Below, one piece after another: positions 1 through 64,000 of a stretch of DNA of 64,000 bases. The position numbers and the translations under genes are program-made. This stretch comes from Liolophura sinensis (Eukaryota > Mollusca > Polyplacophora > Chitonida > Chitonidae): positions 25,528,402-25,592,401 of the forward strand of contig NC_088301.1 of NCBI RefSeq assembly GCF_032854445.1, written 5' to 3'. Below the pieces are notes generated by a model. The model saw only the letters and a list, made by a program, of their open reading frames with translations. It was not told the origin of the DNA and did not search any database. Positions within the stretch are counted from its first letter, which is position 1; every line of letters begins with the position of its first letter.

Positions 1-254
1 AAGAAGTTCATGTGCATGTAAAGTTCACTGTACAGCTGAGTCATACCAAGGATTTGACACATGGGAAAGCTTTGTGCTTTGCAAGAAGACAAGAACACAG
101 TGCAAACAGTGATCAATCCATTGTGAGTGTAAACCTGGTTGAATTGTTTAACTTGCCCACTGTCATCACTGTAATGGTTCAATGAGGCATCAGTAACAAA
201 CGAGCTACACCATTCCCAGAGATTACATGAGTATGCATGGTGAGTCATTAAGCT

Positions 255-1610
255 TCATTGCCAGAGGAGACCTTCACACAGGGAGCCATTTCATTACTAG
301 AGGAGATCTTTACATTACTAGAGGAGACCTTTGCATTACTAGAGGAGACCTTTGCAGAGGGAGCCATTTCATTACTGGGGTAGGCCTATTTACAGGGAGC
401 TGATTTATTTCTAGATAAGACCTTTACACATGGAGCAACTTCATTACCATACAAGACCTGTAAATATGGAGCTATTTCATTACTAATGGAGACTTTTGCA
501 GAGGGAGCTCACAGAGGGAGCCATTTCATTAATAGAGGAGATACACAGGAAGCAATTATCATTAAGTAAAGGAGATCTTTACATGGGGAGCCATTTCGTT
601 AATAGAGGAGACCTTTACACAGGGAACGATTTCATTACTAGATGACACCTTTACACAGGGAGCTAATTAATTACTAGAGGAGATCTTTACGCAGGGAGCT
701 ATTTCATTACTAGAGGAGACCTTTACACTGGGAGCTACTTCACTACCAGATGAGACTTTTTACATAGGAAGCCATTTCATTACGACAGAAGACCTTTACA
801 CTGAGAGGTATTTCATTACGAGAGGAGACCTTTACATTGAGTGCTATTTCATTACTTGACGAGACCTTTACACTGAGAGGTGTTTCATTACTAGATGAGA
901 CCTTTACACTAAGAGCTGTTTCATTACTAGACGAGACCTTTACACTAAGAGCTGTTTCATTACTAGACGCAACCTTTACACTGGAAGGTATTTCATTACG
1001 AGAGGAGACCTTTACACTGAGAGCTATTTCATTACTAGACGAGACATTTACACTAAGAGCTGTTTCATTACTAGAGGATACCTATACATAAGTTGCTACA
1101 CATATTTCATTACTTGAGGAGTCCTTTACACAAACAGCTATTTCATTCCTAGATGAGACCTTACACATGGAGCTACTACTTTCGTAGAGAAGACCTTTAG
1201 ACAGAGAGCTATTTCTTTTCTAGAGGGGAGCTTTACACAAGGAGCTATGTCATCCCTAGAGGAGACTTTTACTTGAGGAGATATTTCATTATATGTACCA
1301 TTACAAAAGAATCTAAAACATGTACTATAGGGAGCCATGTGTACCACATTACCAGAGAGGGAACTACGTGTAGCAGACGAGAAGCTACTTATCAGGCCCC
1401 AAGATCATGAAGCTGTGCTAGACTTTGTTTTAACTTCAAAACAGTTTGACTTGTGTCCAAAACAGCTTTGTGATGGTGTGGCCTGATTACCAGAGGAAGC
1501 CTACACATAAGGAGCTACCTCATGATTGCGTGAAGACTTCATGCACATGCATGCGACTTGGTCATTTCCTGAGGAGTCACATACACTGTAAGCTGTTTCA
1601 TTACCCGAAT
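255..1610. repeat. 36-bp minisatellite, diverged
   Basis: Tandem copies of a unit like GAGACCTTTACACTGAGAGC followed by TATTTCATTACTAGAG. The period is 36 bp in the best-preserved centre (about 780-1090) and the edges are ragged and diverged. Because 36 is a multiple of three, one frame stays open from about 766 to 1091 and reads as a 12-residue repeat (AVSLLDETFTLR). No splice signals or homology point to real coding, so I treat it as a non-coding minisatellite. Confidence 0.85.
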
Positions 1611-3799
1611 AGATGTCTCACAAAAGGATCCTCCTAAATTTCCAGAATTAAGGTACACACTGACAGCATCTTCAACACCATAACATAATGAAGTGTGCCA
1701 GTCAATTTTTAAGACACCTTTTTCCGTAGAACAGTCTTTTCACTGTGCGTTTTTGTACAGTGCATTTTTGCATGTTTGCAAGGTGCTTATTCAAACATAT
1801 TCTGAAGGCATTTTTCTGTGTAGACTGATTAAATTTTACTTTTTTTGAAGCCCTGAAACCAACATAGTTTTGTCTCCTTAATTGCACTGCGTAAAAGTTG
1901 CTCTTTCATATGCGAAAAGGATGAAGACTTAGGGTGCAGGATGCAGCTCTGTGCAGCATCATATGCCTATTTGCTAAAAGTGTGGATTTTTTGCTATTCA
2001 ACAGCTTTTAATTTTTGTTCACAAAAACGTGTCATGCTTGCATTTAAACATTTGATGCAAGAAATATGGATACGTTTATATACACGTATTGTGCTCCTAT
2101 ACTCTCACACATGTACATACATGTGTCATTCTTTTGAATTCTTCTGTATGTCATGCTTTGTAAACATAAACAATAACAATTGCATGTTAAAGAGACACAT
2201 GTGTACCCATGCGGTGTGAATGTTCCTATACCCAAAATGACTTAAAAATTCGACCACAAATTTTTTGGAGGCAAATGAATGTCATGAGATATTACTTCTG
2301 GTGCTAAAATTTACATTTTACCAAGTAGTCTGTCATCCTACCTTCCAAACATCTCTCAAAGCACCTTTCTAAAATCAATAAAACTCCTAGAATGTGGAAA
2401 AATGAGCAACGTAGTCATGGATGAAATTTTGGGTCACAGAGTATTTCTTCTAGTTGTCTCTCAGGTATTTATGTACATACATGTATGCATATTGTACAGT
2501 ACATGTATACATACCTTCATTTGTCATATTTAGCCAAAAAACACAAAAAAAGAGAAAAAAAAAGGAAATAAAAACCAAAAAAAAAGAACAAAAACAAACC
2601 ACTGATTGACACAGTTCAAATAGCTGCTATGTTTGATGCCATAATGTTTCTTCCCACTGGATATACGGCAGCCACCTTCACTGAAGCTAGAGTTTCGTGT
2701 GATGCTGTGTGTGTGGGGGCGGGGAAATGTACATGTACTAAAGGAATACCTTAATACATGTATACAAGAGATACGTTTCCTGTTAAAGTAAAAATATGTT
2801 TAAAACATCACACTCTGTCTTTTATGACTTATTTATAAAGCTCTTCCAATCAGATGTACAGTATTATATTACAGTATGGTTGTTTTGTTGTTTTTTTTTT
2901 TGTTTTTTTTTTACATTCCATGAGTTCTTATATGCATATACCTGTATTTTCTTGTCAATGTCACATACATGTACAGTTATGTAAATGAGCTTTGTCTTTT
3001 CACATTCACATGCAGGAAATCTACATTCCACGACCTCCAGGTTTAACCTCATAACATATCACACACCAGGTGGTGTATATACCAAGCCTTATTTAGCTGG
3101 TCACATTTTTTTCTCAAAAATACTTCCTGCTTTCTGCTTTCAAATATAATTATAGTATATAGATTTACACGAAACACATCCATTTTATGCTGAAGGCATT
3201 TTAAGAGATTAACTTGAAAAGCTGTATAAGGCATTAAGGTAAATGTACAGTTAAGTGTTGTAGAGTTCGGTTATTTTTGTATGCACATTTTATCTGCCTA
3301 TGTCGGTGAACATCCTGGATGTGTGCAAATACAGGTTAGCTCTTCCTAGCTAATTAAGTGAAGAGTATTAAGAATGTATTCTTTTTTCTCACATTTGTAA
3401 CTTCACCATGCTGACATTTGTCTCAGTGTTAAGCACGTCATTATTAGGAGACGATTGGAAATTAGAAAGTTTTACCACTCTTTATATAGGATTGGAGGAG
3501 AGTGAATGTCAAATTGTATGAGGCACACTTGAGGGGAAGGATTTATAGTTGAGACAATGCTGTATATCTGCATGTATGTATGATACCCATGTATTCATGT
3601 ACATCCATGTATATTTACAGACATTTTCAGTGGCACTCTTAATGTAAGCTAGTTCTTGCCATCATATGTTTGTAGTGTTACTGTTCAGTGATGTTAAGCC
3701 ACAAGCATTTATTCTCTCTTTCACTATTGTGTTCATGCAAGTACATTTATATACCCAGTACATATACCTAAGCATATATGTATGCTGAGTTAGGAAATC

Positions 3800-4090
3800 T
3801 GGGCTCAAATCCAGGTTGAGTCATGCTAAAGACTTCAAAAAATGCTATTTGTTGCTGCCTGGCTTGGTGCTGAGCACTGAGAAGCTAGAGCAAGGAAACT
3901 TTACTGGTTCGCCTGGTGTCATAATAATGTGTTTGGTGTCTTCAGCATGGTATTTCAGTAGGGGCAGCACTGGTGGCATGGGCTTGCCCTGCCACAAGGA
4001 GACACAGTATGTGTATTGTATACACACACCAAATGACTCCTTGTCATCATATGATTGAAAAATTGTAAAGTACAGCATAAAACCTTATAT
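3800..4090 (+). repeat. Diverged SINE-like repeat, (CACT)-tail family
   Basis: It has the same order of blocks as the better copies at 22744-23090 and 53304-53622: 'GGTTGAGTCATGCTAAAGAC' near the head, then 'CTGCCTGGCTTGG', 'GGGGCAGC', 'CCACAAGGAGACAC', 'GACTCCTTGTCATCATATGA' and 'TGAAAAATTGTAAAGTA'. It is far more diverged than those and lacks the CACT tail, so it is an old copy. Confidence 0.6.
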
Positions 4091-5647
4091 AAGTATAAAT
4101 ACAATGTATACTAACTGCCTAAGGCATATAATATTGGAAAAAAAATAAATTTTATTACCACCTGTGTTAGCATGAATTTGATGTGACCTACATCTACATG
4201 TACAGCTGTGCATCTAGATACTATACAATGATACATGCATCTTGATTTTATACATTTCAGTGACTATCACAAATTTTGTACACGTCATACCTGATCGTAA
4301 AAGATGAAAGCTTATTTCAGAATTCGTTAATTTTACAGCAGCTCTGTTTATAAAAGAATATTACAGATACTATAATTTTTCAACCACATCAGCAACCAAA
4401 CTCTGAGAGAACTATCAGTTGTAGAGCAATGATTTGACCAGTTCTGTGAAGCTTGCATCCTTATTGAGGTAAACAAATTATTTTTAGCATCATTTTCATA
4501 ATAATTGTATGTAATATTTTCGACTACTTTAAAAAAGTACTTTAGAGGTCAAGAAGGTTGAAGATTTACAGTAAACAGACAGAAAACATGTCAGTGGTTG
4601 AGCATGCACAAGAACAATGGCCTGATTTTCCCATCTGATCACGTGCAGATAAATCTGCTGTTTATTTGTACATTTTAAGGAAATCTTGAGAACAGATTTT
4701 TATGAACATAGATCTGAATTTATACACTGCATATGATGCAGAGAACTAGACAAATATTGCATGAAATCTGTTTACATATATCTCTTCTTTTTTTGTCTTG
4801 TTCAAACAACCATTAAATGAGCTATTTAACCACCCTTTCTAATCACATATATTTGTGTAAATGCACGAAAAGGTTTGCTTTCTAGATTTGTTTTATTTGT
4901 TTCAACCTGTGCTTATTTTATCACTTTAAAATTGTGAAAAATTTTATGTTCAGGTAATTATGTTTTTGTGTTAATTTTATACGTATATAGCCTTGTGCCT
5001 TTATTATACATAAAAGGTCTGCTTTCTGTAGCATTCACCTGTGTCTAGAAGCAGGTACACTGTAGCTACATGTAGCTGCAGGATGTAATCTGATGATCTT
5101 TGGTTATCGGCCAACCCTTGCTCTGTACCTGAGCTATCTACCCCATCCACTGATTAGCACCACATCTACCTGTCTGTGAGGACAGGGGGAAGGTTGTAAG
5201 GCTGTGTGTACAGTTACAGGTAATCCCATACCACCTGAACCGCGAGATATTTAGCTGACATATCAGAGATGTGGTGGAGACTCTTAACAGAACCATATGT
5301 AGCAACAACCAAGGTTAATTCTTGGCTCGTGCACTTTTTCGTTATATCATACTATTCCAGCTATTTAAGAATATTCATTTGTTTTATACTAGTGTTCATT
5401 ATGACCATTTACCTGTGATGATAGTCTAGATGACCATAATGATTGAACTCTTCTAATATTCATCATACAGCATATTCATTTACTTAACTTAAAAATTGAT
5501 GATATTCAATATAATCGTTTATATGTATCTGTGTTGCTATTCAATATTATCATTTTATACCTTTGTTGATATTGAAACATTATCAATTCATACCAGTCAG
5601 TGTTTAGTATTACCTTTTTACATGCTTGCTATGATTCATGTCTTTCA

Positions 5648-5649
<2 letters not shown>

Positions 5650-5730
<81 letters not shown>

Positions 5731-5740
5731 ATATATATAT
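5650..5740. repeat. (TA)n(TG)n(TA)n microsatellite
   Basis: About 60 bases of uninterrupted TA dinucleotides, then about nine TG units, then a short TA run. Simple sequence repeat. Confidence 0.95.
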
Positions 5741-6292
5741 GGTGGCACTGTCACTTTTTTCTGATCAAACTATGCTATGCATGTAGTCAGGCTAGGGTAC
5801 TTGAGGCTGCTGTCTGATGAAGATTTGCAAGCATTTTGCAAGCCTAAATATAGGTTGTGTGTACACGTACTTACTGTTCTTTTATTTTTCTTTTTATTTT
5901 ATTTATTTATTTTTTTTTTTGAATTACAAAATAAATCACTTTTTAATATTGTATACATGCCTTTGTTAAACTGTAATGCTGGTTGCATGTACAGTATATT
6001 CATATAGTGTACAGAGTTTCCTGTGTTTTAATATTTTTTTTCTTTTGTGAAAACTGTTCTTTATCCTGTGAACTTAGACTGGGATAAGTATTGACTTATA
6101 CACTGTTTTGTACCTTGTCAACAGATAACAACATTACAGCCATGTTGTAAACTCCTGTAAATGTGATATCGTTTAGTTTTGATGGCTGACACCATTTGAT
6201 ACAGGATTTAGGTTGAGTAGATCTGTGTTTTTCCTCAGAGTTAATCATGCATTAATCCTCTGGTAATAAATAAGTTAATCCTTTCTTTGCAG

Positions 6293-6358
6293 ATCTGATG
6301 GAAATGTATTGAGGATAGAGCGCAGTCAAGATGTCTCAAAAACTTAAAGGAAAGAAAG
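6293..6358 (+). CDS. Dab: Dab exon with start codon
   Basis: The acceptor is CTTTCTTTGCAG ending at 6292, and the donor is GTAAGT at 6359. The ATG is at 6331 (context GTCAAGATGT) and encodes MSQKLKGKK plus one base of the next codon. The first 38 bases are 5' UTR, which implies at least one upstream non-coding exon. Confidence 0.85.
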
Positions 6359-9300
6359 GTAAGTCAAACTGTAGTAGGATGGTTTTTCCACAAAACTTGA
6401 GGCAAGATGTGTAAACATTGTCAGAATGCTGCTTACATTTTTACAGTGTACTTTGAAACTTTCACATGTGTCTTTAGATAACATTCATGAGGTGGTCAAT
6501 GTGTCAATTTATAGCTCCTCAAATATTGACCCTAAAACCATATTTTAAACTTAGACTTATGTTAGAAAAAACTCTTTGGAATCTGTCCATGGCGTGTGAC
6601 TTCTATTAGCTACCTGCTACTTCTGTGGAAAATGATGCAGGTATTTCTTATTTTTAATTCATTTAATTCTTTGTCAGGTAGCTGACTATTTTTCTAGGGT
6701 AGCCTTCTGCTGAAAAAGATAGTAAAATCCCTATTTAAGGTGACTAAAAATTCCAGTTAGCCTTCGAAACATGCTTCTAAAGTTCAGCTGTGTTCTTTAC
6801 TTCAACTAGACAAAAACGACCCATCAAGATTTCAAGGTGAAGGTGTGAATTTCCGCGCTAAGTTAATCGGGGTTGATGATGTGGAGTCAGCAAGGGGTGA
6901 CAAGATGTGCCAGGAATCTTTACAGAAGCTGAAAGCTGCAGTGAAAGCATCAGGGGAGCATAAACAGAGGATTCTAGTGAATGTATCCCTGGAGGGGCTG
7001 ACACTGATAGACGAACGAACAAAGGTGAGTAACAGAGGATTTTAGTGAATGTATCCCTGGAAGGGCTAGGGATCCCTGGAGAAGCTGGCAGTTGTAGATT
7101 AATGAACAAAGGTGAGTAACAGAGGATTTTAGTGAATGTATCCCTGGAAGGGCTAGCACGAACAAAGGTGAGTAACAGAGGATTTCAGTGAATGTATCCC
7201 TGGAGGGGCTAGCACTGATAGACGAACGGACAAAGGTGAGTAACAGAGGATTCTAGTGAATGTATCCCTGGAGATGCTAGCACTGATAGACGAACGGACA
7301 AAGGTGAGTAACAGAGGATTTTAGTGAATGTATCCCTGGAGGGGCTAGCACTGATAGACGAACAGACAAAGGTGAGTATCAGAGGATTTTAGTGAATATA
7401 TCCCTAGAGGGGCTAGGGATCCCTGGGGAGGCTGGCACTTGTAGACCAGTGAACAAAGGTGAGTAACAGAGGATTCTAGTGAGTGTATCCCTGGAGAGGC
7501 TGGCACTTGTAGACCAGTGAACAAAGGTGAGTAACAGAGGATTCTAGTGAGTGTATCCCTGGAGAGGCTGGCACTTGTAGACCCATAAACTAAGGTGAGT
7601 AATAGAGGATTCTAGTGAGTTTATCCCTGGTGAGGCTGGCACTTGTGAAACAATGAACAAAGGTGAGTAACAGAGAATTCTAGTGAGTTTATCCCTGGAG
7701 AGGCTGGCACTCATAGACCAATGAACAAAGGTGAGTAACAGAGGATTCTAGTGAGTGTATCCCTGGAGAGGCTGACACTTGTAGACCAATGAACAAAGGT
7801 GAGTAACAGAGGATTCTAGAGAGTGTATCCCTGGAGAGGCTGGCACTTGTAGACCAATGAGCAAAGGTGAGTAACAGAGGATTCTAGTGAATGTATCCCT
7901 GGGGAGGCTGGCACTTGTAGACAAATGAACAAAGGTGAGTAACAGAGGATTCTAGAGAGTGTATCCCTGGAGAGGCTGGCACTTGTAGACCAATGAGCAA
8001 AGGTGAGTAATAGAGGATTGCAGTGAGTGTATCCCTGCAGAGGCTGGCACTTGTAGACCCATGAACTAAGGTGAGTAACAGAGAATTCTAGTGAGTTTAT
8101 CCCTGGAGAGGCTGACACTTGTAGACCAATGAACAAAGGTGAGTAACAGAGGATTCCAGTCAGTGTGTCCCTGGAGAGGCTGACACTTGTAGACTAATGA
8201 ACTAAGGTGAATAACAGAGGATTCATCTCATCATTTTTTATTTTTTATTAGGGGTCCACATGTTTCCTGCCAGTTTTTTTTTTCACTTCTCTGGAATATG
8301 CATCATGATTATGTGATGCCATGAAAACACATATATTTTATTGATTTATTTCATTGGCGTTTTACGATTTATTGCGATTTATTGAACATAAAATTTGTTT
8401 CACTATGAACGGTTTGTGTTTGGTCCCCTGCAGCCCCTTATTTACCCTTTATGCCAACACGTACATGCATGTACACGTTGTATAGCATGGTAAATATTGC
8501 GCAGGAACCCAGCTTAATGCTGTGCAAACTTTCGCCAGTTCAGTTGATATCGTACATGACAGGATGGATTGAAGTGTTTGTCAACATTGTGAACAGCGAC
8601 GTGTTGACAATCAATATGGCCGATGCAGTCGTGCACAGTGTATATGGAGGACAAGTGGATATTAATGTATCAGTAGATGCACATGTGTACATATATACCT
8701 AGATTGTACTTAGAATAAACAGACATTGAGTAAACAAGTCTTATAGCCAGGTAAACAATAATTTAAAGCAAAATATACACGTGCAAAGGTTTGCACATGT
8801 CACAAGCCTGGCATTAATGAGAAGCTAACTTGTCAACCATATTGGAGATGTATTAGCATAGGCTGGGATAGCAACATTGCTCCAGTGTAGCGTCCACTGT
8901 AAATATGTTAACATATAGCCAAGCATGCTATAAGCTACGTGTGAGACATGACTGCTTTGATATTGCTGGAATAATGATGAAAACAACCCAAGAGGAAGAA
9001 TTTACTTTATGTACCTGATATATGTATTGTTCATAAATAATATTTTAATGTTTGCTAATCAAAAAAGACTGTCCAATTAAATCCACAATTTTACTTTTAA
9101 ATAATCCACCCTATGAATAAGAGCCACATGTAGACAGTCATACTTCACTTGATGTGGGTTTTTTTTTTGGCAAGTCATATTGTCCCAAAAGTTTAGCTCA
9201 TATTTTCCATGTCATTTTCTTGGAGAATTAGAGAGTTTCCATTCATCAGTGACCAGTTATTAACTCACTCATGTAATGGCTGTCCCCATAACTTTCCAAA

Positions 9301-12300
9301 GCCTGCAATTAAATTGTGATCATTACTTTGTTTATGATTGTCATTTTGTTTTGGAATTGTAAACATCTCAAAAACATTTTTTGATTGCTACAGCCATGGT
9401 TTGAACTATTGTTTTCATTTCCTTTAGACCCCTTTAAAGCAAACAAACAAACAAATATGGCTGCCAAATATAGGTCATGTAGTTCAAACCCGCCTTTCTA
9501 CGAGTGAATGATACAGTCCACAGTTTTATATTGCAAGGGACATTGCCCTTTAGATCTCAGATGATCTAAGTCAAATGTTGAATATGATAGTGATCTGTCA
9601 TTTTCTGACCACATAAACAAGTACCCATACTGGCACATGTGAGGTGGGTGTCTTTGTTAGCATGCATTTATAGCTGTACATTCATGTACTGTTATCTAGA
9701 ACACAACTAAGGGCATGTGACTTATATACACTAGTGCAGTTCTGATTGAATATAATTCATTTCTGCCAGTGTGAATATAAAGCCTTTCCTATACTTCATG
9801 TAGTATTCATTCCACAGCTAGTGAAAGATTTTTAACGTGACCATTGCCTAATTTGCATATATACAGTATAATTTTTTGGGGGGTGAATAATCAGCACTGT
9901 TCTACCTTTGGTTTTCAGCAGTACAGCAGTGATTATAGTGTCTGTATCATGCACAATGCATGTGTACCATTGGCGTTTTTTAGTGTTTACACAAATTTTG
10001 TTTTTTAATTCCAGAAAACAGTTGGTCTTTCATTCGCAGACTTGAAAACTCTCAGATACATGTAGCATCGTTTTGAATTGTGTTATAAAATGTGTACACG
10101 GCCTCAATGTCACATTTAAATTTTAGGATCCGAACATTCAATTCCGACACCCCCCTCCTGCCCGATACATCTTTGACACCTTTATACATACACCATTTTG
10201 ACATGCATTTATAGCAGTGACATTTCTGAAATCAAATCTGTACCATTTTAGTGGAATTATAATTATATTAAATGTCCCAAATATGTGAATAATTATGAGC
10301 TCACATGTAGCGTAGGTCACATGTAGAGTAGGTCACATGTAGAGTAGGTCATATGTGGAGTAGGTCATATGTAGAGTAGGTCATATGTGGAGTAGGTCAT
10401 GTAGAGTAGCTCACATGTAGCGTAGCTCACATGTAGAGTAGGTCACATGTAGAGTAGGTCATATGTGGAGTAGGTCACGTAGAGTAGGGCACATGTAGAG
10501 TATGTGCCCTACATTTAAAGAATGAATCAATGATTATGGCTTAACACCACATCGGCATGATTTCAGCAATATCATGGTGATTCATATAGAGATGACTGGC
10601 TTTTCAGTATGTTGACTGTATATATATATATTGTATATCTTAATTTAGAATCCTCGGTATGCTCACGATATTAAATTGTGGTTAGTCACAAAATTTCACC
10701 CACAAAATAAGTGTCATAATATATTATTCATGTAGGTGAAACTTTCATTTGTGCAGTAGGATGTCATCCTACCTTTCAGCTAAACCGCAGAACACCATTA
10801 TGAGATTAACATCAAAAAAAAAACTTTCTGAGACATGGATAATGACTGTAACTTGTCATCTCTGTATTACAATATAAAGCATTATAGTGGTTGGTGCTGT
10901 CATTATCTACATTCAGTGGGTTGTACATATATGAACAGACAATACTGGAATGTTTTACTGACACATAATAAAATAGATTAATTGGCCACTTTTGCACATG
11001 TTTATAGTACATATACATCTACATCGACACCTCTTGATACAGATATTAATAAATGTCGTCCAAGTACATATGTGGCTGCGATATTACTGTATATATACAT
11101 GTATATATGTTAAGTGACATTACGTTAGACATCCTGTATGAGTACGCTGGAGATATTTGTGGGCATGTACTGAGCTGCACGGCCAGTCACTTAAAGGGGG
11201 AGTGGCTCTGTGTTAATGACTATGGTCTGGATGTGCCATCATGTAGCTCTTACCCATGTCATGCATGTCCGGGAAGAAATGAGGTGACCCACAGGGGGCT
11301 TAATCAGACCACTGATCAGGCAACAGCTGATTTATTACTAAATGTATGTGTTCCACCTAAGAAGCCAGCACTAAATTATTATTATTAAATAAATTATTAT
11401 TTAATTCCATGAGTAACCCGTTTTAGACTTCAATAAAAAAGACGATTTTTTAGGTTATACAGTGAAGCTCTGCTTGTAAATGTACCCCCTTTTGATCATA
11501 AGTTGTCATCTCTCGGGTTGTAGTTTTAATCTGTGTATGTGTTAATACAATGTAGGCCATCAAAAACAATTTATTGGACTTTTCTCAGTATTGAATTGAC
11601 ACTTAATTGATACGTTGCTTTCTTTGAAATTATGTTGTTGTATTGAATTGAAAATTGCTTAGATATGACCAGCTATAGATCAGATTCGAGTTTCACTCTG
11701 TTTTGTTAACTTTCAGTGAAATTATGGCATCTTTTTTGTCTTATTATGGACTGTGTTCATTGCCCTAATTTGAAACTTGGCACATGGTTTAACCAAGACA
11801 ATTTACAGAGGTACAAATTTTGGTTCATATCATCATATTGACAAAATTATGGCCCTTTTTTTTTCTGTTGGGGACTTTTGACGTAGCTATTATTCAGATA
11901 GCTGCTATTCAGATAGCCATTATTCAGATAACTCGTATTCACATAGCTGTTATTCAGATAGCTCAAGGCATTAGGTGACGTCTTACAAAAGTAATACTTT
12001 CAGAATGTTTCATTTACAATTATATAGACACTGTGTGTAAGTATGGATCAAGTTTTCAAACATGTCAATTTTTAAAAAGTCAGGGAACTTCAATTTTATT
12101 TTAACATAAATATATATTGACTAGACATCCTTGTATTGAAATTCTTGTTCAGCATTAATGAAAGAATGTATTTGTGGTATAGTCATGTGGCCCCCAGCTG
12201 TGACTGTGGCAGACGGCACACCTCAGTGAATATTACCTGCCCCAGGTTGTAAAAGGGTTTCTGTGTCAATTCTTATGTTATGCAAGTTGTACATGTCAGT

Positions 12301-13309
12301 GTATGTTAAGTTACTGCAAGAAGTTTCCAGACTGATGCAAAAGATTCCAGGTGGAGATATTTTAATATGATGCTGGCATGTATATCTGTTATCGAGGTTA
12401 AACACTTAAGTTTCTTGCATAACAGGGGATAAATTCTGTAAACACTTGTCACTGATAAGAGTAGCCTAATCAGTTTGCCTTTTGCATCACATGCATATGT
12501 TCATGTACAGACAGACCTCGTGTTAGATCAGTTTTTTTCTTATATCTCCTCTCGTATACAACATCTCTTTATTGTATGTACATGTGCACAATAAGTTTTG
12601 AGAGAATGGATTTAGTGGATGGATTTTATCAAAACTGTTCTGCTCGACAAGCAGAAGGGTTAACTTGTCCAATCCTCCCCCCCCCCCTTGCAGTTTTTTC
12701 ACATTACCAACACTTCCCACAAAACCCATACTGTGCAAAGCCAGTCATAACTAAGACTTTACAAAATGGGCTGTCATGGTATATTCTCAAGTGGTTTTAA
12801 AAACACAGGGGATAAGTCGAGTAATAATTGAACCTGGTGATGTTCCAGTGAGGCAGCAGTATATATGTAAATTAGAACTTGCCTACTGTAAAAGGACACA
12901 CTGTCATGATTTGACCAAAATGAATCATGGAAGATATTGTTACCACCATCAGTGTGGCTCTAAAGACTTACTGTAAATCTTCAGTGTACTTTTCAGCTTC
13001 TAACGCACTGTTTTATGTTGAATCTGTCCATAATATTACTACGAAAATGATTTGTTTGTGCTACTAATGATGCGAGTTCTCTCAGAATGTTTGAAAATGT
13101 TGGTGGCAGAAGTGGTTGAAAAGGTTCAAGAATTAGGGTTGTAACTTATGAGAGGTAATTTCAGGTTTTCGCAGTGAACCTGCACAAGCGCTGAAAATTA
13201 CTCTACGGTCTCATGGTGTGATTTGATATGCGGAATGTGCCTGTGTTTCACATCACAAAGTAGCACTTGGGTTATCTTTTTTTTTTTTTTAATGATCTTG
13301 TTGGGGTTT

Positions 13310-13341
<32 letters not shown>

Positions 13342-16300
13342 TTTTTTTGACAGGCTTTGAGTAAATCATGATGTCAGCTCACAAAATTTCTATCGGACTC
13401 AAAATTATTTTTTATTGTTATTATTTGTATGTTTTATTAGTAACTACAGTTCTTGTAGGCATAGGTAGGTAGAGAAAACAGATTAGCAATTGTGTTTAAC
13501 AATTCCTTTGCCTCTTTTTGTCATCACAGGCCATCGAGCACAACCATGCCGTCCATAGAATTTCCTTCATCTCTCGGGACGTCACCGACAATCGAGCCTT
13601 CGGTTACATATACGGAGTAGGAGATGGTACTCACAAGTTCTTTGCCATCAAAACGTTACAGGCTGTGAGTTATGGACTGGCTTTTTTGGGGGGTTTTTTT
13701 TAGCCACAGATAATTGTAGATTGCGCAGTCTATATATCGAGTTATCTTTTTACACTGTTAATTTATATCTTTAGACAGTCTCTGGTGTTTTATGCAGTGA
13801 CACATCTCTAGCAGGGTTTTTCTGTCTGAAGTCTGATGTTTTATGCTGTGACACACCTTTAACAGGGTTTTTCTGTCTGAAGTCTGGTGTTTTATGCAGT
13901 GGCACACCAGTAGCAGGGTTTTTCTGTCTGAAGTCTGGTGTTTTTAAACTTCAGGATATCCATTCCAGTGTTTCCCTTTGTCTGTAGATATCCTGGTGTT
14001 TTATACATTGAGATACCTGTAGTTGCGTTTGTGTGTCTGAAAACTGTCTTGTGATCTATACCAAGATATCTGCTCCAGTGTTTCCCTCTGTCTGTCTGTC
14101 TGTCTGCCTGTTTGCCTGTAGATATCCAGGGTGTTTATACATTGAGATACTTGTAGCATCGTTTGTGTGTCTGAAAACTGTCTTGTGATCGATACCAAGA
14201 TATCTGTTCCAGTGTTTCCCTCTGTCTGTCTGTCCGTCTGCCTGTTTGTCTGTAGATATTCTGGTGTTTTACACATTCAGATACATATAGCAGGATTTTC
14301 CTGTGTTCCCCTTGTATATCTATAGACAGTCTGGTGTTTTATACTTTGAGATATCTGTTCCAGTCTTTCCCTCTCTGTGTGTTTCTGTCTGAAGACAGCC
14401 TACAAGCTGGTGTTTCAAAAGTTGACTTCCAGTGTTTCCCTCTGTCTGTAGACAGTCTGGTGTTTTATACTTTGAGATATCTGTTCAAGTCTTTCCCTCT
14501 CTATGTGTTTCTGTCTGCAGACAGCCTACAAGCTGGTGTGTCATATGTTGACTTCCAGTGTTTCCCTCTGTCTGTAGACAGTCTTTGAGATATCTGTTCC
14601 AGAGGTTCCCTCTGTAGTCAGTCTGGTGTTTTATACATTGAGATATCTGTACCAGTATTTCCCTCTGTCTGTCTGTCTGTCTGCAGACAGTTGACAAGCT
14701 GGTGTTTCATATGTTGGCATTTGTGTTCTATTGTTTCCCTCTGTCTGTCAGTCTCTGCTGTTTTATACATTGAGGTGTCTGTTCCAGTGTTTTACTCTCT
14801 CTGTCTGTCCCTGATGTTTTATACATTGAGATGTCTGTTCCAGTGTTTCCCTCTGTCTGTCAGTCTCTGCTGTTTTATACATTGAGATGTCTGTTCCGCT
14901 GTTTCCCTCTGTCTGTCTGTATGTAGAAATGACAGTACTAAATGATCTTACCCTGTCAACTTCTAAATGACTCTTTCTACTTGTAGGCCGAGTATCTGGT
15001 GCTGACCTTGAGAGATCTGTTCCAGTGTGTTTACGAGTTAAAGAAACAGGAAATGGAGGAAGCCAAAAGCAAACAGGAAACAGGGGAGACCACTGAAGGA
15101 ACAGAGGGTGGGCCAAAAGAAGGGGGGGACAACATCTATCAGGTGAGAGAAAGTCACTGTTTTAATTTATCACATTATGTCATTTGTACATCAAACAGGT
15201 CATTGGTGCGGGTCATGACATTGTCATGAAAACTCTTCTCTTTCAATCGCTAAAACACATAAAATGTGAGTCCAATCCTTGCCCTTGGGCACATTCCATT
15301 GATCTCACTGTTCATTGGGCCTTGGTGACAATAAGCCGTCTACAACACTTGCATGGCCATTCAATGAAAACCACTTTTCTTTCACTAGTATGTTGTACAT
15401 AGATGACAGTATGTTGTACAAAGACCTTTCCCAACTGTCAATCAACAACACGCAATTGACCAATCATTATTGTAGCAGTATTGTTGCAAATAGGTCAACC
15501 GGTTGTCCCACACATTGGTTACAAATGCTCAATCTTTCTGTGACGCCATGAGGTCAGAATTGCTCTCTCCGGGAATGGAATGAAAAATTTACGCTGTCAC
15601 GACAAGGTGTGGTGGGACATCAGATGTAATGGATGCATCCATTGGGACTGTAACTTTTTAAAGCTCACAGGAACTCCAGTTTCCTCCACCGGTTTCCAAG
15701 AAAAATGACCACAGTATAAGTTGAACAATGATCAAAGAGTATAAATATACTATAAGTAAATATAAGTAATTCAAAGAGCTCATTATTGTCGGATTCAAAT
15801 GTGAAGCAAGGTGGTTTCCTGCAGGATAAGCACTGTTTCCTCCACCCTTTGGTGGATTTGGTGGCTTTGGGGGATTATTCTTAAGGTTATTTTATTTTTA
15901 TAAAACAAAGAAAACCAAAGGTCAGTTTCACAAGGAACTCATGATGTTATATGCATATAACTGCAGTACCATGGCAAAGTTATGCCTACAGTACTAGTTG
16001 CTATGGTATGTACTTTAGGGTATGCACTGATGCTAAGGGAGTTTAATAATGACTCCAAGCTATGAAGAATATTGCCTGATAAATTCAAATGAAATGTTTC
16101 ATAAAGTTCCTTTTAATCATGTGTACTTATTGTAGATTTGCATACAATTTTGACAATAAAATTTCAGGTTTCTTCATGTCTGAAAGTATTTTTGCCCAAA
16201 TTAAACTTAAAGAAAGGGTGCCCAAATTGAAAAACTGTATTTAACTGCAGTCTGACTTAATCTGGGACATCAAGTGATCAAACCTTAAAAATGTTTATTT

Positions 16301-19300
16301 TAGTTTATCTACACCTCACCTTTTATCTGCTTTTTAACTTCCTGAACCATATGTTCATAGTCTGCTTAATATTATCAAAATGTGAAACTCAGAGGTCATA
16401 TATACATGTAAATGCCATAGTTTCTAGTGTTCTTGTGTAATGAAACTAACGTAGGATTGTAATCCAGCATTGTTGCCAGCAGTGTTTTGGTCTGATGTCC
16501 TTCATGCCTTTGTCAACATTTATTCATAGTTTTGAGCACCCGGGCTCCTCGCAAGGAGCAAGAGGTGATAAATAACATGGACATGAATGGGCGAAATGCT
16601 GATTGTGCCTATTGCTTAAGTTTAAAGTACTATATGACATTGGAACTATTATATCTGAAGGCTAGGTTACATCCTTTTCCGGAAAGAATTTCTTGCTTAA
16701 AAGCTTTTTTTTTTTCCATTTTTTACACTGAAATCTTCTACAGTGCCTATCTCACTTGTGTTAAATTTGCTTTGGTTTCACCTCCAGCGCTCTTGTCACA
16801 TGACCAAATAATATGCTGACGAACAGTTACAGTATAACATCACTGCATAACTATGAATTTGTAGATGGTCTAAAACACCACCAGGTACAATGGTCTCCAC
16901 ACTTCAAAAGGCTTTATATACTTTTCATTCCTCACCCAAAACAGGCTTAGCATGATTGTCATAGCTGTCAGTTTCCTGAACACATGTAATCAGAGGTACC
17001 AATGCTATACCATGTGTACACATTCAGAGGAACTGTATTGCCATGTTCATCAAAGCCATTGACGTTATATAACTTATGTTTTGTCACAGTCCTGTAAACA
17101 CAATATCTTTGAAGTCTTTAATCAATTTCCATTTATGATCTTGCTCATGTGCACCTAGTCATATAGGAGATCTTCAGCATTGAGACATCTTTCCACATGC
17201 AAACCAACCGCTGGCTGAGTGACTGTCTCTTTGACTGCTCACAAAAAAAAAAAAAAACTAGTTGACAAATTGATGTATCAGATCTTTTAACGTATCATTT
17301 ATCTATTATGTATTTGATCAGGTACCTACAAACGGAGCACCTGTGGAGGGGAAGGAAGGTGAAAGCATATACCAGGTAATTCTGACTCTAGGCAATACTT
17401 TATGGCTCATCTAAAATTGTTTCTCAATTGTTCTTTGTACATCTGTGCTGCATGCAAGAAAGTAAAAAACAAAATGTAAGAAAAAGCAACTTTAGTACTT
17501 CCTCCCATATTATGCTTCAGAGGAGGATATGCCAAGTACTAATCAGCCTAGTACTGATCAACCTGGTGTCAGTAGACTGTGATGGAGTAGGGTATCATTA
17601 CTGCTGTCATCAGCCTGGTGTCAGTAGACTGTGATGGAGTAGGGTATCATTACTGCTGTCATCAACCTGGTGTCAGTAGACTGTGATGGAGTAGGGTATC
17701 ATTGCTGTCATCAGCCTGGTGTCAGTAGACTGTGATGGAGTAGGGTATCATTGCTGTCATCAGCCAGGTGTCAGTAGACTGTGATGGAGTAGGGTATCAT
17801 TAGTGCTGTCATCAGCCTGGTGTCAGTAGACTGTGATGGAGTAGGGTATCATTACTGCTGTCATCAGTCTGGTGTCAGTAGACTGTGATGGAGTAGGGTA
17901 TCATTACTGCTGTCATCAGCCAAGTGTCAGTAGACTGTGATGGAGTTCGTTGTCAGTTTTGCTGTCATCAGCCTGGTGTCTGTGATGGATTAGGGTATCA
18001 TTACTGCTGTCATCAGCCTGGTGTCAGTAGACTGTGATGGAGTAGGGTATCATTAGTGCTGTCATCAGCCTGGTGTCAGTAGACTGTGATGGAGTAGGGT
18101 ATCATTGCTGCTGTCATCAACCTGGTGTCAGTAGACTGTGATGGAGTAGGGTATCATTACTGCTGTCATCAACCTGGTGTCAGTAGACTGTGATGGAGTA
18201 GGGTATCATTAGTGCTGTCATCAGCCTGGTGTCAGTAGACTGTGATGGAGTTCGTTGTCAGTTTTGCTGTCATCAGCCTGGTGTCTGTGATGGATTAGGG
18301 TATCATTACTGCTGTCATCAGCCTGGTGTCAGTAGACTGTGATGGAGTAGGGTATCATTAGTGCTGTCATCAGCCTGGTGTCAGTAGACTGTGATGGAGT
18401 AGGGTATCATTGCTGCTGCCATCAACCTGGTGTCAGTAGACTGTGATGGATTAGGGTATCATTACTGCTGTCATCAACCTGGTGTCAGTAGACTGTGATG
18501 GAGTAGGGCTTCATTACTGCTGTCATCAGCCTGGTGTCAGTAGACTGTGATGGAGTAGGGTATCATTACTGCTGTCATCAGCCTGGTGTCAGTAGACTGT
18601 GATGGAGTAGGGTATCATTACTGCTGTCATCAGCCTGGTGTCAGTAGACTGTGATGGAGTAGGGTATCATTACTGCTGTCATCAGCCTGGTGTCAGTAGA
18701 CTGTGATGGAGTAGGGTATCATTACTGCTGTCATCAACCTGGTGTCAGTAGACTGTGATGGAGTAGGGTATCATTACTGCTGTCATCAGCCTGGTGTCAG
18801 TAGACTGTGATGGAGTAGGGTATCATTACTGCTGTCATCAGCCTGGTGTCAGTAGACTGTGATGGAGTAGGGTATCATTACTGCTGTCATCAGCCAGGTG
18901 TCAGTAGACTGTGATGGAGTAGGGTATCATTACTGCTGTCTTCATCCTGGTGTCAGTAGACTGTGATGGAGTTTGTTGTCATTTTTGCTGTCATCAGCCT
19001 GGTGTCAGTAGACTGTGATGGATTAGGGTATCATTTCTGCTGCCATCAGCCTGGTGTCAGTAGACTGTGATGAAGTAGGGTATCATTGCTGCCTTCATCC
19101 TGGTGTCAGTAGACTGTGATGGAGTTCGTTGTCAATTTTGCTGTCATCAGCCTCGTTTCTGTGATGGAGTAGGGTATCATTACTGCTGTCATCAGCCTGG
19201 TGTCAGTAGACTGTGATGGAGTAGGGCTTCATTGCTGTTGTCATCAGCCAGGTGTCAGTTGACTGTGATGGAGTTCGTTGTCATTTTTGCTGTCATCAAC

Positions 19301-22300
19301 CTGGTGTCAGTAGACTGTGATGGATTAGGGTATCATTTCTGCTGTCATCAGCCTGGTGTCAGTAGACTGTGATGAAGTAGGTTATCATTGCTGTCTTCAT
19401 CCTGGTGTCAGTAGACTGTGATGGAGTAGGGTATCATTACTGCTGTCATCAACATGGTGTCAGTAGACTGTGATGGAGTAGGGAATAATTTCTGCTGTCA
19501 TCAGCATGGTGTCAGTAGACTGTGATGGAGTAGGGTATCCCAACTGCTGTCATCAGCATGGTGTCAGTAGGCTGTGATGGAGTAGGGAATAATTTCTGCT
19601 GTCATCAGCATGGTGTCAGTAGACTGTGATGGAGTAGGGTATCCCAATTGCTGTCATCAGCCTGGTGTCAGTAGGCTGTGATGGAGTAGGGTATCATTGC
19701 TGCCTTCATCCTGGTGTCAGTAGACTGTGATGGAGTAGGGTATCATTACTGCTGTCATCAACATGGTGTCAGTAGACTGTGATGGAGTAGGGAATAATTT
19801 CTGCTGTCGTCAGCATGGTGTCAGTAGACTGTGATGGAGTAGGGTATCCCAACTGCTGTCATCAGCATGGTGTCAGTAGGCTGTGATGGAGTAGGGCATC
19901 ATTTCTGCCGTCTTCAGTATGGTGTTAATACAGTGAGGCAACACAAAGACCAGCTCTGAGATAGTATAAGGAGAAGTTGAGACAGCTATTGGCTTCACCT
20001 TTGCTACTTTCATTGTATTCTTCCGCAGTGGTTGCCAGCCAGTAGAATATTCAAGTCTTTTATTCAGATGAAAGAAGATGATTCAAGGAATTACGGTCTG
20101 GTGTTAATTTGACCTGTAGTCGTTGGTGCTGAGAATGCGAGAAGCTAATTGTCATGACTGAGTGTTCAAGTTTTGCCATTTTAGTTCTGGTTTGTCCGTC
20201 TGTTTGTGTGTATAATCTTTGGTTTCCACACAATAGCTCCTGTTGCAGATGTAATCAATGGATGTGTGCATTTGTGGGAAATAAAATCTCTGAATTTGAT
20301 TGGTTAAAATTATACTTTAAAGGTGCACTGCTATGTTTCCATGAGTCTAAAAACAATTTGTTATCAGGCTTCACTTGTTATCGTAATTTGCCATGTTTCC
20401 AGGAGTCTAAAAACAATTTGTTATCAGGCTTCACTTGTTATCGTAATTTGCCATGTTTCCAGGAGTCTAAAAACAATTTGTTATCAGGCTTCACTTGTTA
20501 TTGTAATTTGCCATGTTTCCAGGAGTCTAAAAAAAAAAATTTGTCATCAGGCTTCTCCTGTTATTGTAATTAATACAAGGTTGTGGAAGTTTTCTGTGTG
20601 AACATATTCTATTAATTAGCACTATTTTTAATATCAATCTTAGCAATTGCCCTGTGTGGTAAACAAATGTTAAATACATAAATTGCCCTCTGTTGCATTA
20701 TTTATGGAAAACTCTTTGTGTTTAGAACAAATCTGGTGAGCGTCATTTATGCTTAAGACAAAAAGTAGTAGTTTATGGGATGTCATTGACATCAGGTGAA
20801 TGCACAATGATAAGGAACAAGCCATGGCATTTTGAACGATGTTTTACTGCAGATTTATGTGGTTTATTTGTTGTGAATTAACATAAGCTACAAATTTCCT
20901 AGACATATGGAAAAAAAAAACAACAGAAAAATGTAACACAATTGTCACAAAGTATGTACTCAGATACCTTTCATTTTCTTTGCAGTTCACCTTTATATGT
21001 TTTTTGTCTCAATCTTCTCAGGTGCCTGGGAGCAACGCTCCAGTAAATAACACGGATGAGACTGACACTGCTAACCTGTTAGACCTGGAGAATGAACTAC
21101 AGTCCCTTCAAGAAGTGAGTATAAATAATGCCATATATTCAATTATTACAAAATAATTCTTTTCAATTTCTTTTCAATGATATTAGCACAGCAAAAGTAG
21201 GTTTTAGAGAAGTGAATAATAAGACAGATGATTATGTGTGTTTTTTCCACTCAGAAATTTCACACAAGTATTTGAAACCTCTCAATTTTATTTTTCTGTT
21301 GTTTTTTTACACATATCTTTTGTTTTTAAGAAAGTAAAAGACAACATATAAAGTTTAGTAGTACTTTTGTTCATTTACTAAATATAATGTTTGCACATTT
21401 TTATGTACTTAAATTGACAACATAAACATTATAAATGATAAGTATATTTTATTCTTTAGTTTATGAAGGATACAGAGCACATCAACGGTCAGCTGGAGAA
21501 TGTGAGAGTTAGCACTTAACACTGGATTTACTGACATCTAGATATAAATGTAGCTGGGAACATGGAGCACTTGAGAACTATGAGCTTGTGTTACACTTCT
21601 GTTGCACATTTGGGAACTCTGAGCTTGCCTAACACTTTTGTTGCACTTTTGGGAACTGAGCTTGTGTTACACTTTTATTGGACATTGGGGAACTCTGAGC
21701 TTATGTTACACTTCTGTTGCACATTCGGGAACTCTGAGCTTGCCTGACACTTTTGTTGCACATTGGGGAACTGAGCTTCTGTTTTGCTTTCGCTGGACAT
21801 ACTTTGGTTGAAGGAGCTTGCAATATACTTTCTTTGGACATAGTTTGGAAGAGGGAGCTTGAGTTGTACTTTTGCCAGATACAATAAGCTGGTTCGATAT
21901 TTCGTTGAGGGATTTCAGACAAACTGGGCTGAAAGAAGTGATTTTTTAGTAGCTGCAAGTGGCATTGTTGAGCCTCCAGACCTGACTATGTAAGATGCAC
22001 ATCCAATCTAGAAACTGTTGTGAAACCATGCCTTTAGCTGTAGTTTGTGAGACCCCTCTCCCTGTCTCATCCAAACCAATATGAACTTGGGAGACTCCTG
22101 AAATGTTGATGGAGACAGACAGACAGACAGACAGGTAGGCACAGAAAAAGCAGTTCATAACAACAGCACACAAACGCAAATGGACTAAACCAAAAGCATG
22201 CAGAGAGGATGTCGATGGAGCTTATTCGGAACACAGAGCTTTTATTACAATTCACAATTTCACTGGACATACTGTATTTCACCTAAAGTTTGTAAAATAC

Positions 22301-25300
22301 ACATTCTGAAGTACATGAAGACGTTAATATGATACTTCACAAAAACTTATTATGTGACCCTATAAGATGAATGAATCAGACAGAAATCAAGCAAAACGAG
22401 TCACTTGAAAAGTGCTAAACTTCAGGTGAATTACATTATTTATTTATTTATTTATTTGATTGGTGTTTCACGCCATACTCAAGAATATTTCACTTATACG
22501 ACGGCAGCCAGCATTATGAAGGGTGGAAACCGGGCATAGCCCGGGGGAAACCCACGACGATCCGCAGGTTGCTGTCAGAGCTGAATTACACTAAATTGGG
22601 AACAGAATTTTTTCTACTTTCTCTGGACTATCCTATTTTATGGCTATATTTCCAAAAAGCTATATTTTTCATTTTTTATGGTAAAATCTTATTCAAGGCC
22701 TATCTCACTTGGGTTAAATTTTTGTTTTCACTTCAAGTACTCTTAGTCTGCTTCGGGAGTGGTAAATCCAGGGTCAGTCCTGGGTCGAGTCACACCTAAG
22801 ACTTTAAAAGAGGAAGTTGTAACTTCCTGGCTTGGCATTCAGGATGAAGGGGATAGTGCAACAACTGGTTGACCCGTATCAGTATAATGGCTCTGGCGGG
22901 GCAGCTTTCTTGCCTTTCGTAAGTCGTCTCAGTGAAGCAGCACTAGATAAAAGAGGGGTGGGAATCCATCCTGCAACAAGGAGGCACATGCACTCTAAGA
23001 ATTCCTTCATTGTCAGATGACTGAAAAATTGTTAAGTATGACGTTAAACCCCAAGCACTCACTCACTCAATCACTCACTCAATCACTCACTCAAGTACTC
23101 TAGTCACATGACCAAAGAGTGTGCTGATGATTGGCACAGACATCATGACATCAATGCAAAACTATGAAGACAGTGACAGTGTCAGTGCACAAAGGGACAT
23201 CACTCTGCTGTGGTGCCATTTCAAGCTGGGAATCAGCTGTTTGTTAATTACACGAAAGCAGGGTTTAGGCACAACGATTGTAATCTTCATGAACACTGTG
23301 GTTTATACTCCAGTTACACAAGCATGAGTTTGACAGCCATGTTTTTTTTTATTTATTGAAGACAACTGCTGTGAAAAGTAATAAAATGAAAATAAAAGAC
23401 ATATCAACCAGTCAGAAGCCACACAAGACTAAGGGGATCAACAAGCCAGTTCACAAAGTAGGAAAACATAATGCTACGTCAGTATTTCAGGAGTATCTAC
23501 TAACTAACTAACATTGAGCAAATTTGGGAAAAGCATTCTGTGCTCTTTCCACAACAAACATGTCAAGGAATTCTGTCAAAAATCAAAAGCCTCTGTCTGG
23601 TTTCATACATGACAAATGTATGTGTTTGTGTTCATCGAAGTCATTATCTTCCAAACTTTTCCAGCTCATGCTGGCTTCCTCTCCAGCCGTATGTGGGAAG
23701 GTCTGACAGCAACCTACGGATGGTCGTAGGTTTCCCCCGGGCTCTGCCTGGTTTCCACCCACCATAATGCTGGCCGCCGTCATATGAGTGAAATATTCTA
23801 GGGCGTCAAACACCAATCAAATAAATAAATAAATCCAAACTTTTCCTTCCCTTGACCTTGAAGCACACAAGCTTGTCTCCATTGTTGAGTATACAGGCTG
23901 CATCTGCTGAATTGTAGACAGCCTATATTTGTATCAAGAGTTGTGTCCCTTTATAATCTATATTAGTCTAGGAAATTACATGAAACCTGCTAAAAGAAAT
24001 TTTAAAAAAAACAGATGTTTTGTGATACCGTTTTGATTTGTTTTACCAGTTTTTATTAACAGTTTTGTTTTTAACCGTTTTCTTTTATGTCTTGGGTTCT
24101 AAAACAGGTGTTAGCTTGGAGTAGATCAAATGGTGATTTTTGCAAATTTTAGTGTACATACAAAATGCGAAAAGATGTGGTATTAAATGGCTAATCTGTG
24201 AACTTGTTGGTGATGGTATGACTTCCTTTGCTTCTTTTAAGGAGGATGTATTTTGCTTAGTAAGGTGCACATCACCTAACCACGAGGCACATAAGCTTGC
24301 GACTTGGTGAAGTGGTTAGCATTCCAGGGTGGTTCCATTACTTATAATACAGTAATGGGTGGCGCAATGACTAAGGAGCCTCTTACCAATGCGGTCGCTG
24401 TGAGTTCAAGTCCAGTTGAGGACTGGCAACGGTCTACGGATTGTTCCTGTTGCCTCCCACCATAATGCGAGCCATGGTCGTATAAGTGAAATTTTCTTGG
24501 GTACGGTGTAAAACACCAATCTAATAAATAAACAAAAATAAATGAATCATAAGCTGCTGTTTCAATCCCAGCCTTAAGCAGAGAATTTGTATATTTTCCC
24601 ACTCACTGTTCTTGGGGCCTTATTGATAGTAAATAGTCGATAACAGTTTTGTGGCCACTTGTTGAAGACCACTTGCATCACACATGGGAAAGTTCATCAT
24701 TAACTTGCCAAAGGTCAGTGGTTTACTTTAGGGACCCAAGTTTCCTCGACCCATATAACTGACTGCCATTGAATAAGTGGAAAAATTTTGAGTATGAATT
24801 GAAACAAGAATCAAGCAAATAAATAAATTGTAAAATATGGTGCTGTTACTGATTTATGCCTTCAGTTACATGTCCATGGAAAAATGAAAATTACCTTTCA
24901 GATGCTGTTTGGCTAATTATTACCAGTTCCTGTTTATTTATTACTGTATTATAAGTAATGGGTATATATATATATATGGTTAGCAGAATAGGAAATAAAA
25001 TAATTCAGATTGGGCAGGAACTACTCTGTACACCTGTAAACTCCCATTGTTTACAGTATGTACTGGTTCCTCATTTCAGGGCATTCAGCAAATGGATACT
25101 TTCGAGGACATATTTGGGTCAGGTTCTGGCCAGGCACCACCAGCTGAGGGCACTGCTCCCAAATCAGATCCGTGGGGAGCACCGGCCACCAGCACAGCAG
25201 ACTCCTCAGGGTTTGGAGACAGTTTTGGTGCTACATCTAATGTTCCAGCCAATAACAATGACCCATTTCAGACAGCGTTTTCTACTCCAAGTACAGCTGC

Positions 25301-28300
25301 CCAGTCACCATTTTCAGCACCGCCTGCAGCCACCACACCGTTTTCTGCACCACTGGTCCAGATGAACTTAGCTGCGGTGTCGTCTTCCCCATTCCAGTCC
25401 CCGGCGCCAGCACAAACCATGGCCCAGCCTGGTGGTTTTGGTTCCGGATTTATCACTGCACCAACATCCATGGTAACCATCCTCGCCAGCAGATCTTTTG
25501 ATGTTAACATTATAACTGCTGCTGATAATATATCAGCATTTTTGTCAAGGCTGTATTTCTGAATCTGTTTAAGGAAAGTTCATTCACATTCACATGAGAC
25601 TTTTCGCCTATTCAGATCTTTACGTATGTTAAAGGGGCTATACCCTCTGTCAAATTTGATTTCTGTGTTTGCTAATCAGATCAAATCTGTGTTCACCAAT
25701 CAACTCAAATCTTCTTTATTTACAAGGATAGCTCAAATTACTGCCTTTAGATAAATATCAGACTTGTACTGTTTATAGCCTATGTTAAATGGTTCCAAAT
25801 TTTGACAAAGATAGAATGTGACCCTCTTTATATATTGTAGGAATTTTTTAAAATTTATTTTACAAATTTTGAATGTTAACACATAGGCATTGGGAACTTT
25901 AAATATTGGGTTATTGAAAAATGACAGCAAAAAAGACGCTGATACATGTTTTTTTCAAAAATCTCTGTTATAGCCTCTTTAATTTTTGTATATTAATCAG
26001 CTTAATTTGTGTGTATGTATAGTGTTATAATCACTGTATGTTTTACTTAAAATTACATCTAATATGCAGGGCTGCAGTTCTACTGCTATGTTTTTTTATT
26101 GGATTTTGTCTCGTTGGCTCCTTTAACCCCATCAAATCAGAAATGCAAAAAAAAAAAAAAACAGTGCGTGATACAATTCCTGTAATGGGATTCCTGTATT
26201 TTATTTATGTTGTATGTTTCAGAACCCCATGGCGGGACTGTCTGCTCCACCCATGCAGTCAGGATTTGGTCAACCCACCTTCGGCACTGCCCCAAGCCCC
26301 GCTCTCTCTAACCCCCTGGCAGGGGGGATATTCGGGACCCCTGTTCACCCAGGAATGGGCTATTCTGCCCCACCAGCGGCCACTAACCCTTTCAGTGCGG
26401 GAGGGTTTGCGGGGCCGCCTGCAGCTAACCCCATACCCAGTGGGGACATGTTTGGTGGGGCACCAGTCATGATGCCCACTAACACTAACGCCCCAGCAGT
26501 ACCTCCACGCTCGGGGGAAGACGGCGATCAGAAGCCCCGGGCAGGCAGTGACTTGTTCGGCGACCTCTGCGAGATTGGGCCGAGCAAGACGAAAGGAAAG
26601 TCGCCGAAGCAGTTGTTTGAGGAGCAGAAAGCTGAACCGAAGAGGACGCTGAATGAGTTGAAAGTTGTCCCCCCTACTCAGGCAAGTCTTAGCCACCTCA
26701 TACTCTCCAGCCCATCCCCTACCACCAAGACAAACAGCTTCTGTGATACGGCCGACCATTTTGAGCCCTTCCCCTTCCCCGATGACAACAACCCAGCCGA
26801 TCCCTTCCACCCTCACAAACCCGACTCCAACAATATTCACTTCCTTTCTCAGTCTTCCAGCCAGATCCCGATGAACGGCAGGTCAGCACTAGGAAGCAGT
26901 GGGGATGATGACTTTTTTGACATGCCTTCACCACTCACCCCACCCCCTCCTCTACCAGGGGAAAACACGGTGAATGGTCACGGTCCTCCTCTCCCACCCC
27001 CCAGGCCAGGGGTGCCAGGGCTCAAGTCCATACCTCGACCACGAGGTGGAAAGTCCAACACGCCAAACACTCAGGCCACGAACAAAACAGTGGCAAATGG
27101 CTCAGCCTTGTTGAACTTTGCTGTGAGTAATCCGTTCGATGATCCGTTCTTTACCAACGGCGATATGTCCGGTGTTTCAGCGACAACTGTGATAGTCAGT
27201 GAGAAATCGAGATCCTCTACAGTCAGTGCAAGGGACACCAGTGTAAGTACAGCATGTCCGCATCCTCATTGGCTGCTGGGAGCTGGGTTTTTGTGAATAA
27301 TGTACGGTGGGTGTGTCTTGATCAACCAATCAGACGAAGTCTGAGACATCTCAATCACCTATCACTGTCACATGATGTAGATGACTAACAATGGAACATC
27401 ACTACTGTGATGACAACATCTTTACTGGAGATTTCTGACAACAAGTACAAAATAGGGAAATAAGGTTTTAAGCTGATTGTCCAAACAATAGTAATAATGT
27501 TCTGGAATATTGTTCAGCAAATTATATCAGCCTTTAGTTTTAAAGCCCAAGAGATAATCATGTAAATATATATTAAGTTTTTGACCATTTGTATGGAATC
27601 AAGTTTTTCAGATGATAATAATATTTTGGAATCAAGAATAAAATTGAAGGTTCTGACCCCAAAACTTCTGCTCCCAAACTTTAAAGCCACCTTGTGACCA
27701 TGCATACAGAAACCTCATGAAATACAACTCAAAATGATGGTTTCTGAGATCACACTCAATCTGTGAATGAAAGAAATTTGCATGAAAGCTTTACTTGTTA
27801 GTTTTAATAAAGCTTGATTAGTTTGAGCACCCGACAGGAACCAAAAAGGAACTGAAATGGCTCTAAATATGACTATGATTAACTTTTTCCTACGAGATAC
27901 TCCACAGGAGACCATTAGAACCTAACGTTTAGTAGCAGACCAAAGGCTAAGAAGCTCTGCCTGAAAAGAGTACCTACAAATCATGAAAGTCTGCCAGCAA
28001 CCTGCAGATGATCGTGGGTTTCCCTCATGCTCTGCCAGCTTTCCTCTCACCGTAATGCTGGTCACCATCGTATAAGTGAAATATTCTTGAGTACGGCATA
28101 AAACACCAATCAAATAAACAAATAAACAATCAAATAAACAAATCATAAAACAAAGAAAAGTTTCACTTTCATTAAAATTGGTAAATTCTATTTCTGGTAT
28201 AATAAAGTTCAGAGAGTGGGATGTTTGAAATCATCAAACAATGTAACTTTATGAGAAAAGTTTTACATTCGTAAAACTTCGTGAATCCTATTTTCTGGAA

Positions 28301-31300
28301 TAATCACAATTAGACAGTGTGGCATTGAAACCATAAAACAGTTTGTGCAGTTTATGAGAATAATATTAAAGTGTGCTTGAAATTCAAGTTATCTTGGTTA
28401 CTGAACTGTAGCTAATATTACGCTCTGATGTTAAGCATTGTACATGCATTGTCTCGTACAACTGATGTCTTACTCACAGCTTGGATGATTGTTCTGCTTT
28501 CTACTTCGGCCTAGTACAATGACGTGTCTGTCGTGAATACATTCACGTTTGACTTGTTTATCATGTCAACACTAATCTTCTGTTAAAACTGTTCTTCGTT
28601 GTGCTCTGGTGTCATTTTTTGACTTGTTTATCATGTCAACACTAATCTCCTGTTAAAACTGTTCTTCATTGTGTTCTGGTGTCATTTGTTGCTTACATAG
28701 TTCTGATGTTCTTGTTTGCAGTTTAGTTTTGGATGTGCACATTCTCTTCCACGTCACACTTTCCTAACCCTCTTCCTGGTACACATTGTTTGACCTCTGT
28801 CTATCCATCATTGTATCAAATTGGACCTTTCCTTATATGTCTAATATAGTGAATTTAATTGCTAAAATGTGTGAACTTTAAAGTTGCATGTACTTTGTTG
28901 CCTGATATAGATGTTGCTGTTTTGTATTTGTAAAGTTGATGTGCTGGTATACATATGATTTCTTCTGGTTTAAATCATTGCTGACTGATACTATGGCTAG
29001 TACAGAACTGTATTTTATTTCTTTTCCAGTTGCTTATTGGTTTTAATGCACGCTTTTAAATTTAACATTAATGGTTTTGTCTTGATCTTTTTCTGGGAAC
29101 TCCTTTTGAGAACTTCATGATGTGTTATACTTCGCTTTGTCAGACGAACTTATTTTGTAAAATCTACTTTGACTAGTTGTTTGGAATGATTATGGTCACA
29201 TTCTTGTTTTCAGTTTGCCAATAAGTTTCTCTCTCAATACACTTCTCAAAAAGTAATATCCAGCTCAGAAAGCTGTGAATAGGGGAGTTTCGAGTTGGAA
29301 CTCTTTTGTCATCAGAGGTAAAAGCTGTGTCATGTGAATGGTGAAAGATGTTAGGCAACCTTTGTTGACATTAATTTACAGACCGCCTGTCTCACCCTTT
29401 TCCAGAGGCACGAATGACACCTCTTTCCTTTAGGAACTTCTCAAGTTCACAAACATTTCAGACTCTCAATCTTCTCTATTATTCCTCCGCTCTAAATTAC
29501 TATTGATGACACTTTTTTTCAGATGCTCGTGTTATAGTGAATGTGATCAAAAATAGTTACTAAGACTTTTGACAGGTCACATGATACAGTTGGGACAATT
29601 TCTACCTGATAAAAGAGTTAGAACTGGAAACTCTTCTGTTAGCCTCATAATAAAGAATGTGTACCTTCAAAGTCTTTCTAGAATTTTGAATTTTATAGGA
29701 GTGTGTTGTGTTGACTTTATTCTGAAAAGAAGTCAATTCTTTTGTCTTATCGATAAACAAACAAACACATATCACTGTGTTCATAACAAATTTTAGCTCT
29801 AAAATCATATTCATAAATTTGATATATATTTTTTTTTAGTTGATTGATGTTTTACGCCATACTCAAGAATATTTCATTTACTCCACGGCGGCCAGCATTT
29901 GGTGGGATGAGACTGGGCAGAGCTCGGGGGGAACCCACGACCATCTGCAGGCTGCTGACAGACCTTCCCACGCACAGCCCGAGAGGAAGAATTTGATGTA
30001 TTAAAATGCAAGAATCCTTTTATTCTCTGAAGTTGACTTCTGAACTGATTTAACTTGTCAAATTTTCAGCACCATGGTAGAACTAAAAAAAAAAATACTG
30101 TTCACTTGATCGCTTGTTTCGCAGTTTCTCTGCTCCTGAGGGGCCTCCGTGGCTCAGTCGGTTAGCGCGCTAGCGCAGCGCAATGACCCTGGAGTATCTC
30201 ACCAATGCGGTCGCTGTGAGTTCAAGTCCAGCTCATGCTGGCTTCCTTTCTGGCTGTACGTGGGAAGGTCTGGCATCAACCTGCGGATGGTCGTGGGTTT
30301 CCCCCGGGCTCTGCCCGGTTTCCTTCCACCATAATGCTGGCTGCCGTCGTATAAGTGAAATATTCTTGAGTACGGCGTAAAACACCAATCAAATAAATAA
30401 ATAAATCTCTGTTCCTGTTACCATGCTGACCACACTGTGTTATAAGCATTTATCTACCTGTTTTTTGTCAGGCTCCTACCGCCAGTCCGTTTGGAGACTT
30501 CAGTATATTTGGCGCACCCCCACCAAGCAGTGTAAGTATCTAATATTATCCATTGGTCACAGTCTCACAGAAGGAATTTTAAGCATTCCCCTGGCTCAGG
30601 ATCATGAACCTGTCCAAGACTTAAGTCAAAATTTTGATCATTAAATTTGGTATGTTCCTTTCCATTAATTTAGCTGAAATTTGTTCTACAGTAACTTACC
30701 CAGATTTTACACTGTCAAGCAATATTTTGACCTTGTTACATTGGAAATAACAATTTTAAAGTCATTTGAAGTTTTGACTTAAATCCAAGATCTCTTTGTT
30801 ATCCCCGGGGTTAGCTTCCATAAATTCCAAGAAGTGGCAAGAAGCAAACAATGATACTGTCTTGTGTGCTTTTGCATGAAGTTTTGTGGTGAGCCTGCTT
30901 ACTTTCTACCAGTATAACATGTGTGTCACACATGGAAGACTTTCCTTGTACAAAAAGTGTCTATCACTTATCACTCTTTGTTTTTAGAGTGTAATTCATT
31001 TTTTTTTAAAAATGTAGCAGTACTTGTTACACAGATGAATGAACCAATGCCATAGTGTCCAAGGGGAATAAGCCATGTTCAGAGCATACAGTGTATACAC
31101 CAATCCAGGGTCATGCATGGGATAAGCAAAAAGCACATGGCCATTTGCACCTATGTTATTAATGATTTTGCGACATTCTAGAATTCAGCTCAGTTCTGGG
31201 TTTTTTATGTGTATGTTGTTTCTTTTTTTGTTATCTTTCTTTTTTTTATATTAATATTTTTTATTATTTCATTTTTTTTTATTAATAATATTTTTTTTTG

Positions 31301-31714
31301 AGGTATCAACATGAACTATGCTCGAGCTCAAAATCTCAGGTGTTACAAAGAATCACATAAAATACATGAAATTTCCTGAATAGCGTGTGACTGCTGAATG
31401 TTACAATGTGTTAACATATCTATATGGGTTTGTTTGTCCCACAGTAAAGAAATCCTGGACACGCGAATATGAAACATCCATTTTGTTTCTGGCCAATCAT
31501 GAGATAGATATTGCATGCACATGTACAAAATACTGGAAAAACATATCACAGTCATCACTATGTAGTTATACTGCTAACTTTTACCTCCCAGATCCTAAAC
31601 TCTTGCCCATTCACCTTTTCTATGTCCTTCTGTCCCTCTGTGTTTAACCAGGATCCAGTTTATGCTACAGTGAACAAGAACAAGCCTCCAGACGGAACCC
31701 TGGACCTTCTCTAA
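6331..31714 (+). CDS. Dab: Disabled (Dab) PTB-domain adaptor protein, spliced
   Basis: Cytoplasmic adaptor of the Disabled family. Its PTB domain binds NPxY tails of lipoprotein-type receptors, and its unstructured C-terminal half recruits endocytic and signalling partners (family knowledge). Coding exons: 6331-6358, 6810-7024, 13530-13664, 14987-15142, 17322-17375, 21022-21114, 25080-25472, 26223-27242, 30472-30531, 31652-31714; a candidate 42-base exon lies at 21460-21501. The joined frame gives 738 codons (752 with the small exon). PTB spans about residues 12-150: [54 protein letters not shown] and [16 protein letters not shown] match Dab1/Dab2. After it come two YQVP tyrosine motifs, [10 protein letters not shown], several DPF and two NPF motifs (AP-2/EH binding), and a proline-rich PPLPPPRPG stretch. 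The start is MSQKLKGKK. The introns carry several tandem arrays. Confidence 0.95.
6810..7024 (+). CDS. Dab: Dab exon 2, first half of PTB domain
   Basis: The acceptor is TTCAACTAG and the donor is AAAG|GTGAGTA. It encodes [20 protein letters not shown] through [13 protein letters not shown]. The split G|AC codon joins in frame to the previous exon. Its last ~60 bases and donor are the founder sequence of the 68-bp array that follows immediately. Confidence 0.95.
7025..8225. repeat. 68-bp tandem array copied from exon 2 end and its donor
   Basis: The last part of exon 2 with the 5' splice site (ACAGAGGATTCTAGTGAATG, TATCCCTGGAGGGGCT, GACGAACGAACAAAGGTGAG) is repeated head to tail. GGTGAGTA-type junctions recur at about 7111, 7167, 7235, 7303, 7371, 7458, 7526, 7594, 7662, 7730, 7798, 7866, 7934, 8002, 8070 and 8138, with a decayed GGTGAATA at 8206. 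Spacing is exactly 68 bp except for one 56 and one 87. Early copies keep the exon's GACGAACG; later ones share CACTTGTAGACCAATGAAC, so the array grew from a derived unit. Confidence 0.95.
10307..10505. repeat. 16-bp tandem repeat
   Basis: About a dozen copies of GTAGAGTAGGTCATAT and close variants (GTGGAGTAGGTCATAT, GTAGCGTAGCTCACAT), in Dab intron 2. It ends at a variant reading GTAGAGTATGTGCCC. Confidence 0.9.
11885..11967. repeat. 18-bp short tandem repeat
   Basis: About four to five copies of a unit like TATTCAGATAGCTGC, with small spacing differences, in Dab intron 2. Confidence 0.75.
13311..13336. repeat. (GT)n microsatellite
   Basis: About twelve GT units with one GC interruption, between poly-T stretches, about 190 bases upstream of Dab exon 3. 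Confidence 0.9.
13530..13664 (+). CDS. Dab: Dab exon 3, middle of PTB domain
   Basis: Phase 0 on both sides, 45 codons. The acceptor is TTTTTGTCATCACAG and the donor is GCT|GTGAGT. It encodes [33 protein letters not shown] and FFAIKTLQA, the most conserved PTB segment. It lies between the exon-2-derived array and the exon-4-derived array. Confidence 0.95.
13770..14935. repeat. Tandem array derived from the acceptor and start of Dab exon 4
   Basis: Repeated blocks such as TCTGTAGACAGTCTGGTG, TTTTATACATTGAGATATC, TGTTCCAGTGTTTCCCTCTG. They align with the exon 4 boundary TTGTAG|GCCGAGTATCTGGTG followed by TTGAGAGATCTGTTCCAGTG. In the exon's frame a unit reads [15 protein letters not shown] against the exon's [14 protein letters not shown]. 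More than ten units of about 60-120 bp are present, with (GTCT)n expansions inside. Many units keep a pyrimidine tract plus AG, resembling 3' splice sites. Confidence 0.85.
14987..15142 (+). CDS. Dab: Dab exon 4, end of PTB domain and first IYQ motif
   Basis: 52 codons, phase 0. The acceptor is CTCTTTCTACTTGTAG and the donor is CAG|GTGAGA. It encodes [20 protein letters not shown], a charged linker rich in E, K and G, and ends DNIYQ. This boundary splits the conserved IYQ|VP tyrosine motif. Confidence 0.95.
15143..17321 (+). other. Dab: Dab intron 4
   Basis: No exon-like segment. At about 16500-16860 it contains a dispersed repeat whose second copy (22591-22743 plus 23102-23170) is interrupted by a SINE. 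TTTCCTCCACC-type wording near 15670-15850 hints at another old repeat. Confidence 0.65.
16500..16860 (+). repeat. Dispersed repeat, uninterrupted copy
   Basis: It shares blocks with 22591-22743 and 23102-23170: GCCTATCTCACTTGTGTTAA, then a TTTCACCTCCAGCGCTCTTG-like junction, TCACATGACCAAA, GTGCTGA-like, ATCACTGCATAACTATGAA. It shows the state before the SINE insertion seen in the other copy. Outer ends are uncertain. Confidence 0.65.
17322..17375 (+). CDS. Dab: Dab exon 5, YQVP cassette
   Basis: 18 codons, phase 0-0: [18 protein letters not shown]. The acceptor is TATTTGATCAG and the donor is CAG|GTAATT. It starts with VP and ends with IYQ, so inclusion gives two IYQVP motifs and skipping leaves one without breaking the frame. 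IYQVPT matches the phosphotyrosine motif of vertebrate Dab1. Confidence 0.85.
17540..19925. repeat. 52-bp minisatellite, about 45 units
   Basis: The unit runs GTGTCAGTAGACTGTGATGG, AGTAGGGTATCATTACTGCT, GTCATCAGCCTG; the first units start 52 bp apart (17566, 17618). Shorter 46- and 49-bp variants lack CATTACTGCT bases. A variant with GGAGTTCGTTGTCAGTTTTG recurs at about 17941 and 18246, a 305-bp higher-order repeat. The last third carries AATAATTTC and TATCCCAA variants. It lies in Dab intron 5. Confidence 0.95.
20334..20571. repeat. 60-bp tandem repeat, four copies
   Basis: Four consecutive units with CCATGTTTCCAGGAGTCTAA, then AAACAATTTGTTATCAGGCT and TCACTTGTTATCGTAATTTG. The period is exactly 60 bp and copies 1-3 are almost identical. 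Being a multiple of three, it stays open in two frames. No sign of real coding. Located in Dab intron 5. Confidence 0.95.
21022..21114 (+). CDS. Dab: Dab exon 6
   Basis: 31 codons, phase 0. The acceptor is CAATCTTCTCAG and the donor is GAA|GTGAGT. It begins [10 protein letters not shown], completing the second IYQ|VP motif, and ends with the leucine-rich [13 protein letters not shown], which continues in exon 7 as [13 protein letters not shown]. Confidence 0.92.
21460..21501 (+). CDS. Dab: Candidate small alternative Dab exon (6b)
   Basis: 42 bases, phase 0, with acceptor TATTCTTTAG and donor AAT|GTGAGA. It encodes [14 protein letters not shown] without a stop and would extend the ELQSLQE helix as a charged, helix-like insert. 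It fits the frame between exons 6 and 7, but no family member is recalled with this segment, so it may be alternative or spurious. Confidence 0.5.
21561..21880. repeat. Diverged ~50-bp tandem repeat
   Basis: Repeated GGGAACTCTGAGCTTGTGTT, ACACTTTTGTTGCACATT blocks with unequal spacing, in Dab intron 6 just after the candidate exon 6b. The sequence across and after the 6b donor (GAGAGTTAGCACTTAACACT) resembles the unit weakly. Confidence 0.8.
22436..22581 (-). repeat. SINE, (AAAT)-tail family, truncated
   Basis: Read on the minus strand it carries the family core (CTGCGGATGGTCGTGGG-like, GGGCTCTGCCCGG-like, CATAATGCTGG) and the tail TTGAGTACGGCGTAAAACAC with an ATAA/AAAT run. It is flanked by a 9-bp duplication TGAATTACA at 22427-22435 and 22582-22590. 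Confidence 0.85.
22591..23170 (+). repeat. Dispersed repeat interrupted by a SINE
   Basis: Second copy of the repeat at 16500-16860. The left part runs to 22743 and the right part resumes at about 23102 with AGTCACATGACCAAAGAGTG and GCAAAACTATGAAGAC. The break is exactly the SINE at 22744-23090 and its target duplication. Confidence 0.7.
22744..23090 (+). repeat. SINE, (CACT)-tail family, near full length
   Basis: Head with a tRNA B-box-like GGGTCGAGTCAC, body blocks TTCCTGGCTTGGCATTCAGG, GACCCGTATCAGTATAATGG, AAGTCGTCTCAGTGAAGCAG, CAACAAGGAGGCAC, then GACGTTAAACCCCAAGCACT and a CACT-rich tail. Flanked by a perfect 11-bp duplication TCAAGTACTCT at 22733-22743 and 23091-23101. Confidence 0.9.
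23663..23833 (+). repeat. SINE, (AAAT)-tail family, 5'-truncated
   Basis: Starts inside the element (AGCTCATGCTGGCTTCCTCT) and runs through GGGAAGGTCTGACAGCAACC and TTTCCCCCGGGCTCTGCC to an AAAT tail. Flanked by a perfect 13-bp duplication TCCAAACTTTTCC at 23650-23662 and 23834-23846, so it inserted already truncated. Confidence 0.92.
24357..24545 (+). repeat. SINE, (AAAT)-tail family, diverged
   Basis: Contains CCAATGCGGTCGCTGTGAGTT (B-box region), GTCTACGGATTGTTCCTGTT in place of the usual core, CATAATGCGAGCC and GGGTACGGTGTAAAACACC with an AT-rich tail. More diverged than neighbouring copies; no clear target duplication. Confidence 0.8.
24700..24830 (+). repeat. Possible third SINE-like family
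   Basis: GGTCAGTGGTTTACTTTAGG, CCAAGTTTCCTCGACCCATA, TAACTGACTGCCATTGAATA and an AAATAAAT end. A related string occurs at about 55560-55660 (GTGAGTGGTTTTACCCAGGC, CAACTGACTTCCATCGCTGC). Likely a dispersed repeat, ends uncertain. Confidence 0.55.
25080..25472 (+). CDS. Dab: Dab exon 7, DIFG and DPF region
   Basis: 131 codons, phase 0. The acceptor is CCTCATTTCAG and the donor is ATG|GTAACC. It encodes [18 protein letters not shown], then a low-complexity stretch rich in Ala, Pro, Ser and Phe with NNDPFQTAF and repeated (S)PFSAP blocks. Such disordered DPF-bearing tails bind the AP-2 adaptor in Dab proteins (family knowledge). Reading past the donor adds 30 residues before a stop, a possible retained-intron end. 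Confidence 0.92.
26223..27242 (+). CDS. Dab: Dab exon 8, long proline-rich tail
   Basis: 340 codons, phase 0. The acceptor is TGTATGTTTCAG and the donor is AGT|GTAAGT. It opens [18 protein letters not shown], includes [10 protein letters not shown] and SNPFDDPFF (NPF and DPF motifs for EH-domain and AP-2 partners), ADPFHPHKP, and the SH3-ligand-like [12 protein letters not shown]. Mostly disordered by composition. It is markedly GC-richer than the flanking introns. Minus-strand open frames here are shadows. Confidence 0.92.
27986..28137 (+). repeat. SINE, (AAAT)-tail family, 5'-truncated
   Basis: Runs from GAAAGTCTGCCAGCAACCTG through ATCGTGGGTTTCCCTCATGC and CATAAAACACCAATCAAATA to an AAACAAAT tail. 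Flanked by ACAAATCAT at 27977-27985 and 28138-28146. Confidence 0.85.
28551..28689. repeat. 69-bp direct duplication
   Basis: Two adjacent copies of GACTTGTTTATCATGTCAAC, ACTAATCTTCTGTTAAAACT, GTTCTTCGTTGTGCTCTGGT, GTCATTT, differing at only a few positions. Confidence 0.9.
29278..29345 (+). repeat. Dispersed repeat copy
   Basis: AGGGGAGTTTCGAGTTGGAA, CTCTTTTGTCATCAGAGGTA and TGTCATGT recur in diverged form at 34447-34512. Family unknown. Confidence 0.55.
29828..29989 (-). repeat. SINE, (AAAT)-tail family, truncated
   Basis: The minus strand carries the tail block TTGAGTATGGCGTAAAACAT and the CTGCAGATGGTCGTGGGTTC core. Flanked by a 12-bp duplication with one mismatch, AATTTGATATAT at 29816-29827 and AATTTGATGTAT at 29990-30001. 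Confidence 0.88.
30139..30405 (+). repeat. SINE, (AAAT)-tail family, full length with tRNA-like head
   Basis: The head has an A-box-like TGGCTCAGTCGGTTAGC and a B-box-like GAGTTCAAGTCC, then GCTCATGCTGGCTTCCTTTC, the core GCGGATGGTCGTGGGTTTCC and GGGCTCTGCCCGGTTTCC, and a tail AAACACCAATCAAATAAATA. This core resembles the conserved Meta-domain of MetaSINEs (from memory). Flanked by TCTCTGCTCCTG at 30127-30138 and TCTCTGTTCCTG at 30406-30417. It ends 66 bases upstream of Dab exon 9. Confidence 0.92.
30472..30531 (+). CDS. Dab: Dab exon 9
   Basis: 20 codons, phase 0-0: [20 protein letters not shown]. The acceptor is ATCTACCTGTTTTTTGTCAG and the donor is AGT|GTAAGT. The two aromatic F motifs resemble endocytic-partner motifs of the preceding tail. 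Confidence 0.88.
31652..31714 (+). CDS. Dab: Dab exon 10, C-terminus and stop
   Basis: The acceptor is CTGTGTTTAACCAG. It encodes [20 protein letters not shown] followed by TAA at 31712-31714, with a VYATV tyrosine motif near the C-terminus. Phase matches exon 9. Confidence 0.85.
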   Translation, partial: DPVYATVNKNKPPDGTLDLL

Positions 31715-32019
31715 TGACCATCTGTGCGGGTATATCAACCCCCCTGGTGTGTCCATTACAGAGGAACTAAGTAACTGTACAGCCTTTCAGCAGTCACAGT
31801 AAATCTGCGTTGTCATTGGCTGATACATGTCAGTGTGGCTGGCATCATTTGTTATTGTATTACATAAGAATTGAGTTCCTTTAATAAGCCTAATTTCTGG
31901 TTTACCAGATGTTTTATGGTGTTATATTCCTCCATTTGTTTATGTTTATAATATGTCAGCTGTGGTTTAATTTAAGTACCATTATAACTTTGTTATTTTT
32001 CACATTTATCAACCACTAC

Positions 32020-32315
32020 AAGACCGTTTATAGGCAGTATAGCCCTTTGTTTGATAAAAGAGAACAAAAGCTGACAACATACTTTTAGATTTTAAAAACA
32101 ATGTATAACTTGAAATGTTCTTCTCTTTTTTTGTTTGACAGAGCAGTTCATTATTTTTTAGGCTTTTCCACCATCAATGACATTGCCTATCATAACACAG
32201 TTTATAGACAGTATAGTGTCTGGTTTGATAAAGAACAAAAAAAAAGCCCACTGTATTCTTTTAGATTTAAAAAAAAAAAACTATAAGTAACTTAAAATGT
32301 TACCTTCTTTTTTTT
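32020..32315. repeat. Direct duplication of about 125-bp segment
   Basis: The segment at about 32020-32135 (CGTTTATAGGCAGTATAGCC, TTTGATAAAAGAGAACAAAA, ACTTTTAGATTTTAAAAACA, CTTGAAATGTTCTTCTCTTT) recurs at 32190-32315 (AGTTTATAGACAGTATAGTG, TTTGATAAAGAACAAAAAAA, TCTTTTAGATTTAAAAAAAA, CTTAAAATGTTACCTTCTTT), offset about 165-170 bp. Confidence 0.8.
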
Positions 32316-34022
32316 CTGCTGTATGTGAATGATTTTAAATTCTTTCCATTTAACACCACAATATATTTAAACATCATCGTCAGTTGAAATTTATGTTTTG
32401 TTGTAATACTGAATATTATAGTATCAGTGCACCTGAACTTTTACTCTTTTTATTATGTATGAGTATTGTCCATTAGCCACATGCAGGACTGTGCTATATT
32501 CTGTCCTTTATTTTAATCCCGTGCAAATAACTCCATGAGATTTTTTTTTATGTTTCGACTCATTTTCAGGGCATTAATTATGCTTTCTAGACTCAGTGTT
32601 TTTTTGTAGCCCTTCCTACAGTAGCATGTGCATGTGGTTTTAAGTTCCATGTGTAAATGGATTACATGTATCGCTGCTTTCCGCACGTAAAGCAGATGTA
32701 AAGCACACGTAAAGCACATGTGTGAAAGTGTGTGCATGATGTTAATTGGCCTTTTTGATCGTGTCTGATGATACTCATGAGAGTGAAGATTTTGGATTAG
32801 AGAATACTCACTCTGTACCTGCTCAAGTGGACAGTGTTCCTCTACATATACTCTCCTTCCGAGATATGCTGAATATTTGAGATAAAAAAGAGCAAATTTT
32901 GTTTTGAGATAAATTGATCAAATCCTATTACAAGAGTGTTTTTAACAATATCCATGGAGCGTACAGTCACCAAGTCAATTCTGTATTTAAGTCGACTCCC
33001 CAAAGGACTTACTCTGTTTATGTTGGCTTAGTGCTGAATTACAGGGAAGTTTTTAACTGGACTCTTCGTATATTAAGTGATGTTTATGCATTGAATGCAT
33101 TATAAACATTATCATATTTCTGTATCTACAAAATCTAGTATACATAAAGCGAAAACCTTTGTTTTTGATTTGTGAGACAATTCATGTTTGTGTATAAAGA
33201 AATGGAAAAAAAAAATTATGTTAAAGCAATTCTGTGATTTTTTTTTTTTTTCTGTTTTTTGAAATTACTGGTGCTTATGTAGCAATATGCTTTTGGGGAA
33301 TGTAGTTTTGTGGAAAGTAGGTGTCAAACTGCTAAAGTTGTACATGCTTTTCCTTATAGTGATTACAAATTGCAGCTATAGTTATATGTAAAGCACTGAA
33401 CTGTTAGAATAGTTTTGCTGTTGTATTTGAAGTCAGATGAGAGACCACAAGATTCAAATGGTTGATTTCGGGAGAAAATATCCAATGGATTAATGTATTT
33501 ATTATTCAGAGCCAAATTGGATTATTTTTATGTTATATATTATGTGCCACTTGTGCATAATTAGTTCATCAACATTTTTTTTTTCTCAAATTTCTGGATT
33601 TCGCCAAGTCAAATTTATATAAAATTTTGTGTGAATCTATTCTGTCAATATTCTGCGGAAATGAATTGCTCTTATAATGTCAAATTATTGGCTGAACATT
33701 TTCTTTATTGTTATGAATTTAATGTATCTTAACATAATGGACTTCTTCTCATGTTTTAAGTAAATAGCAACTATTTGAACTGATTACATATTTTTGAATT
33801 TCATGTGCCAATGTAAATTGCAACTGTATGATAGTGCAAGTACCAGTTTGATGACAGTGTCTGTCTGTTTTAGATTCAGATCCACTGAATTATACACATG
33901 TAATTTGTCTTTGAGATTGAGAGAGAATTGTGAGGAATAAGTTCATAATTTTAATTAGGTTTTCACCGAGAAAGCTAAGGTGTAGTAAGATGTAGAAGTA
34001 ATACAGCTTTATTAACCCATGT

Positions 34023-34028
34023 ATTAAA
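34023..34028 (+). terminator. Dab: Candidate Dab poly(A) signal ATTAAA
   Basis: ATTAAA followed 15-35 bases later by a GT/T-rich stretch. Only a candidate. Confidence 0.4.
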
Positions 34029-34161
34029 ATGTATAAATGTTGTGATTAGTGCTTTTTGTTGAATATGTTAATTACATATTGCTTTGTATGTTTTATTCCA
34101 TTTCACTTGAAGGTGTGAAAATTTTATACACTTGACCTTTATGAACAGTCATATTCATTCA

Positions 34162-34316
34162 CCGGCCGTGCGTGGGAAGGTCTCTCAGCAACCTGCGGAT
34201 GGTTGTGGGTTTCCCCTGGGCTCTGCCCGATTTCCTCCCACCATAATGCTGGCCACCGTCGTATAAGTGAAATATTCTTGAGTACGGCGTAAAACACCAA
34301 TTAAATAAATAAATAA
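34162..34316 (+). repeat. SINE, (AAAT)-tail family, 5'-truncated
   Basis: Starts within the element (CCGGCCGTGCGTGGGAAGGT) and ends in AAATAAAT. Flanked by a perfect 11-bp duplication ATATTCATTCA at 34151-34161 and 34317-34327, so insertion was recent relative to other copies. Confidence 0.92.
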
Positions 34317-34329
34317 ATATTCATTCATA

Positions 34330-36060
34330 TTTATTGCGCAAACAAATTTGGTCCTCGATCAAACTATGCAAATATCACAAACTGGTTTATTTGTTCCAAA
34401 GCATATGGCCTTTTTTACTTCACTGATCTCCAGTATGCATGCAAAATAGGGGAGCTTTGAGTTTGAACTCTTCTGTCGCTAAAGGTAAAAAAAATTATTC
34501 TGTATCATGTTGCACAACATGAAGAGTTCCACCTTGAAACACCCTTATTCATTGACTGAGATGTACCGACACCACAATCCTAAGCCTTCACTAAATTTCT
34601 TAGGCAAGAATATTTTCAGTATTATTCTTTTATCATTATCAGCATATTACAATACAATACCAATACAAGAGGTAGTGAAGATATATTTTTGTGAAAGTGT
34701 AAGAAAAAAAATATATAATAATAATCTTAAAGCATGTACAATGTTCTGATTCCTAGACAAGTGTGTTTCAAACAAATGACACCAGAAAATAAGTTTATTT
34801 GCATACGTGAATAGTATTTGCTGTTTATTCAAGACTGTTTAATATTTACATCAGTTTGGAGACATGTTTCTTCATTGATTCTGGTTTTCATGCGAGTCTT
34901 GATCTCTAAAAGCTATGCTGCAAAATCAAGGATATTTCTTTAGGTTTAGACACAAATTCAAGCTTTTACACTCACCTCTGTGAACACACAAAGAATCCTT
35001 TATTTTTCAGTGAAAAATTCTATATTTACAATTTACTGATAAATAAACCCATTTCCCTCAGTCAAAATGAATTTGACTTACTTTCTTAAAGTTGAACTGC
35101 TGATATTTTCATTGTTCCTCGCTTGTGTGCTTGAGGAATAACAACACCATCTGAAACATGGCTTTCATCTAGCAATGATATTGTAACAGGCCATTCTGAA
35201 TGCTGGCACATAAATACAGTGCAGCCTCACTAAACCATTTCAAAGACAACCCACAGGACACCTGACAGACACAGCATACAGACACCAGGATGACCAGTGT
35301 CTGTGTGACAGACCAGTCAAGTGCTAATATAATTAATAATTATATAATAATAATGATAATATAATAATAACCTAATAGTGCTGTTTCACTAAATCATTTC
35401 AAAGACAATAAACATGACGCCCCATGGACACGGTTATACACATACCAGGATCACCAGTGCCTTGGTGCAGCAGCTGCATGTAGGCCAATTTTGTTCCTGA
35501 AATTTTTATAGGGCTGCTTTGCTTCAGCATAATTTTGAAGACAATAAACGTGACGCCTGGCAGACACGGTAACTGGACACTGGACTGACCAGTACTTGTC
35601 TATGCCATTCTGTAGAAGAGAATGCTAAATTTAAATCCTCGGACATGACCCAATCTGGGATCAAAGCTGGGTCACATGCTTCCATGAAAACAGATTAACT
35701 GTTTAATGCCATAACCAAGAATTTTTGTTTATACAGTGGCAGGTAGTTTTATGGGTGGAGGAAAACAAAGTGCCTGAGGTAAACCACCAACCTTTGGCAA
35801 CTGACTGAGAACCTATTTATTTATTTCATTGGTGGATGTATATGATATGTGTAAGACTTGCATGCCATATTGAAAGAAGACAAATGGCCTGCAACGAATG
35901 CAAGACTATATGCAAATATCCCCTACAAGCACTGTTTAACACCTACTGCATGTACCATCAATAACCCTACCGACGATGAGCTCTGAGGAATCAACAGATT
36001 GCCTCTCCCGAGTCTTGGATTGAACCCTCGCCTTGTGGTTAGAAATCCCGTGCCTTAATA
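34330..36060. other. Intergenic, no gene seen
   Basis: Between the 3' ends of Dab and calreticulin, which are convergent. It contains the second copy of a dispersed segment at 34447-34512, (ATAAT)n-like AT-rich sequence near 35328-35370, and diverged repeats with similar wording near 35385-35600 (CATTTCAAAGACAATAAACA, TTTTGAAGACAATAAACGTG). Confidence 0.6.
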
Positions 36061-36325
36061 CATTTATTTGATTGTGGTTTTGATTTTTCACTTATGGCGG
36101 TTAGCATTATGGTGGGTGGAAACCAGCGTTATGGTGGGTGGAAACCGGGCACAGCCCGGGGGGAAACCCACGACCATCCGCAGGTTGCTGGCAGACCTTC
36201 CCACGTATGGCCGGAGAGGAAGCCAGCATGAGCTGGGCTTGAACTCACAGCGACCGCATTGGTGAGAGACTCCTGGGTCATTACACTGCCCTAGCGCGCT
36301 ACCCAACTGAGCCACAGAGGCCCCT
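36060..36325 (-). repeat. SINE, (AAAT)-tail family, near full length
   Basis: On the minus strand: GGGGCCTCTGTGGCTCAGTT (A-box region), GCGGTCGCTGTGAGTTCAAG (B-box), GCTCATGCTGGCTTCCTCTC, GCGGATGGTCGTGGGTTTCC. A GGTGGGTGGAAACC block is duplicated inside. The tail is degraded; no clear target duplication. Confidence 0.88.
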
Positions 36326-36508
36326 ACTGCTACAGAGAAAAAACAGTAACTGAAGGGTTTGTGTTGCAGTAATATTGATGTGAAGGCGAACCAGTAACTG
36401 GTGTGTAACCATGTTGTTAACTGGACTTTGGTTATTGGTACCAAACCAATCACATCAAACTTTTCATAACAGAAACAGGACACCAGTCATATACTATCTT
36501 TAGGACGA

Positions 36509-36514
36509 TTTATT
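36509..36514 (-). terminator. CALR: Calreticulin poly(A) signal AATAAA
   Basis: TTTATT on the plus strand, AATAAA read on the minus strand, about 540 bases after the calreticulin stop. Implies a 3' UTR of roughly 36490-37054. Confidence 0.6.
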
Positions 36515-37054
36515 AGCTATCTACCAAGACTGGTAGAAACCAGAGAATCTGCTGTACAAATCACGTTTTTTGGCCTTTCATACACTTCTCATTCAAATAT
36601 ACATCATTAACATCCGATTAAACACAGCAACAAACAGTGGTTTACTTTGTACAAAAATGGTTGCATAAATAAAATCTACTCCCACGCGTCACAGAGGAAC
36701 AAAAAAGAAGAAAAAAAAAAAAACACACACAGGAAAAAACCCAGAGCCAAACTGAATACCAGTTCATGGATAACTGGTACCATATGACAGGAAATACATA
36801 GACTTTTAGTTTCTACGAAGGACCAAATGCAAGTCTGATGATTTAGCATGGATGATTCCTTTACATTTGTGGTTACATGATATATTTTTTTCTCCCCCGA
36901 CAGCCTCCTTAACTTTTGTGAGCCACTGAATTTGCCTGAGCTTTGTATACATAGTGGTCACCTGTCAGAAAAAGGCCTGACCTCGCACATTCCCCCATCC
37001 CTGGTAATGAAGTCAAATGGAATACAATTGATGAATCATGGGCGTTGATGTCCT

Positions 37055-37075
37055 CTACAACTCATCGCGTAAACT
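37055..37075 (-). CDS. CALR: Calreticulin exon 11, RDEL terminus
   Basis: The acceptor is GTTTCAG. It encodes SLRDEL followed by TAG. It is the shortest exon and carries only the ER-retrieval tail. Confidence 0.9.
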   Translation of the reverse strand, partial: SLRDEL

Positions 37076-40000
37076 CTGAAACAAAAAGGGGGGAAAAATT
37101 AGATAAAAGACAATATGCAATAAGAGCAATGATTTTAAAATGCAAGATGTGAAATACAAAACATGTGCTGAAAGTGAACAATTACAGAGGAAAGACCAGA
37201 AGTGATAAAGTCTACCCTCGATTTGAGGTTGACAGGATGCACAAGTGAAGTATAGCAAGAGTAAAACTTGATGTATTACCCTGAAAACTTCTGATGAATG
37301 TTACATGACCTTAGATAGCATCAATAACTCACATCTGTATCTGAGTCAGCATCCTCCTCTTTGTCGTCCTCCTTATCTTCATCGTCAACATCATCCTCAT
37401 CCTCTTCATCGGCATCCTCCTTCTTAGCATCTGATAACACAATGTTAAGGTTAGGTTGTTTTCTTCATATTTTGTGGTTTGTCGTACGATTACCACAATA
37501 TAATCAACTTCATCAGGTGTGGGAAGATGGGTGTCCCAGTGATTAGATTAAAAACACAATCTAACTGGGCAGCCTGGACCAATGAACAAACTGTATCAAG
37601 CATAGTTTAGCAAGGTCATATCCATCCATTCCTACTTCAAACTTCCGAATTTCTTCTTTGGAGTGAAATTTTTGTTTCTCGTTTTTTTTGGAATACTTGC
37701 ACGCAACAGAAATCGGGGGTATAAAAGCAGCAAGATCAGTTATGTAGAAACAACATCACAAACATCAGAGGCCTGGACACTATAAAATCTACTCTTCATC
37801 ACATCTTGCTGCAACTATACTTAGCCTGTGACTTAGTACTGAATAACACATTACACAGCATGCTTGGTGACACACTTGTCTCCCCTGACAAGAGTTACCT
37901 ACCTTCTTCCTCTTTACGTTTCTTTTCTTCCTCCTCTCTCTGCTTCCTTTCTATTTCATCCTGTTCATCTTTCATTTTCTTCTCAGCATCCTTAAATTAT
38001 ATAACACCACATGCATATTTCAATCAAATGCCTTTTGCGGTCATGTATAATAGGTCTATCCTGTCTCTTAAACCATAAGAATTTCTTGCATGAAACCCAG
38101 ATTATCACTTTTACATTGGGAGAAAAAAAAAAATTTTTTTTAAAAATATATAGCCATATCAAATAACTCAAACTTTGTAAATTCTGCAACTTTCATAACT
38201 TCCTTTACAGATACACCGCTATGTTTATGAATGAATGGCGATGGCATATGTCGGCAAATACTGCAATCATATCATGACGAGACCGTTACACAATTTGCCC
38301 TTATATCTGATGCATACAGAAAAGAAGATACAACGAACCTAAAAATAACAATGAGAATCTAACATGTTGTACATCTTGTTTAATTCAAAACAATACCTTT
38401 GTTTTTCCCCAGGTTTCCTTGCCAATTTCTTCAGCTTTGCCTTCATCGTCTGTGATCAGGATGTTATCAAAAATTGTTCCCGATTTCACCTGCGAACAAA
38501 CGAAACATTTGATAAGCAACACTGAACTCTTTTTAAATCAGAAAATCTTTCCACAAGTCTTTTAAGATAAAATGATCAAATGGGAAGTCAGCCATCCAGT
38601 GGACTTTTCAATAACTAACCATCTGGCAGCATAAACTGTAGTACAGAGGGGTGATAAGTCGCTGAAAAATCACCTGACAGAAGCGATTACATCACATAAC
38701 CAATTCACCGAATTTTTCAACTGATCCATCCCTCTGTGCTACAGTAAGGTGAAAAGTTGGAGAGAAAAAATCCATGAAACCATAGATAACTTACATTTTG
38801 TAAGTTTGATGAAGCGATGATTTTTATGGAGGGACTAAGTTTTGAGAATGGAACATTACCTGCCAGAGATCAAATCCGATAGCAGCAATGTCATCATATT
38901 TGTAAAGATTGGCATCGGCTTCATACTCCGGGTTATCAATTTCTGGGTGAACCCATTTGCCTTTGTAGTCTGGGTTGTCAATCTGTTTTGGTTTCCATTC
39001 TCCCTGTAACACAAAGTCAACAACAGACATAAAAAAATTTATTCATTTCATAACTGTGCGCCAAGTTTTCATAACACGAGGGTAAATTTCAACTATCAAA
39101 AAAAGTCATGAAATCGCATACTGATACTGATGTAGATTCTGTCACTGAATTTTAAAACTTTTAAGATTAAGACTCCTGCACTGTGTGTAAGGAAAGTAAA
39201 TTACTGTTTAATCCAAAACAAGTCAGTACAATGGTAAAACTCATGGAATGATAAACAACGTTTTAAAACTGTTACCCGAGTGAAAGGTACTTAAGTTTAA
39301 ACATTCTTTACACATAAATTGATGACATCTGAAAGTCCCATCACACTTCACATCTCGGCAGTGTCATGACAATGTCAAAAAGCAATGTTACTCCCACCAC
39401 ACCCCAGAAAATCAAACACTAAACCCACGTTTCCATTAACACAAAACTATTGATAAAAGTCACAGCAATTATACCTTGTAGTCTGGGTTGTCAATCATTG
39501 GGGGCTCCCATTCTCCATCCATCTCATCATCCCAGTCATCAGGCTTCTTGGCATCAGGGTCAGGGATGTGCTCGGGCTTGTCCCAGTCCTCGGGTTTGGT
39601 GTCATCAGGATCATCGATCTTCTCACGCTCATCCCAGTCATCAGGCTTCTTTGCTTCAGGATCCTACAAAACATGAAGTTAAATTATGTTACAAGTCCTC
39701 AGGTTTGGTCATTTCAGGATTCATATAAAGTGAAATTTGTCATCAGATTTTCTTGCTTCAGGGACCTGCCTGATAAAGGAAATTTTGTTTAAAAATCTAC
39801 ATTTGGTAGTAGCATGACTGTACATACAAAGTCACAACCTGTTTACCTGCGCTTAATCCTTTGTTTGCATGACAAGTCTAGTTCTAACAGTTGATTTAAC
39901 GTCACAGTGAAACCAAAAATCAGACAGATCCCAGTTCCTTTAGTATTTGTCCAATCTTCAGGAATTAACCTGTTAACTTACCTTAATTTTCTTTGGTGGC

Positions 40001-43000
40001 AAGAAATCCCAGTCAGCTTCTAACTCTCCACTCTCTACTTTTTCATTATCAATTTTAACTTCGTATGTGTTGTCTGGCCGCACAATCAGTGTGTACAAGT
40101 GAGTGAAAACGTCGTCCTGTGAACAAAACAATCTCAATGTTACTGCAAAAATTAACAATACGATAAACCAGTGATAGACAGGGTTGTGGATTGCAGATTA
40201 AAATCTGTGTCATTATCAAACAAGATGTACTAAAGTTCAGAGCTTATTCTGGATCCTGTCTAAGCGCCTAAAACAGTGTACACGATCCAGGAAACATTGA
40301 AGTGTTATCTTGAATAATCTCTTATATCTTCTCAAATTCTGCAGAAGACAAAAAGTAATACTTACTTTACATCTGATCTCCTTTTTGGTCAAAAGATTTT
40401 TCCCTTTGTAATTGAAAATGACATGAACTTTTTTGGTTCCTGGTCCACAGATGTCTGGCCCTGTTAAAGTAGCAAAGAAAAAATATAGATCACATGATGA
40501 AACAGATATCTCCAGCTCTTTGACAGATTTTTCCAACAATCAGTTCAATGTGTAAGAAGTGTTCAAAAGTAAACGTTCGTTATTCCTTGTACCGAAACCT
40601 AAAACATGGCAGCACAAAAAAACAAAAATAATTTTTTTTATATTTACTCATAACATATAGGATTATTTTTCTTTTTCTTGACTGTTACTCACCGAACATA
40701 ATTAAATATGGAGTGTCTCCATGCATATTTTTCTGGTCCAATTCACTGTTGAATAGTTTAGCATATCCACCGCCGCAGTCAATATTCTGTTCATGTTTGA
40801 CTGTAAACTGGAGCACTAATGTTTTATCTTTGTTGCTAAAGGAATCAAATTTGGATGAAATCCCGTAAAACCTGGCATCTTGAGAAGTCTGTATGCCTGT
40901 AAAAAAGAAAATGAAATTTGTCAGCCACGTTTTGGACAGAAGCCGTTTACTGCAAAACACCCACATCATCAGAATTATATTCATGCCACAAGAAAGTAGT
41001 TTAGTACACTTTGTTGAATATTTACACTTATGAAGTCAATATATTGCTATTTCAGGATGTTCAAGTTCATTTGATTTTCACAGTGCTAGAAGAAAGAGCA
41101 AGAGACCACTTTTGGCATAAAAATAAACACCTAAATATTTCAAAATGAAAAAGTTTCACTGATGTGAAAATAGTTAGATTTTTGAGTAGGGGAAAACAGT
41201 TTGATTGAGAAAAATACTGCCATATGTGCCAGTTACATTCTCTGATGTACTGTCCCAAGCACTTCCTTCATAATTTCAAAACTTGGTCGCACATGTTCCA
41301 TATTTTTTGGCGAAGATTCCTAAAGACTTACCCTTGTCCTTTTCGGGATCTCCGTAGAATTTGCCAGCCGTGTATTTGAATTTTCCCTGTTCACTTCCTT
41401 TATAAGTGGATTCCACCCATCTGCTCTCCCAACCATCTGTCAACAGAAAAAAAAAAAACAGCAATCAGCAGCCGCATAAGACAAGACATAAAGACTAATG
41501 CTTAAACAAAAGTTCCCAGTTTGTAAGTTGTGAAAAGCTGCTGATAAGCCACTCATGGTAGAGCGCACAACTGACAGTACCATTAGGTTTGATGTTGATA
41601 ACGCCTTAGGATCATTCCTTTTTACGACTCTCCAAGGGAAGCAGATATCAAAATACAGTGCAAACATGAAAAACTATTTACTGTATTTTTTTTTTTCATT
41701 TTAAAGTGATATAACTCTTTTTCAACAGAATCTGAAGGTAGAGATACATAGTGAGCAAATGTTATGACTCTTAAACGTAAGTAAGCAGTCCTGTAGACAT
41801 ACTTAAGTTAAAAGGCATATTCACCCATACCTTAACACAAGTAGCTAAGCCCCTTATTGAAAGTGCATAAAATTTAAGAAACCATTTACTATTAAAAAGC
41901 AGTAAATTTTGGGGCATTTTGTGTTGTGTAATAAGTATGGAAGTTATGAACACAGCACAAGAAATGGAGAATTCTAATAGGAATGATCATTTTAATTGTA
42001 ACTCTATTCAATACCCATACTCCACATCACCTCAGACTAGAGTAAAATTCTTTTAAAATGTTTTGTTTTTCTACAAGGTGTTGCTAAAATGATCTGTTAA
42101 GTCTCAAAAAGCTTACAGCTGCTAACCACTAGGAAATAACCCTACCTCCCAAATGATAAACCGGTTAGCAATGTGAATGCCTTGCTATTTTGGTCTTCAT
42201 TAATGATGTGCATTTAGCTGCACTAGTGCAGGTTTAGACAAAATCAGAACAATGCCATCTGTGTGGTTAAATTATACAGAGGTACAATTAATGATTATCT
42301 GTTTTCTGCTACAGGTGACAGATGGCTTACATAGGTTAACTATCATTTGCTCCATTCAAAGAGTGGGATTTTAAAAGTTGAGGTTGCTATCACAAGGTAA
42401 AGTGACATTGATTCATTGAAGAACCAGCTTTTCACAATAACCATCTGAGAAGGGGCTCATTGACTAACAAAAGGGCAACCCAGACCCAGTCTTTGAAAGT
42501 GCTCTCAGGGTTTCACGCCAAAGTAAAAAAAATTAACTGTTTTATGATCATGCATGATTGAGGATTTGAGACAGACAACTGTGTGTTAGATAGGCCTCAC
42601 ATCCATGGGAATCTAGCTGCTGGTAAGCCTATTGAGTCCAGAGGAAGATCAAAAGAAGAGGAGGGCAAAATTTGATCAGCCAACTGAGCCACACCATCTG
42701 TAACATGTGCAGACTACTCTACTCTAAACAGAGTGTCTGCCTAATGAAGTGGGGTGGGGGTGGGGGTGGGGGTGGGGCGATTTTGCAATGCATGATTAAT
42801 CATGGGACACATCTGGATCTTAATTAGAGCTCCATATTCACTGGCTAATTATAGACTAAATTACAAATTAAACCAATGATGACTGCATGATGTTCTCTAC
42901 ATTTTGACCCAATGGTGATCAAAATGAACATTTAACACTCTGCATGAAACAAGAATAGGATCAAATTAATTTCTGCCAAGGCTAAACTGAACTGTTGCCT

Positions 43001-43562
43001 GACTATGGCATGGGGCTTCAACAGCTAAGTCATGCTGTTGATATAAAGGTGGTCTTCATTTCTAATACTGATTTACTCAAACTCTATCGTTTTTGAGAAT
43101 GACTTTTCCAGCTTGAGATATGTAAATGTTGATCAAGGTTTCAAATGCCTTGTTACCTTTTCACTTAACAACCTAAGTCGATACCAACGGCCACGCTGGC
43201 TGAGATCTATGCAAGGGAGTGGGCTTGAAGTTACATTTACGACAAGTATTTTAGACTGAATAATTTGCTGATTGCAGTACACAGTTAACACTTTATGCTG
43301 GATGATTCTCAAATTATAAACCTCTTCACAAATTTCGCCTAAAAAATGCAAACATTCATGGGCAATCTGCACCTATTACCAGAAGGCACCACGCCTCTTT
43401 TTCCACGTTCCAACAAGCCACATCTTGTGATAAAAGAATTTAATTTTACACAGAAATTTTTAACACCAATGCACAAATCTTACCATCGAAGGGTTCCTGG
43501 AAATATATTTTTGGATCAGCAGCTGCAAGAGCCACAAAACAGGCTAAGACTAGGTGACGCAT
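37055..43562 (-). CDS. CALR: Calreticulin, ER Ca2+-binding lectin chaperone, spliced
   Basis: Luminal ER chaperone that binds monoglucosylated glycoproteins and buffers calcium (family knowledge). Eleven coding exons, in transcript order: 43562-43484, 41436-41332, 40896-40693, 40460-40366, 40116-39982, 39663-39475, 39003-38860, 38489-38397, 37990-37903, 37430-37333, 37075-37055, totalling 416 codons, the usual length. Signal peptide [15 protein letters not shown]. The N-domain carries the signature [16 protein letters not shown] (about 95-110) and IMFGPDICG, including the two conserved cysteines. The P-domain (about 207-317) has three DPxxxKPxDWD repeats and three GxWxxxxIDNPxY repeats. The C-domain is Asp/Glu-rich and ends RDEL, a KDEL-type retrieval signal. 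The frame is open upstream of the start; MRHLVL is chosen because it begins the signal peptide. Confidence 0.97.
37333..37430 (-). CDS. CALR: Calreticulin exon 10, acidic C-domain
   Basis: Encodes (D)[18 protein letters not shown] and further acidic residues ending DSDTD, a low-affinity, high-capacity calcium-binding region. The donor is GTGAGT. Confidence 0.92.
37903..37990 (-). CDS. CALR: Calreticulin exon 9
   Basis: Encodes [20 protein letters not shown] and a Glu/Lys-rich continuation, a charged helix at the start of the C-domain. The donor is GTAGGT; phase 1 into exon 10. Confidence 0.92.
38397..38489 (-). CDS. CALR: Calreticulin exon 8
   Basis: 31 codons, [20 protein letters not shown] through GKETWGKTK, the return to the globular lectin fold after the P-domain. 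The donor is GTATTG. Confidence 0.93.
38860..39003 (-). CDS. CALR: Calreticulin exon 7, second P-domain repeats
   Basis: 48 codons: [33 protein letters not shown], and the globular-domain segment AIGFDLWQ. The donor is GTAATG. Confidence 0.95.
39475..39663 (-). CDS. CALR: Calreticulin exon 6, P-domain proline-rich repeats
   Basis: 63 codons with [24 protein letters not shown] and [12 protein letters not shown], then [14 protein letters not shown]. This arm binds ERp57 in the family. The donor is GTATAA, weaker than consensus. Confidence 0.95.
39982..40116 (-). CDS. CALR: Calreticulin exon 5
   Basis: 45 codons, [20 protein letters not shown] and [20 protein letters not shown], lectin-domain strands ending PPKKIK. 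The donor is GTAAGT. Confidence 0.95.
40366..40460 (-). CDS. CALR: Calreticulin exon 4
   Basis: Completes the MFGPDICG signature, then [17 protein letters not shown] and EIRCK. It holds two of the cysteines. The donor is GTAAGT. Confidence 0.95.
40693..40896 (-). CDS. CALR: Calreticulin exon 3, family signature
   Basis: Encodes [20 protein letters not shown] and [16 protein letters not shown], ending YLIMFG. The donor is GTGAGT. Confidence 0.96.
41332..41436 (-). CDS. CALR: Calreticulin exon 2
   Basis: Encodes [20 protein letters not shown] and FYGDPEKDK. The acceptor is CTGTTGACAG and the donor is GTAAGT. Confidence 0.95.
41437..43483 (-). other. CALR: Calreticulin intron 1
   Basis: 2-kb intron, the longest in the gene and free of recognisable SINEs or tandem arrays, apart from the G-rich run at 42751-42777. 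Such first introns often hold control elements, but no specific one is recognised. Confidence 0.7.
42751..42777 (+). repeat. (GGGGGT)n G-rich tract, quadruplex-capable
   Basis: Five runs of four or five G separated by single T on the plus strand, which is the template strand of calreticulin intron 1. Fits the general G-quadruplex pattern. Confidence 0.85.
43484..43562 (-). CDS. CALR: Calreticulin exon 1, signal peptide
   Basis: [20 protein letters not shown] then FQEPFD and one base of the next codon. The hydrophobic core followed by small residues gives a likely cleavage after the alanine run. The donor is GTAAGA. Confidence 0.95.
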
Positions 43563-43625
43563 GATGCCGACTCTTCTTCTCCGTTCTGTGCTGGTGAAAG
43601 ACAGATTGAAAGCTGCAGCGCTTGA

Positions 43626-43631
43626 TCTATA
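43626..43631 (-). promoter_or_regulatory. CALR: Candidate TATA-like element of calreticulin
   Basis: TATAGA on the minus strand in TTTTGTATAGATC, 64 bases upstream of the start codon. It would place transcription start about 35 bases before the ATG. Confidence 0.45.
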
Positions 43632-43674
43632 CAAAACACCGGCTTCCATGTGACTTGACAGCTGGACACCTACC

Positions 43675-43689
43675 ATTGGTTCAACGTGG
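43675..43689 (-). promoter_or_regulatory. CALR: Second CCAAT / CCACG pair near the ERSE
   Basis: On the minus strand CCACG, five bases, then CCAAT. The parts are those of an ER-stress element but the order and spacing are not canonical, so it may act as a separate CCAAT box or a chance half-site. Confidence 0.4.
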
Positions 43690-43690
43690 A

Positions 43691-43709
43691 CCAATCAAAG
43701 GCCACCACG
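43691..43709 (+). promoter_or_regulatory. CALR: ER-stress response element (ERSE), CCAAT-N9-CCACG
   Basis: Exact match to the ERSE consensus CCAAT-N9-CCACG: CCAAT at 43691-43695, nine bases, CCACG at 43705-43709. It lies 129 bases upstream of the calreticulin ATG and about 60 upstream of the TATA-like site. In vertebrate ER-chaperone promoters ERSEs bind NF-Y and ATF6 and act in either orientation (established knowledge), so unfolded-protein-response control of this gene is likely. Confidence 0.8.
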
Positions 43710-43862
43710 CTGAAGCGCTCGGCATCCGCCATTTCCCGGCTGTTCTCCGAAGACACCCGAAGCATTTCCGGAAACGAACAGCAGGGAAGTGCGAAATGGC
43801 AGCTTGACAACAGACGCGGTTTTGAGTGCGATTGAAGGGACGTTTACGAAGGTGTACTAATG

Positions 43863-45960
43863 TGAGCACCCATATACATAGCAGGAGTGCTCTGCATTCC
43901 GTGCACTATTTCTGCAACAGCTTGCACACATGTGTAAAAAAAGTTGCTTAAATAAATCCTGTTCATATGCTGCCGACCACGGCATATTTTTTTGTTCAAC
44001 AACAACATGCTGGTACATGTATGCTTTTCTTACCACAGCGCACGTTTGTACATGTTCAACACTTTGTGTAATTGCTTACTGTGCTTTCCAAACAGCAAAG
44101 ATGCACATATCCTTAAACTTATTCTGTGAATTGTAATGAACTTTTGGAAACAGTTGGTACGGTAGTTCAAAGTGTGACAAGCAAGGTGAAGCCTCTCTGT
44201 TAGGGTGAATGTCAGAATTTTTTTTAGAAAAGGACTCTGAGCCCATGCAGATGGACTAGGTGCTCTAGAGGCGTACAGTTTTTTAAATTTCAAAAGCTAA
44301 TTGCCTCATTTACAATTTGATCTTTCCATCATCAGGGTTTTATATCAGTGATGACAAGTATAGGATTCTGTAGTCTGCCTACACAGCTATGCACTTTACC
44401 AGGAACGTCTAGCTTAAAAGCTGCCTCAAAGATCTGCTGATCGTAATTTTTATCTTGAATGATGTTCAACTGGATTAAGTGGTGTTCGATCACTAAAAAT
44501 GTGTACCAGATACGGGTAGTAGATTTCCAAAAGAAAAATACTTTACATTGAATTTTCATGGATGACAGCTCTGATTGTTATTGAGTTTGATGCTTATCTA
44601 TTAGCACATTTCAACATAAAAATGCATTGACTGACATTTACTTCTGATATCAATTCTTAACCGTCCAGCGCATCAGTGTCAAACTGACATCTCCAGAATA
44701 GTGACAAGCCTCCCAGAAATTAATTGCCTTTACTAACAAAATGCTGTGGCTGTTGTTAAGATTTCTGCAGAAGTCAAATACTGATTGTTGCATGCAAAAC
44801 TCATCTTCTTGACACCACAAAATGAAAATTGCATTTGCAGACTAAAACATTGCATGAGGTTAAGAATATTCCTAATATGGCAGGAAGAATTACATGTACT
44901 ACAGTTTTTAGGTTGACATCAAGCATATATTACTACAAGTACATAAATGTTGCACAGATGTAATTTATTAGTGCATTTGTTATCTCTACTTTAGAATCCA
45001 GCAGTATTCACTCAGCTGTTTTGTATTGGGTTGTTCAGGTTGACTGATCAGTGGTCTCACTTTTGCAAAGATATGTGTTTGACAAAACTAAACACTCACA
45101 GGAAATTGCTTGTGAAATGTATAGGTTACTTTCAGTCACCATATTTAACAAACCATGCCTTAAATTTTTATTTACATTATTTACACATTTATATTTTTTT
45201 TATATGTAAAATGGCTCTAAATCAATATTATTCTTTTTCAAATGCTTGTATAAATCTCATGCTTAATAGATGCACTGTATACTTTGCACTGCATCTGGTA
45301 CACGTTACATGAACTCAGTGGTACCACACTATAATTATTCCAGTTGTTTGATACAGAAATAAGGTTTAAGAGCTACAGACAAAAAAATTATAATAATGTA
45401 AGTGAAAAATTTCTGAGTATCACAATCATGTAAGTAATAGTTATAGTATGTTGCATTACCATTACAGCGTATAGCCTTCAAGGGGCAGAGTATTTTTTTT
45501 GCAGAGCAGAAAAACTCTCACATCTATAGACTTTACGAATGTGCCAGTCTGTTTTTGACATCATAGATTCACATTTGCTATCACTAAAAAATATGACTGG
45601 TTTTTTATGCCATACTCAAGAATATTTCACTTATACAACGGCAGCCAACATTATGGGGAGAGGAAACAAGGCAGAGCCCGGGGGAAATCCACAAGGCCAC
45701 GGCCATCAACAGGTCATTGCAGACAATGAGATGGGAAACTGATACATCCAACATAGCAAAATTGACAAAATTTGACATTTCAGGTTGCTAGCCTAAAAAC
45801 TTAATTTGGCACAATCCCCTTTCAAATGTACATTGCTCCCATCGGTAATTTCATGTAATAATACAGTTGCATAGAGAATATTCACATTTTTTATAACCAT
45901 TTCATTGGTCAATGTGCCTCAGTCGTGTGACAAGTAAAATAAAGTTTGGAATTGATGTTT
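43863..45960. other. Intergenic, no gene seen
   Basis: Between the divergent calreticulin and C19orf44-like genes. The first ~170 bases next to calreticulin are GC-richer (promoter). One truncated SINE lies at about 45597-45725. Nothing else recognised. Confidence 0.6.
45597..45725 (-). repeat. SINE, (AAAT)-tail family, truncated
   Basis: The minus strand holds the tail block TTGAGTATGGCATAAAA and CATAATGTTGG, with a partly degraded core GGATTTCCCCCGGGCTCTGC. No clear flanking duplication. Confidence 0.8.
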
Positions 45961-46027
45961 TTTTCTTTTTGTGTCTGTTAGGATGCTGCATAATCTTCCG
46001 AAGTTATTTGCATTATCGTGTTGAATA

Positions 46028-46135
46028 ATGAAGCGCCGGGGTGGAGGATCAACAGCTGCTTTACTGCAGAGAGCATCGTCCCAGCTGAAGGGTGAGCGCG
46101 TTGTGAAAGAAGTCAATGAAGAAGATGAACTCAAT
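46028..46135 (+). CDS. C19orf44: C19orf44-like exon 1
   Basis: 36 codons, MKRRGGGSTAALLQRASSQL through NEEDELN; donor GTAAGT, phase 0. The start ATG is the first in the exon after a CTTTTTGTGTCTGTTAG acceptor at about 45980. Confidence 0.85.
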
Positions 46136-49100
46136 GTAAGTTTCTCTTATGCTTACACATGTGTAAGGGGCCCCAGGGTTGCTCAACGACCCATGGACCT
46201 CTCACCAATACACTCACTGTAAGTTCAAGTCCACTATTCCTCTCTGGCCATACGTGGGTTTCCTCCAGGCTCTGTCTGGTTTTCTCGCACCATAATGCTG
46301 CGTTGTATATGTGAAATATTCTTGAGTACGGTGTAAAACACCAATCAAATAAATAAATAGATATACATGTTATATATTTTAAATGACCTAAAATTTTGCC
46401 AGATTCTGAGGGTTCTATTGATCTAAGAATGGAACTTTTAGGGTTGCTTGGGAGGTAAGGTGATATCCTATAGAAGGACCATCAGTGAAAATTTGTGACA
46501 TTATTTGCCTGTAAAATTGCAATTTTAGGGGCAAAATTTATTCATTTCCTGTATCTTATCTATGTAACTACACTTAGTCTATCTGCATTTAATCATCATT
46601 CTTGTGTGCACATATTTGCAGTGTTTAAGCTGATATCAGAGAAAATTTAACTATTTAAGTCATTCTAATTTTTTCGCTTATGTAACAGCACTCAGTTTTG
46701 TGGTGGAAACCAGAGAGAACAAGGTAGATCAACCCCTTTTGGCAAGATGCTGATGAACTTTCCCAGGACTGACAACTTGCCGTCTATATTTACTATTGGT
46801 GAAAGATAATTGACCTAGTCTAGACTAATAGACTTATTGACCTTAAGAGGGCTGCTTATCGTTACCTATGTCCCATGGGCAAAGTATCTAGAGTGTGGGT
46901 GTCTAGAAATTTCCTGTCCAAGGCTAGGATTATACCCGCACCTTGAGTCTCAGTGTCTAGCCATCATACATCTATTATTGATGCACATTCCCATCCCTTA
47001 TGTCGTCTCAAAACAGAGCCAGAAACATTAGCCATCATGAGACTGGGCAAAAAAAAAACGTTTTTTGCCAAATCAACATTTTGTTTAGATTGAGTTAATT
47101 TGCATTTTAACAGGCGGTGTTTATACAGTGTGGTTTAAATATCTGAAATGAATGATATGATCTTATTTTTTCTGTTTGTAGGCTTACATCAGTTCTTTGA
47201 CGAAGAAAACCACTGCCAGGAAGTCTGTGAGTTTTGATGAAGACAGTGACATAAGTATTTCTAATGAAGACTATCAGTATGGTGGGACAACAGTACCTGC
47301 CTCGGGCAGTAAGTATCTCAAGAAAAAGGTACGGGATAGCCTGGATTCTGTTGAGTCTATGGAACCAAAGGAGCCAGCCTTGAACAGATTTTTGAAGAAA
47401 GCTCCCACCCCAGTAGCAGCTGGGATAAGCCCTGCACCTGTAGATCGGCCTGCAACATCCAAGTTTGCTGGGAAATATGTGTCCGGGTCTGAGATGGCCA
47501 GATCCAGTCAGCAGAGTCATAGGTCTTCATCAGCATTAAGCAAAGCAGCAGCGTTAACCTCCAAGATCTCCCAGCGTCCTGTGCCCACAAGGCAGTCCAA
47601 TATCTTCACCCTGGACACTGACAGTGAGGACAGTTTTAGGAAACCTTCTACTGTGAAAGCTGGCAGAACCCCCTCCCCCCTTAGAAGTGCGTCAGACAGC
47701 AGCTTGAGTTTGGGCAAGGATGGGGGGAAGTTTGTCAAGAAGAAAACTGAGCCACCTCCTCCCCCTGACTTCCTGAAGGAAGACACTCCAAGGAAAAAAG
47801 CACAACCAGTCGTGGGCACAAGTATGTCATCTGGGTGGATGTTTTTTATTAAAGGATACATGAAATACTTGGGTTTTTTTTCGTCTTAATATGGGGTATA
47901 TGATGTGGTCTAGAATATAAAAGTATTAATAAGCTTCTCAGCTTTCTTCTTGGTACAGAAAAATAACTTTAAACTATATAGGTTTCCTATTGCATCAGTG
48001 GTCAGTCAGTCCAGAAATTAAGCAGCCTACTGTGGTGAAGTCAATGGTGATAGCTGTCAGAGCAATTTTGTTGGTGGTGGTGAGGTGGGGGGGGGTGGAG
48101 AGAGCCTGAATTGGGGATGCTAAGCTTGTCAGGCATTCCCAGTGTTCATTGATGAGGTAATTTCCGAATATTGGAATATGCCACTGATTTAATGTAAATC
48201 ACATAAAATTTCACATAATTTCCCACATATTTAGCACAGAAGGGTAATCACTTTATTCAACCTAAAATTTCATCTGTGACTTAAGTTACTTATTATGGTT
48301 GATTCTGGGAGTTCTGTTGATCTTAGGTATATGTTTTGAGGATGGTATACATGTATATGGCACATAACAGGAAAATGTTAGCTTCGGCAGTAAAAGTAAT
48401 ATTTTCTTTGCTTTGTATGTTTGTGGATATGCAGTTTTTAGAGGCAAATTTTTAGGTCAAATTCCGTGAGATTATGACATGAGGTGATTTACAGTACAAG
48501 AATTTCTGTAGAAATTTGATTCCTTATTCCTTAGGTAAATCCCCCCAAGACGGACAGCTTCAGAAGGGCAGGCGTAAGCTGGTGGGGAAAGTGATGCTGT
48601 CATCAGAGGAGGAGAGTTTAGCTGAGTTTATTGAGGGTCTGTCTTGGTCCGAGAGGTCCAACTCTCCCCAGAGAAGTTCTAAAGGCATGCGTGATGCACC
48701 TCACCCTCGTGCCCAACGCTCACCATCACCAGATAGCAAACCACCTGTGCGACACACCTCTGCCTCTCCCAGACGTAACATCTCTACCCCCAAAGCGGGA
48801 GTGTTTAGACGGAGTCCATCTCCGCCATACCAGACTCGGACTCTCAGCAGGTCAGTCTCAGAAGACTCCCTGCCCAGTGAGGTGTCAGTGTCACAGGTGG
48901 ACAGCGCTCAGGATGAGGAGGGCAGTTTTAATGGTACAGTATATTTCAAAATGGTTTGATATATGTATGCGGAAATGAAAATTGGTATGAACGTGACTTC
49001 ACAAGATCAGGATTAGGTTTTAAGTGTCTGGCTCTCAGCTTCTCAAATTTTTTTTTTTTTCCAAATACTTGTCATATTTAATTGAAAATTGGTAAGTACC

Positions 49101-52100
49101 TTTACCATGAAAATTTACTGATGAAGTTTGAGTTTTGCTCTGCATTGTTGATAACCATTTTTGTTCTATTAAGAGCTGTGACTTAAACAGTCAGTAACCA
49201 CTTATTGATGAAAGCTTTAATATTAGCTAGTGTTTACAATTACGTCTTCTTTCATGTTACTACATATGTACATGTTCCTCCAGACTGGTGTGATCACTGT
49301 TTAAAGCTACCATCAATTTGAATTTATTTATTTATTTATTTATTTGATGGGTGTATTATGCTGTACTCAAGAATATTTCACTTATACAACGGTGGCAAAT
49401 ATTATGGTGGGAGGAAATCGAGCAGCGCCTCGGGAAACCCACGACCATCCGCCAGTTGCTGACAGACCTTCCCAAGTATGGCTTGAGAGGAAGCCAGCAT
49501 GAGCAGGACTTGAACTCACAGCAACCGCATTTGGTGAGAGACTCCTGGGTAATTACCCCATGCTGGCATGCTAACCCCCTTGGCCACAGAGGCCCCCTAT
49601 CAATTTTGTACAGTGTATATGTATACTTACGTAGTGGTAGCTGAAACTCTGCTATTTAGGTAAACAACTTTGTTATCCAAACAATATGAGTTCTTCAACA
49701 GAAGAGTAAATGTTCTCCTCAGCAAATTTGGAAAACTTTCCTTAGTTCTTCTCAGTTTTTCAAATCCAAAGCACTGAGTTTTACCTTCAACATTTTATAC
49801 ATACTACATACTTGTAGCTATGTGAATTATTTTGTCATGAGATTGTATATGTTGAAACATTGAACTCTTTAATCATCTTTCAGTTGGTCAAAACCTTTTT
49901 TATCTCAAGCATTGTTCATGTTTTGCATGTTTGATATTTGAATCTTTAGTCACCTTTTTTTTTTTACAACATATGGATTTTAATGATAGGGATGAGAATT
50001 TTCATGATTTTCAGAATATGAAATCTTTGACCAAAGTGGTCGAGTGGTAAATGAAATTTGAGCTGATTTTCATTGAAAGATTCTCTTCCAAGTAATCAGG
50101 CATTAAGCATTATAATTTTTCCTTTCAGTCAATGTTGTGATGGACTTGGACATGTTAAGTCCTGTGAATTCATTCAATCATGAAGAGAAGCTTTCCTCTC
50201 CTCTGAAGAAAGCTCAAACCGCAGAGCCCAGTCCGTTTTTTAGTAAGAAAGGAAGTACCAGAGCGGAAACTGAAAAGCCTGCCAAGTCATCCAAGTCAGC
50301 CAGCAAAAAAAGTGATGTATACAGCACAAAAAGGTCACCCAAAAAGTCAAAGGAAAAGAAGGAAACCGAATTATTCAGTAATTTTGGTTTACACACCGTG
50401 GATGAGTTGATGGGGTTGGATACAAAGGAGTCGAGTGAAGATGCAAGTGTGATCAGAGATATTTCAGAAATTCTGACAGAGAAAAATGACACTGTATTCA
50501 AAGCGAAGAGATCTGTGAATGACAGTTTACCTGATGTCAACTTAGATGTAACTGATGATGTTATTGATGTGAAAAACTCATACTCTGAGGAGTTTGACAG
50601 TATTACAGAGAAGATTGGACAGGACAGTAGTATAGCAGAGTCTCTGTCAGAGGTTGTGACAAAGTACAGTGATGATGAGGAGGAGGAGTCCAAGGCAGAC
50701 ACTGTGAATGAGTATTCAGAGGATTTTGCTAGTGACTCAGAGTCTAGGGCTGACTCATACAGTGACAGTTATACTTCACACAGTGACTCAAGAACATTTA
50801 GCTACAGCCGAAGGTAAGTACTTGTTGTAAACAAAAACATACCAAGAACTGATATTTTAATGATACTATTCAGAAAATAGTTTCTAAAAATTTTAAAAAT
50901 TACTACCTCTACCATAGTGGTTACATTTTTCCAGTAATTTTTTGAAGAGGCTATACTGGAAATTTTTGTGGAGAAATTGATCAGCGCAAATCCATTCAAA
51001 TTTTTTCCTGTAATACCCCAGATAATTACCTGTCACAAAATATCAGCCTCGTCTCTTCCCATGTTACTTTTGAATTTCCTAAAATTTCTATAGCTGATCT
51101 AAATTCATGACTTCTACAAACTTTAATGTTATTGTAACCTGCAAATAGTGCAAGTACAACTCTAATCTACTGAAAGACAATCAATTCTACGTAAACATAG
51201 AAAATTTTATTTGATAAGCAAACATGGATTTTTTTGGCCAACAATTTCCAGTACAGCCTCAAGAGTATTGTCCCTTTATCTGTGGATGGCTAATTTGTTG
51301 ATTTGGCACATTTCACACACGTAAATGATTTTTGCCATGATCTGTTTCAGCTCTTCTTCTAGTCTATCCAGAGGGAGATCCAAGAAGGAGAAGAGATCAG
51401 TGGAGGTTCAGACAGGTGACCAACCAGGACTGACTTACCAATGGAACACTCACCACTCAGGCATGGCCTTTATGGGACCTTCGTTTGGAATGTCGTTTGT
51501 GGATCCCACACCAATTGCTTCCCACATGGTCAGCCATGAGGCCCTGGAAGGTAATTTTGTTGAAATGGTATTAGACTGAGCAGAGAAAGGGTCACTTCAA
51601 AACCTGCAGTACACTGTATGCATTACAAGATTGGGAATTATCTGGGATAGAGCGTAAGACATCAAACAAATAAATCAGTATAAATGTTTTTTTGCAGATG
51701 TATGGGAAGTTTGCTAAATCACAGGTAACAAATCATGTAAGTAACTTGTGATTCAAGCATTATTCACATCTATGCGTAGGTATAGATGTTTACATGAACT
51801 GAACTATTTTGTTTCAGCCATGACAAACTACAGCCCAGCCATGTTAGCTCTCCAGGACATGCTGAAGCAGCAGCTAGAACTGACTCAGACCTTCATCCAG
51901 GCCCAGCAGTATCTGTATAACAGTTACACTCGGTCTATAGAGCCACATCACATGTACACGACGCTGGAGGATACCAAAAAGGTATAGTTTATTTGTATAT
52001 ATGTGTACAGAAACTTTAGTGAGTGATACAAGATAATCTGTGATTACAGAGACAGTCATGAAATTTTTTTTTTTTGATACCCCCCCCCCCCCCCCCCTGA

Positions 52101-53089
52101 AATATCCCCCCCTCCCCCACCTTTATTCATAGTAAACCACCATAATGCTGGTCGCTGTTGTATCCATGAAATGTTTTCCCCTCCCCCTCCTTTATGCATA
52201 GTAAACCACCATAATGCTGGTCGCCATTGTATCTGTGAAATATTCTTGAGTACGGCATAGAACACCAGTCAAATGAATAAAATATAAATAAATTCATAGT
52301 AAATGGTCAGCGACATTCATAGAGTATTGTGTGCAGTTTTACATTTGTGACCACCTGTGTTCCAGGTTCTATTTGGCATGCAATCTGTATATCACAAAAG
52401 GAAGATTTTGTCATCAATTTACAAAAAAATTTGTTGTTTTCTCCTGGCTGTCCATTTTCCTCCAACCATAAGACTGATGCTATTGTGCAAGTGCACAATT
52501 CTTGAGTGTAATAATAATCAAATAAAGGGGTTGTGTTTTGATGGTGGAAAATCTGGCAAGCCAAAGTTTTTTCCAGGCTATTGTTCCTAAAGATTAAAGT
52601 ACAATTTAGGCAATAACTTGGTAATGATTTTGTACTCAAGCTCAGTAAGCTGCAGCTGTTCACTGAAATAAATTCACCTCTCAACTTTTTGTCCTCTTAC
52701 TCCAGTGGATGATGTGAAACTTTGTCAGGCTTTCTCCGTTCATAAATGTGCTTCTGCTCTCTTATAAATGAACACATACAATGTCTGTATCAGGGCTCAT
52801 CCACATGTTGAGATTACTGTCACAAGAGTTGTTCCCCTTGATGCACCTGAATTTATGAGCTTTTTAATTTGAGGAAAATCTGCCAAATGTATGATAGTTT
52901 TCCTGGTCTGTTATTGGGAACCATTATTGAATGTTGTTTAACAAGAATGTCTGCAAGACATTTTCTAGCTTTACATTCCTTTCACATTTTGTTTTTATTT
53001 CCTTCTCTTTCCAGTATATCCGTAAACATAGAAAACCACGACTCACATTCAAAGATGCCCTGAAGTTGGTGGATAAAGAAATGAGCTGA
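46028..53089 (+). CDS. C19orf44: C19orf44-like protein (DUF4614 family), spliced
   Basis: Seven coding exons: 46028-46135, 47182-47821, 48535-48933, 50129-50813, 51351-51550, 51818-51981, 53015-53089; phases agree and the joined frame gives 756 codons. The C-terminal ~130 residues (GPSFGMSFVDPTPIASHMVS, EAMTNYSPAMLALQDMLKQQ, LELTQTFIQAQQYLYNS, HHMYTTLEDTKKYIRKHRK, TFKDALKLVDKEM) match, from memory, the conserved end of vertebrate C19orf44. The rest is low complexity: N-terminal MKRRGGGSTAALLQRASSQL, SVSFDEDSD, several Ser/Pro-rich basic stretches, then acidic Ser/Asp/Glu-rich repeats (YSEDFASDSESRADSYSD). No enzymatic motif seen; molecular function is not established to my knowledge. An acceptor at about 45980 suggests an upstream 5' UTR exon. 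Confidence 0.8.
46168..46365 (+). repeat. SINE, (AAAT)-tail family, diverged
   Basis: Head GGGGCCCCAGGGTTGCTCAA, B-box region CTGTAAGTTCAAGTCC, shortened core, then TTGAGTACGGTGTAAAACAC and AAATAAAT. Only 32 bases after the exon 1 donor. Confidence 0.85.
47182..47821 (+). CDS. C19orf44: C19orf44-like exon 2
   Basis: Acceptor TTTCTGTTTGTAG, donor ACAA|GTATGT. Encodes AYISSLTKKTTARKSVSFDE, an acidic SDISISNED, basic and Ser-rich stretches, and KKKTEPPPPPDFLKED. Minus-strand frames here are shadows. Confidence 0.88.
48535..48933 (+). CDS. C19orf44: C19orf44-like exon 3
   Basis: Acceptor TTCCTTATTCCTTAG, donor AATG|GTACAG. Encodes (S)KSPQDGQLQKGRRKLVGK, SSEEESLAEFIEGLSW, and Ser/Pro/Arg-rich sequence SPSPDSKPPVRH and RRSPSPPYQTR. 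Confidence 0.88.
49321..49598 (-). repeat. SINE, (AAAT)-tail family, full length
   Basis: On the minus strand: GGGGCCTCTGTGGCCAAGGG head, GCGGTTGCTGTGAGTTCAAG, GCTCATGCTGGCTTCCTCTC, GGATGGTCGTGGGTTTCCCG, tail TTGAGTACAGCATAATACAC and (ATAA)n. Flanked by ATCAATTT at 49312-49319 and 49599-49606. Confidence 0.88.
50129..50813 (+). CDS. C19orf44: C19orf44-like exon 4, acidic Ser-rich
   Basis: Acceptor TTTTTCCTTTCAG, donor CGAAG|GTAAGT. Encodes NVVMDLDMLSPVNSFNHEEK, a basic block SKSASKKSD, LHTVDELMGLDTKESSEDAS, and ends in acidic-Ser repeats (EYSEDFASDSES, SDSYTSHSDSR). Confidence 0.9.
51351..51550 (+). CDS. C19orf44: C19orf44-like exon 5, start of conserved C-terminus
   Basis: Acceptor TGATCTGTTTCAG, donor GAAG|GTAATT. 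Encodes SSSSLSRGRSKKEKRSVEVQ, then GPSFGMSFVDPTPIASHMVS and HEALE. Confidence 0.9.
51818..51981 (+). CDS. C19orf44: C19orf44-like exon 6, conserved helix
   Basis: Acceptor TATTTTGTTTCAG, donor AAG|GTATAG. Encodes AMTNYSPAMLALQDMLKQQL and ELTQTFIQAQQYLYNS, a predicted amphipathic helical core of the conserved domain. Confidence 0.92.
52081..52097. repeat. Poly-C run
   Basis: A T run followed by an uninterrupted C homopolymer of about 17 bases and further C-rich sequence, just before SINE tail fragments. Confidence 0.9.
52133..52300 (+). repeat. Duplicated SINE tail fragments
   Basis: AGTAAACCACCATAATGCTG, GTCGCTGTTGTATCC is repeated as AGTAAACCACCATAATGCTG, GTCGCCATTGTATCT, the second copy continuing to TTGAGTACGGCATAGAACAC and an AT-rich tail. 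A 3' fragment of the (AAAT) SINE, partly duplicated with flanking CCCCTCCCCC. Confidence 0.75.
53015..53089 (+). CDS. C19orf44: C19orf44-like exon 7 and stop
   Basis: Acceptor TTCTCTTTCCAG. Encodes YIRKHRKPRLTFKDALKLVD, then KEMS and TGA at 53087-53089. Confidence 0.92.
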   Translation, partial: YIRKHRKPRLTFKDALKLVDKEMS

Positions 53090-53303
53090 CGCTGACTAAA
53101 CTTTTAAAATTTTTTTTTAAGATCAACGACATTTGTAAGATATCACAAATGTGTGTATGTCATTTATGACAATGTCATCAGGTTGAGAGTTGAGTAAGCT
53201 TGTGTTGTTAATAGTGTATCCACTCAAAAAGGGAACCATGCACATGTAACGAGGAACTATTCTGACCACATGTAATGTTCCCGATGATTTCTTTTCTATA
53301 AGT

Positions 53304-53622
53304 TCGGGAGCGGCAGATTCGGGATCAATCCTGGGTCGAGTCACACCTAAGAGGAAGTTGTAATTTCCTTGCTTGGCATTCAGCATGAAGAGGATAGTGC
53401 AACGACTGGTTGACCCGTATCAGTATAATGGCTTGGCTAGGGCAGCTGACTTACCTTTGGTAAGTCGTCTCAGTGAAGCAGCACTAGATAAAAGAGCGGT
53501 GGAAATCCATACCTGCAACAAGGAGGCACGTCATATACACCCTAAGGACTCCTTCATTGTCATATGACTGAAAAATTGTTGAGCACGACGTTAAACCCCA
53601 AGCACTCACTCACTCACTCTTG
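53304..53622 (+). repeat. SINE, (CACT)-tail family, near full length
   Basis: Same order of blocks as 22744-23090: GGGTCGAGTCACACCTAAGA, TTGGCATTCAGCATGAAG, GACCCGTATCAGTATAATGG, AAGTCGTCTCAGTGAAGCAG, GACGTTAAACCCCAAGCACT, (CACT)n. Flanked by a perfect 9-bp duplication TCTATAAGT at 53295-53303 and 53623-53631. Confidence 0.92.
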
Positions 53623-54966
53623 TCTATAAGTAGATTTCTTTGCGATGTATTCGTTGTTACATCACTGTGGTCAGATTTGTAAAAGACTTGAAATGTAAAG
53701 ATGTTTGTATCTACTCTGGGAACAAGTGCATTAGAACATGCCACTGTAGTAGTTTCATGCATGTAATGTTACAAGCACTTTCTGAAACCAGCCACTGACT
53801 CAGTGAATGCCATGCTAAAGACACCAGGAGATAGTGTGATAGTACACTGTCACAAGGCCTACCAGTAAGCGTTCTGTGCCTGTGAGAGCGTGAAGTAAGG
53901 CGACACCAATTTTATTTTGTGTTTTACTGGTGAGCCGACACTAAAAACTAATGAAATTAAATAAAAATGAAATTGAAAATCCAGTTTTTATTTTGTCCTA
54001 TCTTAATAGGGTTTTTTTTCATGACATTTCTGTTTTTCAAAACTTTCCAATTACATAAATATGTCTGTAACAGGAACAGTTTGCAGGGACAGTCCAGCAT
54101 TTCCCAAAATTTCGATGGTTTTCAATTTTATTTTTATACCTCTGACAAGTAAAGTTGGTGTAGCCTAAGGAAGGCTGTATCATTGAGAGTAAAACCACAT
54201 CATCTGTGATCTGCAACAGTGACAGTCACAAAAATGGTCACACATAGCTGGTAAAAGCAGCCTCTTGTCATTTTCCCATAGAGTTTTATTGTTCACGTAA
54301 ATGCTCAAGTTTGTTATTCATAATGTGAGGAATGATTTAGGCATCTTGCTGGTCAAATGGTGAAAGTTATTGACTCATCACGTTACTTCATTCAACCTAT
54401 GAATGATAACTCATTTGCAGTGGAATGAAAAGTGTTATGATAACGAATGATAATGAAATTATTGAATGCAAAAACTCAGGGAGCACACTGTATGTGCAAA
54501 GTTACTGTTCTCCATCTTATGTATATGTATTGGTCATACATAAAATGTATTTTATGTTTGTTAATGTTTTATGAAATGCATTTAATAATGTTTTGATGTT
54601 CATAGCAATTTGATTCTTCACATGAATTGAGAAAAACAGGACATGAAAAGCGTTAAAAAGTTTAATGTATTTTTTTTTTTTTTTTTTGGTTAAATACTCA
54701 GGAGTGTACTGGTAGTAAGAAAATTATCCTAATGTTATCTGTGATTCATTTCCTTCTCCATATCTCCATTTTAATATTCAAAATGGCTATAGATTGGTTT
54801 TGATAGTACATGTGCATGTAGTTTGTAAACGTTGTATTTTAGCTGATCGCTGAGAGTAAAATCTGTCAGGAATTACATGTACATGGATAGGTATCTGTAA
54901 GGTACTGTTAATGTATAATGTATTGTATGCACATGTCAGAATTTTACAGTTGTGTAAAAACATTGT

Positions 54967-54972
54967 AATAAA
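54967..54972 (+). terminator. C19orf44: Candidate poly(A) signal AATAAA
   Basis: AATAAA in TTGTAATAAACTGTATTACA, followed about 35 bases later by a GT-rich stretch. Confidence 0.55.
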
Positions 54973-55329
54973 CTGTATTACATTTATTCATAATAATTGT
55001 TTGTTTGAAAGTTCATTGGGATGAGGGGAAATGGTCATTTTGACCAGGTTTTCTCTTTGTTTCATTCTTGGGTCGTTGAGGTGAAGCCATAAAATGATAA
55101 GTGTGTCTCTTTTTACTTTAACTGTGCCTGTGTATCAAACAATGTATCTGTAGTGACGGTGAAAACAGTAATGAAATAAAATAAAGGTATTTTCAGTGCC
55201 ACCTGATATGTTTTACTGCAATCTCAAATTTCAAAACTAGGCTGAAAAGTAGGCTTTATGTTCTTGGCAGATCAGCTTTATGAGCCAAGTGATTTGTGGA
55301 GAGTGATTTGCAGCACACTTCACCCAGAA

Positions 55330-55435
55330 CCTTTCAGTAATGTGGTCACTGCGAGTTCAAGCCCAACTCATGCTGGGTTCCTGTCTGGTCATACACTGGA
55401 GGTTATTTCAGCAACCTGCGGACGGTCGTGGACTT
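55330..55435 (+). repeat. SINE fragment, (AAAT)-tail family, lacking its tail
   Basis: TAATGTGGTCACTGCGAGTT, CAAGCCCAACTCATGCTGGG and GCAACCTGCGGACGGTCGTG, then the family match stops. Confidence 0.75.
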
Positions 55436-56289
55436 GATTAACGTCAGGATCATAGATTCCACAGCTTTCACTGTCCATGAGGGCTGGGTGACAATAAACT
55501 GTCAACACAGTTCAAATGATGTTTTGCACAGTCTAAATTTCATGGAAAATTTTTCATGGGAAGGTTTTTCAGTAACGTGCCAAAAGGTGAGTGGTTTTAC
55601 CCAGGCATACAGGTTTCCTCCATCCAAACAACTGACTTCCATCGCTGCATAAGAAGGTCAGGAGGTTTGTCACGATGATTTTATCAATTACCCATAAGCC
55701 TGACCACCTGAGTCCAGTGTTAAATAACAAGTACATAAATTATTCAATCTAAAGGGACCGATTCCACAAAGCTATTTCTGACAAAAAGTCAAAAGTTTGA
55801 TTTAAGAGGTTAGCAATTCTTGTTGCAGGGCAAGTTAAAGTCTGCCCCATGACCCAACCCGAGTTTGTAGAAACTATTACCGTGCACTGGCATCTTATCT
55901 GTGCTATATTAACTTAAAAGTGTTTTGTCAAATTTGTATCATCTATAGATTGTGACAATGTTTTAAATTTTGATTTGAGTCAGAAATGGCATCATGGAAT
56001 TGGTCCCTTACCACTGCAGTCACTAGGCTATCACTAAAAATTTCATCCATATTATCATCCAAACAGCAGATTTACAGCAGATTGCGCCTGCTGTAGAGAA
56101 TATGAGCATAAGATCTTGGTATTCTTCTAATAACAGTATTAAGGAATTAAAAGTGGGACTAATATAACAATGTGTTATATTAGCCTCAGGTTAAGATATT
56201 ACCTGTGGGTACATTGTAAATGGTATACCGAGGGGAGATAATCTTCCTGTGCCCTTTATTTATAGATGGCGCTTTTTTGTTGCCATTAG

Positions 56290-56297
56290 TGACGTCA
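56290..56297. promoter_or_regulatory. Palindromic CRE, TGACGTCA
   Basis: Full CREB/ATF consensus octamer, in a slightly GC-richer patch with a nearby TTTATTTATAGATGG. Could belong to a promoter of the NIM1-like gene 3.3 kb downstream; may be chance. Confidence 0.3.
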
Positions 56298-57249
56298 AGT
56301 GACATTTTGAATCATAAATCAGGACAGCGGCACCGATTGAAACACGAGGACCAAAGTATGGTATGTTTGATTAACCGCTGTCATTTTATTGAATGTTGTG
56401 CACGCAGCATATAGGGAACAGAAATATGTTGTTATTAATGCGATTACACGCAGATTATTTTAGATAACTCATCGCGCTTCTCAAGCTAATTGATTGTTTG
56501 GCTGTCTGCTTTTAATCTGTTTTGAAGCATCAGCTATAATGTGTGCATTGAGCACGACAGCATGTGCTACTTGCAAGATTTGAAACATTTCGCGTATCTT
56601 TGAAATAACTTCATTTTAAAAGATTTGTGTGTATCATTTATCGTTTACATTGATCATGATTTCACTGAATTTTTGAGACATAATTATGACATGAACTTTA
56701 ATATACCAGCCTGCGTGGTAATTTTTTCAGAAAGCTGTTGTCTCAGCCGATCGGAATCCAGTCTACGTAAATTATAAGGTTAAGCCAGATTGTAGATAAT
56801 ACATTTATCCCCACTAAAGAGGATTACACAGGTTCCATTTTTCGACTGGGAAAAAGTAAACCAGATTTTTTGTGTACAGGGACACATTATGTATTATATA
56901 AAACAAATTGTCTAAAATAAGTAGATAGCAAGTAAAGATTTTGTCAGTCGATGATCGTAGGTAAAAGTAAGCCTGTGTCACGTCGGCTCAAAATGTGCAG
57001 TATACAGTTGGTCAGTCCTCTCTGGCATGTATGTATTAATATTGCCTTATAACCCTATATACCATACACACAATAAATATAGGTGTAATATTAAAAAAGG
57101 ATGGGATATTCTACATACAGTATTATTACTCTGCTACTGATTACAGAATGGACATAGAGTTACAGAGTTAAAACTAGCGGAATTGAGTTCCTAACTTAAT
57201 TATAGTTTGTAAACCTTAACAAGTTTCAAATTAAGTAAACCACTGAACT

Positions 57250-57870
57250 ACAAAGTTTGTCAGACTTGGTATATAACTTAAGGTTGTGAACTGAATGACT
57301 TTTGACCCATCTTGGTTGAAGATCAAGGTCATGCAGATAGTATGTGTTCATGTCTAGTACATGTATGTTTCTTTATTTCATATATGTTGGCATATAGACC
57401 AGTGGAATTTTTTTTGTGCATGTCATATCAAGGTCAAAGGTAAAAATATTCTTACAATGTATCTGATCAAACTGCTACATCAGATTTCGTGAAACTTGGT
57501 ATCTCTGTACTAAGGATGCAAATCAAATGAATTGATGAAACTTGGCCCAAGGTCAAGGTCATTCAAAAGTTGAAATTTTTAGGCAAAACTGTTTTTTGTG
57601 TCTGTCTTTTGTGATGTTGTATATGCATGCCTCCTGAGTTCCTTTGTTTCATATAAAGGCCTATCCATGTAGATGTGACATAGACCTGGGATATTTGTTT
57701 CTCACATATGTGCAAATATACAAAGTTATTGAGAAGTCGCTTGTGCTGAAAGTGTTAAAACCAATTGAGTTTCCTTGTGAACTGTTAAATTTCATGAAAC
57801 ATGGTATACATGTGTATCTCTACCTTAATGTCAAACACTGATCCGAAAGTCAAGGTCTTGCAGAAGTTGA
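57250..57870. repeat. Old repeat units of ~230-300 bp with AAGGTCAAGGTCAT motif
   Basis: Three diverged units share the order CTTGGTAT, AAGG..G.A..TGAA, then TCAAGGTCAT/TCTTG and GCAGAAG-like ends: starting near 57266, 57497 and 57797. Similar strings are frequent in molluscan non-coding DNA (general recollection). Confidence 0.5.
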
Positions 57871-59638
57871 AACATCTGCTGCTTTAGTGCTTGTTATTCA
57901 TGGAAAATGTCATATGCTCATCTCTCTTTATTTTTAGAATGTAATATTTAACATCATTTGCGGAGCTCTTATTTATGTTTTTAAAAAGTGTAGCAATGTT
58001 TATGATATCACTGATGGTGGGATGAATAAATCTGGGCCACTTCGATGTCACAACGTTCCAAAATCCAACAATGAGAAGAGATAGTTGCTGCACTGTACAT
58101 GGTCTTTTGAGCAAATTATAAACTGTCCAAATTTGTGGTTTGTTTCTGTTTAGAGACATATGTTTAGAAAAATGAAACATAGTTGTCACAATGTACATGT
58201 ATTTGCTAATAAGTTTCATATAAAAAAAACTCTTTGCAGTCAACCTTTGATGATAGTCTTATTAGATTATGTGCATGTACACTTTTTTCCCCCCAACCCT
58301 GGACAAAATCATATATATTTATTTGATTGATCATGCTTATGAGTGGAGGAGACCAGAGTAAACCACCATGTACACCCTCTCCCATATACATGAATTGGAT
58401 ATATGTACCTAATAAACCTGCCCTTTTTTTTATCTTGAGTGCAATGCAGGCTGAATATTATGTTGATATGATCAAGGATACGATGAATGGTAGTGAAAAT
58501 TCAAGTCAAGAAAATTTATTAGCATATTAGACACATGTGTTTGCCTAGTACATCATATGTACACATACCAATGTGTGAAATGCGTGCTATATTCCATTAT
58601 TCATAAAAAAATCCTTTTATTTTTGCTGCTATTGAGGTAATCTTAAACATTTTAAACTGAAAAATACCTAATATGCCATGGTTAACATGTAAGGAGGTGG
58701 AAATGAAGCTACATGTAATCTATAAAGGTGACATATTTACGTATATTTCTTGTTCAGTTTCAGTTTTAGCGGTTATCATTCTACGCGTGAAAATACACCA
58801 CACATTTTGGGGTGAGGGGGGAACATTTGGGTCGTGTTCTGACCAGTTTTGTGTTATATAGGTGTTTTATAGTGAGGCTACACTTTACTTCTGAAGTGCT
58901 TAAGCACTTGGACTAAAATATTTCCTCCATGTACTTTTGTCAGCCATGCAGTGATTTCCATTACATCATTGTGCTAATATATTTTAATTACTTCAGTAGC
59001 TGCCTACTTTATTTTCATACTTGAATGAGATTAGTTATTGGTCTTGGCAGTGTTCATTCTGATTTGATTTCCTCACAAGAGGGTTATTCACTTGCAAATC
59101 AATATCTGGAGCTCATGTACATGCATGACTTCATGGATCAACTCAGCTGCTGTGATCAGCTGTATTGTAAAGTTGATATACATGTACTGTGTTACAGGTG
59201 TGGCATAGAGTATTTTGTTTCTTACAGATCTTGGATACCACTGACAGCTGTCGGAATTTAATGTATATATTTATGTTCAGCAAGGCGTACACTTATTTGT
59301 CTTTAGAATTGTTATTTATCATACAGACTGCACAACGCTAATTAGTCTTCCCTTTGCATGTCTCCAGGTAGAGTTGAGATTACTGACAACAGCCTTAGCA
59401 TGCAGTGTGTGTGAGACTGGTTCGTATTGCCTATTTACCAGGGTCCAGCTGTGAGATGTCTGAAGATCACACGACCTGAGGAGATAAAGGCTTTCTTATT
59501 ACTAAAGCCTTCAAAGACTCCTTAACAATCGGCCTGAAGCCGCAGATACAGAGCAAATCTTGTGGTGGTTGCCCATAGGTGTTTCTGCATGAAGACCAAA
59601 TGATTTTTCTCTGTAAACTGGTGAATCAGTGATCAATT

Positions 59639-60275
59639 ATGAAAGAGGACTCCAAAGAGGAAAGGCCAACAACAGATGGGGAACAAACGAACGAGCCAAG
59701 CCAAGAAACTGCTGTGGAAACCTTGGAAACTGATACATCCGCTGTCAATGGCGAGCACACTGTGAATGAAGAGAACGATGAAGGGGAAAAGGGAGAGGAC
59801 TCAACCGTTACTCAGGTGCAGGACTTTGATGCAAAAGATGCTGAGGATTCTAATGCAGAACACGCTGTAGATGGAAATAAAAATGAGGCAGATGATATGA
59901 CCACCAAGGAATCAAATGATATCAATGCAAATGACAATGAGAAATTGAATGGTGATGTTGAAAACATACCTGAGCAAGAGAACAATGAAGAACATGGTAA
60001 GGTTGAGAAGGAGCCTTCTATTCCAATCCTTGACCAGGCTGAATATGTGGATGCCCCTGAAGCTGTGGATGAAATGAAGTCAGATGTGGCAGAACTTCCT
60101 CAAAGGGAAAGACGATTAACGGCCTATGAAAGGCTGTCAAATGATCTCTCGGGAGATCAAAAAGTGCTCAAGGAAATCACACTGGGAAAACGAATAGGAT
60201 TTTATAGAATACGAGGGGAATTAGGCAGTGGAAATTTCTCCCAAGTGAAAATGGGAATACATGCTCTAACCAAAG
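59639..60275 (+). CDS. Nim1k: NIM1-like Ser/Thr protein kinase, first coding exon (partial gene)
   Basis: 212 codons plus one base; the donor is AAAG|GTAAGT. The end (ERLSNDLSGDQKVLKEITLG, KRIGFYRIRGELGSGNF, SQVKMGIHALTK) closely matches the start of the kinase domain of NIM1, an AMPK-related kinase (family knowledge). The glycine-rich loop GELGSGNFSQV is at about residues 193-203. The catalytic lysine, HRD and DFG motifs must lie in exons past this window; none was seen up to 64000. Residues 1-160 are acidic and low complexity (Glu, Asp, Asn, Thr), longer than the short N-terminal segment I recall for vertebrate NIM1. A possible 5' UTR acceptor is TGCATGTCTCCAG at 59366. Confidence 0.9.
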
Positions 60276-63200
60276 GTAAGTTGACAACTTAAAATTGAAT
60301 GCACCTTATAAATGATGTTTTCTGTTTTCAAATTGTAAAAAACCTTTTTGTGGAAATTTATGTTTATTATTTATACATGTTTGTCAGACTGAGTGTAGGT
60401 ACTTTGTCTTCAGTGACACTGTAAAAGGACCTTAAGGTTAAAATGTAACAGATGGAAGTAAATTAGAAGTAAAGTCAGCGGGACAGTTGTCCTGTTGATC
60501 CTTAAAAACTCGCAGGACAAAATATTTCTGCACTGAACTGTTGGCTGATGTATAATTAAATGCACTGTGTACTGTTTTGTAACTGACCAGGGGGGTTATT
60601 TGCGATCACTGTAATTTTCACAAGTGGTGCAATAAGCCAGATAGTAGTTTTGAGTTGTGCATAATTGTGCACGAGCAGGACGAATCATATGGTGGATACA
60701 TAAAAGTACATGTGCTTCTATTAACATGACAGACTTCAGTATAGAGCTAAGTTCAAGTTTGTTTTCAGTGTTTTTATCTGAGTTTTCCACTTAAAACTGT
60801 CCTTGAACCCATGTATAGTCTTATATGTCACACAGACACATAAAATACATGAAATAGGCTTGTGTGGTTACATTGCCTACAGTTACAATGCTTTTATCAT
60901 AGCCAGAAGAGATTGTTTGTCTACCAGCAGTAATTCAACACATGCACAGTCTAAACAGCTACATGTATCTGGCTCATACATCCCATCAAATCTTCCTTGA
61001 AATATCGTCACGTAGCTGACGTTTTATTAGCTTCATCGTTTGGGTCGGTCATTGATCCATTAGGCGATTGCTTGATAAACCCGAATTTAAGTACATGTTC
61101 CCGCTCATTTTGAGCAATTGATATTTTTCCTTCCACTGCCAGCGACTACTATATTCCTAGAGTCGCAATCCTGTCCCCGTGAACTTCATGTCGTGATATA
61201 CGCCTTGCGTATCTTTGCTCAATGAAAAGCCACGAGAACAGAGTAATCTATTTTTGTATCAGGTAAAGTCTTGTGCAGGAAGTCTCTTACCTTTTATACC
61301 TTTTTTCCGACAAAGGGATGTTTTGAAGTAATTTGACGTTTTCTTACGGATAAAAGGCACAGCTATGAATCCACTTAAACGCCAGTTTGGGAAACTGATC
61401 AAAGTAGCAAAATTTCAAGTATGTGCAAATTTTCATTGGCAAAGATTCAGTGGGACACTTTTCCGTGCTGCACTTCAGTTGACATAAATTTTGATGGACA
61501 AGACCATTTTTTGGCTGGACATGTCTGACAAGTCAATGGTAATTTTGAACCCTGCATGATATATTTATTTAACTGTTTCGTTGTTGTTGAACTATACATG
61601 TATGTATATACCGTTCTGAATCCAACGACTGCACACCAGGCGATTTGGACAGTGGTCGTTAGGTGCACCCGCTCGAGCGATTGCGATTTTGAGCACTGAT
61701 AACTGTTGCAGCACTGATCGCCAGTATCAAAGCATGTTTGATTTTCAGACTAAATATTGCCTATGATTCTTCATTCATCATGTAGTGTGCGCCAAGCTCA
61801 ACTGATTGTATGTGACTTGGGTGATATATATGGATGGATCATGTAGTTTAGCTTGCAGCACTCCAGGCTCCAGGATCTCGGAGCCAGTTTCAGGCTTAAA
61901 TCGGAACTTCGAATCGCTTTACAATTATTATTTCTAACATAATACAGTCAAAGTGTTGCTTAACAACATGAATTTCAGGTAAGTTCTTGTAGAACAAATT
62001 TCAGCTAAAATAACGGAAAGGAATATACCAAGATTAGTGATTGAAATTTTTACTTTAGTCTTAGATCGCATCATTATCCTGGGGCCAGGCCATGAGGAAA
62101 ATGTCCCTTACATGTACCTGAGATACAACTCAAGCTCATCCTAATGTTTGGTATTCCGGTACCATTAGTTACATGGTTACTCGGTAATATTAAGGATGCA
62201 GAAATATATGGTGTCATAGTATGAGGGTTACTAGCGCCATATATCTCTGTATCCTGTCACTGCATTACCATGCTGCAAAAGACACATAAATTCAGAGCAG
62301 AAGACCGATACATAGGCAAATTGGTGAAGCATGAACTGAGTGAGAAACACATCTCGCCATAGGTATTATGGCAGGGTGCAGGGTGTTAGTCAGGGAGACA
62401 AAAACTGCATATTTCATGCTGCCATTCTCTTTTTCTCCCTCCGCAGAGGTCATGCATTTATGACTAATCAACATCAAGCTTAGGCCTTAGCAGTTGACCT
62501 AGATACGTCAAAGTTGTGTTCATGTATGTATGAAATCTTGCAGTTGATTGGCCTGAAATTCATGACCTCTGTGGAGGGAGTGATTTCAAGACAACATCAG
62601 CAAGGAAATATGACATTTACTGAGTTATGAGCTGCTTCAGTGTTTATTTTGGAGTTTGTTTTTTGTTCTGGCTATTGAAAAAAGTTATTATCTTTAAAGG
62701 GATTTTACATAGATTATTTTAGTGATGGCTTTGTACATGTACAGTGCACATGTTTATTTTATTTATTTATTTATTTTATTGGTGTTTTACGCCGTATTCG
62801 GGAATGTTTAACTTATACAACGACAGCGAGCATTATGATGGGAGGAAGCCAGGCACATCTCGGGAGAAACCCAGGTCCCTTCGCAGTACATATACAGTGT
62901 ATTTCGTGTCTAGCATACACAAGCATGCATATTGTACGGTCCCAGTATGTACATGTACATGTAAACATGTAGCGTATGAGGAATTATTGGTTAATATGAG
63001 GGTGGATTTACGTATTTACATGTAAATAATACTACAGAAAGGAAGAACATGCTTTTCATGCATGTTTAATAAGATTGCATCAAGATATATAGCCTTGAGA
63101 CCAATCAATATACCTGTCTTCAGGTTACTTAAGACTGTTGACTGTCATCTCCCCACATACAGTAGACATCCAGATCATTGTACAGGTAGAAGGGGTTATG

Positions 63201-64000
63201 ATGAATCTGATTGTGAAGTCTAAAGCCTGTTTAGGTAGGCTTATCACAGGTCTGTACCAATTTGAGCCTGTTCTTAATATCATAATAATGTCATTCAGTC
63301 GCCAGACAAATATAGTTATTTTTGTTAGATCTACACTACAGGTACATGTGCCTCTGGCTGATATGGAACACTTCAACAAGGGGGAAAATCCAGGCTACAT
63401 GTAGATCTGCATGTTTTTCATGTTGAAAGTCATGATCAAAGCAGACCTTTTAGTAGATTGTTTTTGCCCTTCTTTGCATTTTGTAAAATGATCGTGTAAA
63501 TGGAACTACTCTTAATAGTTCAGCAAATTACTTACATGTACATATAAAAGTAACTAAATTTTTAGTTATGTTAGATATATGTCTTATGTGTGTATATCTT
63601 AATTAATACAAAACTAAAGGATGTAAATTTGTTGTTGTGTTTCATGAGTGACATGTATTAAATGTCTTACAGTAGAAGTACACATACAGACCCTATAACA
63701 CATGTACCGGTACTCTAATTTCTCAACCTTTTCGCATGTGAAAGAGCAACTTTCAGTGCAATTTATGCACAGTTTTGATTTGATTATGGGGAGAAAATTA
63801 CTTGAATAAAAGAAACCTTTATTTATAGAGGGTAGAGCTCTGTCAAATATAACAATTTGCTCTTCCCAGAGGCCCTCTGTAACAATACATGAACATTAAA
63901 TAAGTACAAACAGTACATGGAATTCCATTTTTTCATACATAACATGAAAATAGTCAATAATACATCACTATATGTATATCCTCTTATATCAATTTACTAG
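60276..64000 (+). other. Nim1k: NIM1-like intron 1, continuing out of the window
   Basis: No kinase exon recognised on the plus strand. It contains the SINE at 62747-62885 and AT-rich unique-looking sequence with many ACATGTAC-type strings. No other feature supported. Confidence 0.6.
62747..62885 (-). repeat. SINE, (AAAT)-tail family, truncated
   Basis: The minus strand shows CGAATACGGCGTAAAACACC, CATAATGCTCGC and a degraded core. Flanked by a 14-bp duplication with one mismatch, GTACATGTACAGTG at 62733-62746 and GTACATATACAGTG at 62886-62899. Confidence 0.88.

Follow-up and report, generated by a model that had tools for sequence, protein, structure and literature searches.

The closest described counterparts of the repeats analysed here lie in two human genes. 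The available part of PMC5954066 describes a VNTR in intron 18 of human ABCA7, with a 25-bp unit in 12 to about 427 copies; it depicts canonical splicing and reports a cryptic donor one unit in, whose use retains 25 bp and is out of frame. The accessible text of PMC2630376 and PMC5188458 describes a 31-bp VNTR of human CBS, c.1444_1467+7(16_21), at exon 13/intron 13. Its name implies 24 exonic plus 7 intronic bases in 16–21 copies, that is, an amplified exon end with its donor; PMC5741875, in its available part, merely cites this VNTR. A second CBS variant, 844ins68, duplicates an intron/exon junction, one site of which is strongly preferred (PMC2630376, in part). Finally, introns can be gained when AGGT segments are duplicated in tandem, the duplication taking place at an AG/GT site (PMC4974935, in part).

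Two arrays in the Dab gene can be set beside these systems. They lie in the window, the 64-kb stretch of Liolophura sinensis DNA that was analysed. Like the ABCA7 VNTR, the tandem array at the start of Dab intron 2 begins at, and includes, the splice donor of an exon, and GT recurs in each unit. The ABCA7 unit is described in the available text as intronic from the GT onwards, whereas 62 of the 68 bases of the Dab unit are exonic, and Dab has an acceptor-side array in addition. The CBS VNTR shares the amplified exon end and donor, although its unit is 31 rather than 68 bp and it is one human locus, with a copy number linked to human enzyme activity. The 844ins68 variant parallels the array on the exon 4 side of Dab, yet has two copies only. 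Unlike AGGT-mediated intron gain, in Dab an existing intron grows and no new intron arises. The ABCA7 and CBS VNTRs are single precedents, and the Dab intron-2 array alone belongs to their kind: its unit contains the genuine donor with adjoining exon and intron sequence, and its copies lie head to tail at one exon edge, reaching into the intron. What is new is that donor-side and acceptor-side arrays occur together within a single gene and that arrays of this sort turn up at many unrelated exons across the genome. Copied splice junctions are not described in the available parts of a C. elegans minisatellite paper (PMC4039745) and a Daphnia repeat paper (PMC3152781), and no description of junction arrays recurring across one genome appeared among the papers listed by the literature searches.

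The donor-side array of Dab intron 2

The Dab features on which the analysis rests are the following.

6810–7024, + strand: Dab exon 2, first part of the PTB domain, ending ...LIDERTK in phase 0 (PDB Disabled-2, E=3.4e-21)
6963–7030, + strand: founder unit of 68 bp, 62 exonic bases plus GTGAGT (exon/array alignment)
7025–7030, + strand: genuine 5' splice site of intron 2, as protein continuity indicates (exons 2-3-4 against 1oqn)
7031–8224, + strand: array of 17 units, mostly of 68 bp (two are 87 bp and one is 56 bp), plus a 12-base partial unit (TRF, alignment)
7043–7048, + strand: in-frame TAG TGA, met by any read-through beyond 7024 (translation)
13530–13664, + strand: Dab exon 3, with donor GCT/GTGAGT (PDB Disabled-2, E=4.8e-15)
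13774–14922, + strand: array of intron 3, with units similar to the beginning of exon 4 and its acceptor side (TRF, profiles)
14987–15142, + strand: Dab exon 4 (PDB Disabled-1, E=0.0012; end read from CAG/GTGAGA)

In the PDB search, exon 2 also matched the PTB domain of Disabled-1. Exons 2, 3 and 4 matched chain 1oqn at residues 9–77, 79–122 and 123–152, respectively, and residue 78 would be filled by the lysine that ends exon 2. Across the 609-Mb assembly exon 2 has a single full-length match, the 13 further matches listed being copies in the intron-2 array. Because the protein runs through exons 2, 3 and 4 with no space for array-coded residues, the Dab mRNA should use the donor at 7024 and the acceptor at 14987, and we infer from the protein that these are the sites giving Dab.

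Eighteen donor-like sites follow one another in this region, the last base before GT being at 7024, 7111, 7167, 7235, 7303, 7371, 7458, 7526, 7594, 7662, 7730, 7798, 7866, 7934, 8002, 8070, 8138 and 8206. The donor 9-mer AGGTGAGTA stands at 17 of them (the genuine donor and 16 copies), and the final site, at 8206, reads AGGTGAATA. Spacings between donors are 68 in 14 of 17 cases, 87 in two and 56 in one; compared with the 68-bp unit, 19 bases are added in each 87-bp unit and 12 are missing from the 56-bp one. The 12-base partial unit that closes the array lies at 8213–8224. All 17 occurrences of AGGTGAGTA on the + strand of the window fall within the array, and the − strand has none. Exon 2 aligns to the array with a local score of 52, against a maximum of 19 among 1000 dinucleotide shuffles. 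The array is therefore the amplified end of exon 2 with its donor, and the original prediction was right about this origin, as it was about the head-to-tail repetition at a mainly 68-bp period, the alignment of the units to exon 2, and the sixteen unchanged donors with one altered.

The original prediction had further reasoned, from pure 68-bp steps, that use of the copies would shift the frame and that the array might yield frame-altering isoforms. This arithmetic does not fit the actual spacing, as the first copied donor lies 87 bp on, a multiple of three, and even there a stop is encountered. Read-through past 7024 gives VSNRGF and then a stop, the TAG lying 18 nt into intron 2 in the reading frame of exon 2. 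Each downstream donor takes in the stop at 7043–7048, so that all 17 alternatives would truncate Dab within the PTB domain; since the stop precedes every copied donor, the frame argument is moot whatever the copy number. Functional alternative 5' splice sites that alter the protein require an open frame and were rejected on account of this TAG. Occasional use of a copied donor would instead yield an early-stop transcript that would presumably be removed by decay.

The same stop could be given a function. If downstream donors were used in some tissues or stages, the array would act as a regulated poison switch that lowers Dab protein through early stops, and both the identical in-frame stop reached from every copy and the full donor kept in 16 of 17 copies accord with this. 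However, the stop derives from the founder unit, which makes selection unnecessary, and donors decay in two sister arrays: that at a kinase-domain locus (L080) keeps GTGAGT in one of four copies, and the DUF3535 array has three exact donors among nine near-exact ones. We consider such a switch unlikely.

The constancy of the copied donors deserves separate treatment. Within the Dab array, the donor 9-mer shows one change in 17 copies and is one of two among the 68 circular 9-base windows that vary so little (p=0.008 against random columns, post hoc), and the mid-unit stretch TCCCTG is likewise invariant. The test applies to the Dab intron-2 array alone, the other donor arrays having been found via the donor motif. 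Retention in 16 of 17 copies, which according to the original prediction could reflect recent growth or selection, stands as an observation. As evidence of selection on the copied donors it is weak and does not suffice for such a claim: the value is post hoc, TCCCTG is invariant too, and donors decay in the sister arrays. The donor 9-mer is nevertheless more constant than most of the unit, and neutrality need not give such constancy, which counts against the reading of the array as tolerated.

Comparison of the units also informs their history. Intronic units differ from the exon copy at 4–13 of the compared positions and from one another at 0–16. Units 2–5 are closest to the exon (4–5 differences), and units 1 and 6–17 form a second lineage (bootstrap 98). 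These two lineages suggest that the array did not grow in a single step. Units 12 and 14 do not differ at all, which points to recent copying, and units further along the array show only a weak tendency to differ more from the exon copy (Spearman 0.43, p=0.09). Assemblies often get the length of tandem arrays wrong, and an artefact might be suspected; against this stand the differences among units and between units and exon, the similar arrays at many other loci and the 60.4-Mb length of the contig, and we judge an artefact very improbable, the copy number given here being that of the one assembly.

Two further functions were weighed for the copied sites. The array could serve as a docking platform for U1 snRNP, protecting the 6.5-kb intron 2 against premature cleavage and polyadenylation or assisting transcription. 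Every + strand window in the 64 kb whose predicted U1 pairing energy is −12.3 kcal/mol or lower falls within the array (18 windows at 17 sites, the genuine donor included), and intron 2 contains nine A[AT]TAAA signals further downstream. Strong pairing, however, follows automatically from the copying of one strong donor, and acceptor-side arrays, such as those of intron 3 and of two kinase-domain loci (L069 and L071), could not serve in this way; a docking platform is accordingly quite improbable. Even less credible, and the least probable reading of all, is stepwise removal of the copies as 68-nt introns running from AAAG/GT to AAAG/GT, through AGGT intron gain or recursive splicing. Most copies do carry AAAG/GTGAGTA, with AG and GT correctly placed, but pyrimidines fill 5–10 of the 19 positions before AAG in the 17 copies, compared with 12–15 at the genuine acceptors of exons 2–4. 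AGGT-model intron gain was rejected on the same count, as the copies have no functional acceptor polypyrimidine tract.

The probable acceptor-side array of Dab intron 3 and other repeats in the window

The intron-3 array is irregular, with TRF periods of 51–134, and fills most of its intron. A 16-unit profile built without exon 4 had its best off-array match in the 64-kb window at 14991–15028, bases 5–42 of exon 4 (E=0.0032); the next match had an E-value of 2.6, leaving this the sole off-array place below 1. This first profile was seeded where the likeness had already been noticed, a choice that may bias it towards exon 4. Three TRF consensus units, used as automatic seeds, each had exon 4 as their top off-array match as well (E=0.014, 0.010 and 0.022; runners-up 0.21, 2.2 and 1). 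None of 200 Markov sequences reached the 13.3 bits of the profile against exon 4 (maximum 12.7), and 2000 shuffles of the exon-4 start gave a maximum of 20 against an actual pairwise score of 21. Exon 4 was missed when the array was compared with the window by plain blastn (E<=0.01), and two other segments out of 6266 equalled its pairwise score. Several units show TGTAG/A where exon 4 has TGTAG/GCCGAG, which suggests that the acceptor was copied along with the beginning of the exon. The evidence is good but not overwhelming: the likeness to the start of exon 4 is probably real, though less certain than the exon 2 case. The array would thus mirror that of exon 2 on the acceptor side; neither it nor the recurrence of junction arrays elsewhere in the genome featured in the original prediction.

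Within intron 3 (13664–14986), 24 of 75 AGs have more upstream pyrimidines than the genuine acceptor, and splicing to any of these 24 would run into an in-frame stop. When Dab exon edges were compared, copies stood out only at the end of exon 2 and the start of exon 4 among 11 valid edges (12 rows less the one for which no position of the exon-4 end was available; the set did not include the ends of exons 4 and 6). Profiles of 13 TRF arrays in the window gave, besides the exon-2 array, no off-array match at E<=0.01 at the placed Dab exon edges.

Tandem arrays detected by TRF make up 11.7% of the window. In the Dab intron after exon 4, a 52-bp unit is repeated 46 times (17557–19925); its source was not found within the window. 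A 36-bp array at 254–1291 is accompanied by separate related copies about 200 bp downstream (1486–1616). The repeat at 39527–39663 has a 51-bp unit, a multiple of three, and on the minus strand reads like a calnexin/calreticulin P-domain. Dispersed related elements at 22503, 23731, 30298, 34210, 45641, 62827 and other places may be SINEs, and they share a stretch with short arrays at 36103 and 52109; some of the repeats presumably resemble mollusc SINEs.

Junction arrays elsewhere in the genome

Other arrays were traced from AAAGGTGAGTA places (the first 100 shown) and from a search for paired donors (the first 100 of 450 shown). Single donor 11-mers show no excess across the whole genome (527, against 618 for the reversed pattern), and paired donors occur at 450 places against 130 for the control. 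A by-eye count of clusters among the first 100 places, covering C1 and C2 to 25.04 Mb, gave 20 against 9 (binomial p=0.011). Half of the 20 look like an exon end with a donor (L010, L011, L014, L024, L029, L031, L036, L037, L038 and L039), and six of these ten have a Pfam match. The exon-end arrays with homology support are listed here, those marked Pfam having E-values from 9e-11 to 3e-5.

L010: DUF3535 exon, 66 bp x at least 22.8 (Pfam, 26.1 bits, just below the 26.2 cut-off)
L011: ankyrin exon, 31 bp x 14.7 (Pfam)
L012: RPTOR exon, 88 bp x at least 24 (PDB, E=4.6e-5)
L024 (C1:1307000-1311500), about 2467–4000: antistasin exon, 81 bp x 18.9 (Pfam)
L031: EGF exon, 30 bp x at least 101 (Pfam)
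L036: nuclear-receptor zinc finger exon, 65 bp x 17.7 (Pfam)
L037: signal peptide peptidase exon, 32 bp x 43 (Pfam)
L058: carboxypeptidase exon, 64 bp x 18 (found with the control pattern)

L014, L029 and L039 had no Pfam match, and neither L029 nor L039 had one in the PDB; L038 and L039 are near-identical. We count L014, L029 and L038/L039 as three further exon-like cases lacking homology support. In the other ten clusters (L009, L025, L026, L027, L028, L030 and L032–L035) no exon end with donor was seen by eye, L026 and L027 being ambiguous and L033–L035 forming one family. None of 40 edge frames from nine control-array loci matched Pfam at 1e-3. Of two control-pattern arrays from outside the listed stretch (8 of their 19 edge frames scanned), the carboxypeptidase one turned out to be an exon-end array, and the other, exon-like by eye (L057), gave no match. 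In L009 (C1:92438500-92444500), a 71-bp array at 1968–4591 adjoins a predicted minus-strand exon and, judged by eye, shares its polypyrimidine tract and not its exon bases. Read-through of the antistasin array is open for 734 nt, and donor choice there could add antistasin-like repeats to the protein. A stop comes before the next donor in 8 of the 12 tabulated arrays and does not do so in the other 4, so no consistent poison design emerges.

A survey made without regard to repeats or splice motifs covered 24 of 138 PF00069 kinase-domain matches. Nineteen headed the list of those whose open frames did not exceed 225 aa and were taken with 1500 bases per side; the other five came from later rows, with 300 bases per side, and were picked before their sequence was seen. 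Junction arrays were found at 4 of 48 match ends (95% interval 2–20%), an approximate count and denominator, as these edges are ends of HMM matches, perhaps not of exons, and arrays were counted within 60 bases. Two of the four cases stem from the five stretches with 300-base flanks.

L069: acceptor side, 37 bp x 8.8
L071: acceptor side, 80 bp x 7.1, GTTCCTGTTTCAG/ATAG in 7 of 7 places
L080: donor side, 67 bp x 5, with the donor decay noted above
L082 (C10:22583826-22584635): donor side, 65 bp x 4.7, GTAAGC in four copies, genuine donor GTATGC

In L082 the GTAAGC decoys look stronger than the genuine GTATGC donor. TRF arrays occupy 9.7% of the 63 kb around the 19 kinase matches. A crude seeding model expects 0.63–0.70 of 48 edges to bear arrays (P(>=4) 0.004–0.006), and simple overlay of arrays at 9.7% coverage about 4.7 of 48. 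The outcome hinges on the null model; an excess at exon edges is thus not established.

Origin and significance of junction arrays

The reading that best accounts for these observations, and which we hold to be probable, is that splice-junction minisatellites arise in a repeat-rich genome, grow into the intron and are mostly tolerated, the first donor being used. On this account, a tandem duplication across the exon 2/intron 2 junction (6963–7030) would have started the array, and slippage or unequal exchange would have expanded it into a minisatellite. Since protein function holds the exonic copy, the array can spread solely into the intron. Minisatellites, about a tenth of the sequence examined, would start at exon edges among other places. 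Splicing would use 7024, with the array tolerated; by the ABCA7 precedent, the canonical donor would be expected together with an isoform that keeps one unit (PMC5954066, in its available part).

A broader reading goes further and is more doubtful, although it merits consideration. Exon edges may be preferred birthplaces of minisatellites, with several percent of edges, and hence thousands of genes, bearing copied donors or acceptors that the spliceosome ignores by position, taking the first donor and the last acceptor. Stop-free units of a multiple of three, as in the antistasin array, might then give rise, through donor choice, to proteins that differ in their number of repeats.

We accept the point, made in the original prediction, that the spliceosome has to select the first donor from a long row of matching ones. 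Choice among identical neighbouring donors has been studied with engineered duplicates, and the classical in vitro expectation is that of two strong donors the intron-proximal one wins, which makes the Dab array a sharp test. Natural arrays of this type, with an identical 9-mer at one exon, in many genes and on both donor and acceptor sides, would offer a test of donor choice. Junction arrays may also be a route to longer introns and a way for variation in copy number to affect splicing, as it does in human ABCA7.
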